A DNA stretch of 64,000 bases from an uncultured Eubacteriales bacterium (GTDB lineage: Bacteria; Bacillota; Clostridia; Lachnospirales; Bianqueaceae). The translations under genes were made by a program, and so were the position numbers. Below the pieces are notes generated by a model. It was not told the DNA's origin. It saw only the letters and a list, made by a program, of their open reading frames with translations, and ran no database searches. How positions within the stretch are numbered: position 1 is the first letter of the stretch; the number at the start of each line of letters is the position of its first letter. The stretch lies in contig OMYN01000003.1 in the NCBI GenBank assembly GCA_900315265.1, positions 62,001 to 126,000 of the forward strand, in the 5' to 3' direction. Shown here piece by piece: positions 1 through 64,000 of this stretch.

Positions 1-898
1 TTAAGATATGACAGGCACCGTCCTCAGGCTTGGGGCCGTTGATACAAACTCCGTCGATCTCGGTCTGCAGACGGTGAGCAAGATCCAGTTTTAAAGCCAT
101 CAGACGGTCATCGATCTCTTTATGCTGCGCCCACAACTCGTCCGCTGCCTGGCCGAAGCCGGCAATATAGGGGACATTTTCCGTACCGGATCGAAAATGC
201 ATCTCCTGTCCTCCGCCCACGATCAGACTGGGGATATGGAGACCGCGCCTGATATAAAGAAGACCGATCCCCTTTGGCCCGTTGATCTTATGCGCGCTGG
301 CCGAGATCAGATCGATCCCCCATTTATCCGGATACAAGGGATATTTGCAGAAAGCCTGGGTCGCGTCTACGTGGAAGAGGCAGTCCGGATTCGTTTCTTT
401 GATGATCTTGCCCATTTCCCGGATGGGATTGATGCAGCCTGTCTCATTGTTGACGTAAAGGCAGGTCACCAGGATGGTATCCGGACGGATCTTTGCTTTC
501 AGGTCATCCAGCAGGATCTTTCCGGTCGGATCATTGTCCACTTCTTCGATCTGGTATCCTTCCTCCTGAAGCCGTTTGAGATTCTCCGCGGTAGCCGGAT
601 GTTCGCTTTTTCCGGTCAAAATATGCATACCCTTATGCCTCAGGCGGCTGGCGGCTCCCATAATGGCGGTATTACTGCTCTCCGTCGAACCGGACGTAAA
701 GAAAATGCTTTCTTCCGACGTCATCAAGATCCTGGCGATCGTGCGGCGGGCCTTCACGATATGGCGCTCCGCTTCCTGCCCTTTGCGATGAAGGGAAGAA
801 GGATTGCCCCAGTCCTGTGTAAGGCACCGTTCGATGACTGCCATTGTATCCTCAGACGGCCGCGTCGTCGCGGCGTTATCCAAATAATGCTCTGTCAT
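1..898 (-). CDS. Cysteine desulfurase, NifS/IscS family (3' end cut by window edge)
   Basis: PLP-dependent enzyme that takes sulfur from L-cysteine to form a persulfide for Fe-S cluster or thio-cofactor assembly in the cytoplasm. Translation of the minus strand starts MTEHYLDNAATTRPS, the usual N-terminal substrate/cofactor segment. It continues with a TSGSTESSNTAIMG segment and the PLP-lysine motif SAHKINGPKGIG. About 299 codons are present and the frame is open to base 1, so the active-site cysteine loop and C-terminus lie outside the window. The ATG at 898 follows a GGAGTGATCGGGAAC-type ribosome binding site. The rsmE stop is 10 bp upstream, so this is probably the third gene of a prmA-rsmE-desulfurase unit. 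Whether it is the NifS or IscS subtype cannot be decided from this fragment. Confidence 0.93.
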   Translation of the reverse strand, partial: MTEHYLDNAATTRPSEDTMAVIERCLTQDWGNPSSLHRKGQEAERHIVKARRTIARILMTSEESIFFTSGSTESSNTAIMGAASRLRHKGMHILTGKSEHPATAENLKRLQEEGYQIEEVDNDPTGKILLDDLKAKIRPDTILVTCLYVNNETGCINPIREMGKIIKETNPDCLFHVDATQAFCKYPLYPDKWGIDLISASAHKINGPKGIGLLYIRRGLHIPSLIVGGGQEMHFRSGTENVPYIAGFGQAADELWAQHKEIDDRLMALKLDLAHRLQTEIDGVCINGPKPEDGACHIL

Positions 899-908
899 AT
901 GTTCCCGA

Positions 909-1655
909 TCACTCCATTTGTCCGTATTGGTATAAAATCAGGGAGGCAGCCGTAAAACCGGCTGTCTCGGTGCGCAGTATGCGAGGCCCAAGGCTGCAGA
1001 CACTGGCACCTGCGCCGATCAGATCCTCTACTTCCTTATCCGCAAAACCGCCTTCCGGCCCTATGTATATCGATATTTTTTTTGGTACTTGCTTCTGCCT
1101 TGTCAGCAGGGTCTTTAAGCTGACGGCCCTTTCATGTTCGTAACATAAAACAGCCAGATCATATTCCGTGATTTCGTCCAACACCTGTTTGTAACTATGG
1201 ATCGGTTCTACCTCAGGGATCAGGCCGCGGGCACACTGTTTAGCGGCCGCTTCCGTTATCTTCTGCCAGCGGTCTACTTTCTGCTGTCCTCTTTTTTCAT
1301 CAAGATGGATAAGAGAACGTTCGCTGTAAAAGGGAACAAAACGGGAAATGCCCAATTCGACCCCCTTCTGCAGAATCAGTTCCATCTTGTCTCCTTTAGG
1401 AAGAGACTGATAGAGGGTGATCACAACCTCCGGTTCGCTTACGGACCGGTTCATATCCATGATCTTGGCGACCAGCTGGTCTTCACCGGGGGAAATATCG
1501 ACGATCTGACATGTGTAGTCGTTGCCCAGGCCATCGCACAGGATCAGCTGATCTCCCACTTCTTTGCGAAGCACATTGACAATATGATGGACATCCTTAC
1601 GGACCACGATCAGAGGGCCCTGAATGTCTTCACGGGTCACAAAAAATTTCGGCAT
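909..1655 (-). CDS. rsmE: 16S rRNA (uracil-1498-N3)-methyltransferase RsmE
   Basis: SAM-dependent SPOUT methyltransferase that methylates N3 of U1498 in 16S rRNA of the 30S subunit. The 248-residue length is normal. An N-terminal PUA-like RNA-binding part is followed by the trefoil-knot SPOUT domain with IYIGPEGGFADKE and the closing SLGPRILRTETA motif that forms the SAM pocket. The ATG overlaps the prmA stop in a TAATG arrangement, which points to translational coupling. The pairing of prmA and rsmE is common in Firmicutes, often next to the dnaK operon as here. Confidence 0.96.
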   Translation of the reverse strand: MPKFFVTREDIQGPLIVVRKDVHHIVNVLRKEVGDQLILCDGLGNDYTCQIVDISPGEDQLVAKIMDMNRSVSEPEVVITLYQSLPKGDKMELILQKGVELGISRFVPFYSERSLIHLDEKRGQQKVDRWQKITEAAAKQCARGLIPEVEPIHSYKQVLDEITEYDLAVLCYEHERAVSLKTLLTRQKQVPKKISIYIGPEGGFADKEVEDLIGAGASVCSLGPRILRTETAGFTAASLILYQYGQME

Positions 1656-2617
1656 TACGCTTTACGGCAGCAAAGAGCGCTCCAGCTGCCTTTCTCCTTT
1701 ACTGTAAGGATCGTAAATCCGCTTTCCTTAAGGCTTTCGATCACTTCATCTTTACGCTCTTTTAAAATACCGGACGCGATAAAGATTCCTTGGTCCTTCA
1801 TGAAATTGCCGACGGTTTTTCCTAAAACCATGATCACGTCTGCAATAATATTAGCGACAATGACGTCTGCCTTCACGCCCTTCATAGGGTCGATGTCTGT
1901 CAGATCCCCGTGATAGACATCCACGATGGTATCGACATGATTTTTCTGTGCGTTTTCCTTTGCGACGCTGATGGTGTTGGCATCCAGGTCCGTGCAGATG
2001 ACCCGCTTTGCGCCGAGCTTTGCAGCCGTAATTCCAAGGATACCGCTTCCGGCTCCTATATCGCAGACCAGGTCTCCTTCTTTGACCGTATCTTCCAGAA
2101 ATTCCATGCACATGGAGGTAGTTTCGTGGGTACCGGTCCCGAAAGCCATACCCGGATCGATGTCGATGCGGACATCATCCGGACGACTTTCCATCTGTAT
2201 CCAGGAGGGAACGATCAGAAGGTGCCTGCCCAGCCGGTGAGGCTTAAAGTACTTTTTCCAGGCATTTCTCCACTCCGATTCGATCACCAGCTTGGTTTCG
2301 ATCAAGCCGCTGCCGGTGGGAAGAAATTCCCCGATCGTGTCCAGGTGATGGCGGATCTTCAGCACCAGGTCCTCAACGCTTTTGGCATCCGGATAATCTT
2401 CGACGCTGAAATAAGCGCGGACCGTCGTATCCCCTTCCTGCAGTTTTTTCATCAGTTCTTCGTCAATATAATCCCAGGCCTTCGGATCCTGTTTATGGCT
2501 TAAGATGTCCTTGGGGTCGAAGATCTCGACACCTCCGCAGCCCATCCCCATCAAAGCATCACTTAGTGCTTCGACTGCGTCCGAGGTCGTATGAATAGTG
2601 ATCTGATGATAATCCAT
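1655..2617 (-). CDS. prmA: Ribosomal protein L11 methyltransferase PrmA
   Basis: Class I SAM-dependent methyltransferase that trimethylates ribosomal protein L11. The 320 residues match the family length. Residues around 170-200 carry the PrmA signature GMAFGTGTHETT and the SAM-binding glycine motif DIGAGSGILGI. NIIADVI further on is the counterpart of the NPPY-like substrate motif. The ATG has an AAAGGA site about 10 bp upstream. The terminator of the dnaJ operon ends only some 36 bp before this start and I see no convincing promoter between them, so prmA may depend partly on read-through from the chaperone operon. Confidence 0.96.
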   Translation of the reverse strand: MDYHQITIHTTSDAVEALSDALMGMGCGGVEIFDPKDILSHKQDPKAWDYIDEELMKKLQEGDTTVRAYFSVEDYPDAKSVEDLVLKIRHHLDTIGEFLPTGSGLIETKLVIESEWRNAWKKYFKPHRLGRHLLIVPSWIQMESRPDDVRIDIDPGMAFGTGTHETTSMCMEFLEDTVKEGDLVCDIGAGSGILGITAAKLGAKRVICTDLDANTISVAKENAQKNHVDTIVDVYHGDLTDIDPMKGVKADVIVANIIADVIMVLGKTVGNFMKDQGIFIASGILKERKDEVIESLKESGFTILTVKEKGSWSALCCRKA

Positions 2618-2653
2618 GGATCGAAATTCCTTTCAGAGGGTATTTAGGAAAGC

Positions 2654-2690
2654 ATTAAAAAAGCGGTATGATATTTCTGTCATACCGCTT
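2654..2690 (-). terminator. Intrinsic terminator of the hrcA-grpE-dnaK-dnaJ operon
   Basis: A perfect 11-bp stem (AAGCGGTATGA paired with TCATACCGCTT, 8-nt loop) is followed on the minus strand by a run of six U residues. It lies 8 bp after the dnaJ stop codon. Confidence 0.9.
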
Positions 2691-2698
2691 ATTATACG

Positions 2699-3865
2699 TC
2701 ATTTTTTCTTTCTAAAAAAGCCCGACTTTTTCGTATTGTCTACCGGCTGCCCCATGGCCTCCGCAAACTCACGCAGCTTTTCTTTCTGAGTTTCCGTCAT
2801 CCTCTTGGGAACATCGACCACGACTTTTACGAACAGATCGCCCCTCTGGCCGTTGCCGTTAAGATAAGGGACCCCTTTGCCGCGCAGGCGGAACATTTTT
2901 CCGGTCTGAGTACCGGCCTCGATATCAAATTGACTGGTGCCGTCCAGAGTAGGTACCGTTAAGGTATCGCCCAGAGCTGCCTGAGCAAAACTGATGGGCT
3001 GCTCCATATATAAGTCATAGCCTTCCCGTTGGAAAACAGGATCCGGCTTCACATCGATCGTAATATAAAGATCTCCGTCCGGGCCTCCGTTGACACCGGG
3101 CTCACCTTTGCCGGCAAGTCTTACCGGCTGACCGTCGTTGATACCGGCCGGGATCGGAACATCATAAGTCTTGCGGGTCTTGATACGCCCGCTTCCTCCG
3201 CAGTTCGTGCATTTTTCGCGGATGATCCTGCCGCTTCCTCCGCAGGTGGGGCAGGTACGCTCCGTGATCATGGAACCTAAGAAACTCTGCTGCCGTACCT
3301 GCTGGCGTCCGGTACCGTTGCAGGTAGGACAAGTATCGATGGGGCTGCCGGGTCTTGCACCGCTTCCGTTGCAGACAGGACAGCGGTCATAAGACCACAG
3401 CTCTACCTTTTTGGTGCAGCCGAAGGCTGCTTCCCTGAAGGATATAGTCTGACGGCTGGCCAGATCACGCCCCTGCCGGGGAGCGTTGGGATTGCGGGTC
3501 TGGCGTGTTCCGAACAGATCGCTAAAGGTGCTGTACCCGCCCGCGTCTGAGCCTGACCCGAAGCCGAAGATATCTCCGAACATATTGAAGATATCACTTG
3601 TATTCATATTTTCAAATCCGGACCCGCCGGCCGTACCATCAAAGGCTGCGTGGCCGTACTGGTCATACTTAGCTCTCTTTTCGTGATCGCTCAGTACGCC
3701 GTAGGCTTCGGCCGCTTCTTTGAATTTCTCTTCTGCTTCTTTATCGCCGGGGTTGTTATCCGGATGATATTTCTTGGCAAGCTTCCGATAGGCGCTTTTC
3801 AGTTCCTGGTCGGTTGCGTTCTTGCTTACACCAAGAACCTCGTAGTAATCTCTCTTCTCCGCCAT
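2699..3865 (-). CDS. dnaJ: Chaperone DnaJ (Hsp40)
   Basis: Co-chaperone that delivers substrates to DnaK and stimulates its ATPase in the cytoplasm. The 388 residues show the full type I layout. The J domain has His34-Pro35-Asp36, followed by a Gly/Phe-rich linker. Four CxxCxGxG zinc repeats follow ([32 protein letters not shown]), then the two beta-sandwich substrate domains. The C-terminus is basic ([10 protein letters not shown]). It is the last gene of the CIRCE-controlled operon, separated from dnaK by 93 bp that contain a stem-loop, and followed by a strong terminator. Confidence 0.98.
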
Positions 3866-3892
3866 TATTGTAAACCTCAGATATGCATATTA

Positions 3893-3923
3893 AGGCTCCC
3901 GCAGGGTTTCCCCCACGGGAGCC
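3893..3923 (-). other. Intercistronic stem-loop between dnaK and dnaJ
   Basis: The inverted repeat GGCTCCCG / CGGGAGCC, about 8 bp with a 14-nt loop, lies between the dnaK stop and the dnaJ start. No U-tract follows it on the minus strand, so it is more likely an mRNA processing or stability element, or a weak attenuator, than a full terminator. Confidence 0.55.
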
Positions 3924-3958
3924 CTTCTTACATGAAGGACATTTCTTCTCTTGTTGGA

Positions 3959-5911
<1,953 letters not shown>

Positions 5912-5933
5912 CTAATCTATTTAAAAATTTACT

Positions 5934-6629
5934 TCAGTTCGCTACTTTGACCAGACTCGGACGGATCACTTTACCGTTCATCTTGTACCCCTTCTGGAAT
6001 ACCTGAACGATTTCCTGTTCGCCCTTGTCTTCGTCATCCACATGCATCATCGCATTATGCTGAGCAGGATCGAAGGTCTTGCCTTCGTCCTCCATCTGTT
6101 CGACGCCGAAGGTTTTCAGGACCCTCAGCACCTGATCATATGTCATCCGGATGCCCTTGAAGAAAGGATCGTCTTCCGGATCCTTCCCGTCGGTCTGTCC
6201 GGCTGTGATGGCTCTTTCAAGATTATCGATCACCGGCAGGAGCGCTTCGATGACCTTTGTCTCACCTCGTTCAAAGGACTCGGCTTGCTCTTTGGTCGTG
6301 CGCTTACGGTAATTATCAAACTCCGCCAAGAGACGCAGGGTCTTTTCTTTATTGTCAGCCAGCTGTTTTTTCAGCTGATCGGTTTCCGAAACCTTGCTTT
6401 CTTCTTTTGGCTCTGCCTTAGCTTCCGGCTTCGTCTCTGCCTTTGGCTTTTCTTTTTCTTCTTCCGGTTCTTTTTCCGGAACTTCTTTTTGATCTTTGTC
6501 GGCGTCTTTTGCGGTCTTTTTGTCACTTTCGGCTTGTTGATCCGCTGTTTCCCTGACCGCTTCCGAGCCTTTGTCCCCGGCTTCGGTCTCTTCTGCCTCC
6601 GTCTTCTTTTCTTTATCTTCTGCTGTCAA
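5934..6629 (-). CDS. grpE: Nucleotide exchange factor GrpE
   Basis: Releases ADP from DnaK and so drives the chaperone cycle. The conserved GrpE core occupies about residues 85-231: a long coiled-coil containing RLLAEFDNYRKRTTKEQ, then the beta-wing ending VIRPSLVKVAN. The first 80 or so residues are a low-complexity Lys/Glu/Ala tract (EKPKAETKPEAKAEPKEE) with no recognisable domain. This makes the protein (231 aa) somewhat longer than typical GrpE. The start is TTG at 6629, preceded by AAAGGAG with 8-bp spacing. It lies between hrcA and dnaK in the heat-shock operon. Confidence 0.95.
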   Translation of the reverse strand: MTAEDKEKKTEAEETEAGDKGSEAVRETADQQAESDKKTAKDADKDQKEVPEKEPEEEKEKPKAETKPEAKAEPKEESKVSETDQLKKQLADNKEKTLRLLAEFDNYRKRTTKEQAESFERGETKVIEALLPVIDNLERAITAGQTDGKDPEDDPFFKGIRMTYDQVLRVLKTFGVEQMEDEGKTFDPAQHNAMMHVDDEDKGEQEIVQVFQKGYKMNGKVIRPSLVKVAN

Positions 6630-6674
6630 TTTGATAGCTCCTTTTCAGCCTTTTTGTCGTAATAGCCGCAGACA

Positions 6675-7769
6675 TTAGGAATCATCCTGATCCACGCTGT
6701 CATCCTTTGAATCGTCCTCACTATCCTCCGGAGCTTCTTTGAACAGATCGGGGAAGTCCCGCATCAGATTTTCCAGTGCGGATACGACCATATTATAATT
6801 CATGCGCATGGGCCCTACTACCGAAATAGAGCCGACACTAGAATCATTGTAGCGGTAATTAGCCGTTACGATACTGCAGTCATGCAGCTGTTCGATCGTA
6901 TTCTCCGTTCCGATCCGGATCTTAAGACCGGTCTTGGAATCGTCATCTTCATCTTCCATCCGGATCATATGCAGGACCTGATCCTTTTGTTCAAAAAACT
7001 CCATCAATGATCTTGCGCGGGCAATATCACTGAATTCCGGGAAATTAAGAATGTTGGTGGTCCCGGCCGTAAAGACATCGGTGTCGGCTGAATGCTGCAG
7101 CGTATCGTTGATGGCATTCAGCAGACTTTCCATGGTATCGGAATCCAGTCCGCATTCTTTCTTGATCTTTTGGATCAGCGGCAGGTTGATATCATCGATC
7201 GCTCTTCCACAGAGCTCCTTGTTCAGAACGTCCGAGACTTCATACAACTTGCGGTCACTAACAGGACCGGCCAAAGGAATGATATGATTGCGGACGATGT
7301 TGCCGTCCACGACCAAGATCATAACGGCCGATTTCTGATCGAGCGGTACCAGCTGAACATGTTTGAGTTCTACTCTGCGAAGCTGCGGCATGGTAACCAC
7401 CGATGTATACTTCGTCATAGCCGCCAGAATATCACCGATCTCTTTCAGAAGGCTGTCCAGCTGCATCGTTTTTTCTTTCAGCATACTGCGCAGCACATCT
7501 TTTTCCTGTCCGCTGACCTGATCCTTTTTCATGATCTGGTCAACATAAAGCCTGTATCCGCTGGATGTCGGAATGCGGCCTGCCGATGTATGAGGCTGTA
7601 CGATCAGTCCCATTTCCTCCAGGTCAGACATCTCATTGCGGATCGTAGCGGAACTGAATTCGGTAACGAACTTTTTCGAAATCGTTCGTGATCCAACCGG
7701 TTCAGCCGTTTCCAGGTAATTCATAATAATGGCCTGCAGGATCTGAAGTTTGCGTTCATTCATATCCAT
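6675..7769 (-). CDS. hrcA: Heat-inducible transcription repressor HrcA
   Basis: Repressor that binds the CIRCE operator and, with GroE help, shuts off the dnaK operon (and groE elsewhere) at normal temperature. It has an N-terminal winged helix (ILQAIIMNYLETAEPVGSRTIS; then SSATIRNEMSDLEEMG as recognition part) and a GAF-like domain with the central HrcA insertion. The C-terminal ~20 residues are very acidic (EDSEDDSKDD). I place the start at the ATG at 7769 (364 aa) because AGGTG lies 6 bp upstream; a GTG at 7778 is in frame but overlaps that site. It is the first gene of the operon and autoregulated through the CIRCE at 7797-7823. Confidence 0.95.
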   Translation of the reverse strand: MDMNERKLQILQAIIMNYLETAEPVGSRTISKKFVTEFSSATIRNEMSDLEEMGLIVQPHTSAGRIPTSSGYRLYVDQIMKKDQVSGQEKDVLRSMLKEKTMQLDSLLKEIGDILAAMTKYTSVVTMPQLRRVELKHVQLVPLDQKSAVMILVVDGNIVRNHIIPLAGPVSDRKLYEVSDVLNKELCGRAIDDINLPLIQKIKKECGLDSDTMESLLNAINDTLQHSADTDVFTAGTTNILNFPEFSDIARARSLMEFFEQKDQVLHMIRMEDEDDDSKTGLKIRIGTENTIEQLHDCSIVTANYRYNDSSVGSISVVGPMRMNYNMVVSALENLMRDFPDLFKEAPEDSEDDSKDDSVDQDDS

Positions 7770-7796
7770 TTCATTCACCTGCTGTTTCTCGGTCTG

Positions 7797-7823
7797 TTAG
7801 CACTCGGTTCATTAGAGTGCTAA
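7797..7823 (-). promoter_or_regulatory. CIRCE operator (HrcA-binding site)
   Basis: A perfect match to the CIRCE consensus: TTAGCACTC, nine spacer bases, GAGTGCTAA. It lies about 12 bp downstream of the -10 box and 27 bp upstream of the hrcA start, inside the transcribed leader. This is the classic position for HrcA repression of hrcA-grpE-dnaK-dnaJ. It is the only CIRCE seen in the window. Confidence 0.98.
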
Positions 7824-7834
7824 CATCTTGCTAT

Positions 7835-7863
7835 AATATAATCCTGACTATAGAAAATGTCAA
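7835..7863 (-). promoter_or_regulatory. Sigma-A-type promoter of the hrcA operon
   Basis: A consensus -35 TTGACA (7863-7858), 17-bp spacer and -10 TATATT (7840-7835) on the minus strand, directly upstream of CIRCE. The expected transcription start is near 7828. Confidence 0.9.
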
Positions 7864-7896
7864 GCTTTTTTCTAAATTTTTACCGGGGCGCTTGAA

Positions 7897-7948
7897 TAAT
7901 ATAAAAACGGCGGCATTCCGGGCCCGTACAGGCCGGTATACCACCGTT
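7897..7948 (-). terminator. Intrinsic terminator after the glycosyltransferase remnant
   Basis: A long hairpin (AACGGTGG paired with CCGCCGTT, extended inward by a further GC-rich helix around a mismatch) is followed by TTTTTATATTATT on the minus strand. It separates the glycosyltransferase remnant from the hrcA promoter. Confidence 0.85.
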
Positions 7949-7988
7949 ACATTAGTCATTATGATCAGCTGCTTTTTCCGGATCCCGG

Positions 7989-8767
7989 TCAGCTCTCGTT
8001 TACTTTTTTATATAGCTTTTTCAGCTTTCGATCCGCCTGCTGGCGAAAACCATTCAGGTAGGAAGGATTCTCGGCTGCAAGCTGATCTTCGAACTTATCC
8101 AGAAGTTTTTCCAGTTTCTGTATTTTTTCAAGGCTGGCTGTGTACAGGCGGGCCGTATCACCCATCCAGTCACTGTACAGGGTCAGTTCTTCTTCGGTAA
8201 AGGTAAGCCTCAGATTTGTTAAGGCCATCCGGTGGATCTCATGAAGGATGGCTGCTCTCAAACGCAGTTGATAAGGGATCTTCCAGCTATTGCTGGTTGT
8301 CTGTCTGGTGTGATACCGCACATTCAAAACTACTTGGGGAAGGTTAGCCATCTTGGTATGACCGATCATCTGGCAGAAGAAATCATAATCCTCGCAAACA
8401 AAATATTCCGGCTTTATGTGAAAGCCCTGATCGATCAAGGATTTCCGAAACAACATATTCCCATTTGACATAACGCAGCGTACCGCCATTCCGCCGCTTA
8501 TGTCCTCATTGGTTACTGGAAATTCCACGATGCTGTCGGCCTGTCCGAAGGTATGATTAAAACCGCCGACAAGTCCGTAATCATCGTGATGATCCAGAAA
8601 ATCACATTCCCACTCCAAGCGTTCCGGTACAGATATATCATCCGAATCCATGAAGGCAATGTATTGACCCTTAGCCATACTGATCCCGGCATTTCTGAGG
8701 ATAGGGAGATTGCTTCTTTTACATAGTCCTGACGGTTATAGACCGGCATGATCACAGAAACTTTCAT
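7989..8767 (-). pseudogene. Family 2 glycosyltransferase, broken by internal deletion and frameshift
   Basis: The ATG at 8767, with a GAGGGGAAAG ribosome binding site, starts a typical GT-A fold N-terminus, MKVSVIMPVYNRQDYVKEAI. The family sequence then jumps, in another frame, to SNLPILRNAGISMAKG, YIAFMDSDDIS (the metal-binding DxD region) and a complete-looking C-terminal half ending near KKLYKKVNES. The join lies around 8708-8720. Comparison with family layout suggests that roughly 50 codons are missing, including the nucleotide-binding beta strand with its acidic/DGS motif. An ATG at 8678 could still start a 229-aa piece, but without the donor-nucleotide half it should not be active. Its own weak promoter and a strong terminator suggest a formerly independent gene. 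A sequencing or assembly error at the join is the main alternative. Confidence 0.8.
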
Positions 8768-8797
8768 AATCTTTCCCCTCGATTTGCAGTGGAATAT

Positions 8798-8845
8798 AAT
8801 ACAGTATTATAAAGGTTTTATTTTAATAATGAAATATACTGTATT
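8798..8845. repeat. AT-rich 10-bp inverted repeat between hemW and the glycosyltransferase
   Basis: AATACAGTAT (8798-8807) and ATACTGTATT (8836-8845) are perfect inverse copies separated by 28 AT-rich bases. The outer copy overlaps the hemW stop codon and the inner one abuts the putative -10 box. It could be a weak transcript end for hemW or a regulator site. Confidence 0.45.
8806..8834 (-). promoter_or_regulatory. Possible promoter of the glycosyltransferase remnant
   Basis: A consensus TATAAT (8811-8806) with a weak TTTCAT 17 bp upstream (8834-8829) on the minus strand, about 40 bp before the start codon, in an AT-rich gap. Confidence 0.45.
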
Positions 8846-10028
8846 AATCAATTAAAAAGTCCACAAATACCTGATTCGACAGATCCACTCCCCGGTCTGT
8901 CAGATGCAGCCGGTCTTCCTCTTTACATAAAAGACCATCTTGGCAATGCTTCTCGATTGCATTACCGTAAACCTGATAAAGATCCTTTTTAAACAATCGT
9001 TTAAAATCAGAGTAAGTGATCCCCCGATCCATCCGCAGGCCCAAAAACATGAATTCCTCCATCTGGTCTTTGATCGTCATTTTTTCTACGTCCCTGCGGA
9101 TCCCCTTCAGGGATATTTCTACTGAATCGGCCTGTGCCAGTTTATTGTATTCCGCAAGATTCTGTGTATTATGCCATCTTGTTTCATCATACAAAGAAGA
9201 TGCGCCGAGTCCCAGTCCCAGATAAGGCCGCCGCATCCAGTATCCGCTGTTGTGACGGCTTTGGAAACCAGGTTTGGAGAAATTGGAGATCTCGTAGCGT
9301 TCAAAGCCAAGGCTCCGCAAGGTTTTCACCGCTTCATGATACATGGTCCTTTCCGTATCTTCATCCGGAAGAGGAAGCTGTCCTTTCTGAAAAAGTCGGT
9401 AAAACTCCGTCCCCTCTTCTACGATCAGACTGTAGCAGGATAAATGGGTCACTCCCAGCGATACCGCTTTGCAAATAGAATCCGTTACATCCTGTACGGT
9501 CTGCCCCGGCAGCCCCGGCATCAGATCCACGGAAAGATTGTCAAAACCGGCATTTTGAAATAGTCCCAGGCTTTCCTCTGCCTGCTTTTCCGTGTGGATG
9601 CGACCCAAAGTTTTCAGCAGCCGGTCGTTAAATGTCTGCACTCCTATACTGACACGGTTGATCCCTATCCGTTTCATGATCTGTGCCTTATCGAAAGTTA
9701 TGGTCCCGGGATTAGCCTCAATGGTGCACTCCGCATCCGCCTGCAGGTCGAAATGCTCCTTAATGGCTTCCATGATCGTTTCCAGATCACCGGCTGGCAA
9801 AAGGGAGGGGGTGCCGCCGCCCAAGAAAACAGATGAAACCGGCATGTTCGTCCGGCTGCCGTAATAAGCAATTTCCCGGACAAGAGCCTGTGTATACGAA
9901 TCCATGGCTTTTTCCGTACAGGAGGAGAAGGATAAAAAGTCGCAGTAGCGACATTTTCTCAGGCAAAAGGGAATGTGGATATACAACATCAGGGTATTTT
10001 CCAGCTGCTCTTTGGTTTTCGTATCCAA
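8844..10028 (-). CDS. hemW: Radical SAM heme chaperone HemW (coproporphyrinogen oxidase-like)
   Basis: Cytoplasmic radical SAM protein of the HemN/HemW family, thought to bind heme and deliver it to target proteins rather than oxidise coproporphyrinogen. LYIHIPFCLRKCRYCDF near residue 15 contains the CxxxCxxC cluster motif. GGGTPS, GVQTFND and DLMPGLPGQT are the following radical SAM strands, and a HemN C-terminal domain ends the protein. I use the TTG at 10028 because GGAGGG lies 6 bp upstream; the next ATG is 13 codons in. The purD terminator ends only about 13 bp before this ribosome binding site. HemW versus HemN is judged from the cluster motif and length (394 aa). Confidence 0.92.
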   Translation of the reverse strand: MDTKTKEQLENTLMLYIHIPFCLRKCRYCDFLSFSSCTEKAMDSYTQALVREIAYYGSRTNMPVSSVFLGGGTPSLLPAGDLETIMEAIKEHFDLQADAECTIEANPGTITFDKAQIMKRIGINRVSIGVQTFNDRLLKTLGRIHTEKQAEESLGLFQNAGFDNLSVDLMPGLPGQTVQDVTDSICKAVSLGVTHLSCYSLIVEEGTEFYRLFQKGQLPLPDEDTERTMYHEAVKTLRSLGFERYEISNFSKPGFQSRHNSGYWMRRPYLGLGLGASSLYDETRWHNTQNLAEYNKLAQADSVEISLKGIRRDVEKMTIKDQMEEFMFLGLRMDRGITYSDFKRLFKKDLYQVYGNAIEKHCQDGLLCKEEDRLHLTDRGVDLSNQVFVDFLID

Positions 10029-10053
10029 TTCAATCCCTCCTCTGCCCGCTTAT

Positions 10054-10081
10054 GAAAAAAGAGCCGTGCTGCCGGCTCTTT
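10054..10081 (-). terminator. Intrinsic terminator of the purD end
   Basis: A 9-bp perfect stem, AAAGAGCCG / CGGCTCTTT, with a 6-nt loop and a U-tract on the minus strand. It is located 25 bp after the purD stop and directly before the hemW ribosome binding site. Confidence 0.9.
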
Positions 10082-10105
10082 CTTCTAATGATTTACTGCT
10101 CTTAC

Positions 10106-11371
10106 TTATTTCATACCGATATCATGGCGGTAGAAAGCATCTTTGAAGGTGACCTTGTCGATGTTGGCATATACTTTCTTGATGGCTTTGTCCAGATCAT
10201 CGTCCAGTGCAACGATACCAAGGACACGACCTCCGTTGGTCACGATCTGACCGTTTTCATCGAACTTGGTGCCTGCATGGAAGATCATCATATCGTCACG
10301 GCCGTCAAAAGCATCCAGACCGCTGATGGGATAACCTTTCTTGTAGCTTACCGGATAGCCGCCCGATGCCAGAACGACACAGACGGCCGCGTTATCCTTC
10401 CACTTGATGTCGATCTTGTCCAGGGTGCCGTCGATGCAGGCTTCGAAAATATCGACCAGGTCCGTATCCAGACGAGGCAGGATGACCTGCGTTTCCGGAT
10501 CGCCGAAGCGGGAGTTGTATTCCAGCACTTTGACACCGTCTTTGGTCAGCATCAGACCGTAATACAGGACGCCCTTGAAAGTGCGTCCCTCCGCATTCAT
10601 GGCGTCGACCGTCTTCTGGAAGATCTTTTCCTTAGCTTCCGCCTCTTCCTTAGCCGTATAGTGACGGCTGGGAGAGAAGGTTCCCATGCCGCCGGTGTTA
10701 AGTCCCTGGTCATGATCGAAGGCCCGCTTGTGGTCCTGGGCACTGACCATGGTCTTTACCGTTTTACCGTCGCAGAAAGACAGGACCGAAACCTCATCGC
10801 CGGTCAGGAACTCTTCAATAACCATCTTGGCGCCGGCCTGGCCGAATTTTTTATCGACCATGATCTCATCGACGCCGTCCATGGCTTCTTTCTCGTTATT
10901 GCAGATCAGAACGCCCTTGCCCAGTGCCAGGCCGTCGGCCTTAAGCACGATCGGATAGGTATTATGCTCTTTTAAGAAAGCCTTTGCCTGATCCGCGCTG
11001 TCTACTTCCCAGTAGCCGGCCGTGGGGATGCCGTATTTTTTCATCAGGTTCTTGGAGAAGACTTTACTGCCCTCGATCAGAGCCGCATTTTTACGGGGTC
11101 CGAACACACGAAGGCCGCGGGATTCAAACTCATCCACTACGCCCAGCATCAGAGGATCGTCCATGCCGATCACGGTCAGGTCGATCTTTTTCTCCTCTGC
11201 AAAATCCGCCAACGCCTTAATATCCGTTGCTGCGATCGGAACGCATTCAGCCAGCTGGCTGATACCGGCGTTTCCCGGTGCACAGTAGATTTTTTCTGCT
11301 TTGGGACTCTGTGCTAACTTCCAGACGATGGCATGCTCGCGTCCGCCGCCGCCTACGACTAAGATCTTCAT
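10106..11371 (-). CDS. purD: Phosphoribosylamine-glycine ligase PurD
   Basis: ATP-grasp enzyme of de novo purine synthesis that joins glycine to phosphoribosylamine to give GAR. The 421 residues begin [19 protein letters not shown], the standard N-terminal loop. They continue with KADGLALGKGV in the ATP-grasp fold, HDQGLNTGGMG, and EYNSRFGDPETQ near the metal site. The start overlaps the purN stop by ATGA, so the two are translationally coupled. It is the last gene of purM-purN-purD, followed by a strong terminator. Confidence 0.98.
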   Translation of the reverse strand: MKILVVGGGGREHAIVWKLAQSPKAEKIYCAPGNAGISQLAECVPIAATDIKALADFAEEKKIDLTVIGMDDPLMLGVVDEFESRGLRVFGPRKNAALIEGSKVFSKNLMKKYGIPTAGYWEVDSADQAKAFLKEHNTYPIVLKADGLALGKGVLICNNEKEAMDGVDEIMVDKKFGQAGAKMVIEEFLTGDEVSVLSFCDGKTVKTMVSAQDHKRAFDHDQGLNTGGMGTFSPSRHYTAKEEAEAKEKIFQKTVDAMNAEGRTFKGVLYYGLMLTKDGVKVLEYNSRFGDPETQVILPRLDTDLVDIFEACIDGTLDKIDIKWKDNAAVCVVLASGGYPVSYKKGYPISGLDAFDGRDDMMIFHAGTKFDENGQIVTNGGRVLGIVALDDDLDKAIKKVYANIDKVTFKDAFYRHDIGMK

Positions 11372-12021
11372 TGTACATCCTCCTCTTTGAGGTCCTCTTT
11401 TAGGATCCTTACCCGGTGTCCCTCGATTTTAAGTCTTCCTTCCGAAAACAGCCGTACTGCTTCGGGAAGAAGCTTCCATTCACAATTCTGCATGACTCTC
11501 AGCTGCAGGGTCTCAGGCGTATCTTCCGGATCGATGTCGACCGCTTTCTGCAGGATGATGGGACCGCTGTCGGTGCCTTCATCCACAAAATGAACCGTCG
11601 CACCGGTCACCTTGACGCCGCGCTTTAAGGCTTCTTCGTGAACTTTCAGTCCGTAAAAACCGTTGCCGCAGAAAGAAGGGATCAGACTGGGATGAATATT
11701 GATGATGCGTCCCTGAAAAGCCTGAATAAAAGGCTTGCCCAGAACGACCAGAAAACCTGCCAGAACGACCAGATCGATCTTACGCTCCTGAAGAAGATCT
11801 CTCAGCGCAATTGCATACTCGTCATTGGTTTTATAACGGACAGTTGGAAGATAAAGGGCTTCGACTCCGGCTTTTTTCGCCCGCTCCAGCGCGTAAGCTT
11901 TTTTACGGTTGGAAACCACGCAGACAAATTCGGCCTTGGGCATGGTTCCTCCCTTCCAGGCATCCAGAAGAGCCTGCAGGTTGGTGCCTCCGCCGGATAC
12001 TAAGACCGCCACCCGGGTCAT
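11368..12021 (-). CDS. purN: Phosphoribosylglycinamide formyltransferase PurN
   Basis: Uses 10-formyl-THF to formylate GAR in purine synthesis. The 217-aa protein starts with the phosphate-binding loop [15 protein letters not shown]. It contains LAGFLVVL and [11 protein letters not shown], where Asn-His form part of the active site, and later [14 protein letters not shown] with the catalytic Asp. It overlaps both neighbours by ATGA. Its formyl donor can come from Fhs and FolD, encoded about 18 kb upstream on the same strand. Confidence 0.98.
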
Positions 12022-13061
12022 ACGATCACCCCGGGAGTCTTCTGATCGGACGATACGATCTCGCCCAGCTGATAAGCCTCCTCGCCTGCCTCTTTCAGCA
12101 GACGGATGGTCTTATCAACATTTTCTTTATCTACGACAAGCATCATACCGATGCCCATGTTATAGGTATTGTACATGCCGTGTTCGGAAATATCTCCGAT
12201 TTTCTGCATAAGCGGGAAAATAGCCGGGATCTTCCAGGAGCCTTTTTCGATCTTGGCGTTGGTATAATCCGGAAGCATCCTGGGAATATTCTCATAGAAA
12301 CCGCCGCCGGTGATATGGGAGATCGCTTTGACTTCTACTTCCTGTCGAAGAGCCTCTACCGCTTTGACATAGATGCGGGTAGGAGTCAGCAGGACCTCTC
12401 CCAGAGGACGGTCCAGGACGCCGAAATCTTTCTTCAAGGTCTCTTTGGCGCCATCTTCGTCCAGCTTGAAGATCTTGCGGACCAGAGAAAAACCGTTGCT
12501 GTGAACGCCGCTTGAAGCAAGGCCTATGATAGCATCCCCGGCTTTTACCTTGGAACCGTCGATAACGTCCTTGCGATCCACGATACCTACCGAGAAACCG
12601 GCTATATCGTACTCATCCTCGGGCATCAGGCCGGGATGCTCGGCTGTCTCACCGCCAATCAGAGCACTGTGGCTCTGCACGCAGCCGTCAGCTACACCTT
12701 TAACGATAGAAGCGATCTTTTCCGGATAGTTTTTGCCGCAGGCGATATAGTCCAGGAAAAACAGAGGGCTTCCGCCGCAGCAGATAACATCGTTGACACA
12801 CATGGCAACCGCGTCGATCCCGACGGTATCATGTTTATCCATCAAAAAGGCAACTTTCAGCTTGGTCCCGACACCATCGGTACCGGAAACCAGGATGGGA
12901 TCTTCCATCTTATTGCCTGCCAGGGAAAACAGTCCGCCGAAACCTCCCAGATCGGTCACGACATTGGGGCCGAAGGTCTTCTTTACGTACTGTTTCATGA
13001 GAGCAACAGAAGCATAGCCTGCTTCTACGTCGACACCGGCGTTTTTATACTCGATCGCCAT
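12018..13061 (-). CDS. purM: Phosphoribosylformylglycinamidine cyclo-ligase PurM
   Basis: ATP-dependent AIR synthetase, the fifth step of purine synthesis. [19 protein letters not shown] is the usual N-terminus. [10 protein letters not shown], the catalytic region [10 protein letters not shown] and [13 protein letters not shown] follow. I start it at the ATG at 13061 (347 aa), which has AGAGAGG 7 bp upstream and fits family length. A longer in-frame extension to 13109 would begin inside a stem-loop and add an unconserved peptide. The ATGA overlap with purN indicates coupling. Confidence 0.97.
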
Positions 13062-13090
13062 GAATGTACCTCTCTTTTCGAAGTTTATAA

Positions 13091-13119
13091 CACATCCCTC
13101 TTCTTCCAAGAGGAATGTG
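13091..13119 (-). other. Stem-loop in the purM leader
   Basis: A 12-bp stem (CACATTCCTCTT paired with AAGAGGGATGTG, one G-U pair, 5-nt loop) lies between the preceding hypothetical gene and the purM ribosome binding site. No U-tract follows. I do not recognise a purine riboswitch around it. Confidence 0.6.
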
Positions 13120-13147
13120 CTGAGCTTTTCTGTCTAACGAATCGATT

Positions 13148-13909
13148 TTACCCTCTTGACCTCTGACTGTCAACGTCAATGTCCAGAAGGCGGAGGATGA
13201 ATTCCTTAGCCTGTTCCTGGCACGGCCCGTTGTAATAAACGCCGATATAAACTTCTTTACCGATCAGTTCCCGGTCGATCAGATCGTTGGTGCCTGTAAT
13301 GTTGATCAGATAGGGAGCCTTGTCGACCACCTGACTGGTCCGTCCCTGGTCATTGGAAATGGTATATTTGAGTGAAACGACTCCTTCCGCCTTTTCCGAA
13401 GCGTTTTCTTCAGCCTTCTTTTGGATCTCTTCCATTTCCTCATCGGTAAACAGCTGATCCAGGCTTATCAAATAGCCGCTTTCAACATCCTCGGTCAACG
13501 AATCCAGATCCCCGATTACTACATCCAGCAGCTGCGCTTCGACACTGGCCGCTTCCCGGTACTTGGTCGTATAAGCCTCTTCTTCCTCACCGGTCCCGTA
13601 ACCATTATAAAAAGCATAGGCTTTGACTTCTTTTTTGCCGTTTTCGGTAAGGGTCGGAAAAGCATCCGTCAGGTCCGAAGCAAAGGTGTCAAATAGGTCC
13701 GGGTCATAATAAGCCGCATGTACAGCAACCCCCAGACAGCTTTTTTTTTCCTTATTCCAGGTAAAATGTCCCAGCAGGCTGATCCCTATTACCAGGGCGA
13801 CCGCAACGGCTGCGATCCGTCCCCAGTAATAGCGGAAAAAATAGGCGATCTTAGCACCGAACCCTAACTGCTTGGCCTCTTCTTTTGCAGTTTCACGGTC
13901 TTTATCCAT
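13148..13909 (-). CDS. Uncharacterised single-pass membrane protein, 253 aa
   Basis: I do not recognise a family. About 30 charged cytoplasmic residues precede one transmembrane segment (around residues 33-50, IAAVAVALVIGISLLGHF). The rest, about 200 residues, would be extracellular. It is acidic and contains a stretch rich in Glu (EEMEEIQKKAEENASEKAEG). DVVIGDLDSLTEDVESGYLI looks faintly like the hinge region of solute-binding proteins, but this is not enough for a call. The ATG has AAAGGAAACC upstream. It starts 27 bp after radA and sits between radA and purM, so it is probably co-transcribed with the uvrB-uvrA-clpC-radA group. Confidence 0.8.
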   Translation of the reverse strand: MDKDRETAKEEAKQLGFGAKIAYFFRYYWGRIAAVAVALVIGISLLGHFTWNKEKKSCLGVAVHAAYYDPDLFDTFASDLTDAFPTLTENGKKEVKAYAFYNGYGTGEEEEAYTTKYREAASVEAQLLDVVIGDLDSLTEDVESGYLISLDQLFTDEEMEEIQKKAEENASEKAEGVVSLKYTISNDQGRTSQVVDKAPYLINITGTNDLIDRELIGKEVYIGVYYNGPCQEQAKEFILRLLDIDVDSQRSRG

Positions 13910-13936
13910 TGGTTTCCTTTCTTTATTTTTGAACAG

Positions 13937-15355
13937 TTAGAACAAATTCCTGCGGTAATCGCCGAATACAGAACCCAGGGCCTGGGTAAGGGTGCTGACT
14001 TCAATGATACGGGCACTGCTGTTTCCGGGTACGATCTGTCTTCTGACAGCGCCGGCAGGGACATAAATTTTTTCAAAGCCGATCCGGGCCGTTTCTTTAA
14101 CCATGATCTCGATCGATGGAACTTTTTTCAGTTCACCGGTAAGCCCTACGTCCCCGATAAAAACAGACCGGCTGTCGATGCCTTTCTGAAGTACCGACGA
14201 AGCAAGGGACATCAAAACGCCAAGTGATACGGAAGGCTGATTAAGGCGTAAATTCCCGGTCGACTTGATGACGACGTTCTTATCATATAAAGACAGGCCT
14301 CCCCGCTGCTCCAGGATGGAGAGAAGCGTCCCCATCTGATCTCTGGACAGACATTCCGAGATGCGGGAGGGGTAAGGTGTATAACTTTTGGAGATCAGGC
14401 TTTCCACCTCAACGATCATGGGACGGGTACCCTGCTTGATGACGGCCAGGGCACTTCCGAAAACATCGGAGTCGTCGGCCCGGTCGGTCATGAAATACCG
14501 GGACGGATTGGTTATTTCCTCCAATCCCTTTTCTCCCATGGTAAAAAAGCCCATCTCACCGATGCTGCCGAAACGGTTTTTGGTTGCCGATAAGGTCCGT
14601 ATCTCTTCCTGTGTGTCGGCTTCCATAAACAATACCGTGTCCACCATATGTTCCAATGAGCGGACTCCGGCCAGCTCATCCTCTTTGGTCAGCTGCCCTG
14701 CCATCAGAACTGCCTTGGGGTGTTCCGGTTCTTTCGCTACTCTCAGGATAGCATTGGTGCATTCTACGATCTGGGTGGGAGAACCGGGACGGGAGGGATA
14801 TTCATCCAGGTAAAAGGTCTGGATACTGTCTAAGATGATCAGCTGCGGGTCCAGCTTGTCGATGACCGTCAGAACCTCGTTCATATGGGATGTCGAATAG
14901 ACCCATAAATTATCGGGGATCCGGTCGATGATCCGCTGAGCCCTGCGCCTCACCTGGCTTTCGCTCTCCTCGCCGGTCACATAGAGGACGGTCAGCCCTC
15001 TGTCTGACTCCTTTTGAGCAACCTGCAGAAGAAGAGTCGATTTGCCTGCACCGGGTTTGGCCGCCAGGATGGTGACCGAATCCCGCACGATCCCTCCGCC
15101 AAGGACCCGGTCCAGTTCCCCGATACCGGTAACCAGACGGGATCCCTGATCTACAGGCACCTCTTTTAATTTGTTCAGCTTCCCTTTCAAGTGGGATGTC
15201 TGATACTGGGCATGCGCCCGTGCCGCCGGATTTTCCGCCTCCTGCACGGTCTCCTCCATGCAGTTCCACTGATGACAGCTAGGACATTGTCCGCTCCATT
15301 TGGCGCTGATATAGCCGCAGTGGGAGCAGACATACACCGTTTTACTTTTGGGCAT
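13937..15355 (-). CDS. radA: DNA repair protein RadA (Sms)
   Basis: RecA-like ATPase that promotes branch migration and processing of recombination intermediates. The 472 residues show the N-terminal C4 zinc finger (CSHCGYISAKWSGQCPSC) and the Walker A loop AAKPGAGKSTLL. The RadA-specific ATKNRFGS motif and a C-terminal Lon-protease-like domain (FIGDVGLTGELKKV) follow. Its start overlaps the end of clpC by 14 bp. clpC-radA adjacency is the usual Firmicutes arrangement, but here without ctsR, mcsA or mcsB. Confidence 0.97.
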   Translation of the reverse strand: MPKSKTVYVCSHCGYISAKWSGQCPSCHQWNCMEETVQEAENPAARAHAQYQTSHLKGKLNKLKEVPVDQGSRLVTGIGELDRVLGGGIVRDSVTILAAKPGAGKSTLLLQVAQKESDRGLTVLYVTGEESESQVRRRAQRIIDRIPDNLWVYSTSHMNEVLTVIDKLDPQLIILDSIQTFYLDEYPSRPGSPTQIVECTNAILRVAKEPEHPKAVLMAGQLTKEDELAGVRSLEHMVDTVLFMEADTQEEIRTLSATKNRFGSIGEMGFFTMGEKGLEEITNPSRYFMTDRADDSDVFGSALAVIKQGTRPMIVEVESLISKSYTPYPSRISECLSRDQMGTLLSILEQRGGLSLYDKNVVIKSTGNLRLNQPSVSLGVLMSLASSVLQKGIDSRSVFIGDVGLTGELKKVPSIEIMVKETARIGFEKIYVPAGAVRRQIVPGNSSARIIEVSTLTQALGSVFGDYRRNLF

Positions 15356-17975
15356 CCTGAGTATCCTTTTTGATGATCAATTCACGGCCCTTTGCAACGC
15401 CATTCGCATTGTCATTGGCATTGTCATTGGCGTTGCTGCTGGCATCAATGATAAGCTGATCGCCCCGGGCGAATTTTCCCGACAGGATACCGTCTGCCAA
15501 GGCGTCGTCCACATGACCGGTCAGGTATCTCTTTAAGGGACGAGCTCCGAAGGCGGGATCATAACCGGCCTGGGCCGCCAGATCTCTGGCCGCATCGGTC
15601 ATGCTAAGGCTGATATCCCAGGTTTCTTTGACACGGCGTCGGATCTGGTCAAAAAGAAGATCCACGATCTGACGCGTTTCATCTTTTGTCAAGGCATGGA
15701 AAACGACGATATCATCGATACGATTGAGAAATTCCGGCCGGAAGGTCCTTTTGACCTCTTCCATGACGCCGGACCGCATCTTTTCATAGTCCTGCCGTTC
15801 ATCGCGGCGGGTAACGAAGCCCAGTTGTTTATTGGCCTGGATCGCCCGTGCGCCTGTATTGGAAGTCATGATGATGACCGTATTTTTAAAGTCGACGCGG
15901 CGGCCCTGTCCGTCAGTCAGGCGGCCGTCGTCCAAAACCTGCAGCAGCAGATTGAAAACATCGGGATGAGCCTTTTCCATCTCATCGAAAAGAATGACGG
16001 AATAAGGACGTTTGCGGACGGCTTCCGTCAGCTGTCCTCCCTCTTCATAGCCGACATAGCCGGGAGCAGCGCCTACCAGGCGGGAGACCGTATACTTTTC
16101 CATGTATTCGGACATATCAATACGGATGATGGCATCCTCTTTGCCGAACAAAGCCTGGGCCAGAGCCTTGGCAAGTTCGGTCTTGCCCACGCCTGTCGGT
16201 CCCAGAAAGAGGAAGCTTCCGATGGGACGGTTGGGATCTTTCAAGCCCAGGCGTCCGCGGCGAATGGCCTTGGCAACAGCACTGACGGCTTCATTCTGAC
16301 CGATGACTCTTTGATGAAGGACTTCTTCCAGATTTTTAAGGCGTGCCGATTCGGTCTGGGCAAGCTGCTCGACCGGGATTTTGGTCCACAGGGCGACTAC
16401 ATGTTCGATATCCGCACGGGTCACTTCCGGTTCCGTTTCCACAGCCGTGGCACCGGCAGGAGTCTTATCGCTTCCCGTGCCGCTCTCCTGTTTGGCCAGG
16501 TCGTTTAATTCTTTGGTCAAACGGACTTCTTCCTTCTTGTAATCTGCCGCCTTGGCAAAGTCATTTTCCAATACGGCCTGCTCCTTACCGGCCAGGGCCT
16601 TATCCAGTTCCGCCTTAAGGCTATCTTCTTTGCCTGTCAGGTCATTGCCTGCCACGATATTGCTCGTAAGAGAACTGCCCGATGAGGTCTTCTCAGTAAG
16701 TTCTTTTTCCTGCTTCCGGGCAAAGCTGTTCATATGAGCCCGGGCCCCGGCTTCATCGATCAGATCGATGGCCTTGTCCGGAAGATTTCGGTCCGTTATA
16801 TAACGCTGAGACAGGCGGACGGCCGTCTTCAAGGAATCCTCGCTGTAATGAACATGATGATGTGCTTCGTAGCGCGGCGCGACACCCTTCAGAATGGCCA
16901 AAGCCTCTTCTTCTGTCGGCTCTTCCACCATGATGGGCTGGAAACGACGGGCCAGCGCTGCGTCTTTTTCGATCCGTTTGGAGTATTCATTGACCGTGGT
17001 AGCTCCGATCAGCTGCATCTCCCCTCTGGAAAGGGCCGGTTTCAGAATATTGGAGGCATCCATACTGCCTTCTGCCGAACCGGTCCCGACCAAAGTATGG
17101 ATCTCATCCATAAAAAGAATGATGCGGCTGTCGGCCTTGACTTCTTCCATGCAGCGTTTGAGACGTTCCTCAAACTCGCCCCGGTACTTGGTGCCGGCGA
17201 CCATGGCCGCCATATCCAAAGACAGGATGCGTTTGTCCTTCAACAGGTCCGGGACCTGGCCGAAATAGATACGCTGGGCCAGGCCTTCCACGATGGCGGT
17301 CTTGCCTACGCCTGCCTCTCCCAAAAGGACCGGATTGTTCTTGGTCCGGCGGCAGAGGATCTCCATCATACGTTCGATCTGACTTTCACGGCCAATGACC
17401 GGGTCCATCCTGCGGATATATTCCTCCGAAGTCATGTCTTTGGCAAAGCGCTCCAGGACCGGACGCTTTTCTTCGGGGCTTTCATCATCCATCATAGGAG
17501 GCACTCCGGCCCGCATATAACGGGGATCTTTGCGCTGTGGCTGAGGGATGCCCAGTTCATGCTGGATCCTCATAAACATATCCGGCAGGTTTCCCCCCAG
17601 CATGGCGATAAAACGGCAGGCCATACTGGTAGGAACACTGAGGATGCCGACCAGGATATGGTCGGTACCCGTCATGCCAGCGTCCATCAGTTTTGCGGTC
17701 TCATCCGCATGGTCAAGGACTTCTTCCGTCTGAGGAGCCAGGACCAGCTTTTCCTTTTTATGATTTTCTTCGGATGACGAAATATCCAGGTTACGGATAA
17801 TGGCATCTATATCTTCCGCTTTGATATGGCAGCTTGCCAGGAAGTCAGACGCATACGTATCCTTCTGGCAGGCCAAAGCATAGAGAAGATGCCCGGTGCC
17901 TATATAGCCGTGTCCCAGGCTTCGGGCATATTTTCCCGCCTCTTTTAAAGCCTGCTGCGCGCGTTTTGTCAGCAT
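15342..17975 (-). CDS. clpC: ATP-dependent Clp protease ATPase subunit ClpC
   Basis: AAA+ unfoldase that feeds proteins to ClpP. The 877 residues contain two N-terminal Clp repeats (about 1-140). AAA module 1 has [13 protein letters not shown], a middle domain with a UVR-like segment follows (about 420-500), and AAA module 2 has [15 protein letters not shown] with the sensor and C-terminal domain. The C-terminal tail has a tandem NAND repeat. It follows uvrA by 15 bp and overlaps radA. The regulator/adaptor genes ctsR, mcsA and mcsB that normally precede clpC are missing here; uvrB-uvrA stand in their place. The ribosome binding site is AAAGGAG. Confidence 0.95.
15406..15435 (-). repeat. 12-bp tandem repeat inside the 3' end of clpC
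   Basis: Two perfect copies of a 12-bp unit and a partial third encode an Asn-Ala-Asn-Asp repeat in the ClpC tail. Because 12 is a multiple of 3, copy-number change would alter only tail length. Confidence 0.8.
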
Positions 17976-17990
17976 AGATCTCCTTTCTCC

Positions 17991-20822
17991 TTACGGTTTG
18001 GCTAAAATTTTCTTCAAAAACTGCCCGGTATAAGATCCCGGGGCCTTGGCTACCTCTTCGGGGGTACCGGTGGCAATGACTCTGCCGCCTCCGTCTCCTC
18101 CCTCAGGGCCCATATCGATGATATAATCGGCTGTTTTGATCACATCCAGGTTATGCTCGATGACCAGCATGGAATTTCCGTTCTCTACTAATTTCTGCAG
18201 GACTTCGATCAGTTTATGTACGTCTTCGAAATGAAGACCGGTCGTAGGCTCGTCCAGGATATAAAAGGTCCTGCCCGTCGCCCGCTTGGACAGCTCCGCC
18301 GCCAGCTTGATCCGCTGCGCCTCGCCTCCCGAGAGTTCAGTCGAAGGCTGGCCGAGCTTGACATAGGAAAGCCCTACATCATAAAGGGTCTGGATCTTGT
18401 CGCGGATCCTGGGCACGTTCTCAAAAAAGTGTAACGCCTCTTCCACCGTCATGTCCAGAACATCCGAGATCGACTTCCCTTTATATTTGACCTCCAGCGT
18501 TTCGCGATTGTAGCGTTTTCCGTGGCAGACCTCGCAGGGTACATAGACATCGGGCAGAAAGTTCATCTCGATCTTGATGATACCGTCGCCGCTGCAGGCT
18601 TCACACCGGCCGCCCTTGACGTTGAAGCTGAACCTTCCTTTGGTAAAGCCTCTCATCTTTGCGTCCTGGGTCGACGCGAACAGATCCCGGATCAGGTCGA
18701 AGACGCCGGTATAGGTCGCGGGATTGGACCGGGGAGTCCGGCCAATAGGCGACTGGTCGATCACGATGACTTTATCCAGATTTTCAAGGCCGGTAATACT
18801 GTCGTAATGGCCCGGTTTTACACGGGCATGGTTTAGATCTCGGGCAAGGATCTTGTACAGGATCTGGTTGACGAATGTACTTTTTCCCGAACCGGATACA
18901 CCGGTCACGCAGGTAAAGACGCCCAGGGGGATATCAAAATCGGTGCCCTTCAGATTGTTCATACGGGCTCCTTTCAGGTGCAGCCAGCGGTCGCTCAGGG
19001 GGCGTCTCTCTTTAGGGACCTCGATCTTCCGCCGGCCTGCCAGGTAATCACCGGTAATGCTTTCGGGGCAGGCTTCAATGTCTTCTACCGATCCCTGGGC
19101 AACCAAGCGGCCTCCGTGGATACCGGCCTTGGGGCCGATGTCCACCAGATAGTCCGCCTCCCTCATGGTCTCTTCATCGTGCTCGACTACGATCAGCGTA
19201 TTGCCCAGGTCTCTTAAATGTTTCAAGGTGGCCAGCAATTTGGCATTGTCCCTTTGGTGAAGGCCGATACTGGGTTCGTCCAGGATATACAAAACGCCTA
19301 CCAGGCCGGAACCGATCTGGGTAGCCAGCCGGATCCGCTGGGATTCACCGCCGGACAAGGTACCCGCCGCTCTGGACAAAGTCAGATAATCCAGTCCCAC
19401 GTCATACAAAAACTGCAGACGGGCTTTGATCTCTTTCAAAAGCTGCTGTCCGATCAGCATCTGGCGGTCTGTCAGCGTAAGGTTATTGAAAAACTCCAAG
19501 GCATCTTTGATGGACAGGTCTGTCAGCTGGGCAATGTTGAGTCCGCCGACCGTTACCGCCAGGGCGTCCGGTTTCAGGCGGGCCCCGTGGCAGGTAGGAC
19601 AGGGAGTATGGGTCATAAAGGTTTCATAGTCCGCTCTCCATGACTCAGGAGTCTCGTTATAACGGCGGCGCAAGGTCGGGATGAGCCCCTCATAATTCAT
19701 ATCATAATCTCTGGCCCCGTAGCGGCCTTCATAAGAAATATGAAAGGTCTGGTCATCGCCTCCGTACATGATCATATTCCGGACCGATTCCGGAAGGTCC
19801 TTATAGGGGGTATCCAGGGAAAAATGATGGGCCTTGGCCAGCTGCCGGAAGACTTTTCCCGAATAGCTGTCCTTATTGGAGATCGAACCGTAGCCTGGAG
19901 CAGTAATAGCCCCCTGGTTCAGGGACAGGTCCTTGTTGGGGATCAGAAGATCCGGATCGAATTCCGACTTTACCCCCAGGCCCAGGCAGTCCGGGCAGGC
20001 TCCGAAGGGATTATTGAAAGAAAAGCTCCGGGGCTGAGGCTCCTGGACGCTGATGCCGCAGTCGGGGCAGGAAAAATTCTCACTGAAGGTTTCGACCTTG
20101 CCGTCGCCTTTGTCAACGAACAAAAGTCCGTCCGTAAGCTTGAGCACCGTTTCAATGGAATCGTTCAGACGTTTTTCAATACCGGGTTTTACGATCAGAC
20201 GATCCACCACGATCTCGATGGTGTGCTTGATGTTTTTATCCAGCTCGATTTTTTCGTCCAGGCTGTACATGTTTCCGTCGATGACGGCCCTGACGAAGCC
20301 GGACCGTTTGGCCTTCTCCAGCAGTTTTTCATGACGTCCCTTGCGTCCCTGCACGACCGGAGCCAGCAGCTGGATACGGGACCCCTGGGGATAAGCCATG
20401 ATACGGTCGACCATCTGGTCTACGGTCTGCTTTTCGATCACACGTCCGCATTTAGGGCAGTGAACGATGCCCACGCGGGCGTATAAAAGGCGCAGATAAT
20501 CGTAGATCTCTGTGACGGTCCCCACCGTCGAGCGCGGGTTCTTGCTGGTCGTTTTCTGATCGATGGCAATAGCCGGAGACAAACCTTCGATGCTCTCGAC
20601 ATTTGGTTTGTCCATCTGACCCAGAAACATACGGGCATAGGAAGACAGCGATTCCATGTACCGTCTCTGCCCCTCCGCAAAAATGGTATCAAACGCCAGG
20701 GACGACTTGCCAGACCCCGACAGGCCCGTAAATACGATCAGCTTGTCCCTGGGGATGGTCAGGTTCAGGTTTTTCAGGTTATGTTCATTCGCACCTTTGA
20801 TGCGGATCACGTTGGAAGCCAT
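17991..20822 (-). CDS. uvrA: Excinuclease ABC subunit A (UvrA)
   Basis: Damage-recognition ATPase of nucleotide excision repair. The 943 residues carry two ABC modules with Walker A loops ([14 protein letters not shown] and [14 protein letters not shown]) and ABC signatures ([12 protein letters not shown] and [12 protein letters not shown]). Zinc fingers include [13 protein letters not shown]...CPDC and CEACSGDG...CEVC. The ATG has AGGAGG 4 bp upstream. The 21-bp gap to uvrB shows a uvrBA operon. Confidence 0.99.
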
Positions 20823-20843
20823 AGATCCTCCTTCGATATGACC

Positions 20844-22856
20844 TTACTGGCCGTCTTTGATTTCCTGAACGGTCAGCTGCAGCTGCTGGATCTGATCGCG
20901 CAGAAGGGCGGCTTCTTCGAAATGGAGCTCCTCCGCTTCTTTGTACATTTGTTTCCGCAGCTGGTCGATCTTCTTTTCCAGTTCTTTAATGCTCATGGAT
21001 TCCGGATCCAGAGCCATATTCTGGGCTTTGGATGCGGTCTCCTGAGTCGGGATGGTGGCGCTGATGACATCGTGCACCTTCTTGACGATGCTTCTGGGGA
21101 CGATGCCGTGCTCCTCATTATATTGGGTCTGGATCCTGCGGCGGCGCTCGGTCTCATCGATGGCGCGTCTCATAGAATCCGTCATGGTATCTGCGTATAA
21201 AATAACATGGCCGTTGACATTGCGGGCGGCGCGGCCAATGGTCTGGATCAGGGCCGTCTCGGACCTGAGGAAACCTTCCTTATCCGCATCCAGGATCGCG
21301 ATCAGCGATACTTCCGGTATATCCAGTCCCTCTCGAAGCAGGTTGATGCCGACCAGTACATCGTAAACATCGGTACGAAGATCCTTGACGATCTGCAGCC
21401 GCTCCAGGGTCTTGATGTCCGAGTGCAGGTAATTGACCTTGATGCCCGCATCCTGCAGATACTTGGTAAGGTCCTCCGCCATCTTTTTGGTCAATGTCGT
21501 TACCAGGACCTTTTCATGATTGGCTGTCGTCTTTCGGATCTCCCCGATCAGGTCATCGATCTGTCCGCTGATAGGATGGACCTCGACCTTGGGATCGATC
21601 AGTCCGGTCGGACGGATCACCTGCTCGGCCATCAGCTGCTGGTGTTCCTTTTCATAAGGTCCGGGAGTCGCCGATACAAAAAGCACCTGATGGATCTTGG
21701 ACTCAAACTCTTCAAAATTAAGAGGCCGGTTGTCCTTGGCGGAAGGCAGGCGGAAACCGTACTGGATCAGGATATCTTTGCGGTTCTGGTCGCCGTGGTA
21801 CATGGCCCTTACCTGAGGGATGGTCATATGGGACTCATCGATCATCATCAGAAAATCTTTGGGGAAGTAGTCCAGAAGGGTCATGGACGGGGTCCCGGCC
21901 GCCCGTCCCTCCATGTGGCGGGAATAGTTCTCGATACCGCTGCAGAAACCGGTCTCTCTCATCATTTCGATATCGAAATGAGTCCGCTGGGACAGGCGCT
22001 GGGCTTCCAGGATCTTACCCTCTGCCTGCAGCTGCCTCAGGCGGTCTTCCAGCTCTTCTTCGATGCTGACCAGGGCCTTTTTCATCTTTTCCGGGGCCGT
22101 CACGTAATGGCTGGCCGGAAAGAGCCAGATATGTTCCCGCTGGCCTATGATCTCGCCGGTCATGACATTGATCTCGACGATACGGTCGATCTCATCCCCG
22201 AAAAATTCGATGCGGAAGGCGTTGGTCTCTTCCGCAATGGGCATGATCTCAAGGGTATCGCCCCTCAGGCGGAAATTGCCCCTCTCCAGTACCATATCGT
22301 TGCGGGTATACTGCATATCGATCAGACGCCGGCAGACATCCTGAGGATCCCGGATCTGGCCCGGACGAAGGGAAAGGCTCATGCCCTGATATTCGCTGGG
22401 ATCACCCAGGCCGTAGATACAGCTAACGGACGCGACAATGATCACATCTTTACGCTCGAATAAGGCAGCGGTCGCCGAATGGCGCAGTTTATCGATCTCG
22501 TCGTTGATGGCGCTGTCCTTTTCGATATAGGTGTCGGACTGAGGCACATAGGCTTCCGGCTGATAATAGTCGTAATAGGACACGAAATACTCAACGCTGT
22601 TGTTGGGGAAAAACTCCTTGAACTCGTTGTAAAGCTGGGCAGCCAAAGTCTTATTGTGAGCCAGCACCAGAGTCGGTTTCTGGATCTGCTCGATGATCTT
22701 GGCCATGGTAAAGGTCTTGCCGGAACCCGTAACACCCAGCAGGGTCTGAAAACGGTTTCCTTTTTTGAAGCCTTCCGTCAGCTTTCTGATCGCTTCAGGC
22801 TGATCGCCGGTAGGCTGAAAAGGCGATACTACCTTGAATTTACGATCCTCCTGCAT
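20844..22856 (-). CDS. uvrB: Excinuclease ABC subunit B (UvrB)
   Basis: Helicase-like damage-verification subunit of excision repair that loads UvrC. The 670 residues start [21 protein letters not shown]. The Walker A motif [13 protein letters not shown], the beta-hairpin segment [19 protein letters not shown] and the C-terminal UVR coiled coil ([14 protein letters not shown]) are present. I place the start at the ATG at 22856 with AGGAGG 4 bp upstream. A further 23 in-frame codons would run through a transcription terminator. Because that terminator ends 3 bp before the ribosome binding site, transcription must read through it or start inside the upstream gene. Confidence 0.98.
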
Positions 22857-22868
22857 ATATCCTCCTGA

Positions 22869-22918
22869 TAAAAAAAGCAGAATTACGGTTCCGGCCTGGG
22901 CCTTCCCGCTTTTCTGCT
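22869..22918 (-). terminator. Terminator after the CNNM/CorC gene, abutting uvrB
   Basis: The outer stem AGCAGAA / TTCTGCT, with inner GC-rich pairing, is followed by seven U residues on the minus strand. It ends the upstream CBS-domain gene. The uvrB ribosome binding site begins 3 bp after the U-tract. Confidence 0.8.
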
Positions 22919-22925
22919 GTTTCAT

Positions 22926-24212
22926 TTATGATTCTTTTTCCGGGTCTTTTTGCTTTTCTTCTCCGGTCTCTTTAAGGATCCGTTTGGCCGTTACCTCCAG
23001 CACCGTTTTTCTGTTTGCTTTGGTAACCAGGAAATCAACGTCCTGATAGATGTAATGCTCTCCGCTGACCGGGATGTGTTCCATCTCTTCCATAAGAAAG
23101 CCGCTCAGGGTCGTCGATTCGAATTCATCCGGATCGGTACTCAGACCCAAGGCTTCGAACACGTCATCCAGCTCGGCCGTACCCGTCATTTTCCAGCGGT
23201 TTTCACCGACTTTCTGGATGGTAACCTCCACCTCGTCGTGCTCATCATAGATCTCACCGACCAGCTCTTCCAGGATGTCTTCCATGGTCACCAGGCCTTC
23301 GATACCGCCGCTTTCATCCAGGACCAGGGCCATATGAGCCTTGCTGCGCTGGAATTTCTTCAAAAGGTCGGATATCTTCATGCTCTTGGGCACATATAAA
23401 ACATCTTTTAAGAGGCTCAGGTACTCTTTGCCCCCTTTGATGTAGTTGGCCATAAAGTCTTTTTCGTACAGGATGCCGATGATATTGTCGATCGTCTCAT
23501 GGTAGACAGGGATGCGGGAAAATCCATTATTGAAGAACAGATCCCTTACCTCGTCCATGGGGGTAGTATCCTCGATAGCCGTCATGTTGACGCGGCGGGT
23601 CAGGACCTCATCGACATCGACATCATTGAACTCGATCGCGGAGCGGATCAGGTCGCTTTCATCCTCTTCCAGTCCGCCTCCCTCTTCGGCCTCCTCTACC
23701 ATGGTCATCAGTTCATCTTCGGCAGCATTCTCAACTGTTCCCTTCTTCCTGCCCAGCCGTTTGGCAAAAGCAGAAACCGGTCTAAAAAGCAGGGACAGAG
23801 GCTTTAAAATGATCTCAATGACACGAAAAGACGGGGCCGCATTCATGACGAACCGCTCCGGCTGCTGATTGGCAAGGCTTTTAGGAAGGATCTCGCCGAA
23901 GATCAAAACGACGACCGTCATCACAATGGTGGCTATCGTCGTACCGTAAGCAGGAGACAGGTTGGTGAACATAGTGGTAGCGATCGCCGTTGCCAGGATA
24001 TTGACAAGGTTATTGCCGATCAGAAGAGTCGATATGACATCATCCATCTTCTCCTGCAGCTTGAGTACAAGAGAAGCCCGCTTGTTCCCGTTGCCCGACA
24101 TATTCTTCAGACGGATATGGTTGCTTGACAGAAAGGAAGCCTCCGTGCCTGAAAAATATGCTGAACACAAAACCAGTACTACTAATGTGATGATTTGCCC
24201 GGACAGGCTCAT
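22926..24212 (-). CDS. CNNM/CorC-type membrane protein with CBS domains (HlyC/CorC family)
   Basis: A DUF21 transmembrane domain occupies about residues 1-190, with four hydrophobic segments and the conserved motifs FSGTEASFLS and LIGNNLVNI. A CBS pair (about 205-330; RIPVYHETIDNIIGILYEKD, MALVLDESGGIEGLVTMEDI) and a CorC/HlyC C-terminal domain follow. This family is linked to magnesium/cobalt efflux or homeostasis; calling it a hemolysin is historical. At 428 aa it is a complete member. A 49-codon ORF ends 3 bp before it, and both share the promoter at 24410-24438 and terminator at 22869-22918. Confidence 0.92.
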   Translation of the reverse strand: MSLSGQIITLVVLVLCSAYFSGTEASFLSSNHIRLKNMSGNGNKRASLVLKLQEKMDDVISTLLIGNNLVNILATAIATTMFTNLSPAYGTTIATIVMTVVVLIFGEILPKSLANQQPERFVMNAAPSFRVIEIILKPLSLLFRPVSAFAKRLGRKKGTVENAAEDELMTMVEEAEEGGGLEEDESDLIRSAIEFNDVDVDEVLTRRVNMTAIEDTTPMDEVRDLFFNNGFSRIPVYHETIDNIIGILYEKDFMANYIKGGKEYLSLLKDVLYVPKSMKISDLLKKFQRSKAHMALVLDESGGIEGLVTMEDILEELVGEIYDEHDEVEVTIQKVGENRWKMTGTAELDDVFEALGLSTDPDEFESTTLSGFLMEEMEHIPVSGEHYIYQDVDFLVTKANRKTVLEVTAKRILKETGEEKQKDPEKES

Positions 24213-24215
24213 GGC

Positions 24216-24365
24216 TTATTTTTCCTCCCCCTTGTCAGATGGTTTGGAAAAGTCCGACCATACTTCAAAAAAGCACGATCGGCCAGCCTCATCCTGACCT
24301 GCAGCAGCCGGCTTTGATGCCGGCTTAGTAGACTTGGGCTTTGATTCGGGCAGAACAACGTCCAT
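24216..24365 (-). CDS. Small ORF, 49 aa, upstream of the CNNM/CorC gene
   Basis: ATG at 24365 with a strong AGGAGG 7 bp upstream; the TAA stop is 3 bp before the next gene's ATG. The peptide starts MDVVLPESKPKSTKPASKP and ends SDFSKPSDKGEEK. It is Lys/Pro/Ser/Ala-rich and hydrophilic, with one Cys and no transmembrane segment or known domain. A consensus promoter starts transcription about 45 bp upstream. It may be a leader peptide coupled to translation of the transporter gene, or a small protein partner. I do not recognise it. Confidence 0.6.
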   Translation of the reverse strand: MDVVLPESKPKSTKPASKPAAAGQDEAGRSCFFEVWSDFSKPSDKGEEK

Positions 24366-24409
24366 AAATATTCCTCCTAATTGTTGTTGAAAATATGAAT
24401 TTAGAGTTT

Positions 24410-24438
24410 ATTATACAATTTTCCCTTTCTCTTGTAAA
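24410..24438 (-). promoter_or_regulatory. Promoter of the small ORF-CNNM unit
   Basis: -35 TTTACA (24438-24433), a 17-bp spacer and consensus -10 TATAAT (24415-24410) on the minus strand. It sits immediately after the recA terminator. Confidence 0.85.
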
Positions 24439-24440
24439 GT

Positions 24441-24478
24441 AAAACAGACAGGCTGCCTTATGCAGGATCTGTCTGTTT
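24441..24478 (-). terminator. Probable terminator after recA
   Basis: The inverted repeat AAACAGACAG / CTGTCTGTTT, with further inner pairing (ATCCTGC / GCAG), is followed by a short U-tract (TTTTAC) 26 bp after the recA stop. It ends the long uppP-to-recA unit. Confidence 0.75.
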
Positions 24479-24504
24479 ACCGCTTCTTATTTGATTTTGT
24501 CCGG

Positions 24505-25569
24505 TCAGTTCAATTCCTCCTGAGCATCGATGTCCATGTCCGCTTCGCCTTCGCTGAGCTCTTCTCCCGTGTCGGGGGCCAGACCGTATTTGGCGCGGAC
24601 CTTGTTTTCGATCTCCGTCATAAGCTGAGGATTATCGTTCAGATACTGTTTGGCGTTCTCACGTCCCTGTCCCAGGCGCTGGTCATTATAGTTATACCAG
24701 GCACCGCTCTTGATAACGATATCTTCTTTGGCGGCCAGGTCCAATATATCGCCTGCCTTGGAAATACCGGTACCGTACATGATATCGAACTCCGCCTCTC
24801 TGAAGGGAGGCGCTACCTTATTTTTGACGACCTTGACGCGGACATGGTTGCCTATGAACATGCCGTTCTGCTTAAGACTTTCGGTGCGTCTTACGTCCAG
24901 GCGGACCGAAGAATAGAACTTCAGCGCGCGGCCGCCGGTCGTGGTCTCCGGATTGCCGAACATAACGCCGATTTTTTCACGCAGCTGGTTGATAAAGATG
25001 ATGATGCATTTGGTTTTGCTGACAGCACCGGTCAGTTTCCGAAGAGCCTGGCTCATCAGACGGGCCTGCTGTCCGACATGGGAATCCCCCATCTCACCGT
25101 CGATCTCAGCCTTGGGTACCAGAGCGGCAACCGAGTCGACAACCACGACATCCATGGCGCCGGAACGGACCATAGTCTCCGCGATCTCCAGGGCCTGCTC
25201 GCCGTTATCCGGCTGTGAGATATACAGATTATCGATATCAACGCCCAGGTTTTTGGCATATTTGGGGTCAAGGGCATGCTCGGCGTCAATAAAACCGGCG
25301 ATCCCTCCGCGCTTCTGGGCTTCGGCGATCATATGAAGGGCCAGGGTCGTTTTACCGGAAGATTCGGGGCCGTAGATCTCAACGATACGGCCTCTGGGGA
25401 TACCTCCTACGCCCAGCGCAATATCCAGGCTCAAAGAGCCTGTGGGAATGGATTCGACATCCAGATTGGCTGCGGAGTCGCCCAGTTTCATGACAGCGCC
25501 CTGACCGAAATCCTTCTGGATCTTGCCGATGGCCGCATCCAAAGCCTTTTGTCTTTCATCTGTCTGCAT
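24505..25569 (-). CDS. recA: Recombinase RecA
   Basis: ATP-dependent strand-exchange protein and SOS co-protease. The 354 residues contain Walker A GPESSGKT at about 67-74, [23 protein letters not shown] and the L2 region [16 protein letters not shown]. The C-terminus is acidic. I start at the ATG at 25569, which has AGGAGG 8 bp upstream and begins [13 protein letters not shown]. An in-frame extension further upstream overlaps cinA and is not RecA-like. It follows cinA by 38 bp, a common pairing. I see no LexA-type box there, only a 16-bp palindrome. Confidence 0.99.
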
Positions 25570-25587
25570 GTTGATAACCTCCTGAAA

Positions 25588-25603
25588 ATTGGTATGTACC
25601 AAT
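25588..25603. promoter_or_regulatory. 16-bp palindrome between cinA and recA
   Basis: ATTGGTA, TG, TACCAAT: a perfect 7-bp inverted repeat around two bases, lying between the cinA stop and the recA ribosome binding site. It does not match the Gram-positive LexA box. It could be an operator or an RNA structure. Confidence 0.4.
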
Positions 25604-25607
25604 CCTC

Positions 25608-26855
25608 TTATTTTTCTTCCAGGATAGCCAGGCGGAGCAGGTTGAGAGCCTGGACCGCGGCAAGCTGCCGGTTGGAATTGCGCCGGCGGCTGAAATGTAC
25701 CGTTTTTGCACTTACCTTGCCATTTACATAAAGGCCGATGCACACGGTCCCGACCGGCTTTTCCCTGCTGCCTCCTGTCGGCCCTGCGATACCGGTCGTT
25801 GAGACCGCTGTTTCCGTATGAAAAGCCTTAGCAGCTCCTTCAGCCATTTCACGTGCCGTCTGCTCGCTGACCGCACCGTATGCGTCCAGCGTTTCCTTCC
25901 GGACATTCAGATGCTCCATTTTAGCCTCGTTGGAATATGTGACCAGAGCCCCTTCCAGCACCGCCGAAGCACCGGGGAAGCTGACGATCCGCCCGCTGAC
26001 CCAGCCACCTGTACAGGACTCGGCAGTGGCGATCTTCCAACCACGCTTTTCAAGCAGGTTGACGACTGTCCCTTCCAAAGTATCTTCATCCGCTCCGAAC
26101 ACGTAATTTCCGAACATGGACCGTATCTGATCTTCCACCGGCCTGATCATAGTCCGGGCTTCCTGCTCTGTCGCCGCCTTTGCCGTGATGCGGAGATCGA
26201 CGATCCCTTCTTTTGCATAGGGAGCCAGGGTCGGATTCTTCATGGCCAGCATCTGATCGTGAAGTTTATCTTCTACGCTTGACTCACCGATCCCGCAGAT
26301 ATGAAGGGTCCTGGAGACCATGACCTGTCCGCTGAATGACTTTAAGTAAGGAATTACCTGCTCATCAAACATGGGAACGATCTCGGACGGAGGTCCCGGC
26401 AGCATGATCAGGATGCGCTGATCTTTATCCAGAATAAAGCCGGGAGCCGTTCCGTTGTCATTATAAAGGGGAATGCAGCCCTGGGGAAGCATAGCCTGTT
26501 TCCAATTGTTTTCCGTAATGGTGCGGCGGGTACGATTCATATAGGCCTCGATATGGGCCCGCGCTTTTTCGTTCATTTCCAGGGGAAGGCCGAAAAATTC
26601 TGCTCCGGTCTCCTTGGATAAGTCATCCTCGGTAGGCCCGAGGCCTCCTGAGGTGATGACGACATTGGCGTGCTGATAGGCTTCCTGCAAAGCCTCTTTC
26701 AGCCGCTGGGGATTATCCCCTACCACCTGCTGGTGATAGGTGTTGACCCCGATCGAAGCCAGTCCTCTGGCCATATGGGAGGCATTGGTATTAACGATAT
26801 CTCCCAGCAGGATCTCGGTACCGATGGCAATGATCTCACAAGTCAGCTGTCTCAC
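25608..26855 (-). CDS. cinA: CinA: competence/damage-inducible protein, nicotinamide-nucleotide amidohydrolase
   Basis: Two-domain protein. The N-terminal MoaB/MogA-like domain begins [19 protein letters not shown], with [11 protein letters not shown] and MLPGPPSE. The C-terminal CinA domain has [13 protein letters not shown] and [10 protein letters not shown], typical of pyridine-nucleotide (NMN) deamidase activity. Length is 415 aa. The start is GTG at 26855, 1 bp after the pgsA stop. It lies directly upstream of recA, as in many Firmicutes. Confidence 0.96.
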
Positions 26856-26856
26856 G

Positions 26857-27405
26857 TTACTCTTCTTTCAGGACATTGGCATTCCGCGCGATATAGTCGA
26901 CCACCGAAATGATCGACAGGGCGGTGGAAATATATACCAGGACCATTGCGAAAACATACCACCCGGATGCGGTGATGGGGATCAAAAGAGCAATGACGGC
27001 AAACATCTGAACTGCCGTCTTGACCTTTCCCCACGGGCCCGCAGCGATCACGACGCCTTTATCAGCTGCTACCAGGCGGAAGCCGCTGATGACGAACTCA
27101 CGCCCGATAATGATAACAACGACCCAGGCCGGTACCAGTCCTTTGCCGACGAAACAGATCAGGGCCGAATCCACCAGCAGTTTATCCGCCAGAGGATCCA
27201 TGAACTTGCCGAAGTCGGTGATCATATGGCGGCTCCGGGCGATACGGCCGTCGACAAAATCTGTAAGTGACGCCACACAGAAGATGACCAGGGCCACCCA
27301 GTTTTTCGCCGGAAAGGGAATAAAGGGGACCAGATAAACAAAAACGAAAACCGGGACCAGGATCATTCTGAAAACTGTAAGTTTATTGGGAAGATTCAAT
27401 TTCAT
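26857..27405 (-). CDS. pgsA: CDP-diacylglycerol-glycerol-3-phosphate 3-phosphatidyltransferase PgsA
   Basis: Integral membrane enzyme that makes phosphatidylglycerol phosphate, the precursor of PG and cardiolipin. The 182 residues start MKLNLPNKLTVFRMILVPVF. They contain the CDP-alcohol phosphotransferase motif in DFVDGRIAR...GKFMDPLADK (D-G-xx-A-R-8x-G-xxx-D-xxx-D). Further hydrophobic helices follow. It overlaps the rimO stop by 3 bp (ATGA) and is followed by cinA after 1 bp. Confidence 0.96.
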   Translation of the reverse strand: MKLNLPNKLTVFRMILVPVFVFVYLVPFIPFPAKNWVALVIFCVASLTDFVDGRIARSRHMITDFGKFMDPLADKLLVDSALICFVGKGLVPAWVVVIIIGREFVISGFRLVAADKGVVIAAGPWGKVKTAVQMFAVIALLIPITASGWYVFAMVLVYISTALSIISVVDYIARNANVLKEE

Positions 27406-28751
27406 AGTATTTCTCCGATCAGGTCATACTCATAAGAACCGGTCACCTTGCAGCGGACCATATCGCCGGACTCGTACTCGTCCGGACTGTTTAAGAAAAT
27501 AAAACCGTCGATATCCGGCGCATCCCGGTAAGTCCGGGCGCTGTAGACGTGTCCTTCATCGCTGTCCTCCTCAGGAAGACGCCCCTCGATCATAGCGGTC
27601 ATCTCTCGGCCGACCAGCGATGCGGAGATCTCGCTGCTGACTTCTTCCTGCAGCTGCATCAGCTCCGCTTCCCTCTCTTCTTTGACATCGTCCGGGATCT
27701 GCCCTTTCATCCTTGCCGCCGGTGTCCCGATCTCCTGCGAGTAGGTGAAAACTCCCAGGCGGTCGAATCGGCTGGTGCGGACGAAATCCTTCATTTCACT
27801 GAATTCCTCTTCCGACTCCTGAGGAAAGCCTGTGATCAGAGTAGTACGGATGCAGATATCCGGGATCTCTCGGCGCAGCTTTGCCAGAAGATCCACCAGC
27901 ATCTGTTTGGTATGATGGCGCTTCATGCGTTTAAGGACCGTATCGCTGCAGTGCTGGATGGGGATATCGATATAATGGACGATCTTCGGTTCTTCTTTTA
28001 TGGTCTGGATGAGCTGATCCGTTACATCCTCCGGGTAGCAGTATAAAAGCCGTATCCACTCCAGGCCGTCGATCTTACACAGATCTTTTAACAGTTCCGG
28101 AAGAAAATAATCATCGTACAGATCCCGTCCGTACTTGGTGATGTCCTGGGCTACGATCATGACCTCTTTGATGCCGCCCCGGGCCAGATCTTCCGCTTCT
28201 TCAAGGATGTCTTCCTTTCTGCGGCTGCGGTAATCCCCGCGCAGGTATGGAATGATGCAGTAAGTGCAACGGTTGCTGCAGCCTTCCGCTATCTTCAGGT
28301 ACTCAAAGTAGCCGGGAGTGATCACGGTACGTCTCTTGTAGGAAAGGTCGCGCTCGTTCATAGGATCGACTGCTTTGACCTGCTTTTTATGGTCACAGAG
28401 AAGCTGGTCCAGGACCTCTACGATCTTCTCGTAGCTGCCGGTGCCGACAACAGCGTCGACCTCCGGCATCTCTTCAAAGATCTGGTCGGCATACCGCTGG
28501 GCCAGACATCCGCTGACGATCAGCGCCTTGCATTTGCCCGTCTTTTTGTAGCCGCCCATTTCGATGATGGTGTTGATGGATTCTTCCTGAGCCGCCTGGA
28601 TAAAGGCGCAGGTGTTGACGATGATAGCATCCGCCTCGTTATCGTCTTTGGTGATTTCATAACCATGCTCGGTCAGAAGATCCAGCATGATCTCACTGTC
28701 GACCGTGTTTTTATCACAGCCCAGCGAAACAAAGGAAAGTTTTTTCGACAT
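27402..28751 (-). CDS. rimO: Ribosomal protein S12 methylthiotransferase RimO
   Basis: Radical SAM enzyme that methylthiolates Asp88/89 of ribosomal protein S12. The 449 residues show the UPF0004 N-terminal domain (SLGCDKNTVDSE, VNTCAFI, VSGCLAQRY) and the radical SAM motif CSNRCTYC with IPYLRG. A C-terminal TRAM domain ends at YDLIGEIL. The start has AGGAGG 3 bp upstream. The end overlaps the pgsA start. Confidence 0.97.
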   Translation of the reverse strand: MSKKLSFVSLGCDKNTVDSEIMLDLLTEHGYEITKDDNEADAIIVNTCAFIQAAQEESINTIIEMGGYKKTGKCKALIVSGCLAQRYADQIFEEMPEVDAVVGTGSYEKIVEVLDQLLCDHKKQVKAVDPMNERDLSYKRRTVITPGYFEYLKIAEGCSNRCTYCIIPYLRGDYRSRRKEDILEEAEDLARGGIKEVMIVAQDITKYGRDLYDDYFLPELLKDLCKIDGLEWIRLLYCYPEDVTDQLIQTIKEEPKIVHYIDIPIQHCSDTVLKRMKRHHTKQMLVDLLAKLRREIPDICIRTTLITGFPQESEEEFSEMKDFVRTSRFDRLGVFTYSQEIGTPAARMKGQIPDDVKEEREAELMQLQEEVSSEISASLVGREMTAMIEGRLPEEDSDEGHVYSARTYRDAPDIDGFIFLNSPDEYESGDMVRCKVTGSYEYDLIGEIL

Positions 28752-28788
28752 AGTCCTCCTGGAACACGTATAACTTGCCTGTCCTTTA

Positions 28789-29658
28789 TCACTGCCCTGC
28801 CTGCATCTGCTGTTGCAGATAATAAGCTTTCAGACAGTTTTTCATCAGCATGATGATGGTCATAGGTCCTACCCCGCCCGGGACCGGTGTGATATAGCCT
28901 GCCCTGCCCATACAGCTTTGCATGTCCACGTCTCCGGCCAGATGACCGCCTACCCGGCTGATGCCGGCATCGATGATCAGAGCACCTTCTTTGATCATAC
29001 TGCCGTCGATCAGATCAGGCTTGCCTACGGCCGATACGACCACATCTGCCTGTCTGAGCAGTTCTTTTAGGTTGCGGGTATGGGAATGGCACATGATAAC
29101 GGTGGCATTTTGGCGCTGCAGCATCATGGAAACAGGCCGTCCTACCGTACTGGACCGTCCGATGACCGCGCACACAGCCCCGTCAAGGTCATAGCCGGTA
29201 CGGCGGATCAATTCCATGATTCCTTCGGCCGTGCAGGAAACAAATTCGCCGTCGATGCCCATAAGCAGTTTGCCTGCGTTGGCTATATGAAAGCCGTCGA
29301 CATCTTTTAAAGGATCGATCGACTGAGTGACTTTGTTCTCATCGATCTGTCCCGGAAGGGGAAGCTGAACCAGGATCCCGTTGACACTTTTATCCCGGTT
29401 CAACTCCTCTACTTTCTGCATCACCTGCCCGGTCGTAGCCGTATCGGGCAGTAAAATGGTATCCTGCAGGATACCTAATTTCCCACACATACGGGACTTG
29501 TTGCGGACGTAGATCTGAGAAGCCGGATCTTCCCCGACCAGGATAACTGCCAGTTTGGGAGCGCTTCCGTCTCTGACACGGATGGCTTCGACCTCCCGGG
29601 CGACCTCCTGCTGCAGGGCGGCAGCAACTTCCCTGCCGTTGATTATATTAGTCTGCAT
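28789..29658 (-). CDS. folD: Bifunctional methylene-THF dehydrogenase/methenyl-THF cyclohydrolase FolD
   Basis: Interconverts 5,10-methylene-THF and 10-formyl-THF with NADP. The 289 residues have the first-domain motif VQLPLPGQIDENKV and the Rossmann segment IGRSSTVGRPVSMML, and end with PVPGGVGPMTIIML. The ATG at 29658 begins MQTNIINGREVA but has no recognisable ribosome binding site, so translation may depend on coupling to fhs, 22 bp upstream. Fhs and FolD act in sequence on the same one-carbon pool. Confidence 0.97.
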   Translation of the reverse strand: MQTNIINGREVAAALQQEVAREVEAIRVRDGSAPKLAVILVGEDPASQIYVRNKSRMCGKLGILQDTILLPDTATTGQVMQKVEELNRDKSVNGILVQLPLPGQIDENKVTQSIDPLKDVDGFHIANAGKLLMGIDGEFVSCTAEGIMELIRRTGYDLDGAVCAVIGRSSTVGRPVSMMLQRQNATVIMCHSHTRNLKELLRQADVVVSAVGKPDLIDGSMIKEGALIIDAGISRVGGHLAGDVDMQSCMGRAGYITPVPGGVGPMTIIMLMKNCLKAYYLQQQMQAGQ

Positions 29659-29680
29659 TTTTGTTCGATTTTTTCAAATA

Positions 29681-31357
29681 TCAGAACAGACCGGTGATGT
29701 GTCCGTCCTCATCGACGTCGATGTTCTCTGCGGCGGGTACCTTGGGAAGGCCGGGCATAGTCATGATATCTCCGGCCAAGGCGACGACAAAGCCGGCTCC
29801 GGCCGATACGTTGACTTCGCGGATGGTGATCTTAAAGCCCTGGGGCCGCCCCAATTTCTTGGGATTATCCGACAAAGAGTATTGAGTCTTGGCAATGCAG
29901 ACAGGAAGGTTCCCGTAGCCCATCTGGGTCAGCTTTTTCAAAGTCGTCCTGGTCATGGGGCCCCAGATCACTCCGTCTGCTCCGTAGATCTTGGTCGCGA
30001 TAGTCTTGATCTTGTCCTCCAGACTCATTTCGTCCGGATACAGAGGATGGTAGTTGGACGGTGTGGTGTCGAGTGTCTTCAGGACTTCCTGAGCGAGCTC
30101 GATACCTCCTTCGCCGCCTTTCTCCCAAACCTTGGACAGGGCAAAACGGCAGCCCATCTCGCGGCAGCGTTTCTCGACATAATCGATCTCTTCCTGGGTA
30201 TCGGTAATAAAGGAATTAAGAGTAACCACGACCGGAACGCCGTACTGCTGCAGGTTCTGGATATGAGCTTCCAGATTGCAGAAACCGTCCTGGACCGCTT
30301 TCAGGTTCGGTTTTGCCGTGTCTTCTTTCTTGACACCGCCGTTATACTTCAAAGCGCGGATGGTGGCTACCAGAACGATCGCGTCCGGTTTCAGGCCGCC
30401 GATCCTGCATTTGATATCCAAAAATTTTTCAGCTCCCAGGTCGGCGCCGAAGCCTGCCTCCGTGATCACATAATCTGCCAGCTTCAGGGCATACTTGGTA
30501 GCTCTCAGGCTGTTGCAGCCGTGAGCGATGTTAGCAAAGGGACCGCCGTGAATGATAGCGGGATTATGTTCAAGGGTCTGTACCAGGTTAGGATTAATGG
30601 CATCCTTTAAGAGTGCTGCCATAGCTCCCTGAGCTTTCAGGTCGCGGCAGTAAACCGGTTTTCCGTCATAGGTGTAGCCGATCAGGATACGGGAGATGCG
30701 CTCTTTTAAGTCCATAAGATCCGTAGACAGACACAGGATGGCCATGATCTCGGAGGCAACGGTGATCATATAACCGGTCTCTCTGGGAACTCCCTGGCTC
30801 TTTCCGCCAAGGCCGATCACGATCTGACGAAGGGCCCGGTCATTCAGATCGACCACCCGTTTCCAGGTAATAGTGCGGGGATCGATATTGAGCTGGTTGC
30901 CCTGCTGCAGATGATTATCGATCATAGCAGCCAGAAGGTTGTGGGCCGTGGTGATAGCGTGAAGGTCTCCCGTAAAGTGCAGGTTGATATCCTCCATGGG
31001 GACGACCTGAGCATAACCGCCGCCGGCCGCGCCGCCTTTGACGCCGAAACAGGGACCCAGAGAAGGCTCGCGAAGCGCGACGACCGTTTTCTTGCCCAGC
31101 TTTCCGAAGGCCTCGCCTAATCCTACCGAAGTCGTGGTCTTGCCTTCACCGGCGGGAGTCGGGTTGATCGCCGTAACAAGGATCAGTTTTCCGTCCGGAC
31201 GATCCTTTATTTTTTTCCAAAGGCTATTGTTGAGTTTCGCCTTGTATTTGCCATAACAGTCCAGGTCATCCTCGTCGATCCCGAGTTTGGCCGCGACCTT
31301 GGTAATTGGTTCCATCTCTGCTTCCTGAGCGATCTCAATGTCTGATTTAAAGGCCAT
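29681..31357 (-). CDS. fhs: Formate-tetrahydrofolate ligase Fhs
   Basis: ATP-dependent activation of formate to 10-formyl-THF. The 558-residue protein is full length. [19 protein letters not shown] is the P-loop, and [14 protein letters not shown] and NIAHGCNS are family blocks. The ATG has AGGAGG 7 bp upstream. It is coupled with folD and supplies formyl units for purine synthesis (PurN in this window). Fhs alone does not prove an acetogenic lifestyle. Confidence 0.98.
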
Positions 31358-31408
31358 CTCTACACCTCCTATATATCCTGCCGGTCGAAGACCGGTTGAA
31401 AAACTTGG

Positions 31409-34400
31409 TTACTGGCGGGCATTCCACTCCGATTCCCATTCCTGCATGGTCATCAGAACCTTACGCGGTTTCCCCGTTCCTTCATCGGCGCTGACGATAC
31501 CTCTTTCCTCCAAAGCATCCATCAGGCGGGCCGCCCGGTTAAAACCGATCCGGAAGGCTCTTTGCAGAAAGCTGATCGAAGCCTTCTGTTTTTCGATCAC
31601 TAATTTGGCCGCGTCATTCAGATATTCATCCACCTCGTCATCAGTCCCGGATGGATCCTTCTGCCCTTGTTTAAGTTCATCCATCATCAGATCGTCATAC
31701 TGGGCCGTTCCGTTTTGCTTGACGAAGCTGACGACATTTTCGACTTCTTTATCCGACACAAAAGCGCCCTGGATACGGACAGCCTTGGACGAAGTCATAG
31801 GCCAGAAAAGCATGTCTCCCCGGCCCAGCAGTTTTTCCGCTCCGACACTGTCCAGGATGGTGCGGGAATCCACACCGGAGGCAACCGCGAAGGCGATACG
31901 GGAAGGAATATTGGCTTTGATCAGGCCTGTGATAACATCGACCGAGGGTCTCTGGGTCGCAATAACCAAATGCATGCCGGCAGCCCTGGCCAGCTGGGCC
32001 AGGCGGCAGATCGACGCCTCTACCTCTTTGGAGGCGACCATCATCAGATCCGCCAGCTCATCGATAATGATCACGATCTGCGGAAGTTTAGCAAGCCCCA
32101 GTTCCGGGTCTTCCTCAACAGCCGCATTATAACCCTTAAGGTCGCGTACATTCAAATCTGCGAACTGCTTATACCGGCGGGTCATTTCCTGCACGGCCCA
32201 GTTCAGGGTCCCGGCCGCCTGCTTGACATCCGTTACGACCGGCAGGAGCAGATGCGGGATCCCGTTATAAATGGACAGTTCAACGATCTTGGGATCGATC
32301 AGGATCAGCTTTACATCATTGGGGTCGGACTTATAGATAAGGCTGATGATCATGGAGTTGATGCAGACACTTTTACCGGATCCGGTCGCACCTGCGATCA
32401 GAAGGTGGGGCATCTTCGCAATATCTGCTACCCTGACTGCCCCGTCGATATCCTTTCCCAGGGCAAACGTCAATTTAGACTTAGAACTCCGGAAAGTGTC
32501 GCTGTCGATCACATCGCGCAGCATGACGATACTGTTTTCTTTATTAGGGATCTCGATGCCGACCGCGTTTTTACCGGGAATAGGCGCTTCCACACGAATG
32601 GAAGAAGCGGCCAGATTCATGGCTATATCATCCGTCAGATTGACAATACTGCTTACCTTGACCCCCTGAGCCGGCTGAAGCTCATAACGGGTGACGGTCG
32701 GTCCCCGGTTGACCTGAATGACTTTCGCCTCTACCTTATAATTGCGCAGAGCTGTTTCCAGCTTTCTGGCACTGGCTAGGAGCTGGTCCCGGCTGACGCC
32801 GCCGTCATCATTTTTGCCTTCTGCTAAAAGATCGATCGGCGGGAACATGTATTTGCTGCTGGGTCCGGGCTTCTTTTCGACCGCAGCATCATTGGAAACC
32901 GTTGCGCCGGCGGCCTTCAAAATATCCTGCTGATCGGTCATACCGGTCGGGAATTCCTCTTTGGCAAATACTTTGTCCGTTGAAATATGGGACGTGTCCG
33001 GGGAAGATTTCTCATCCGAGGAAATCTCTGCTGAAGATGTCTCCAACGAAGACGCCTCCTCCGGAGAAGTCTCCTGCAGATCCGCCTTTTCCGAGCCTTG
33101 ATCCTCTGCCGTGCTTGTTCCTTGCGCAGCTTCCGGATCAGGCGACCCTTCGGGCACTTCTTCTTCGTGAGAAAGGTCTTCTTCCGTTACGGGAACGTCA
33201 TCCGGGCCGAAGAATTCTTCCGGCGTCAGATCCTCTTCCACGATCCGGTCCATGCCATTGCCGTGAACGATCACATTGCCGTCTGACATGACCGGCTCTT
33301 CCGCTCCCGATCTCTCCTGTATTTCTTGAGCATCCGTCCCGGGCTTTTCTTCGATGCCCGTGACCTTGATCTTTTGAGAGCTACTTTCTGCCTGTCTGCC
33401 CGCCGTCGAAGAAGAAAAAGACGAATCCAGAAGAGGGATATCGACCGCTCCGTCATCGATCGGTTCAAGTCGGCGGATAGGCTTAGTTTTTACCTTTTGA
33501 TCGACTTTGGACAAGGCGTCCCGGAACTTTTCCTGCCCTTTGGAAGAGGTTTCATTATTATCAGAAACTTCGTTCCGATTCTCTTTCGGTTTACTTTCGG
33601 TCAGGCGGCCGTCTGTCGGATAAACCTTTTCCTTTGCGGAAAGTTTATCATTATCCCCGGTCCCTGCCGCTGCCTCAAAATCATTTAAACTTATCTGGTC
33701 CCGGAAGCGGCCTTGCTTTGCTCTTTCTTCTTCCTGTTCTTTTTCTTTTTCAAGGCGTATCTGGCGTCTTTCCTGATTCCGCTCCTTTTGATAACGGGCA
33801 TACTCCTGAGCGTGGTCTCTGACTTTTTGTGTCCCCTGCTGTGTTTTCCTTCCGGCCTTTTTCAGCCCGGAGACAAAGGAATGTTCCGTCAGAACGATCA
33901 GAAGGATGATCAGCAGGAAAATGATGACAATAATAGCGCCGGTACGGCCAATGACTCCGGTAAGAAAGCGGCCGATCAGCCCTCCGGTCAGACCGCCGGT
34001 ACGGACGCTGGCGTTCTCGTACATCAAACCGGGTGTATTCAGATTTTCACTGTTGATGATATGAAGAAGCGCAGAAACCAAAAGCAGGATGGGATAGCCG
34101 ATCCACAGCTTGCTCCACAGCTTACGGCCCTGGGCGCCGAAAAGTTTCATCAAGGATAAGACCAGTGTATACAGGGTCAGCAGATAGGCAGAAAAGCCGA
34201 ACAAGCCGACAAAAACTTTATTGACCAGGGTCCCGAAGGCCCCCATCTGCCCTTGTAAGTAAATCCCCAGAGTCAGCAGCAGCATGATCAGCACAATGAC
34301 CCAGCCGGCTATCTCTGATTTAAGGCGGCTGTCCATAGGAGCTTTGGCGGCGGATCTTGAACGGGACGCCGATGACCATCCGGAAGAGGGATGGGACGCA

Positions 34401-34468
34401 GTACGCCTGCTGTTGGTACGTTTTTTTGAAGACGTCCCTGTTTTTTTACTACTTTTTTTCGCGCTCAC
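31409..34468 (-). CDS. ftsK: DNA translocase FtsK/SpoIIIE
   Basis: Septal DNA pump that moves chromosome ends into daughter cells or the forespore. The 1019 residues begin with a Lys/Ser-rich tail, then about four transmembrane helices (residues ~50-200). A long acidic low-complexity linker follows (~200-530, many Ser/Glu repeats such as EASSLETSSAEISSDEK). The motor has LIAGATGSGKSVCINSM and IVIIIDELADLMM. The C-terminal gamma winged helix contains RAFRIGFNRAARLMD and reads KOPS/SRS sequences in known homologues. The start is GTG with AGGAGG 10 bp upstream. Whether it serves division or sporulation cannot be told from sequence alone. Confidence 0.95.
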   Translation of the reverse strand: MSAKKSSKKTGTSSKKRTNSRRTASHPSSGWSSASRSRSAAKAPMDSRLKSEIAGWVIVLIMLLLTLGIYLQGQMGAFGTLVNKVFVGLFGFSAYLLTLYTLVLSLMKLFGAQGRKLWSKLWIGYPILLLVSALLHIINSENLNTPGLMYENASVRTGGLTGGLIGRFLTGVIGRTGAIIVIIFLLIILLIVLTEHSFVSGLKKAGRKTQQGTQKVRDHAQEYARYQKERNQERRQIRLEKEKEQEEERAKQGRFRDQISLNDFEAAAGTGDNDKLSAKEKVYPTDGRLTESKPKENRNEVSDNNETSSKGQEKFRDALSKVDQKVKTKPIRRLEPIDDGAVDIPLLDSSFSSSTAGRQAESSSQKIKVTGIEEKPGTDAQEIQERSGAEEPVMSDGNVIVHGNGMDRIVEEDLTPEEFFGPDDVPVTEEDLSHEEEVPEGSPDPEAAQGTSTAEDQGSEKADLQETSPEEASSLETSSAEISSDEKSSPDTSHISTDKVFAKEEFPTGMTDQQDILKAAGATVSNDAAVEKKPGPSSKYMFPPIDLLAEGKNDDGGVSRDQLLASARKLETALRNYKVEAKVIQVNRGPTVTRYELQPAQGVKVSSIVNLTDDIAMNLAASSIRVEAPIPGKNAVGIEIPNKENSIVMLRDVIDSDTFRSSKSKLTFALGKDIDGAVRVADIAKMPHLLIAGATGSGKSVCINSMIISLIYKSDPNDVKLILIDPKIVELSIYNGIPHLLLPVVTDVKQAAGTLNWAVQEMTRRYKQFADLNVRDLKGYNAAVEEDPELGLAKLPQIVIIIDELADLMMVASKEVEASICRLAQLARAAGMHLVIATQRPSVDVITGLIKANIPSRIAFAVASGVDSRTILDSVGAEKLLGRGDMLFWPMTSSKAVRIQGAFVSDKEVENVVSFVKQNGTAQYDDLMMDELKQGQKDPSGTDDEVDEYLNDAAKLVIEKQKASISFLQRAFRIGFNRAARLMDALEERGIVSADEGTGKPRKVLMTMQEWESEWNARQ

Positions 34469-34547
34469 CGGTCATCGGCCTCCTTTCTTTACGTATTTTG
34501 AAATAGTGCGAACGATCCGTTCCTTTCGGTGTTTAATCTTCCTTCAC

Positions 34548-35384
34548 TTACATGACAAGTCCCGCAATAATCGTTATCAGTCCTGCTGCTAAGCAGTAAT
34601 AGCCGAAATAATGGAACTTATGGCTGATCACCATCCTGCGCAGCCATTTAAGGGCAAAGTACCCGGACAGGCCTGCAACGATCATGCCAATGAAATAGGG
34701 TCCGAAATTAGCCGCATCTTTTGCTGTAATATTGAACAATTCCAGAAGAGCGGCCCCGATAATGGCAGGAATAGACATCAGGAAAGAAAAACGAAAGGCA
34801 AAATCCTTATCCAGTCCGCAGAACTCTCCCGCTACGACCGTCGATCCGGACCGGCTTATACCGGGGACGGTGGCGATACCCTGGACGATGCCGATGAAGA
34901 TCCCGTCATACCACTTCATTTCTCTTCCTGTTTTGCGTCCGTCCGGGATCTTTTTAGACAGCAGAAGGAGCGCAGACGTGATCAGAAGGGAAATGCCGAC
35001 GGCAACGAGTGAGCTTAAAAACAGGTCTTCAAGGAATTTTTTAACAATCAGGCCGATCAGAGCCGTAGGAATACTGGCTGCGATGACCATCAGACACATC
35101 TTGCGTTCCAGGTACATCCGGATCGGTTCTCTATTCCGAAGCCACCGGAAGCATGCCGCGATCAGGCGCACCAGTTCCACGAAAAAGCTTTTCACATCTT
35201 TCCAGAAGACCACAAAAACAGCCGCCAGCGTACCTACATGCAGTAAAACATCAAAGAAGGCGGAAGTCTCGACATTGGTCTTTAAAAGGTGGCTGAAGAT
35301 GACCAGATGACCGGAACTGGAAACCGGCAGGAACTCAGTCAGCCCTTGGATCAATCCCAACAGGATAGCTTTGAATATATTCAT
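34548..35384 (-). CDS. uppP: Undecaprenyl-diphosphatase UppP (BacA)
   Basis: Integral membrane phosphatase that recycles undecaprenyl pyrophosphate for peptidoglycan synthesis; extra copies give bacitracin resistance. The 278 residues form about eight hydrophobic helices. Family motifs are GLIQGLTEFLPVSSSGHLV near the N-terminus and TVPGISRSGSTVVAGEFCG, which hold the catalytic residues. The gene has its own promoter and a structured leader, and may be the first gene of the long unit reaching to recA. Confidence 0.97.
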   Translation of the reverse strand: MNIFKAILLGLIQGLTEFLPVSSSGHLVIFSHLLKTNVETSAFFDVLLHVGTLAAVFVVFWKDVKSFFVELVRLIAACFRWLRNREPIRMYLERKMCLMVIAASIPTALIGLIVKKFLEDLFLSSLVAVGISLLITSALLLLSKKIPDGRKTGREMKWYDGIFIGIVQGIATVPGISRSGSTVVAGEFCGLDKDFAFRFSFLMSIPAIIGAALLELFNITAKDAANFGPYFIGMIVAGLSGYFALKWLRRMVISHKFHYFGYYCLAAGLITIIAGLVM

Positions 35385-35399
35385 AAAAATCCCTTTTCC

Positions 35400-35428
35400 G
35401 GAAAGAGCAAGTTATAGACACTCTTTCC
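35400..35428 (-). other. Stem-loop in the uppP leader
   Basis: GGAAAGAG and CTCTTTCC form a perfect 8-bp stem with a 13-nt loop, between the promoter and the uppP ribosome binding site. It may affect translation or mRNA stability. Confidence 0.5.
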
Positions 35429-35445
35429 CAACTATAAACATTCTT

Positions 35446-35474
35446 ATTTTACCATAAGGACAAAAGCAAGTAAA
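35446..35474 (-). promoter_or_regulatory. Probable promoter of uppP and the downstream unit
   Basis: -35 TTTACT (35474-35469), a 17-bp spacer and -10 TAAAAT (35451-35446) on the minus strand, about 60 bp before the uppP start. Confidence 0.65.
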
Positions 35475-35586
35475 TGACCAGCCTTTAGGGGAAATTGACC
35501 TTACAGACAATAAAGGAAGTCGGAATTGAAGCGCTCATGCAAATCATAGATCCGGCATAAAAAATTTTCTCGCCTATGCCAGATCA

Positions 35587-35621
35587 GCAAAAAAGCTGGC
35601 ATTGATACCATGCCGGCTTTT
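35587..35621 (-). terminator. Terminator of the vWA-XpaC-SBP-TelA operon
   Basis: AAAAGCCGGCAT pairs with ATGCCAGCTTTT (one mismatch), followed by a U-run on the minus strand, 11 bp after the telA stop. Confidence 0.85.
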
Positions 35622-35632
35622 TCTCAAAAAAA

Positions 35633-36787
35633 TTACTGAGCACTGACTTCCTTATTGGCTGTGTTCTGAAGAAGTGCGCCTTTAAGCTGACTTTCGATCT
35701 GAACCAGTTCCTTTTCCGCACTGACGCGGGCCTGATGACCTTCCTGCTGGATACGGATACTGTCATTGATAGTCGCAATCAGCTCATCGTTTACCTTTTT
35801 CAAGGTCTCTATATCTGCCAGGCCTCTTTCGGATTCCTTCATGGTCTCGACGGTATTCTGGTGCAGCATCTGCGAATTTGCCTCCAGCAGCTTGTTGGTT
35901 GTCTCGGTGATCTGCTGTTGATTCTTCAGAACTTTTTCCTGCCTTTCCAGTCCGATAGCCAGAACGATCTGATTTTTCCACAGAGGGATCGTCTGCAGGA
36001 TGGCTGTCTGTATCTTATCTACCAGAAGACGGTCATTGTTCTGGATCAGGCGGATCTGAGGAGCCGTCTGCATGGCGATCGTCTTAGAGATCTTCATATC
36101 ATGGATCTTTTTCTCAAAGCGATTTACGTTCTCCTCGTAATCTTTGACTACCTGCGCGCTCATGGGGTCGCCTTTTGCTTCCGCTTCTTCACGCAGCCTT
36201 GGCAATGTATTGGTCCGGATATCGGTTATCTCTTCTTCTCCGGCCTTGATATAGACCTGCAGATTGCGGAAATGGTCGATATTCATATCATACATGGTAT
36301 CGAACATGGTAATATCCCGTATCATACTCATACGGTCTTTTTCCAGTTCATTGCTGATCCGGTCTACCTGCACTTCGACCGTCTCATAGCGCTGCGCGAA
36401 CTTGTGCAGGGAGTGCAGTAATGATCCTATGATCGGGATCTTGTCCGCATTCAACAGATCATCGACATGCATAGAACGGACCTGATCGGACAAGTCAGCC
36501 AGAAGCTGACCGGTCCTTCCGCTGTCTTTGACCTGGACCTTCTGCAAAATCGTATCGGAGAAATTCTGAATATCCCGCTGGGCACCGATCCCGTATTGAA
36601 CCAATACGTTGGAATCCGTTAGATCGATCTCTTTCCGGATCTGAGCTACCTTTGCCTCCTGCTCCGGTGTCAGATTTTCGACCTGTGTCTCAACTGCTAA
36701 GGCCGTCTGCTGCCGGACCTGTGCCGTTGTGTTATCCTGCTTAGCATCTTTCTTTTCAAGCAGTGATTCCAAGGTTACATCACTCAT
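35633..36787 (-). CDS. TelA/YaaN-family protein (toxic anion resistance family)
   Basis: A cytoplasmic, almost wholly helical protein of 384 aa with long coiled-coil segments. It fits the TelA family: an N-terminal DVTLESLL region, the central MSMIRDITMFDTMYDMNIDH and IQTAILQTIPLWKNQIVLAIG, then KVLKNQQQITETTNKLL, the most conserved family block. Family members are named for tellurite resistance (KlaB/TelA) but their biochemical role is unclear; B. subtilis YaaN is encoded next to XpaC. The start at 36787 has AAAGGA 7 bp upstream. It is the last gene of a four-gene operon with an XpaC protein and two solute-binding-like proteins. A specific tellurite role is not supported here. Confidence 0.9.
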   Translation of the reverse strand: MSDVTLESLLEKKDAKQDNTTAQVRQQTALAVETQVENLTPEQEAKVAQIRKEIDLTDSNVLVQYGIGAQRDIQNFSDTILQKVQVKDSGRTGQLLADLSDQVRSMHVDDLLNADKIPIIGSLLHSLHKFAQRYETVEVQVDRISNELEKDRMSMIRDITMFDTMYDMNIDHFRNLQVYIKAGEEEITDIRTNTLPRLREEAEAKGDPMSAQVVKDYEENVNRFEKKIHDMKISKTIAMQTAPQIRLIQNNDRLLVDKIQTAILQTIPLWKNQIVLAIGLERQEKVLKNQQQITETTNKLLEANSQMLHQNTVETMKESERGLADIETLKKVNDELIATINDSIRIQQEGHQARVSAEKELVQIESQLKGALLQNTANKEVSAQ

Positions 36788-36816
36788 TTTCATTTCCTTT
36801 CCTATTCCTGGATTTT

Positions 36817-37875
36817 TTATTGTTCCGATAAGGCGTCGATGATCTTTTTCATGGTCTTGTAATTAGGCATCTGAACGACCTGATCCACCGTCGGCTCCAG
36901 ACCGATGCCCTGAAAAACATCCAGGTCTTCGCTGACCCCTGCCATACCTGTTCGAAAACCATGCTTTTGCCAGGCGATCTTCTGGATCTCTTCGTCCTCC
37001 AGGGCATCGATAGCGGCGGAGGCCTGCTCGTCCAAAGCGATCATCACGTGTGAAGACCATACTGTGGGAGTCGGATACAGCATGATGATATCGTCTTTGA
37101 TCTTCTCCCAGGTATCCGGATGCTGGGCCGTAAATTCCAGCAGCTGACTTTCATAACCGACGGCCAGCGGTTTGGATCCCATTCCCATTTTCAGAAATTC
37201 ATTGAAGATATCCGCTGATGAAGATTCCATATAACCGGACTTTTCGAAAATTTCTTTGATTTCTTCCAGGTACGGCTGGACCGTAGTCTCTGTCGCTACC
37301 CCTCCTGTCAGTGTATTGGCCAAAAGTCCGGCGTACATATTGCCTGAATTTGACTTGGTCGGATCTGTTGAGCTGATCGTTATATTGCCGTACAAGTCCA
37401 GACCGATCGATTTCCAGCTGGTACCGTCTTCTACCATACCGATCAGTCCCTTCAGATCAACAGAGTAAACACCGTCCTTCTGACTGACGATTCCCACTTT
37501 TTCCAATGCCCGGGCTATTTCTTTATGGGTATAGATCACGATGGGGGTACTGAAAATGATATCGCTTCTTACCGGTTTTCCTACTTCCGATTTATACAGC
37601 TCCAGGGCCGTCTGACTGGAAGGCCACAGATAATCTCTGCCTTCTTTATCGGCTGTGACCATGCCCAAAGAGCCTGCTTTGGAATAATCAAGGGACAGGC
37701 CGTATTTTTTTCTGAGGACCTTCTGCACATCTTCATCTTCCAGAAATCCGATCTTTTCGCCTCCGACATATCCACTAAGCTCGGTCACGGCTGTACGTGT
37801 CTTGAGTACGCTGGCACCGATCGCAGTCAGGATAACGGCCGCGACAATGATCAGACCCATTAATTTCTTTTTCAC
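36817..37875 (-). CDS. Membrane-anchored solute-binding-like protein, paralogue of the vWA lipoprotein's sensor domain
   Basis: 352 aa. The N-terminal hydrophobic segment (residues ~5-25, LMGLIIVAAVILTAIGASVL) is a signal anchor or signal peptide without a lipobox cysteine. The rest is a type 2 periplasmic-binding-protein-like fold. Blocks YLWPSSQ, STPIVIYTHKEIA, TDPTKSNSGNMYAGLL and LYPTP match, in the same order, YDAVWPASS, INPVVFGIRKSLA, TSATQSNSGASAYLGFI and VYPTD in the lipoprotein at 38547-40181. The two are therefore clear paralogues. The start is GTG at 37875, 4 bp after the xpaC-like stop. No ABC permease or ATPase gene is nearby, so it is probably a sensor or envelope component rather than a transporter part. 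Confidence 0.82.
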   Translation of the reverse strand: MKKKLMGLIIVAAVILTAIGASVLKTRTAVTELSGYVGGEKIGFLEDEDVQKVLRKKYGLSLDYSKAGSLGMVTADKEGRDYLWPSSQTALELYKSEVGKPVRSDIIFSTPIVIYTHKEIARALEKVGIVSQKDGVYSVDLKGLIGMVEDGTSWKSIGLDLYGNITISSTDPTKSNSGNMYAGLLANTLTGGVATETTVQPYLEEIKEIFEKSGYMESSSADIFNEFLKMGMGSKPLAVGYESQLLEFTAQHPDTWEKIKDDIIMLYPTPTVWSSHVMIALDEQASAAIDALEDEEIQKIAWQKHGFRTGMAGVSEDLDVFQGIGLEPTVDQVVQMPNYKTMKKIIDALSEQ

Positions 37876-37879
37876 AGAT

Positions 37880-38518
37880 CTATAGGTCTCCTTCCATCTT
37901 CATGGTCTCCTGCAGTACTTTGATATCCGTCTCGATTTCCATCAGCTCTCCGGCGGTCAAACGCTTCAGCTGCTTATCAAAGGCGGTATCAAGGGCAGCC
38001 AAAGCGTCTTCTGTCTGTGCAGCTACCCGGCCTGCCTGTCCCGAATGCTGCAGATCGATATATTTCCGGACCAGCTTCTCCGCCATATCCAGGTAATAGT
38101 CTGCGAAGCGGTGGGCGTCTGAGATCTTTTCCGGATGGGCCTTCAGATAGTCCAGGATCTCTCCTCCCGTAAGGATCAGGCCCTCCACGTTTTTATGAGC
38201 TTTCTCTGACTCAATGGCCGGCAGATTCTTTTTCAAAGACTTAAGGTCGGCCTTTGCTTCTTCCATCAGGACCAGCGAATTTTCTCCCCCTTTAAGGGCT
38301 TCCACCTTGACACGGCCGATCCTGGGAGACGGTTTCAGCAAAAATGTTAAGCCGATGTAAAGGGCAGCTGCCAAAAGACCGCTGATCCATCCTTCCAGGG
38401 ACAGTCCCCTAAAAAGGAAAAAGAAAAATGCGATCGAGATAATCACGGACAGGGCGTATGTCAGAAATTCTTTTGCCTTATTCACCTTGATCAGTTCCTT
38501 CTGTGTGAAATAGTCCAA
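37880..38518 (-). CDS. XpaC-family membrane protein
   Basis: A 212-aa protein with two adjacent transmembrane segments (about residues 20-38 and 43-61) followed by a helical cytoplasmic part (KADLKSLKKNLPAIESEKAH, DYYLDMAEKLVRKYIDLQ). This is the layout of the XpaC family, named for 5-bromo-4-chloroindolyl phosphate hydrolysis, a name with little mechanistic support. The longest frame starts with TTG at 38518 with a poor ribosome binding site. A GTG at 38485 preceded by AAGGA is an alternative that would shorten it by 11 residues. XpaC next to TelA is a known Firmicutes pair (xpaC-yaaN in B. subtilis). Confidence 0.85.
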   Translation of the reverse strand: MDYFTQKELIKVNKAKEFLTYALSVIISIAFFFFLFRGLSLEGWISGLLAAALYIGLTFLLKPSPRIGRVKVEALKGGENSLVLMEEAKADLKSLKKNLPAIESEKAHKNVEGLILTGGEILDYLKAHPEKISDAHRFADYYLDMAEKLVRKYIDLQHSGQAGRVAAQTEDALAALDTAFDKQLKRLTAGELMEIETDIKVLQETMKMEGDL

Positions 38519-38546
38519 TCAGCTTTAGATACGGACTTTGCTGCAA

Positions 38547-40181
38547 TCAGTTATAACCTCTGACCTGACGGAAGGCACCTGTAAGGTCGTTTCGCCCGTC
38601 AAAGACACGGGCATTGGTCAGTTCAGCCAACTGGTCGAGCTGTTTAGGGTCTGCATCGCCGTACATGATGGAAAAAACAGGGACCGTATCGCGATCCGCC
38701 CGGTACGTTTCTGAAAAATCTCTAAAGCCGTTTTGAGAAGCGCCGTCCGTCATCACAATGACAGCCGGTGTGTACTGAGATAAATCATAGCTGCTCATCT
38801 GTTTGATGCCCTCTGTAATAGCGGCATACATGTCGGTCCCCCCGTTGGTCTCCAAGTTATCGATCTTATCGTATAAAGCCTCCAGGTCCGCTCCGTTTCC
38901 TTCCGCCTTCCAGACGTCCATTACATCGCTGCTGAAAGGGATCACGATCGTAACGTCCCTCTCAGATGCCTGCAGGAAGTTTTCCCGGGCAATTTTCTGG
39001 ATCAGCAGCTGCTGCATGGCTGCTTTCAGCTGCTGGCTGCCCTCCCCGTACATACTGCCGGAAAAGTCCAGGCAGTAAACGGAAAGAGAAGGTTTTCTCA
39101 GTTCCGACTGATAAAGGTTCAGCGCTTCGGTCACGACGCCGGTATCCGGCATCTTGATGCTGGAAAGCACTTTATCCGGCTGAAGGCCCCAGTCTGAACG
39201 GAAAACGTCCTTGTTATCTTCATTGATCCCTACATAAGCACTGCGCCGTCCGGTCTTCTGGATCTGATCCTGAGCGTCATCGGATAAAAGATACTGCTGA
39301 AAATCCAAAAAGATCTTCTCTTCTTTATCATTTCCCCGGTCGACATAGGCAAGAGGAGAATCCACCACTGCCAGGCCGTCCGTAGGATAAACGACATACA
39401 GCGGCTCTTTTCCCTCTTTTTCCAGTTCCTTATTGGCCGCGATCATCAGACACTCGTAATTGACCATGGCGTCGTAATCACCTGCCACGAACATATCTTT
39501 AAGCCAGTCTGAACTGCCGGATGAACGGTCGATGCCGGATAGAAGGTCGGTCAGTTTCTGACGGACTTCTTCGTTTTCCAGGTCTTTTTGACTGATCACG
39601 TCCGGGCTCCCCGCTAAGGCGCTGATAAAGCCAAGATAAGCGCTGGCCCCGGAGTTGGACTGGGTCGCGCTGGTCATGCAGAAAGTCAGCTTGCCTGCCA
39701 TGATCGCATCGAGAATGTCCGAGATCGAAACATCTTTGCCGACAAATCCAAGGTCCTTAGCCAGTGATTTACGGATGCCGAAAACGACCGGATTAATAGA
39801 TATGGATTCGGCATGCTTGATCCGATGCATGGTATCGCCGGCATTCATCCAGATGCTGCTGGCAGGCCACACCGCGTCATAATCAAAGTCCTCCTGCTGA
39901 AGGGCCCTCATAATGTCCAGCGACCCTTTATAAGTCATGACGATGGTAAGGCCGTGCTTATCGGCATATTTTTCCAAGATCGATTCCAATTCTTTATTTT
40001 CAGAGCCGGACAGGATCCTCAGCGTCCTGCTGCCGCTGCCGAGAGTGCTGGTATTTGGGTCACTTTTTGATTCTTTATTCTGGATCCCGCATCCGCTGAG
40101 AGATAAACTTCCGATCACCAGGACCATGACCAGAAAAACAGCAATCAGCCGTCCGGATCTTTTTTCTGCCTTTTTTATCAT
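38547..40181 (-). CDS. Lipoprotein with solute-binding-like domain fused to a von Willebrand A domain
   Basis: 544 aa. The N-terminal signal has a lipobox LSGC with Cys31, so it should be lipid-anchored outside the membrane. Residues ~50-350 are a type 2 solute-binding-like domain (YDAVWPASS, SATQSNSGASAY, YPTDGL). Residues ~365-540 are a vWA domain with an intact MIDAS metal site: Asp372-x-Ser374-x-Ser376 (YCLDFSGSM), Thr449 in NGGTD and Asp479 in MTDG. The vWA part probably makes a metal-dependent contact with a protein partner while the first domain binds a ligand. It is the first gene of the operon, with an AAGGGGGGG ribosome binding site. The operon lies between the pnp terminator and its own terminator. 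Confidence 0.88.
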   Translation of the reverse strand: MIKKAEKRSGRLIAVFLVMVLVIGSLSLSGCGIQNKESKSDPNTSTLGSGSRTLRILSGSENKELESILEKYADKHGLTIVMTYKGSLDIMRALQQEDFDYDAVWPASSIWMNAGDTMHRIKHAESISINPVVFGIRKSLAKDLGFVGKDVSISDILDAIMAGKLTFCMTSATQSNSGASAYLGFISALAGSPDVISQKDLENEEVRQKLTDLLSGIDRSSGSSDWLKDMFVAGDYDAMVNYECLMIAANKELEKEGKEPLYVVYPTDGLAVVDSPLAYVDRGNDKEEKIFLDFQQYLLSDDAQDQIQKTGRRSAYVGINEDNKDVFRSDWGLQPDKVLSSIKMPDTGVVTEALNLYQSELRKPSLSVYCLDFSGSMYGEGSQQLKAAMQQLLIQKIARENFLQASERDVTIVIPFSSDVMDVWKAEGNGADLEALYDKIDNLETNGGTDMYAAITEGIKQMSSYDLSQYTPAVIVMTDGASQNGFRDFSETYRADRDTVPVFSIMYGDADPKQLDQLAELTNARVFDGRNDLTGAFRQVRGYN

Positions 40182-40208
40182 GCAATCCCCCCCTTGGCAG
40201 ATAGTTAA

Positions 40209-40220
40209 ATCAATATTGAT
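40209..40220. promoter_or_regulatory. 12-bp palindrome in the leader of the vWA-TelA operon
   Basis: ATCAATATTGAT is a perfect palindrome 27 bp upstream of the lipoprotein start codon, in an AT-rich gap after the pnp terminator. It could be an operator. No consensus promoter was found; a TTTACA at the distal end of the gap is a candidate -35. Confidence 0.35.
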
Positions 40221-40278
40221 ACGAAATCATGATACCGTACCATATTCAAATCAGTGTCAGGGGCATGTAAATTCAGCG

Positions 40279-40314
40279 TAAAAAAAGCAGGCGGCTATTC
40301 TGCCACCTGCTTTT
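40279..40314 (-). terminator. Intrinsic terminator of pnp
   Basis: A 13-bp stem, AAAAGCAGGTGGC / GCCGCCTGCTTTT, with a 6-nt loop and a U-tract on the minus strand, about 31 bp after the pnp stop. Confidence 0.92.
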
Positions 40315-40345
40315 ATCATTGTTTATTAACTTGTCTTACAGCCGA

Positions 40346-42562
40346 TCATTCATCATCGCCGCGGTCATTGCGTTCCATACGATAGCTGTGATGAGGAGCG
40401 CTGCTGCGGCGGTCGCGGCTGAAACCGCCCTGGCGCTTTTCTCCGCCTTCCGGAGGAGGAAGAAGAGCCTTGCGGGAAACTTTTACCTTACCCTTGTCGT
40501 CGATGCCGATGACTTTGACCATGACCTCATCGCCAAGATGCAGAACATCCTCAACATTCTTGATATACTCGTAAGAGATCTCGGTCACGTGCAAAAGAGC
40601 GTCTTTGCCCGGCAGGAGCTGGACAAAGGCTCCGTACTTTTCAAGACGTACTACCTTAGCGTTATAGATCTCGCCTACTTCGATCTCCTTGGCGATGGAC
40701 TCAATGGTCTTGATCGCTTTGTTGATCATTTCTTCATCGGTACCGAGAACATATACGCTGCCGTCCTCTTCGATATCGATCTGAACGCCGGTATCTTCGA
40801 TGATCTTATTGATGGTCTTACCCTTAGGACCTACCACCTCACCGATCTTGGAAACGGAGATCTTAGTGGAGAAGATCTTAGGAGCATAAGGAGACAGATG
40901 CTCACGGGGAGCGGAAATAGCCTTGGCCATAACTTCGTCAAGGATATAGTCACGGGCTTCATGAGTGCGGCGGATAGCGCCTTCGATCACGGCCCGGGTC
41001 AGTCCGTGGACTTTGATATCCATCTGGATAGCGGTTATGCCCTTATGAGTACCGGCAACCTTGAAATCCATATCTCCGAAGAAGTCCTCAAGTCCCTGGA
41101 TATCCGTCAGCAGGACGAAGTCATCATCGGTATCCCCGGTGATCAAACCGCAGGAAATACCGGCTACCGGAGCCTTGATCGGGACACCGGCTGCCATCAG
41201 GGCCATGGAACTTGCGCAGATGGAAGCCTGAGAAGTAGAACCGTTGGAACTTAATACTTCCGATACAGCACGAATAGCGTAAGGGAACTCTTCCTCGGAA
41301 GGAAGTACCGGGACCAGAGCACGCTCAGCCAGAGCACCGTGACCGATCTCACGGCGTCCGGGCCCGCGGCTGGGTTTGGTCTCACCGGTAGAATAAGACG
41401 GCATGTTGTACTGATGGATATACCGCTTGGTCTGTTCGTTATCGTCCAAAGAATCCAGGATCTGACGATCCGACAGGGCGCCAAGGGTCACAACGTCCAG
41501 GACCTGAGTCTGGCCGCGGCTGAACAAAGCACTGCCATGTACGCGGGGCAGCAGATCAACCTCGGCATGAAGAGGACGGATCTCGGTCATCTTACGGCCG
41601 TCGGGACGTTTGCCGTCGACTTTTATCATCTTGCGGACGGTCTTCTTCTGATACTGGTAGACACCTTCGTCGACATAGGGGAGCATGGTCTCCTGCTCTT
41701 CTTCCGGCAGGGTCGCAATATAAGCTTTCAGATCTTCCGTAACCTTGGCGACACGCTGGTCGCGCACCATTTTGTCGTCTGTGAAAACGACCTCTTCCAT
41801 CTGCTCAGGCGGGCATACCTGCTTTAAAGCATCAAAAACAGCTTCCGGAACGACCTGTTCCTGATAAGACATCTTAGGTTTACCGACAGCCTTTACGATC
41901 TCATTGATCCAGGCAACGATCTTCTGGTTGGTTTCATGGGCCAGGAAAATAGCCTCGATCATCTTATCGTCCGAAACTTCGTTGGCGCCGGCTTCGATCA
42001 TAACGACCTTATCAGCGGTGGACGCTACCGTAAGATCCAGATCGGATACCTTGCGCTGTTCACTGTTGGGGTTGATGATCAGCTGACCGTCGACCAGACC
42101 GACAGCGACCGCAGCGATGGGGCCGTCAAAGGGAATATCGGAAATCGATACGGCAATGGAAGAACCCAGCATAGCCAGCTTCTCAGGCTGGCAATCCTGG
42201 TCGACACTTAAAACGGTGTTGACGATGGACACGTCATTGCGCATATCTTTGGGGAATAAGGGGCGCATGGGGCGGTCGATGCAGCGGCTGGTCAGCGTCG
42301 CATTCTCGCTGGGACGCCCTTCCCTTTTTAAGAAACTTCCGGGGATCTTTCCCACGGAATACATTTTTTCTTCATAATCAACGCTCAGGGGGAAGAAATC
42401 GACTCCCTCTCTGGGCTCTTTGGAAGCAGTAGCCGTTGATAAAACGGTAGTATCGCCGTAAGTCATCCATACGGCGCCGTTGGCCTGCTCCGCGACTTTG
42501 CCGACCTGGGCCGTCAACTTATGGCCTGCCAGCTCCATCTCAAAGGTCTGAACCTGTGACAT
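40346..42562 (-). CDS. pnp: Polyribonucleotide nucleotidyltransferase (PNPase)
   Basis: Phosphorolytic 3'-5' exoribonuclease of the RNA degradation machinery. The 738 residues hold two RNase PH domains (GREGVDFFPLSVDYEEKMYSVGKIPGSF; second domain with LPRVHGSALFSRGQTQ) and an alpha-helical linker. The KH domain has IGEVVGPKGKTINKI, and the S1 domain is near the end (YGAFVQLLPGKDALLHV). The C-terminal tail is Arg/Gly/Ser-rich. AGGAGG lies 8 bp upstream of the ATG. It follows rpsO, the standard gene order, with a structured leader between them. Confidence 0.98.
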   Translation of the reverse strand: MSQVQTFEMELAGHKLTAQVGKVAEQANGAVWMTYGDTTVLSTATASKEPREGVDFFPLSVDYEEKMYSVGKIPGSFLKREGRPSENATLTSRCIDRPMRPLFPKDMRNDVSIVNTVLSVDQDCQPEKLAMLGSSIAVSISDIPFDGPIAAVAVGLVDGQLIINPNSEQRKVSDLDLTVASTADKVVMIEAGANEVSDDKMIEAIFLAHETNQKIVAWINEIVKAVGKPKMSYQEQVVPEAVFDALKQVCPPEQMEEVVFTDDKMVRDQRVAKVTEDLKAYIATLPEEEQETMLPYVDEGVYQYQKKTVRKMIKVDGKRPDGRKMTEIRPLHAEVDLLPRVHGSALFSRGQTQVLDVVTLGALSDRQILDSLDDNEQTKRYIHQYNMPSYSTGETKPSRGPGRREIGHGALAERALVPVLPSEEEFPYAIRAVSEVLSSNGSTSQASICASSMALMAAGVPIKAPVAGISCGLITGDTDDDFVLLTDIQGLEDFFGDMDFKVAGTHKGITAIQMDIKVHGLTRAVIEGAIRRTHEARDYILDEVMAKAISAPREHLSPYAPKIFSTKISVSKIGEVVGPKGKTINKIIEDTGVQIDIEEDGSVYVLGTDEEMINKAIKTIESIAKEIEVGEIYNAKVVRLEKYGAFVQLLPGKDALLHVTEISYEYIKNVEDVLHLGDEVMVKVIGIDDKGKVKVSRKALLPPPEGGEKRQGGFSRDRRSSAPHHSYRMERNDRGDDE

Positions 42563-42601
42563 ACAATAATCCTCCTGTGTTCGTTACGTACCTCAGCCTT
42601 C

Positions 42602-42630
42602 GACCGCCGGCGTCACAAATGCCTGCGGTC
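42602..42630 (-). other. Stem-loop in the pnp leader
   Basis: GACCGC-A-GGC pairs with GCC-G-GCGGTC (9 bp around one mismatch) in the 98 bp between the rpsO terminator and the pnp ribosome binding site. In enterobacteria a pnp leader hairpin mediates autocontrol by RNase III and PNPase. A similar role here is inference. Confidence 0.5.
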
Positions 42631-42660
42631 ATCCTAAACCATGAAGATATCTTTACACAC

Positions 42661-42697
42661 AAAAAATGCAAATCCGTCCGTTAATGGCGGATCTGCA
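42661..42697 (-). terminator. Intrinsic terminator of rpsO
   Basis: TGCAGATCCG pairs with CGGATTTGCA (one G-U), followed by six U residues on the minus strand, 17 bp after the rpsO stop. pnp downstream may be served by read-through. Confidence 0.88.
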
Positions 42698-42713
42698 CTT
42701 TAGCTGTATCCGA

Positions 42714-42977
42714 TTATCTTCTGATACCAAGTTTGGCGATCAACTGACGATAAGCATCGATGTCTTTGGACATCAGATAGTTCAGAAGACCACGGCGGCG
42801 GCCGATCAGCATCAGCATACCGCGGCGGGAATGATGATCCTTCTCATGAGTCTTCAGATGCTCGGTCAGGTGATTGATGCGCTCGGTCAGAAGAGCGATC
42901 TGAACCTCGGTCGAACCGGTATCATGCTCATCCTTGCCAAACTCTTTGATGATTTCTGCTTTTCTTTCTTTGGTCAT
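42714..42977 (-). CDS. rpsO: 30S ribosomal protein S15
   Basis: Primary 16S rRNA-binding protein of the small-subunit platform. The 87 residues start [14 protein letters not shown] and include [28 protein letters not shown] and the RRRGLLNYL block. Length fits the family (about 89). I start it at the ATG at 42977, which has GGAGGG 8 bp upstream; the frame continues upstream but is not S15-like. A strong promoter lies 90 bp upstream. Confidence 0.98.
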
Positions 42978-43066
42978 TGTCAGGACCCTCCATAAGATTT
43001 TTATCCTCCGGTGTCTAAGTAACGGTCGGAGAAACCAGTCACTGAGACGCGGAATCACAATTTGAA

Positions 43067-43095
43067 ATTATACTACTCCTGTTTCATCTTATCAA
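43067..43095 (-). promoter_or_regulatory. Promoter of rpsO
   Basis: -35 TTGATA (43095-43090), a 17-bp spacer and consensus -10 TATAAT (43072-43067) on the minus strand. The leader to rpsO is about 85 nt, long enough for S15 autoregulation, but I could not recognise that structure. Confidence 0.88.
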
Positions 43096-43126
43096 GGCAA
43101 AATTCAATTTCTGATGAATAAAATAT

Positions 43127-44326
43127 TCAATCGTTCAAACCATGCTCCTGTAAAAGAGTTCGGCTCTCCAGCTCTCCTCCCGTCATCACGGCATCTTTCC
43201 CGAACCGCTGATACAGGCCCATCAGGCTCTTGTTAAGGCTTTCCTCCCTGAGACTGCGGTCCGCCTGGCTGATCGTAAGTTGAAATTCCGGCTGTTCGGT
43301 CAATGAAGAAGCGCTGATCCCCAACAGACGTACCGGACCGGACAAGGGAGACTTTTTCAAAAGCCTGGCAGCTTCCTTATACAGCTGCGAAGCGGACTGG
43401 ACCGGATTGATCAGGGAAACGGCCCTGGTGTGCAGTTTCAGGTTGCTGTATTTGATCTTTAAAGTGATGGTATATGCATATACCTCTCTTTTCTGAAGAC
43501 CGATGGCCACCTGTCTTGCCAGCAGTTTCAAAGTACTGTCCATCTCAGCAGGATCCGTCATATCATGCTGATAGGTGACCTCTTTTCCGTATGACTTGGC
43601 TTTTCCTTCTCCCAGGCGCTCCACATGATCCGAAGCTATCCCCCTGGCATGACGGTACAGCTCGCTTCCTGCCTGTCCGAACCGTTTGACCAGACTCTCC
43701 TCGGACCAGGCCGAGAGCTGACCGATCGTATCGATCCGGATCCCGTGCAGTACGGCGGCCCCTTTGGCTCCTACGCCGGGCAGGGCCTTGACCGGCTTAT
43801 CCTTCATGTATTTTTGAAAAAACTCCGGATCCGGAATAACGAAAAAACCATCCGGCTTCTTCTCCTCCGAAGCCATTTTTGCGGTCATTTTGTTATAAGA
43901 GATACCGATCGAACAGGTGAGCCCCGTCGTATCCAATACCCTCTTTTTTATCTCATGCCCGATCCGGTCCGCACTCTTGAATAATTTCAAAGAGCCCGTA
44001 ATGTCCAGGTAGCCTTCGTCAAGGCCCACATATTCGATCTGGTCCGTATAATCCGTAAGGATCCCGTGAATGCGGTCACTGACCTGGCGGTAACGGTCAT
44101 ACCGTCCGTGGCGGTAGATACCCATGGGACAAAGGCGGTAAGCGTCTTTAATGCTCATACCGCTGTGGACCCCGTAAGCCCTGGCTTCATAGGAACAGGT
44201 AGCGACGATCCCTCTCTCTGTGGGAAGGGCTCCTATGATCAGCGGCTTTCCCTTTAAGGAAGGGTCGTCCCGGATCTCAACAGATGCAAAAAAGGCATCC
44301 ATATCCATATGAAGAATCGTCCTCAT
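43127..44326 (-). CDS. dinB: DNA polymerase IV (DinB, Y family)
   Basis: Translesion DNA polymerase. The 399 residues begin ILHMDMDAFFASVE, with the metal-binding Asp, and contain the Y-family motifs SYEARAYGVHSGM and YVGLDEGYLDITGS (catalytic Asp-Glu). A helix-hairpin-helix PGVGAKGAAVLHG and a little-finger domain follow. I see no clear QLxLF-type clamp motif at the C-terminus (ending LLQEHGLND). The ATG is 5 bp after the stop of the BMP-fusion gene, so the two are probably co-transcribed. Confidence 0.95.
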   Translation of the reverse strand: MRTILHMDMDAFFASVEIRDDPSLKGKPLIIGALPTERGIVATCSYEARAYGVHSGMSIKDAYRLCPMGIYRHGRYDRYRQVSDRIHGILTDYTDQIEYVGLDEGYLDITGSLKLFKSADRIGHEIKKRVLDTTGLTCSIGISYNKMTAKMASEEKKPDGFFVIPDPEFFQKYMKDKPVKALPGVGAKGAAVLHGIRIDTIGQLSAWSEESLVKRFGQAGSELYRHARGIASDHVERLGEGKAKSYGKEVTYQHDMTDPAEMDSTLKLLARQVAIGLQKREVYAYTITLKIKYSNLKLHTRAVSLINPVQSASQLYKEAARLLKKSPLSGPVRLLGISASSLTEQPEFQLTISQADRSLREESLNKSLMGLYQRFGKDAVMTGGELESRTLLQEHGLND

Positions 44327-44331
44327 GACAG

Positions 44332-46290
44332 TCAGATCTCTGACATTCCCTCAGAATCTGTTCCTCCTTCCTCGGTCGTCTCGACCAGATCCTGGGCTTC
44401 CAGATTTAGCCGGCCGGCCTCAGGAATCTGTCCTACCACGTTGTTGATCAGCCAATCCATGGTCACGATGCGGCCTGTGGGCATGTAGCCGTCCTCTTCC
44501 GACCTAAGGGTCCCCTGCTGGTCATAGATGAAACCGTCGAAGACATGGCAGAAGTCATGGATGATGGACCGTTTGTAGTAGCGCATCAGCTGCGTTACTC
44601 CTTCCGGCAGCCTGCTGGAATATACCAGATCGATGACCCCTGCCGACAGGCCCCACCAGTAATTGATAGCCTTGGTCTGATCCCTGTCAAGGTCGCTCCA
44701 GGAGCCGGACAGGATACTGCTGAGGATCTTTTCGTAAAAAATCCCCCAGTTCCAGAAAGGCATAGCCAGCTCTTTGCGTTCCCGGTCCCTGACCTGGTAA
44801 AGGCCGAAACGCCGATCCTTCCTGCCGGGTGTGATCATGTCCTGATGAGAGACCATATCACAGTCAAGCTCTGACAGCCTGCTGTCAACATCTACCCCTT
44901 TCATGGTCGACCATATCAGAAAAACTTTGGCTCGCGGATTGACCAGCTGGACGCCCCTTGAAAAAGCATTGATCGAAGCGATCATTCCTGAGATAGGATA
45001 ATCCGCAATATAAGCAATGCGGTCATTCTGCGTCATGACGCCGGCAAGGATACCGCTTAAAAATTTAGCTTCGTACTCACGCCCGTAATAAGTGCGGATA
45101 TTGCCTACGGCCATGTTGACCGAACAGTTCAGAAATTTTACGCTGGGGAAGCGGACAGCCGCCTTGACCGTATCGTCGATCAGCTGGGGCGTGGTCGTAA
45201 AGACGACATCATTGTCCCCTGCCAGGTCGCAGATAGTCTGATAGGGCGTTTCTTTTTTATTGAAGATATTGTCCACGTCCGTGATCTTGATCTGGTCTTT
45301 GAGACTTTCTTCCACATACATACGGCCGAGTTCATGGGCATAGGTCCAGGCGCTTGTTTCCATCGTTTTACTGTGGGCAAAAGCGACCCTGAGTTTTGGT
45401 TTGGCCTGGGGAGTAATAAAGACATCCTGCAGGACCCTGACAAAGCTTCTGGGAGCCTGTTCCTTATCCGCCTGTGGTTCCAGGTGAAGGCCTACAGGGG
45501 CTTCCTCCTGCAAAAGTTCGATATTATCCCGTATTTTTTCCAGCCTTTCCCTGAGTTCCTGATCCGTACTTTCACTGATCGAAGACAGGGGATAGATCTT
45601 CAGATATTCCAAAAAGACATCCGACGGAGAGATCCCGCTTGTGGGGCCGGCTGCCTTTTTAAAAGCAGACTGTATGCGTGAATAGCAGAAATGGAATTCC
45701 TTCTGGAATTCAGAGTCCCATTCAGCTTTCGTACTGCGGCCGGTCAGTTCCAGGATACGGTCATAAGATCCCTCCCGGGTAAAATTCAGATAATTGATGC
45801 GGGCGATCTTATAAAAGCGCAGGAACTCCTGATAGATGCGGGAGGCTTTGCTTCCGTCGGGTTTGGCAATGACACGGGTCACGATGCCGCTGATCTCGAC
45901 CGCTCCGTAAAACTTAAGGACACTGACCCTCTTGTTGCCTTCGACCACATAAAAGCGGTTCATAAATTCATAGGCTTTGATAGGGTCACGGATGCCCTCC
46001 TTCAGGTGGATATCGTTCAGGTTCATCCATTTGCGGGCAAACTCGGAACCTTCGTCAAGAAGAGGCATAAAGTTGCGGGCAAAGGCTGTGCTGCGTCCGA
46101 CACCGTTGGTACCGACGATCTGATCGATGGGAATGATCACCTGCCCCAGCGATACTTCCTGCTCGATCTGCAGGTTATGAGTCAGATCTTCCAATACCTG
46201 AAGATAAGGGTAGACACCCTTGGCCAAATCCTTCTGATACTGCTCCCGGCCCAGACGCAGGGCCATTTTGTAATCGCCTGACGTAGACAT
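44332..46290 (-). CDS. Cytoplasmic ParB-like / BMP (PnrA-like) fusion protein
   Basis: 652 aa without signal peptide or transmembrane segment. About residues 45-135 resemble a ParB/sulfiredoxin-type domain: VIIPIDQIVGT, GRSTAFARNFMPLL and the hallmark-like VVEGNKRVSVLK. Residues ~295-580 match the BMP/PnrA purine-nucleoside binding fold (KLRVAFAHSKTMETSAWTYAHELG, DDTVKAAVRFPSVKFLNCS, LSGILAGVMTQNDRIAYIAD), which is normally an extracellular lipoprotein. Such proteins are usually annotated as an ABC substrate-binding protein, which does not fit a cytoplasmic protein. I infer a nucleoside-sensing regulator, unproven. The start is the ATG at 46290 with AAGGAG 5 bp upstream. It is divergent from clpE and followed by dinB. 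Confidence 0.8.
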   Translation of the reverse strand: MSTSGDYKMALRLGREQYQKDLAKGVYPYLQVLEDLTHNLQIEQEVSLGQVIIPIDQIVGTNGVGRSTAFARNFMPLLDEGSEFARKWMNLNDIHLKEGIRDPIKAYEFMNRFYVVEGNKRVSVLKFYGAVEISGIVTRVIAKPDGSKASRIYQEFLRFYKIARINYLNFTREGSYDRILELTGRSTKAEWDSEFQKEFHFCYSRIQSAFKKAAGPTSGISPSDVFLEYLKIYPLSSISESTDQELRERLEKIRDNIELLQEEAPVGLHLEPQADKEQAPRSFVRVLQDVFITPQAKPKLRVAFAHSKTMETSAWTYAHELGRMYVEESLKDQIKITDVDNIFNKKETPYQTICDLAGDNDVVFTTTPQLIDDTVKAAVRFPSVKFLNCSVNMAVGNIRTYYGREYEAKFLSGILAGVMTQNDRIAYIADYPISGMIASINAFSRGVQLVNPRAKVFLIWSTMKGVDVDSRLSELDCDMVSHQDMITPGRKDRRFGLYQVRDRERKELAMPFWNWGIFYEKILSSILSGSWSDLDRDQTKAINYWWGLSAGVIDLVYSSRLPEGVTQLMRYYKRSIIHDFCHVFDGFIYDQQGTLRSEEDGYMPTGRIVTMDWLINNVVGQIPEAGRLNLEAQDLVETTEEGGTDSEGMSEI

Positions 46291-46353
46291 AAGCACTCCT
46301 TAGACTTAATAAGACCTTTCCTACTGCTGCCAATAGTTTGGAAGTTAATAGTT

Positions 46354-46369
46354 GAATTGTTAACAATTC
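46354..46369. promoter_or_regulatory. Perfect 16-bp palindrome in the BMP-fusion/clpE control region
   Basis: GAATTGTTAACAATTC reads the same on both strands. It lies about 20-35 bp downstream of the expected start of the BMP-fusion transcript and about 42 bp upstream of the clpE -35 box. An overlapping TTAAC-5-GTTAA inverted repeat extends toward clpE. The position suits a repressor operator. Confidence 0.6.
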
Positions 46370-46394
46370 GTTAAATTTGCCATATATCCAGTGA

Positions 46395-46403
46395 ATTATA
46401 GCA
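46395..46403 (-). promoter_or_regulatory. Extended -10 promoter of the BMP-fusion gene
   Basis: TGC followed by TATAAT on the minus strand (46403-46395) gives an extended -10 box. The -35 position holds only a weak TTTTCA. Confidence 0.65.
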
Positions 46404-46410
46404 AAATGCC

Positions 46411-46439
46411 TTGCATTTGAAAAGTTTGACTCTTATAAT
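46411..46439 (+). promoter_or_regulatory. Promoter of clpE
   Basis: -35 TTGCAT (46411-46416), a 17-bp spacer and consensus -10 TATAAT (46434-46439) on the plus strand. The leader to clpE is about 110 nt. Confidence 0.8.
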
Positions 46440-46556
46440 TATATACCAATCAAAAGAGTAGGTATGTTGCACCTGCTCTTCTGATACACCTGTTTTTTAG
46501 GAATGCGAAAACTGGTCCAGCTCTTTATTCGAAAGTAAAAAAGGAGTGACGAACCT

Positions 46557-48968
46557 ATGTTATGTCAGATCTGCCATAAAAATACAGCCGTATTATTTGT
46601 CAATAAACTTGAAAACGGAGTCAGCAAGCCCGTCGCCATGTGTCTGTCCTGCGCCCGTAAAAACGGGATCCCTCTCAATGATCTTTTGAAACAGAACGGG
46701 CTGACCCCCGAGGAGATGGAAAACATCGGGGAGCAGATGAACGAGCTTTTCCCGGACGGCAATATGGATGAATTAAAAAATATGATGCCGCAGGACTTCC
46801 TGGATATGATGAGCGGCGCTTCCCGCCCCGGTGAGGAAGATAATGCTTCGGAAGGTGACCAGCCGGACGAAGACGGTGTTTATCACATGGACATGTCCCC
46901 CGAGGACGACACGGATAAGGGTCCCCGCCGCAAGAACGATCATCTGAAGACCTTGAGCAAGTTTGGTTCCAACCTGACTTTAAAAGCATCTCAGGGAGGC
47001 ATCGACCCGGTCATCGGCCGTGATAAAGAAATCGACCGCCTCATGCAGATCCTCAACCGCCGTACCAAGAATAACCCGGTCCTTCTGGGTGAGCCGGGCG
47101 TCGGTAAAACTGCCATCGCGGAAGGCTTTGCCCTCCGCATCGCCCAGGGCAAGGTACCGGTAAAACTGAAAGATAAGCAGGTATACCTTTTGGATATGAC
47201 CGGCCTGGTCGCCGGCACTCAGTTCCGCGGCCAGTTCGAAGCCCGTATGAAAGCCATCATCGATGAAGTTGCCAGGGCTAAGAATGTGATCCTGGTCATC
47301 GACGAGATCCACAATCTGGTAGGTGCTGGCGACGCTCAGAACTCCATGAACGCTGCTAACATTCTTAAACCGGCCCTGGCTAACGGCAGCATCCAGGTCA
47401 TCGGTACGACGACTCTGGATGAATACCGCAAATATATCGAACAGGATGCTGCTCTGGAACGCCGTTTCCAGCCCATCATCGTTGACGAGCCCAGTCCCGA
47501 GGAAACGGTCCAGATCCTTAAAGGTGTCCGTCCTATCTATGAAAAATACCATAATGTAACGATTTCCGATGAAAACATCGAGGATGCCGTTTATCTGGCC
47601 CAGCGCTATATCCACCAGCGCTATTTCCCCGATAAGGCGATCGATGTGATCGATGAAGCCGGCTCCCGTGTCAACCTGAGAAACACCGGTCTTGTCGATC
47701 TGGCAAATCTGGAAAAGACCCTGCAGGTCACCACCCAGAAAAAGGATGAAGCTGCCGGCAGCGAGGACTACGAAGCAGCTGCCAAATATCAGTACGAAGA
47801 GGCCAAGCTGCAGAAAGAGATCGAAGAAAAGCGGAAGGAAACCGAACATGTGCCGCTGACCTATGATGATCTGGCCCAGGTCATCGAAAGCTGGACCAAG
47901 ATCCCTGTCAAACGGCTGACCCGTCAGGAATCGGAAAAGCTGATCCACTTGGAAGACAGGCTGCATGAGCGCATCATCGGGCAGGATCAGGCTGTTTCTT
48001 CCGTAGCCAGAGCCATCCGCCGTAACCGGTCCGGTTTCAGGAAAGAACGTAAACCGGCTTCCTTCATCTTCGCCGGTCCTACCGGTGTAGGTAAAACGGA
48101 GCTGGCCAAGACCCTGGCGGTCGAACTGTTCGGAACAGAGGATGCTCTGATCCGTATCGATATGTCTGAGTACATGGAGCGCCATACCGTGTCCAAACTG
48201 ATCGGAGCGCCTCCCGGATATGTCGGCTACGATGAAGGCGGTCAGCTGACCGAAAAAGTAAGACGCCGCCCCTTCTCTATTATTCTGCTGGACGAGATTG
48301 AAAAAGCCCACCCGGACGTCTTCAATATGCTGCTGCAGATCCTGGATGACGGCCGACTGACCGATGGCCAGGGACGCACGGTCAACTTTGAAAACACGAT
48401 CATCATCATGACGACCAACGCCGGCGCTTCCTTCCGCAACAACGGTCTGGGCTTTAATAAGACAGCTCCCATCGCTATGCAGGACAGCATCAAGGCCGCG
48501 TTGAAAGATATTTTCCGTCCTGAGTTTTTGAACCGTGTCGACGAGATCATTCCTTTCTCTTCTCTTACCAAAGACCAGCTGCGTCAGATCGTTGACCTGA
48601 TGCTGAAAGATGTATACAAGGCTGCCAAGTTCCATAATATGACCGTCGAAGTCGATGATGAGGTAAAGGATTATCTGACCGAGAACGGCTACGACGAGCA
48701 GTACGGAGCCCGTCCTCTCCGCCGCCTTATCCAGCGCAGCATCGAAGATGAGATTGCCGAAGCTTTCCTGACCGAGGAAGTCCGTCCCGGCGATGCTGTT
48801 GCCGTAAAGATGGCTGATGGCAAACCCACCATCATCAAAGTCGGTCTGGTACCTATCCAGATGCCCTGCCCGCCCCAAAAAACGGAACCTTCTGACGATC
48901 AGGAGGCCGGTCAGACACCCCAAGAAAAAGCACCGGCGGACAAGTCCCCGGAAGATACCGCAAAATAA
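46557..48968 (+). CDS. clpE: ClpE-type Clp ATPase with N-terminal zinc finger
   Basis: AAA+ unfoldase of the stress response. The 803 residues begin with a C4 zinc site (Cys3, Cys6, Cys29, Cys32) instead of the ClpC N-domain. An acidic linker leads to AAA module 1 ([24 protein letters not shown]), a short middle region with a UVR-like segment ([18 protein letters not shown]) and AAA module 2 ([28 protein letters not shown]). A Pro/Glu/Lys-rich tail (~35 aa) ends the protein. ClpE is normally CtsR-controlled, but no CtsR heptad pair was found here. The ribosome binding site is AAGGAG. It is the only plus-strand gene in the window and ends in its own terminator. Confidence 0.92.
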
Positions 48969-49006
48969 GATTCCGCATTCATCCGATCGTACCGCCTGTA
49001 AAACGA

Positions 49007-49035
49007 CCCCGGAAGGGTAACCTTCCGGGGTTTTT
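49007..49035 (+). terminator. Intrinsic terminator of clpE
   Basis: A 10-bp perfect stem, CCCCGGAAGG / CCTTCCGGGG, with a GTAA loop and TTTTT on the plus strand. In the opposite direction it may also stop the converging glg operon, though that side has only a short U-tract. Confidence 0.95.
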
Positions 49036-49070
49036 CATGCACTTTCATGGGTAATGCAAGTACGCATATT

Positions 49071-50282
49071 CTATTGGTTTTCTTTCTTTTTCTCTGACAG
49101 GCGCCCTATTTCCTCGATCTTTCTTCCTTTTTCATAGAGCGGCATCAGCTCTGAATCGGAAAAGTCCGACCACAGCTTTTCCTGCAGATCGCTGAGCGCA
49201 TAAGAAATCTTATCCGACGTGCTTAAGATATAGGACGGGGCTTTGCGCTGTTCCTGGTTCCAGTGATAGAAGCGGGCCAGCGAATCATATTTGATTTCCT
49301 GCTGGGTCGAAAAATAATTGATGGTATCTTCCAGGACCTGGATCATATACAAAGTCAGCAGATCTCCGAACTCATCCTGATAAACAGACCAGTACGCTTC
49401 CGTGACCCTGTCGTCATCGGTAGGAAGGACCCGGTGGCCTGTGTATTCATTCATCAGCTCGTAGACATAGGTATAATCATCAGGGCTCATATCTCCGTCC
49501 GGGATCAGAACGATGTCGTCTTCGGAAGGCTGGTTCGGATCCGGCTGACCGTATGCGTCCTCTGCATCATCGTCGTCCACCAAAGGAGTCGATCCTTCCT
49601 CCCTGTCATCCTCTTCTTCATTCAGATCTTCCATCTTATAACGGGAATTATAATGGATGGTCTGGTATATCTTCCGGGAAAGTATCTCCCACAGACGCTC
49701 TTTATCAAAATTCTCCGTATAGTAATTCAGAAAATCTCTTTCATCCATCAGAAGATGATGCTCTTTACGGTAAGTATTGCTTTTGTCTTCGCCCTGCTGG
49801 TAGAAATCCTTGGCCGAGGAAGCCAGGATGCGCTTATACAGGTTGGAGCGCAGCATGTCGAACTGCTGGAAAGCCTCCAGATAAAATTCTTCCACCGAAT
49901 CTTCTGTCAGATAGGAAGCAGGATTTTCGGGATGAAGTGGAATGATGCCCTTTTTCTTCATCTCATAAAGGACTTCTCTGGAAGAGTCACCGTGGATCAA
50001 CTCACTTTTGACACTGTCTTCGACTTTATCGAACTGATACTGCAGCTCATACTCGATATCATCCTTCAAATCGCCTGCAATCAATTTCTCATCATAGGAA
50101 AGAGCCGAAGTATCCATGCCCAGATACTCTTCCATCGTCTCATACTGACTCAATCTCTCGTAAAAGACAGGATGATCTTTTTTCTGATCCAGGATCGTTT
50201 CATAAAAATGTTCCGCGATCTCCGATACCAATACAGGACCGTCAATACCGGCCGTCAGAAGTTTTTTTACATCATCCAGCAT
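49071..50282 (-). CDS. Uncharacterised acidic protein at the end of the glycogen operon, 403 aa
   Basis: I do not recognise a family. The protein has no signal peptide or transmembrane segment and is rich in Asp, Glu, Tyr and Leu. It is probably mostly helical, with a strongly acidic, proline-containing linker in the middle (residues ~225-265, EEEDDREEG, PLVDDDDAEDAYG). Segments such as FYLEAFQQFDMLRSNLYKRIL look amphipathic. It starts 6 bp after the glgP stop, so it is almost certainly co-expressed with the glycogen genes. A role in glycogen metabolism, for example as a scaffold or regulator of GlgP, is inference from position only. Confidence 0.85.
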   Translation of the reverse strand: MLDDVKKLLTAGIDGPVLVSEIAEHFYETILDQKKDHPVFYERLSQYETMEEYLGMDTSALSYDEKLIAGDLKDDIEYELQYQFDKVEDSVKSELIHGDSSREVLYEMKKKGIIPLHPENPASYLTEDSVEEFYLEAFQQFDMLRSNLYKRILASSAKDFYQQGEDKSNTYRKEHHLLMDERDFLNYYTENFDKERLWEILSRKIYQTIHYNSRYKMEDLNEEEDDREEGSTPLVDDDDAEDAYGQPDPNQPSEDDIVLIPDGDMSPDDYTYVYELMNEYTGHRVLPTDDDRVTEAYWSVYQDEFGDLLTLYMIQVLEDTINYFSTQQEIKYDSLARFYHWNQEQRKAPSYILSTSDKISYALSDLQEKLWSDFSDSELMPLYEKGRKIEEIGRLSEKKKENQ

Positions 50283-50288
50283 TGGTCT

Positions 50289-52784
50289 TCAGTCTCCCAG
50301 ATGAGTAAGGTGCCAGATGCGCTCGTCATATTCCAGAACAGCGCGGTCTGCCGCAAATCCACCGGATTTTGCTACGTTGACGATGGCTTTTTTATTCCAT
50401 TCCGGCTTGTTGACATAAACGGAAGAAACCAGCTTCTGAGCTTTGCAGTAATCTTCGAAGTCAGCCAGTACCAGATACGGATCGGCAACATTGCCATACG
50501 AATTAAAGAGCAGTGAATTAACGATATCCGGGAAAGCGATCTCACGGCCGGGAGCGCCGACGCCGCTTCTCATCAGATCCAGGACACGTTTGATCCACTG
50601 GTTGTTCTGATAGAATTGCATCGCGTTATAGCCATGGCGCAGTGTTTCATTGACCTGAGCCGTACGCATACCGAACAGGAAGAAGTTATCATCCCCTACC
50701 CGGTTGTATATCTCTATGTTGGCACCGTCATAAGTACCGATCGTGATCGCGCCGTTCAGCATGAATTTCATGTTGCCGGTACCAGAAGCCTCGCGCCCGG
50801 CAGTAGAGATCTGCTCGGACAGGTTGGCAGCAGGGATCAGGATCTCTGCTACCGTAACCTTATAATCCGGAATGAAGACCACTTTCATCTTCTGGTTGAC
50901 ATCCGGATCGTTATTGACCATATCCGCGACCGCATTGATCAGGCGGATAATGTCTTTCGCGCGGCTGTAGCCGGGAGCCGCTTTGGCACCGAACAGGAAG
51001 GTCCTGGGAACAACGTCCGCATTCGGATTGTCTTTCAGTTCAAAGTAGCAGCGCAGGATATGGATCACATTCATCAGCTGCCGCTTGTATTCATGCAGGC
51101 GTTTTGCCTGAACATCAAACAGGGAGTGTGTATCGATGGAAACGCCTACTTCCTGTTTCAGGTAATTGGCCAGACGGACTTTGTTTTCATGCTTGATCCA
51201 TTCGAACTGTTCCAGAAAGGCACTGTCCTCGGTAAAGTTCATCAGTTTGGACAGCTCTTCGGGATCTTTCAGCCAGCCGGTACCGATCGATTCGCAGATC
51301 AGGTTGGAAAGGCCCGGGTTGCCCTGTCCCAGCCAGCGGCGGTAGGTGATACCGTTGGTGACATTGCGGAATTTTTCCGGTGTATCGATATAGAAATCGT
51401 GGAAGCAGTCATCCTTCAGGATCTGAGAATGCAGTTCGGATACACCGTTGACGGAGAAGGAGCCGACGATCGACAGATTCGCCATGCGGATCTCACCGTT
51501 CTGAACGATAGACATCTTATTGATACGGTCCCAGTCGTTGGGGAAGATCGTCCACAGATGCTCGCAGAAGCGGCGGTTGATCTCGCAGATGATCTGATAA
51601 ACACGGGGAACGATTTTCTTGATCAGGTCTTCGGGCCAGCGTTCCAGTGCCTCTACCATGACGGTATGGTTGGTATAGGCAATAGTATGGGTGGTCACAT
51701 TCCAGGCATCATCCCAGGTCATGCCGTAATCATCCATCATGATACGCATCGTCTCCGGGATCACCATGGCCGGATGAGTATCGTTGATCTGGAAAACATA
51801 ATGATCCGGAAGAGACATCAAAGTGCCGTATTTTGCATAATGGTTCTTAAGAATGGACTGTACGGAAGCACTGACCATGAAATACTGCTGTTTGATACGC
51901 AGGGACTTACCCTCATAGTTGTTATCTTCCGGGTACAAAACCTTGGACAGCACCTCAGCGTTAGCCTGCTGCTCCATCGCCCTAAGGTAAGACCCCTCAT
52001 TGAACAATTCCATGTTCATGTTATAAGGAGATTTAGGCTGCCACAGACGAAGGGTGTTCACGGTTTTGCTGTCATAACCGGAAATCAGCATATCGTTGGG
52101 GATAGCCCGTACGACATCCGCGTTTTCAACGGTTACCTTAAGTCCGTTATCCGTCCACTGCTCTTTGATCTGACCGCCGAATTTAACTTCGACCGCTTCA
52201 TCCTCTTTAGTGATCAGCCAGCTTCTTCCGGTATCCAGCCAGCTGTCGGGCAGTTCGATCTGCTGTCCCTCGATGATGCGCTGTTTGAACAGCCCGTATT
52301 CATACAGGATGCTGAAACCGGTAGCAGGAAGACCCTGAGAGGCGGTTGCATCCATATAGCAGGCTGCCAGACGGCCCAGGCCGCCGTTTCCTAACGCTGC
52401 GTCCTGTTCGACACTGCAGATCGTGTCGAAATCTTTACCGTAACTTTTCAGAACTTCTTTTAATTGATCGACGATTTTCAAATTATAGGCATTGTTGCGC
52501 AGCGACCGGCCCAGTAAAAACTCGATCGAAAAATAGCAAAGCTGTTTAGCGTTTTTGGCAGCGATCTCACGCTGTGATAAAACCCACCGCTCCATCAAAA
52601 GGTCACGAAGGACCTGAGCGGTTGCATCATACACCATATTGTCACGAGCTTTGATGCCGCTGATGCCGTAATGCCGCTGAAGCTTCCCATCGATCAGCTC
52701 TTTTAATTCATGAGCGTTGGGAATCTTCATTCCCGAAGGTCCGTGAGAATGATTTACCGAGCCGTTTTTTCGTCTGTCAGTCAT
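50289..52784 (-). CDS. glgP: Glycogen/starch phosphorylase GlgP
   Basis: PLP-dependent phosphorolysis of alpha-1,4-glucan to glucose-1-phosphate. The 831 residues are full length for GT35. The C-terminal half has the PLP-lysine motif EASGTGNMKFMLNGA followed by TIGTYDGANIEI; earlier blocks include NGGLGRLAACYMDA and NDTHPAMVIPE. I start at the ATG at 52784 with GAAGGGA upstream; the ATG 6 codons earlier has no ribosome binding site. A strong stem-loop separates it from glgA, so its level may differ from the biosynthetic genes. Confidence 0.97.
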   Translation of the reverse strand: MTDRRKNGSVNHSHGPSGMKIPNAHELKELIDGKLQRHYGISGIKARDNMVYDATAQVLRDLLMERWVLSQREIAAKNAKQLCYFSIEFLLGRSLRNNAYNLKIVDQLKEVLKSYGKDFDTICSVEQDAALGNGGLGRLAACYMDATASQGLPATGFSILYEYGLFKQRIIEGQQIELPDSWLDTGRSWLITKEDEAVEVKFGGQIKEQWTDNGLKVTVENADVVRAIPNDMLISGYDSKTVNTLRLWQPKSPYNMNMELFNEGSYLRAMEQQANAEVLSKVLYPEDNNYEGKSLRIKQQYFMVSASVQSILKNHYAKYGTLMSLPDHYVFQINDTHPAMVIPETMRIMMDDYGMTWDDAWNVTTHTIAYTNHTVMVEALERWPEDLIKKIVPRVYQIICEINRRFCEHLWTIFPNDWDRINKMSIVQNGEIRMANLSIVGSFSVNGVSELHSQILKDDCFHDFYIDTPEKFRNVTNGITYRRWLGQGNPGLSNLICESIGTGWLKDPEELSKLMNFTEDSAFLEQFEWIKHENKVRLANYLKQEVGVSIDTHSLFDVQAKRLHEYKRQLMNVIHILRCYFELKDNPNADVVPRTFLFGAKAAPGYSRAKDIIRLINAVADMVNNDPDVNQKMKVVFIPDYKVTVAEILIPAANLSEQISTAGREASGTGNMKFMLNGAITIGTYDGANIEIYNRVGDDNFFLFGMRTAQVNETLRHGYNAMQFYQNNQWIKRVLDLMRSGVGAPGREIAFPDIVNSLLFNSYGNVADPYLVLADFEDYCKAQKLVSSVYVNKPEWNKKAIVNVAKSGGFAADRAVLEYDERIWHLTHLGD

Positions 52785-52872
52785 GTAGCTTATTCCCTTC
52801 ATATATTAGGTGTTTTTACATAGACGTTGCCAGGACTTGCAGCGTCCTTTATAAAACTTCTTAATACAGGAA

Positions 52873-52902
52873 AGCCAGATGAGAAATTTTTCCCATCTGG
52901 CT
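52873..52902 (-). other. Strong stem-loop between glgA and glgP
   Basis: About 13-14 bp of pairing (AGCCAGATGGGAAA with TTTCTCATCTGGCT). The minus strand continues TTTCCTG rather than with a long U-tract. It is probably an attenuator or mRNA-processing hairpin setting glgP levels. Confidence 0.65.
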
Positions 52903-52928
52903 CCCATAACCTTTCCTATTTTACACTT

Positions 52929-54368
52929 TTAACGCTTACCTGTCAACATATGATACAACTGCAGATATTCACGGGCCGGGCCGTTCCAGCTCACATCCGT
53001 CTTCATAGCATTGGTGACAACCGTCATCCACTGATCTTTATTGCGGAAGGTGTTCTCTGCCTGACGGATAACATACAGCATATCATGGGCATTATAAGCG
53101 GCAAACGTAAATCCGTTGCCTCTTCCCTCCCATGAAACGTAAGGCTGTACCGTGTCCTTAAGACCGCCGGTCTCGCGGACGATCGGAATAGTTCCGTAAC
53201 GCATCGCGATCATCTGAGACAGGCCGCAAGGCTCACTCTGCGACGGCATCAGCAGGATATCCGCCCCGGCGTAGATCTTCTGGGCCAGATCATTATTGAA
53301 CATGATATTGGCCGAAACCTTGCCCGGATAGCCCTTCTGTGCATTGCGCATCATATCTTCATAGCGCCAGTCTCCTACTCCCAGAACGACCAGCTGGACG
53401 TCATCCCACAGGATATCGTTCAGAACAGCGGCTACCAGATCCATTCCCTTGTGGTCTACCAGGCGGGAAACGATGGCAATGATCGGAACGTCCTCACGCA
53501 CATTCAGATTCAGAAGCTTCTGCAGCTCCGTCTTATTGACCTTTTTGTCTTCGTAGGTGTCCAGGGTATAGTTTTTGAAGATAGCCGGATCCGTCGCCGG
53601 ATCGTATTTGACGGTATCGATCCCGTTAAGAATACCGGACAGTTTACGGCTTTCGTTCCGCAGCATCCCATCCAGGCCATGTCCGTAATAAGGATCCTGG
53701 ATCTCTTTCGCATAGGTAGGAGAAACCGTGGTCACCCAGTTAGCTGCTTCGATACCGGTCTTCATATAGTTGACGCAGTTATCGAACTTCAGGTAACCGC
53801 CTGCATAATCATTCCATTCAACACCCAGTACGTTTTCGACGATATCCGGCGGGAACATGCCCTGATACTGAATATTATGGATCGTATAAACGGTCTGCAG
53901 GTTTTTGTAGGTATCGTTGATATTACGATAAAACTTATTCAGATAGAAGGGGATCAGTCCGGTCTGCCAATCGTTGCAGTTGATGACATCCGGCTGGAAA
54001 TCGATGTACTGGATCATCTCCAGAACAGCCTTGCTGAAGAAGGCATATCGTTCGCCGTCATCAAAATAACCATAATAGCCTTTGCGGCCGAAGTAATACT
54101 GATTATCCAGCAGATAATAGGTGACGCCGTTTGCTTTTGCTTCAAACAGACCGCAGTACTGGCTGCGCCAGGAAAGCGGGACCCAGAAAGACCGGACGAA
54201 GGTCATCTGATCTTTCAAAGACTGAGGGATATCCTGGTAATAAGGAATCACAACCCTCACACCCACCAGTTTCTTTTTCAGTGCCTGAGGAAGTGCTCCG
54301 GCTACATCGCCCAGACCGCCCGATTTTGCAAAGGGAACAGCCTCAGAGGCTGCGTATAAAACTTTCAT
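52929..54368 (-). CDS. glgA: Glycogen synthase GlgA (ADP-glucose type)
   Basis: GT5 enzyme that extends alpha-1,4-glucan from ADP-glucose. The 479 residues begin MKVLYAASEAVPFAKSGGLGDV; the KSGGL at residues 15-19 binds ADP-glucose. The second Rossmann domain has IAIVSRLVDHKGMDL, DILLMPSQSEPCGLSQM and RETGGLKDTV. The start has GGAAGG upstream. It is encoded directly after glgC-glgD, which make its substrate. Confidence 0.98.
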   Translation of the reverse strand: MKVLYAASEAVPFAKSGGLGDVAGALPQALKKKLVGVRVVIPYYQDIPQSLKDQMTFVRSFWVPLSWRSQYCGLFEAKANGVTYYLLDNQYYFGRKGYYGYFDDGERYAFFSKAVLEMIQYIDFQPDVINCNDWQTGLIPFYLNKFYRNINDTYKNLQTVYTIHNIQYQGMFPPDIVENVLGVEWNDYAGGYLKFDNCVNYMKTGIEAANWVTTVSPTYAKEIQDPYYGHGLDGMLRNESRKLSGILNGIDTVKYDPATDPAIFKNYTLDTYEDKKVNKTELQKLLNLNVREDVPIIAIVSRLVDHKGMDLVAAVLNDILWDDVQLVVLGVGDWRYEDMMRNAQKGYPGKVSANIMFNNDLAQKIYAGADILLMPSQSEPCGLSQMIAMRYGTIPIVRETGGLKDTVQPYVSWEGRGNGFTFAAYNAHDMLYVIRQAENTFRNKDQWMTVVTNAMKTDVSWNGPAREYLQLYHMLTGKR

Positions 54369-54394
54369 GATACTTTAACCTTCCCGAAGAGTAA

Positions 54395-55519
54395 TCAGAC
54401 AACCGAACCTTTGGCCAGGACCATCGGATACAGATTATAACCGAACAGTTTGCGGCTTTCACGGATCACCACGTCTTTATCCGTGATCACATAATTCAGT
54501 TCGGAATCTTCCTGTACTTCGGTATCCTGCATAATGATGGAATTGCGGATCACCGCTCCCTTATGGATATGGACGCCTCGGAAAATGATACTGTTCTCAA
54601 CGGTTCCCTCGATTACACAGCCGTCAGCGACCAGACTGTTTTTAACCGAACTCTGTCCCCGGTAAATGGTAGGCGCTTCATCACGGATCTTGGTATAGAT
54701 CTGACGGTTAGTCCCGAACAGCTGCTCACGGATATCGGTATTAAGAAGATCCATGTTCGTTGCAAAATAGGAACTGATGGAATCGATCTTCTGGAAATAA
54801 CCGCTGTACTCAAAACCGTAGATCTTCAGGTCATTGATACGGCGCTGCAGTACATCGCGGTGCAGGCTGTACATATTGTGGCTTGAGCATTCCAGGATCA
54901 GCGTCTCCAGAAGTGAACGCTGCATGATCATCACACCCATGCTGAGGTTGACGATCTCATCGGAAGGAGCCGGATCCATGGCAATATCAATGACCCGTCC
55001 GTCTTCCTGGGTCTTTATCACACAGTTCTGACCCACGTCTTCTTCCGCAGGCTTGAAAGCCTGCTTCTTATACATCATGGTAATGTCGGCGCCTTTACTC
55101 TTGTGGTATTCAAGGGCAGCGTCCAGATCGATATTGGCGATGCTGTCGGCGTTGGCCATGATGACATATTCCTGAGAAGATTTACGGATAAAGGATTCAG
55201 CGTTGCGCAGCGCTTCCATCTTTCCTCTGTAAGCGGTACCCTGTGAGAAGAAGGGAGGCAGCATATACAGTCCGCCGTTTTTACGGGAAAGGTCCCACTC
55301 TTTTCCGCTTCCCAGATGGTCCATCAAAGACTGATAGTTATTGCGGGTGATGATACCGACTTTCGTGATCCCTGAATTGACCATATTGGACAGGATAAAG
55401 TCAACGATACGATAACGGCCTCCGAAGGGGATCGAAGAAAGGGCCCTCTTCTGGGTCAGGGATTTCATCACATTGTCATCCTGATAGGCAAAAATCAAAC
55501 CAAATGCGTCGTTATTCAT
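54395..55519 (-). CDS. glgD: GlgD, regulatory subunit of ADP-glucose pyrophosphorylase
   Basis: Paralogue of GlgC found in Firmicutes; it forms a heteromer with GlgC and raises its activity. The N-terminal nucleotide loop, GGQGSR in GlgC, is absent (here FAYQDDNVMKSL), while PFGGRYRIVDF and VNSGITKVGI are kept. This fits a non-catalytic subunit. Left-handed beta-helix repeats (VIEGTVENSII, GVHIHKGAVIRNSI) form the C-terminus. I start at the ATG at 55519 with GAGGAG upstream (374 aa); codons further upstream overlap the glgC end and are not GlgD-like. Confidence 0.96.
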   Translation of the reverse strand: MNNDAFGLIFAYQDDNVMKSLTQKRALSSIPFGGRYRIVDFILSNMVNSGITKVGIITRNNYQSLMDHLGSGKEWDLSRKNGGLYMLPPFFSQGTAYRGKMEALRNAESFIRKSSQEYVIMANADSIANIDLDAALEYHKSKGADITMMYKKQAFKPAEEDVGQNCVIKTQEDGRVIDIAMDPAPSDEIVNLSMGVMIMQRSLLETLILECSSHNMYSLHRDVLQRRINDLKIYGFEYSGYFQKIDSISSYFATNMDLLNTDIREQLFGTNRQIYTKIRDEAPTIYRGQSSVKNSLVADGCVIEGTVENSIIFRGVHIHKGAVIRNSIIMQDTEVQEDSELNYVITDKDVVIRESRKLFGYNLYPMVLAKGSVV

Positions 55520-55532
55520 GTTATCCGTCTCC

Positions 55533-56753
55533 TCAAATTCGATTTTCGCCCAGCATCTCACCAGCCTGGACAACCTGATCTTTACCGATAACAACATCAT
55601 CACCGATTACAGCCAGATAACCGGTCAGTTTTCCGGGATGAACTGATTTGATCGCATCTTCACGGCTCATGCCGACCTTAGCACGTTCGCCGATGGTAGC
55701 ATCCTGGCCGATGATGGAATACTCAACGACTGCACCATCCTCGATGTGAGTATCGGGCATGATCACGGAGTTTTTGACGACCGCTCCCTTACCGATATGG
55801 ACTCCGTAGAAGATGACGGAATTTTCAACGGCGCCTTCGATAACGGCACCTTCGGTGATCATGGAATTGGTGATGACGGCATCCGGAGCTGTGTAATGCG
55901 GCGGCTCATTAGGGTTGCGGGAATAGATCTTCCAGCTGGGGTCCCCTAATTTGATAGGACTGTCTTCCCCCAGAAGTTCCATATTGGTCTCCCACAGTGA
56001 CGGCAGCGTTCCGACGTCTTTCCAGTAGCCGTTGAATTCATAGGCATACAAAGGTTCTTTATCTTCCAGCATCCTGGGGATAATGTTTTTGCCGAAGTCA
56101 TTCTGGGAATTAGGATCCGCTTCATCTTCGATCAGGTACTGGCGCAGCTTCTTCCAGCTGAAAACATATACACCCATGGAAGCCTTCGTTGACTTGGGAT
56201 GAGCCGGCTTTTCTTCAAATTCATAAATACGGTTATCATCATCGGTATTCATGATGCCGAAGCGGCTGGCTTCTTCCAAGGTAACGTTGAGTACGGCGAT
56301 GGTGCAGGAAGCTCCTTTTTCCTTGTGGAAGTCGATCATTTTGGAGTAATCCATTTTATAGACATGGTCGCCGGACAGGACAACGACATATTCGGGATCA
56401 TACCGTTCAATATATTGGATATTCTGATAGATGGCATTGGCAGTACCCTTATACCATTCCCCGTCCTTTCCCCGAACGTAGGGCGGCAGAACGGAAACGC
56501 CTCCGTCGTTGCGGTCAAGATCCCAGGGCTGGCCGTTTCCTACATAGGCATTCAGGTCAAGGGGCATATACTGAGTCAGTACACCGACCGTATCGATACC
56601 GGAATTGACGCAGTTGCTCAGCGGAAAATCAATGATGCGGTATTTCCCCCCAAAGGGAAGCGCCGGCTTGGCAACTTTTTTTGTCAGGACACCTACACGG
56701 CTTCCCTGGCCTCCGGCAAGCAGCATGGCTACCGCCGTCTTTTTCATACGCAT
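55533..56753 (-). CDS. glgC: Glucose-1-phosphate adenylyltransferase GlgC
   Basis: Makes ADP-glucose from ATP and glucose-1-phosphate, the committed step of glycogen synthesis. The 406 residues carry [48 protein letters not shown] and a C-terminal beta-helix with hexapeptide repeats. I start at the ATG at 56753, which has GGAGGAG 6 bp upstream; the frame continues further but without family similarity. It is second in the operon after glgB. Confidence 0.97.
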
Positions 56754-56879
56754 ATTTTTCTCCTCCTGTAATTTCCGTCTGCCTCCTTGGGATACAGGCG
56801 GATCAAGCATATTTAAAACGGGCAATTGCTTGCTAAATCAGATCTTGCTTTACTCTTTACCATCTTCCGATGATTTATC

Positions 56880-58853
56880 TTAGGAAGATGATTTGTCTTC
56901 CGAAGTGTCGGTCGCGGTTTTATCTTTCTTTACGGCTGTCTTTTTCGTGCTTTTTCTCTTCTTGCGGAGAGTAAAGAAAACAGCTGCCATGGGCGGAACC
57001 GTAATGCTGATCGAATAATCATATCCATGCATAGGAGTCTCTTCCGCGCTGATCCAGCCTTCGTTATGAACACCGGAACCTCCGTATTTTTCATCGTCCG
57101 AATTGAGAGCTTCGACATAATAAGCATCCTGGGCAACTCCGATACGGTAATCATAGCGCACGACCGGGGCAAAGTTGACGACTTCGACAACTTCCTCACC
57201 CTCACGGTCGATCCTGCGGAAGGAAACGATATTCTGCAGATTGTCATCATAGCAGATCCATTTGAAGCCATCCCAGGAATCATCCTGCTCGTACATGGCT
57301 TTGTGCTTCAGATAGAAATGGTTCAGATCGATCACATAGTTCTGCAGTTTCTGATGCATATTGTAGCCAAGCAGAAACCAGTCAAGCTGTTTATGGTAAT
57401 CCCACTCGATGAACTGACCGAATTCGCCTCCCATAAAGAGCAGCTTCTTTCCGGGATGGCCCATCATATAGCCGTAAAAGGCCCTCAGGCCTGCAAACTT
57501 CTCCTCATAACTGCCCGGCTGTTTGTCGATCAGAGATTTTTTACCGTGGACGACTTCGTCATGAGACAGCGGCAGGATATAGTTCTCAGAAAAGGCATAG
57601 GTCAGCGAGAAAGTGATGTTGTTGTGATTGTCCTTGCGGAAGAAGGGATCCAGCGATACGTAATGAAGCATATCGTTCATCCAGCCCATGTTCCACTTGA
57701 AGTTGAAGCCGAGGCCTCCGTCGGAGACCGGTTTGGTCACAAGCGGCCAGGCGGTCGACTCTTCCGCGATCATCAGAACCCCGGGGTACTCCTTGAAGAT
57801 ATTGGTATTGAGGTTCTGAAGGAATTTGATTGCTTCCAGGTTTTCATAACCGCCGTGGATGTTGGGGATCCATTCACCGTCACGGCGGGCATAGTTCAGG
57901 TACAGCATGCTGGCGACCGCATCAACGCGCAGGCCGTCAAAGTGGTAATATTCCAGCCAGTATTCGGCACTGGACATCAAAAAGCTGACGACTTCGGGAC
58001 GGCCGTAGTCAAAGACTTTGGTCCCCCATTCGTAATGCTCCCCTTTCCGCGGATCGGCATATTCATAGGTAGGACTCCCGTCGAAATTGGCCAGACCCGA
58101 TTCATCTTTGGGAAAATGTGCCGGTACCCAGTCCATGATGACACCGATATTATGCTGATGCAGGATATCGACGAACTTCATTAGATCCTTAGGGGTACCG
58201 TAACGGGACGTAGGCGCAAAATAACCGATGACCTGATATCCCCAGGACCCATCGTAGGGATACTCCATCAGCGGCATGACCTCTACATGGGTATAACCCA
58301 TCTTTTTAAGATAGGGAACCAGTTCATTGGCCAGTGAAACATAATCATATACGTCGCCGGTATCACGCAGACGCCAGGAACCTAAGTGCATCTCGTAAAT
58401 ATTCATAGGCTCGCGGTACGGAACGGACGTTTTGCGTTTTTCGATCCAGCGGGCATCATGCCAGTTATAACCGTCAAGATGATAGATCTTACTGCCGGTC
58501 GACGGTCTGGTCTCCATATGAACGCCGTAGGGATCGCTTTTGAAAACAACGCGGCCGTCACAGCCGACAACACGGTATTTGTAGGTGTCGTATTCCTTGA
58601 AGCCATAACCGTATGCTTCCCAGATGCCCCCGTCGTCAATCTTTTTCATGGGGATGGCGCCGTCTTCTTCCGACCAGTTGCAGAAATCACCGGTTACACT
58701 GATATAGCGTGCCTTAGGAGCCCATACACGAAAGACCGTGCACGGTTTGCCTTCCGGATCGACTGCATCATGACTTCCGAAATACAGATAGGACCGGTAA
58801 TTAGTCCCTTCGTGAAAAATATATGCAGGAAAATTTTCCTTTTGCTCAGCCAT
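56880..58853 (-). CDS. glgB: 1,4-alpha-glucan branching enzyme GlgB
   Basis: GH13 enzyme that forms alpha-1,6 branches in glycogen. It has an N-terminal CBM48 domain (residues ~20-120, TVFRVWAPKARYISVTGDF), the (beta/alpha)8 barrel with MDWVPAHFPKD, FDGLRVDAVASMLYL (nucleophile Asp) and LMIAEESTAWP (acid/base Glu), and a C-terminal beta domain. The last ~25 residues are a basic then acidic/Ser-rich tail (KRKSTKKTAVKKDK, SEDKSSS) not usual for the family. It is the first gene after the operon promoter at 58883-58912. Confidence 0.97.
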   Translation of the reverse strand: MAEQKENFPAYIFHEGTNYRSYLYFGSHDAVDPEGKPCTVFRVWAPKARYISVTGDFCNWSEEDGAIPMKKIDDGGIWEAYGYGFKEYDTYKYRVVGCDGRVVFKSDPYGVHMETRPSTGSKIYHLDGYNWHDARWIEKRKTSVPYREPMNIYEMHLGSWRLRDTGDVYDYVSLANELVPYLKKMGYTHVEVMPLMEYPYDGSWGYQVIGYFAPTSRYGTPKDLMKFVDILHQHNIGVIMDWVPAHFPKDESGLANFDGSPTYEYADPRKGEHYEWGTKVFDYGRPEVVSFLMSSAEYWLEYYHFDGLRVDAVASMLYLNYARRDGEWIPNIHGGYENLEAIKFLQNLNTNIFKEYPGVLMIAEESTAWPLVTKPVSDGGLGFNFKWNMGWMNDMLHYVSLDPFFRKDNHNNITFSLTYAFSENYILPLSHDEVVHGKKSLIDKQPGSYEEKFAGLRAFYGYMMGHPGKKLLFMGGEFGQFIEWDYHKQLDWFLLGYNMHQKLQNYVIDLNHFYLKHKAMYEQDDSWDGFKWICYDDNLQNIVSFRRIDREGEEVVEVVNFAPVVRYDYRIGVAQDAYYVEALNSDDEKYGGSGVHNEGWISAEETPMHGYDYSISITVPPMAAVFFTLRKKRKSTKKTAVKKDKTATDTSEDKSSS

Positions 58854-58882
58854 TTTGGTATGACCTCTCTTGCTTTTTTTTT

Positions 58883-58912
58883 ATTATAGCACGGGCTCTT
58901 GGAAGGCGTCAA
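58883..58912 (-). promoter_or_regulatory. Promoter of the glycogen operon
   Basis: -35 TTGACG (58912-58907), an 18-bp spacer ending TGC (extended -10) and consensus TATAAT (58888-58883) on the minus strand, then an A-tract. It lies about 30 bp before glgB. Confidence 0.88.
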
Positions 58913-58973
58913 CGAACTTTCGTTTAAATTGCCCAAAACCACAAGGCATATTATACGGATTCTTTAGCATTAA

Positions 58974-59010
58974 TTTACATACCGCGGGAAACATCCCGAG
59001 GCCATGTAAA
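58974..59010 (-). terminator. Probable terminator of pcrA-ligA
   Basis: The stem TTTACAT / ATGTAAA, with inner CGGGA / TCCCG pairing, begins 4 bp after the ligA stop. The U-tract is poor (ATTAATGC follows), so efficiency is uncertain. Confidence 0.5.
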
Positions 59011-59014
59011 AAGT

Positions 59015-60997
59015 TTAGCGATCGTTGACCTGCATGCCCATCAATTTCATAGCCTCTTCCTCTGAAATGATGGGGATCCCCAGCTGACGGGCCTTTTTAT
59101 TTTTCGTGGAAGTGCTCTCAATATCGTTGTTGATCAGATAAGAGGTATTCTTGCTGACCGAAGAAGCCGCTTTGGCTCCCCTTTCGATCAAAGCACTCTG
59201 CAGCTGATCCCGGTTTTCAAAATGCGTAAGCGATCCTGTGATGACAAAAGTAAGTCCCTTAAGAGGAAGCTCTTTTGCAGCCGATTCCGGCTTTTCGATC
59301 TCGATAAAGTTCAGCAGGTCCCGGATCATGGCTTGGTTATCCGGCTGCCTGAAGAAACGGAAGATGCCGTCGGCCAGCACAGGCCCTATGCCCTCAATGG
59401 CTGAAAGACGCTCCGTGTCAGCCTGCATCAGGCTGTCCAGATCCTGGTCAAACGCATCGGCCAGAAGACGGGCGCCTGCCGTCCCGATACCCGGTATGCC
59501 GATCCCGTTCAAAAACCGGAATAGCTGGGTATGACGGGATCTTTCGATCGAAGAAAGGAGCTTGGCGCAGGACTTTTCACCGAAGCCTTCCATTTTCTCG
59601 ATCTGTTCCTTATGGTCTTTCAGACGATAAAGATCACCCAGTGATTCCAGCCATCCTGCGTCGGCCATACGGGCGGCGGTTGCTTCCGAAAAACCGTCGA
59701 TATTCATAGCCTGCCTGGAAGCGAAATGCTCCAAGGCCTTCAGTAATTTAGCGGGGCAGGAAGGATTCAGGCAGACCAATTCCTGAACATCGTCCCGGGT
59801 TACCACCTGAGTCTGTCCGCCGCAGCGGGGGCAGACATCGGGAACGGGGTCAGGACCGGTCTTTGTCAGGTTTTCCGAGATCTGGGGTATGATCATGTTG
59901 GCTTTATATACCAGGATCTGATCGCCGACTCCCATTTTCATCTCCCGCAAGTAGCTTACATTATGAAGACTGGCTCTTCTGACCGTGGTCCCTTCCAGCT
60001 CGACCGGGTCAAACACCGCTACCGGATTGATCAGGCCGGTCCTGGAAGGGCTCCACTCAATTTGAATAAGAGTCGTCTTAGCTTGTTCGTCCTGCCATTT
60101 AAATGCCAGAGAGTCTCTGGGAAATTTGGCGGTAGATCCCAGAGCGGCAGACTCTGATAAAGAATCCAGGGTCAGTACCAGACCGTCGACCGGAAAAGGC
60201 ATTTTGCCTACCACATCCGTAAACTGTTTTTCCGCTTCTGCGACCGTGGCCTGTGTCACTTCTTTATAGGCAACTGTTTCAAAGCCAAGGCCGGCCAGCC
60301 AGGTCAGCTGTTCCTTTTTAGAGTCATGGAAAAATCCATCCTCCTGTTCTGACTCGACCAGAGTATAGACGATGACGGTCACGTTGCGTTCTTTGGCTAT
60401 GCGGGGATCCAGCTGGCGGACCGATCCGGAGCAAAGGTTGCGGGGATTTTTATACTGCTGGGACGGATCCAGCTGGTTGTTGATCCGTTCGAAATCCTTA
60501 TAGCTGATCAGTGCTTCCCCCCTTACGACCAAATGTCCGGTATAAGGGATCCTCAGTGGGACGCCGTGGAAAAACCTGGCGTTATTGGTGATAACTTCGC
60601 CTATCTCTCCGTTGCCCCGGGTAGCCGCCTGGACCAGACTTCCGTCCTGATAGGTCAAAACGCAGGTCAGGCCGTCCAGCTTCCAGCTGAGCAGGCCCCT
60701 GCTGTCCTTCAAAAAGGCAGCCAGCGCACCTATATCCTTGGTCTTATCCAGCGATTTCATGGGACGGGCATGTCGGATCTTGGGAAGAGCACTCATGACC
60801 TGATAGCCGACATGCTGAGTAGGGCTGTCGGCCAGGATTACGCCTGTCTTATCCTCCAGCGCCTTCAGTTCATCATAGAGCTGATCATATTCCAGATTGG
60901 TCATGATCTCGGTATCGGACGAATAATAAGCCTGAGCCGCCTTTTGCAACCGGCTGACCAGCTCTTTCATTCGAAGCGTTTCATCCATGCCATTCAC
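59015..60997 (-). CDS. ligA: NAD-dependent DNA ligase LigA
   Basis: Seals nicks in replication and repair using NAD. Domain order in the 660 aa: Ia (EYDQLYDELKALE), adenylation domain with LSWKLDGLT, where KLDG holds the AMP-accepting Lys, and OB fold. A C4 zinc finger (CPRCGGQ, CLNPSCPAKL), helix-hairpin-helix repeats (GIPGIGTAGARLL, AIEGIGPVLADGI) and a BRCT domain (LTFVITGSL) follow. The GTG start overlaps the pcrA stop as GTGA; an ATG 3 codons later is an alternative. The pcrA-ligA pairing is common in Firmicutes. Confidence 0.97.
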   Translation of the reverse strand: MNGMDETLRMKELVSRLQKAAQAYYSSDTEIMTNLEYDQLYDELKALEDKTGVILADSPTQHVGYQVMSALPKIRHARPMKSLDKTKDIGALAAFLKDSRGLLSWKLDGLTCVLTYQDGSLVQAATRGNGEIGEVITNNARFFHGVPLRIPYTGHLVVRGEALISYKDFERINNQLDPSQQYKNPRNLCSGSVRQLDPRIAKERNVTVIVYTLVESEQEDGFFHDSKKEQLTWLAGLGFETVAYKEVTQATVAEAEKQFTDVVGKMPFPVDGLVLTLDSLSESAALGSTAKFPRDSLAFKWQDEQAKTTLIQIEWSPSRTGLINPVAVFDPVELEGTTVRRASLHNVSYLREMKMGVGDQILVYKANMIIPQISENLTKTGPDPVPDVCPRCGGQTQVVTRDDVQELVCLNPSCPAKLLKALEHFASRQAMNIDGFSEATAARMADAGWLESLGDLYRLKDHKEQIEKMEGFGEKSCAKLLSSIERSRHTQLFRFLNGIGIPGIGTAGARLLADAFDQDLDSLMQADTERLSAIEGIGPVLADGIFRFFRQPDNQAMIRDLLNFIEIEKPESAAKELPLKGLTFVITGSLTHFENRDQLQSALIERGAKAASSVSKNTSYLINNDIESTSTKNKKARQLGIPIISEEEAMKLMGMQVNDR

Positions 60998-63375
60998 ACT
61001 TTCTCAAGCCGCGCCAGTTTGGCAAAAAGCAGCTTTTCTCCCACTTTGGCAAAGTTAACTCTGACCTGATAATCGGTATTGACCCACTTGACCTCGGTCA
61101 CAGTCCCCAGCCCGAAGATACGATGTTTGACCGCATCCCCGACCTTAAATATCTGATCGGACGGAGCCGTATCCTGTACGCTGAAGCCATTGGCCTTGGG
61201 CTGTGCGAACTGGGCTTTGGCGGAAGCCTTTTCCATATCTCTAGCCCTTTGCGCATACTTGGCCGCAAAAGACATGGTATGTCCTGCCGCGTAGACAGCC
61301 CCCTGATCCGTCCGGTCATGATAAGAAGCATAAGAGCGCTGGGCATAGGCTCGGCTGTTGAAATCGTTTCCGGTTTCGAAAGTGTCTTCCTCTTCCTCCT
61401 CGTCCAGGATCTCTTGCGGAAGTTCCTTTAAAAAGCGTGATTTTGTCGTAGGCTGCACCTGCCCGTTGATCCGCCGGCTCTGGGCCCAGGTAAGGTAGAG
61501 CTTTTTCTGAGCTCTGGTAATGCCGACATAGCAGAGCCGCCTTTCCTCTTCCAGATCATCTTCATCTCCCGACGAAATGCTCATAAAGCTGGGGAAGAGG
61601 CCGTCTTCCATTCCTGTCATAAAGACGACCGGGAACTCAAGGCCCTTGGCACTGTGCAGAGTCATCAGAGCCACCGTATCGTCTCCCTCTTTCCAGGAAT
61701 CAATTGCGGAAACCAATGACAACTCATCCAGGAAACCATCCAGGGTCGCTTCTTCATTTTCCGAAGTATACTGGTCGGCACGGTCCGAAAGCTCCATCAG
61801 GTTGTCCATCCGGTCCTCATATTTGACCGGATCGTCCTTCATCAGATAAGCACTGTATCCTGTATCTTCGATGATGGAGTGGATCAGCTTGGAAATGGGC
61901 ACGGTATCCGCCTTTTCCCGCCAGGAGGTCAGAAGATCCCCGAAAACCTGCAGTTTTTTTGAGGAGCGGGCCAGCTCGCCGATCTCCTGCGACATATCGC
62001 AGGTCTCCCCGACACCGAACCCGCCCTCCTCCGCAAAGGCTCTAAGGTGTTCAAAAGTGACATCGCCGATCGCACGGGCGGGGACATTGATGATCCTTTG
62101 GGCAGCCACGTAGTCATGATCGTTGGCGACCAGGCGCAGGTAGCAGAGGATGTCCTTGACTTCCTTGCGCTGATAGAAGGGTATGCCTCCGAACAGGTGA
62201 TAGGGAATGGCGGAAACGACCAGTTTTTCCTCCAGTGCCCGCGACTGGGCGTTGGTGCGGAACAAAAGAGCAATATCCTTGTAATGATACTGCCCGTTTT
62301 CGACCATGGTCTGGATGGTCGAAGCCACATAGGCCGCTTCCTCGTTGTCGGATCCTTCGCAGTGGACCGTGATGTTGTCTCCCTCCGGGTTCCGGGTCCA
62401 CAGGGTCTTGGATTTACGCTGCGAATTGTTGCGAATGACCTGGTTGGCCGCCTCAAGGATCTTGGATGTCGACCGGTAATTCTGCTCCAGCCGGATGACC
62501 AGCGCGTCCTTGAAATCCTTTTCAAAATCCAGGATATTGCGGATGTTAGCCCCTCTGAAACGGTAAATGGACTGATCGTCGTCGCCTACCACGCACAGGT
62601 TGCGGTATTTTGAGGACAAAAGGCGGATCAGCATATACTGAGCCGTATTGGTATCCTGATATTCGTCCACCATGATATAGGTGAATTTTTCCTGATAATA
62701 ATCCAGGACATCCGGATTATCGCGGAAAAGCTCCACGGTTTTATTGATGATGTCGTCAAAATCCATGGCGTTGTTTTCGATCAGGTTTTTCTGGTAAGCC
62801 ACATAAACAAGAGACACCTTCTGGCGGAAAAGATCCCCTGCCCCGACAGAAGTCTTATAATCGGACGGACTTTTCAGCTCATCTTTTGCCCGGCTGATCT
62901 CCGCCAGGATCGCCTTTGGGGTAAACATTTTATCTGACAGATTCAACTCTTTTAAAAGACGGCGGACCACCGCTTTCTGATCTTCGGGATCGTATATGGT
63001 AAAGCGGCTGTCATAACCGAGCCGGTCCGCGCAGCGTTTCAAAATACGGATGCAGGCGGAATGGAAGGTACAGATCCAGGCGTCTTTGACCGGATCGCCC
63101 GCCAGGTTTTCAGCGCGCTCCCTCATCTCTCTTGCCGCTTTATTGGTAAAAGTAATGGCCAGGATATGCCAGGGGGCCACCTTTTTCTCTTCGATCAAAT
63201 ACTCGATACGGTGTGTCAGCACTCTGGTCTTCCCGCTTCCGGCTCCGGCCAGGATCAAAACAGGCCTTTCCGTGTGAAAGACTGCCTGCTGCTGCTCTTT
63301 ATTCAGTTTATCGTACCGGGTCTTTGTCTTTATCGTATCTTCCACGATCCTTTTCTCCTCATCTTCGGTTAACAT
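60994..63375 (-). CDS. pcrA: ATP-dependent DNA helicase PcrA (UvrD/Rep family)
   Basis: Superfamily 1A 3'-5' helicase for repair and plasmid replication. The 793 residues contain ILAGAGSGKTRVLTHR, MVDEYQDTNTAQY, VGDDDQSIYRFRGANI, LEQNYRSTSKI, LMTLHSAKGLEFPVVF and LCYVGITRAQKKLYL. A C-terminal tail ends in the Tudor-like RNA-polymerase-binding segment (GDAVKHRIFGLGTVTEV). The ATG at 63375 directly follows a hairpin and has no ribosome binding site. A GTG at 63345 with GAGGAG 9 bp upstream is a strong alternative and would give a more typical N-terminus. Confidence 0.95.
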   Translation of the reverse strand: MLTEDEEKRIVEDTIKTKTRYDKLNKEQQQAVFHTERPVLILAGAGSGKTRVLTHRIEYLIEEKKVAPWHILAITFTNKAAREMRERAENLAGDPVKDAWICTFHSACIRILKRCADRLGYDSRFTIYDPEDQKAVVRRLLKELNLSDKMFTPKAILAEISRAKDELKSPSDYKTSVGAGDLFRQKVSLVYVAYQKNLIENNAMDFDDIINKTVELFRDNPDVLDYYQEKFTYIMVDEYQDTNTAQYMLIRLLSSKYRNLCVVGDDDQSIYRFRGANIRNILDFEKDFKDALVIRLEQNYRSTSKILEAANQVIRNNSQRKSKTLWTRNPEGDNITVHCEGSDNEEAAYVASTIQTMVENGQYHYKDIALLFRTNAQSRALEEKLVVSAIPYHLFGGIPFYQRKEVKDILCYLRLVANDHDYVAAQRIINVPARAIGDVTFEHLRAFAEEGGFGVGETCDMSQEIGELARSSKKLQVFGDLLTSWREKADTVPISKLIHSIIEDTGYSAYLMKDDPVKYEDRMDNLMELSDRADQYTSENEEATLDGFLDELSLVSAIDSWKEGDDTVALMTLHSAKGLEFPVVFMTGMEDGLFPSFMSISSGDEDDLEEERRLCYVGITRAQKKLYLTWAQSRRINGQVQPTTKSRFLKELPQEILDEEEEEDTFETGNDFNSRAYAQRSYASYHDRTDQGAVYAAGHTMSFAAKYAQRARDMEKASAKAQFAQPKANGFSVQDTAPSDQIFKVGDAVKHRIFGLGTVTEVKWVNTDYQVRVNFAKVGEKLLFAKLARLEKV

Positions 63376-63406
63376 AGCAAAGCGCCTTTGGGTAAAGCGC
63401 TTTGCT
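63376..63406 (-). other. Stem-loop abutting the pcrA ATG
   Basis: AGCAAAGCGC / GCGCTTTGCT form a perfect 10-bp stem ending exactly at the ATG of pcrA's longest frame. No U-tract follows, so it is not a standard terminator of the upstream rhamnosidase gene. It may be a leader structure if pcrA starts at 63345. Confidence 0.6.
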
Positions 63407-63426
63407 TTCTATAAATATTCCGCTCT

Positions 63427-64000
63427 TTAATCGGCAGCAGGGCTGTAGCAGAAATGCCAGGTCCCGGCTCCGACGGTATGGTCCGGGCCAAGATCTTTGT
63501 AAGCGCTCTCCGGAGCTTTCTCAAGCTCAATGACAGCGCTGCATCCGAACGGTACGGTCAAAGTAATATCGGCAGTCTTACCGTCAAAAGCCCACTCAGA
63601 CTTCCACAGGCCGCTGGCACTCTTGAGTTCCGCCTTCATCCGTTTCATACGAGCGTCCAGTACCGGATGATATTGGATCTTCTTATAAGCGACGGAATCA
63701 TCTGCCTGATCGAGTCCGGCTGCCCACCGCCAGATCCACTCCGCAATGGAACCGTAAGCGTAGTGGTTAAGGCTGTTCATAGTCAGGTCGGAAAGCTTTC
63801 CGTCAGGAAGCACTGCGTTCCAGCGCTCCCAGATGGTAGTCGCCCCGTTATTGACCTCATACAGCCATCCCGGATAGTCCTCGTTAAAGAGAAGATCATA
63901 AGCTTTCGCGGAAAATCCATACTTGGACAAAAGCAGATTCAGGATAGGAGTACCGATGAAACCGGTCTTCAGTTTACCGCTGCTCCACTTGAACTGTTTT
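63427..64000 (-). CDS. Alpha-L-rhamnosidase, GH78 C-terminal part (5' end outside window)
   Basis: The last ~191 codons of a glycoside hydrolase that removes terminal alpha-L-rhamnose from plant or bacterial glycans. The frame is open to base 64000. Visible GH78 features are the end of the (alpha/alpha)6 barrel (YPGWLYEVNNGATTIWERW, MNSLNHYAYGSIAEWIWRW) and the C-terminal beta-sandwich (TADITLTVPFGCSAVIELE). It ends 51 bp upstream of pcrA on the same strand and is functionally unrelated to it. It suggests a saccharide-degrading, possibly gut-associated, lifestyle. Confidence 0.88.
   Translation of the reverse strand, partial: KQFKWSSGKLKTGFIGTPILNLLLSKYGFSAKAYDLLFNEDYPGWLYEVNNGATTIWERWNAVLPDGKLSDLTMNSLNHYAYGSIAEWIWRWAAGLDQADDSVAYKKIQYHPVLDARMKRMKAELKSASGLWKSEWAFDGKTADITLTVPFGCSAVIELEKAPESAYKDLGPDHTVGAGTWHFCYSPAAD

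Follow-up and report, generated by a model that had tools for sequence, protein, structure and literature searches.

The locus under study consists of four genes on the minus strand of the window, the 64,000-nucleotide stretch that was analysed, and their order and coordinates were as first noted, all four open reading frames matching exactly. Gene 1 (38547..40181) encodes a lipoprotein with a type-2 periplasmic binding domain (residues ~50-345) followed by a VWA domain (~365-540), gene 2 (37880..38518) a member of the XpaC family (PF10112) with a two-helix hairpin at the N-terminus and a helical cytoplasmic part, gene 3 (36817..37875) a type-2 periplasmic binding protein with a signal anchor, paralogous to the binding half of gene 1, and gene 4 (35633..36793) a cytoplasmic TelA protein (PF05816) belonging to an operon-specific branch of its family. 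The terminators said to bound the operon were both found in the sequence, its own on the minus strand at 35598..35614 and that of pnp immediately upstream. The gene calls were revised in one respect, the start of gene 2, which is probably the GTG at 38485, preceded by AAGGA, rather than the TTG at 38518, as its relatives suggest. An Rfam search of the region returned no structured RNA.

In gene 1, Pfam recognised SBP_bac_11 (1e-18) and VWA (2e-11) domains, and the lipoprotein with an intact metal-binding site described in the earlier note was borne out by a lipobox (LSLSGC) and by residues D372, S374, S376, T449 and D479, which follow the DxSxS...T...D pattern of MIDAS-type VWA domains and are invariant among 35 relatives. 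Its C-terminus, ending in ...GYN, is conserved as well. Gene 3 gave no significant match in Pfam and displays a single N-terminal hydrophobic anchor; its assignment as a binding protein, earlier a guess, was substantiated by an AlphaFold2 model (pLDDT 90) in which Foldseek recognised the type-2 periplasmic-binding-protein fold, and by a profile-profile comparison showing homology with the binding half of gene 1 (probability 96%, E 1e-9). The models of both gene 1 and gene 3 have this fold, matching FbpA and sulfate- and molybdate-binding proteins with a Foldseek probability of 1.00, and their fold neighbours include sulfate-, molybdate-, ferric-ion- and sugar-phosphate-binding proteins. Such neighbours, at a TM of about 0.6, represent type-2 binding proteins in general, and the ligand is therefore not fixed by the fold. 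Searches of PDB sequences with gene 3, TelA and XpaC returned no relevant relative.

Family membership of the other two products was clear, gene 2 scoring 82.9 bits against PF10112, XpaC/'Halogen_Hydrol' (4e-23, curated cut-off 29.8), with the two hydrophobic helices of the XpaC hairpin, and gene 4 scoring 354.8 bits against TelA PF05816 over residues 49-375 (6e-106, cut-off 30), with no hydrophobic helix. The TelA proteins of such operons fell into one group (33/33) apart from canonical TelA, with a group support of only 73.

When every relative with enough DNA around the locus was considered, the order gene 1-XpaC-gene 3 was invariant in about 77 clostridial loci and in three more distant Bacillota genomes. 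Median intergenic distances were -1 and -4 nt within this triad, whose genes are often translationally coupled, and 27 nt to TelA. TelA is the next gene after the triad in 36 of 70 testable loci, about half having no adjacent TelA, and it is encoded in all 20 triad genomes that were searched whole; in one family sample the association of triad and TelA was 8/8 against 53/112 (p 0.0035). The four genes thus recur as neighbours elsewhere, as the earlier proposal required, and comparison of sequences shows that the operon is real and conserved. Cultured bacteria that carry it include Catenibacillus scindens DSM 106146, Merdimmobilis hominis and a Flavonifractor strain.

The same proposal would have been undermined by regular pairing of the binding proteins with ABC transporter genes, and no ABC gene holds a fixed place beside the homologous loci. 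Within 7 kb of 80 loci no ABC gene was recurrent, the largest flank cluster being ABC-type ATPases at 11 loci and at scattered distances, and none was present among the flanking genes examined in the window, as had been reported; an ABC importer was consequently ruled out for want of a recurring partner. The reported absence of Ter genes also held, since TerC is missing from the whole genome assembly and neither TerC, TerD nor TerB occurs among the recurrent neighbours, and membership of a Ter stress system was rejected on these grounds. An anti-phage defence system was likewise rejected: PADLOC gave zero matches for any of the four proteins, and there was no phage-borne homologue of gene 1.

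What is new relative to the first reading is the predicted regulation of the operon through a PHO box, an element in which at least two direct repeat units of 11 nt precede a promoter (PMC4415409). In the window it lies on the minus strand at 40266..40282 (TTTACG-CTGAA-TTTACA, 11/12 matches to TTTACA-N5-TTTACA), and the sequence holds a third unit with 11-bp spacing, CTGACA, at 40255..40260. A de-novo dyad search retrieved TTAC-N7-TTAC in 24 of 62 regions upstream of gene 1, while the maximum for any dyad in shuffles was 5-7. With a threshold of at least 10/12, TTTACA-N5-TTTACA was present in 42 of the 62 non-redundant upstream regions as compared with 25 of 663 genes in the flanks (Fisher p 2.5e-35). 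Oscillospirales-like loci contributed 11/17 and the remaining loci 31/45, and 20 of 62 regions were without a strong box. At the same threshold 25 of 27 pstS genes in these genomes have the box upstream, there too with further units at 11-bp steps. The operon is a predicted member of the Pho regulon, since its box also precedes pstS in the same genomes; both the repeated 11-nt units and the sharing with pstS of the same organisms are found, and this regulation is well supported. The box was found at only 1 of 40 canonical XpaC-TelA loci, and PHO-box control of TelA in general was rejected for this reason. When both strands of the window were scanned, the operon box was one of two 11/12 sites, and across the 2.16 Mb of the genome it is one of six exact matches to TTTAC-N6-TTTAC, a pattern with no genome-wide enrichment (6 sites against 13 in the reversed control). 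The first repeat unit of the operon box shares bases with the T-run of the pnp terminator.

The earlier note treated XpaC-TelA as a pair of Firmicutes, which proved too narrow for the present system, as the set of binding protein, SBP-VWA protein and TelA extends to Betaproteobacteria and Actinomycetota, and the pair of binding protein and SBP-VWA protein was found in Deinococcus. In Sphaerotilus the gene order is phoX-gene 3-TelA-gene 1-hairpin, with a PhoB box, ATGTCATGACACTTTCAT, ~80 nt upstream of phoX (12/14; 0/300 shuffles). The loci of Variovorax, Deinococcus and Streptomyces showed no convincing Pho box, and an 11-bp array in Nonomuraea fits the Streptomyces consensus just partially. 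The protein in the XpaC position in Proteobacteria, Actinomycetota and Deinococcus had no Pfam match and an hhalign probability of 6% against XpaC; it agrees with XpaC only in size, place and hydrophobic N-terminus and, having no significant sequence homology, was not counted in the family.

Several known systems share components with the operon. The canonical XpaC-TelA pair (B. subtilis xpaC-yaaN, Listeria lmo1966-1967, Lactococcus llmg_1115-1116) has the same neighbouring families, with a membrane hairpin and a cytoplasmic coiled coil, but comes without an SBP-VWA or SBP gene, is controlled by sigma-W, LiaR or CesR, lacks the PHO box in clostridia, and has a TelA on a separate branch. Ter systems (TerBCDEF/TerY with TelA; Anantharaman, Iyer and Aravind 2012, as cited through PMC7824862) likewise combine TelA with a VWA protein and are membrane-linked, whereas the VWA domain of the operon lies outside the cytoplasm in fusion with a binding domain; the genome lacks TerC, and the flanks contain no recurrent Ter-type gene. 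The three-gene operon KlaABC of IncP plasmids also has a TelA (KlaB), accompanied by one further cytoplasmic protein and one in the membrane, but KlaA is a diverged relative of TelA and KlaC a membrane protein with several helices, unlike the partners here, and membership was rejected as neither matched the gene 1, XpaC or gene 3 profiles. PstS has in common with the operon the promoter box and an extracytoplasmic type-2 binding-protein fold, and PhnS and UgpB are further binding proteins of the Pho regulon; unlike these, the operon has no ABC permease or ATPase, its binding proteins being fused or linked to VWA, XpaC and TelA. NCBI entries named 'Substrate-binding and VWA domain-containing protein' (Streptomyces, Variovorax) have the architecture of gene 1, as annotation only. 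The open literature searched, to which Anantharaman et al. 2012 and Collins et al. 2010 did not belong, gave no description of a system, partner set or regulation for these proteins; the SBP-VWA/TelA association may be mentioned in those two papers.

Under low phosphate, a regulator of the PhoB/PhoP type would bind the 11-bp repeats ahead of gene 1 and presumably induce two extracytoplasmic type-2 binding proteins, one a MIDAS-type VWA lipoprotein and the other signal-anchored, together with the XpaC hairpin protein, joined in roughly half of the genomes by a dedicated TelA. The ligand of the binding proteins would most likely be phosphate or else a phosphorylated compound, be it a phosphate ester, a phosphonate or a phosphopolymer of the envelope. 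Rather than feed an ABC permease, they may report, or be tethered, via XpaC to a coiled-coil assembly of TelA at the inner membrane face, the four proteins possibly forming one complex with an effect on the envelope. The operon and its conservation, its domain make-up, the PHO-box control and the presence of TelA in all genomes searched are supported by sequence, while we infer the induction by low phosphate, the ligand, the joint complex with its trans-membrane coupling and the effect on the envelope. As a whole, this phosphate-starvation-induced envelope module, binding its ligand outside and coupled via XpaC to TelA inside, seems to us reasonably probable. Of the envelope sensing module proposed in the earlier note, the conserved operon without ABC partners, the extracytoplasmic binding domains, the membrane hairpin and TelA all stand; the phosphate link had been missed.

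That proposal, in its general form, has the binding proteins sense a cell-wall or antimicrobial signal and TelA-XpaC shield the membrane like the canonical pair, for which there is precedent: xpaC-yaaN is a core sigma-W operon (PMC3498285), lmo1966-1967 is part of the LiaR regulon and mutation of lmo1967 makes cells sensitive to nisin (PMC12791056), and llmg_1115-1116 is induced in a CesSR-related response (PMC3139573). Such envelope-stress phenotypes of known XpaC-TelA count against the phosphate reading, as do the boxless upstream regions, the terminator overlap, the TelA-less half, the generic fold neighbours, the box-poor loci of other phyla and the want of XpaC homology in the position-equivalent protein there. 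However, PHO boxes occur on the operon and are missing from canonical pairs, its TelA forms a separate branch, and the sigma-W-type promoter TGAAAC-N16-CGTA was absent from all regions upstream of gene 1. The box points to phosphate limitation and not to general cell-wall or oxyanion stress, and a general envelope-stress sensor appears unlikely.

We regard as quite unlikely a guard against oxyanions, whereby arsenate, tellurite and other mimics admitted by the induced high-affinity phosphate system would be captured or recognised by the binding proteins and tolerated through TelA. It would accord with the name of TelA (toxic-anion resistance), the SBP_bac_11 family of gene 1, the Pho control, and the role of PitA as main tellurite entry in E. 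coli, where tellurite inhibits Pi uptake (PMC3501828), but genes for arsenate or tellurite reductases or for efflux are not among the recurrent neighbours of the operon. Moreover, tellurite exposure is, to our knowledge, not evident for anaerobic gut hosts. Two conserved Pho-controlled binding proteins in an operon without its own permease could also suggest auxiliary capture, with gene 1 and gene 3 passing phosphate or its esters on to PstCAB or some other permease and TelA and XpaC as scaffolds; the VWA fusion, the gene 3 anchor and the constant XpaC/TelA linkage are nevertheless untypical of binding-protein-dependent uptake, no permease recurs nearby, and this seems very improbable.

Taken together, the occurrence of the same gene set in many gut bacteria behind the phosphate-uptake switch ties TelA to phosphate starvation. 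It may even be, though we consider this doubtful, that TelA and XpaC are phosphate-related envelope proteins at root and the operon an ABC-permease-free phosphate-starvation receptor, tellurite resistance (TelA) and indolyl phosphate hydrolysis (XpaC) arising secondarily from changes in how phosphate or phosphate esters are handled. Both are widespread families named for accidental phenotypes, and the Pho-controlled version links them to phosphate limitation as a condition, to a probable class of ligand and to a minimal partner set, and therefore makes their function directly testable. If true, this reading would extend the response of gut Clostridia to phosphate starvation by a receptor module that has no permease.

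The four-gene operon on the minus strand (35633-40181) is bounded by pnp (40346-42562) on one side and by uppP/bacA (34548-35384) on the other. According to Pfam, gene 1 encodes a lipoprotein combining a type-2 periplasmic-binding domain (SBP_bac_11) with a VWA domain whose MIDAS residues are invariant, while gene 2, probably starting at GTG 38485 rather than at TTG 38518, is XpaC (PF10112) and gene 4 is TelA (PF05816). Gene 3 gave no significant match in the Pfam search. Its AlphaFold2 model (pLDDT 90) displayed a type-2 binding-protein fold and profile-profile comparison aligned it with the binding half of gene 1 over 323 columns (probability 96%, E 1e-9), confirming its earlier description as a binding protein and indicating from sequence that it is a paralogue of that half. 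Conserved loop motifs common to both proteins (GS, P.SS, SNSG, YE, YP and an arginine near the domain end) suggest that a similar ligand is probably still bound by the two. Elsewhere in the window, a 654-aa protein (44332-46296) showed a PnrA-like (Bmp) match confined to residues 302-459, the ~300 residues ahead of it having no family match.

Scanning a single genome for each species turned up 458 stretches encoding gene 1 relatives; 80 loci were retained, with gut Lachnospiraceae and Oscillospiraceae supplying nearly all of them. The order gene 1-XpaC-gene 3 was constant in every locus with enough DNA, with overlaps typically of 1 to 4 nt; the loss of neighbourhood in other genomes that the earlier note named as refuting its reading did not occur, and the operon is a real, conserved unit. 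TelA came next in order in 36 of 70 testable loci, and outside these four genes no other gene kept a constant position in the flanks. A TelA gene was nonetheless present in all 20 carrier genomes searched, most of them without an adjacent one. Among 120 genomes sampled from one family, 61 had TelA and 8 had gene 1; all eight of the latter had TelA (hypergeometric p 0.0035), adjoining gene 1 in seven.

In a quick tree, the operonic TelA proteins (33/33) formed one group without intruders (support 73), apart from the TelA of canonical XpaC-TelA pairs. Operons without their own TelA were accompanied by a canonical TelA elsewhere in the genome, and the window's genome has the operonic type only. 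On IncP pBS228 and IncHI2A plasmids (L134, L136 and L138 being the plasmids examined), KlaA, the neighbour of KlaB/TelA, scored 40-41 bits to PF05816, above the cut-off, and by this match is itself a divergent TelA relative; a Comamonas plasmid relative scored 22.9 bits, below the cut-off. On a Jeotgalibacillus plasmid (L137, 3836-6304), TelA is followed by a gene for an SPFH/Band_7 (prohibitin or flotillin-like) protein, a candidate for another membrane partner of TelA.

When gene 1 upstream regions were searched for dyads without guidance, an 11-bp direct repeat emerged; PHO boxes are characterised by direct-repeat units of 11 nt (PMC4415409). TTTACA-N5-TTTACA matched at no fewer than 10 of 12 positions in 42 of 62 non-redundant gene 1 upstream regions, in both main host groups; the other genes at these loci reached that score in 25 of 663 upstream regions. 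Aligned gene 1 promoters displayed additional units at 11-bp steps. The box was tested independently on pstS, taken from the window's genome and from 26 carrier genomes: 25/27 of these genes had it at >=10/12, and in seven it was perfect. At canonical XpaC-TelA loci, from carriers and non-carriers, it was found in only 1 of 40. Taken together, these results support the prediction that the operon is under Pho-box control. The window's own box (40282-40266, TTTACGCTGAATTTACA) has a third unit, CTGACA, eleven bases beyond; because its first unit shares bases with the pnp terminator T-run, the window by itself would be weak evidence. The window's genome contains only six exact TTTAC-N6-TTTAC sites, and one of them (contig C25, stretch L144, 61664-61679), located between an ORF for a small membrane protein and a divergent Na/phosphate-cotransporter-like gene, is possibly a second Pho target.

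Gene 1 was absent from the 18 other genomes of the window's family, save for weak similarity to its VWA portion, and was present in only three others in a phylum-wide draw of 399 genomes. Compared with the window, a rumen Clostridiales genome showed 68% identity in gene 1 and only 52% in PNP. This patchy occurrence and difference in identity fit horizontal spread of the operon, which probably moves. Nearly identical operons were seen in records named Ruminococcus turbiniformis, Merdivicinus, Gemmiger and Faecousia (L018, L020, L021, L022), reflecting either binning errors or recent transfer. In genome G400 (contig C4, 45.2-49.2 kb, stretches L009 and L012), gene 1 and XpaC are tandemly duplicated; the second gene 1, split into two frames of 402 and 142 codons, is apparently a decaying copy.

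Outside Firmicutes, Sphaerotilus and Variovorax (Betaproteobacteria) and Nonomuraea (Actinomycetota) have the order gene 3-TelA-gene 1-protein of ~205-226 aa with a hydrophobic N-terminus, and Deinococcus has gene 3-gene 1 followed by a protein of this kind. Relative to the clostridial order gene 1-XpaC-gene 3-TelA, the pairs gene 3-TelA and gene 1-hairpin are retained and their order swapped. The terminal protein agrees with XpaC only in place, size and hydrophobic N-terminus, no homology having been found when tested. In Sphaerotilus the genes start 4 nt after the alkaline phosphatase gene phoX, itself preceded by a good predicted PhoB box ~80 nt upstream. In Nonomuraea gerenzanensis (L128, 4422-4486), gene 3 is preceded by an array of about six tandem 11-bp repeats (GCACCGTGAGC), which separates it from a divergent secreted-protein gene; the repeats agree only partially with the Streptomyces unit and resemble a complex operator for a response regulator. 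No convincing box was seen at the Variovorax, Deinococcus and Streptomyces loci. On Variovorax sp. SRS16 plasmid 2 (L127, 1-15512), gene 3-TelA-gene 1 is flanked by a flotillin/OB-fold pair and a Wadjet-like set (JetA, DUF4194, SbcC/MukB-like), a neighbourhood resembling a defence island.

No account of the operon or of its Pho control was found in the open-access library searched, the main comparative TelA/Ter paper lying outside that scope; what is new here is a specifically regulated combination of families already known. Sequence evidence supports the predicted Pho-box control of an operon that encodes a pair of extracytoplasmic binding domains, a VWA domain competent to bind metal, a hairpin in the membrane and a TelA in the cytoplasm. 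When phosphate is limiting, the binding proteins would bind it or a phosphorylated compound, a metal-dependent contact would form between the VWA domain and either a partner or a polymer of the wall, and XpaC would couple these events to a TelA assembly beneath the membrane. Since the operon has no permease, simple uptake is less likely. A phosphate-linked mechanism would fit the main entry of tellurite into E. coli through the phosphate transporter PitA (PMC3501828) and the XpaC family name, derived from indolyl phosphate hydrolysis (Pfam description). Canonical XpaC-TelA pairs are members of envelope-stress regulons (PMC3498285, PMC12791056, PMC3139573) whereas the clostridial operon has a Pho box; consequently, the latter has the appearance of a general envelope module in a version dedicated to phosphate.
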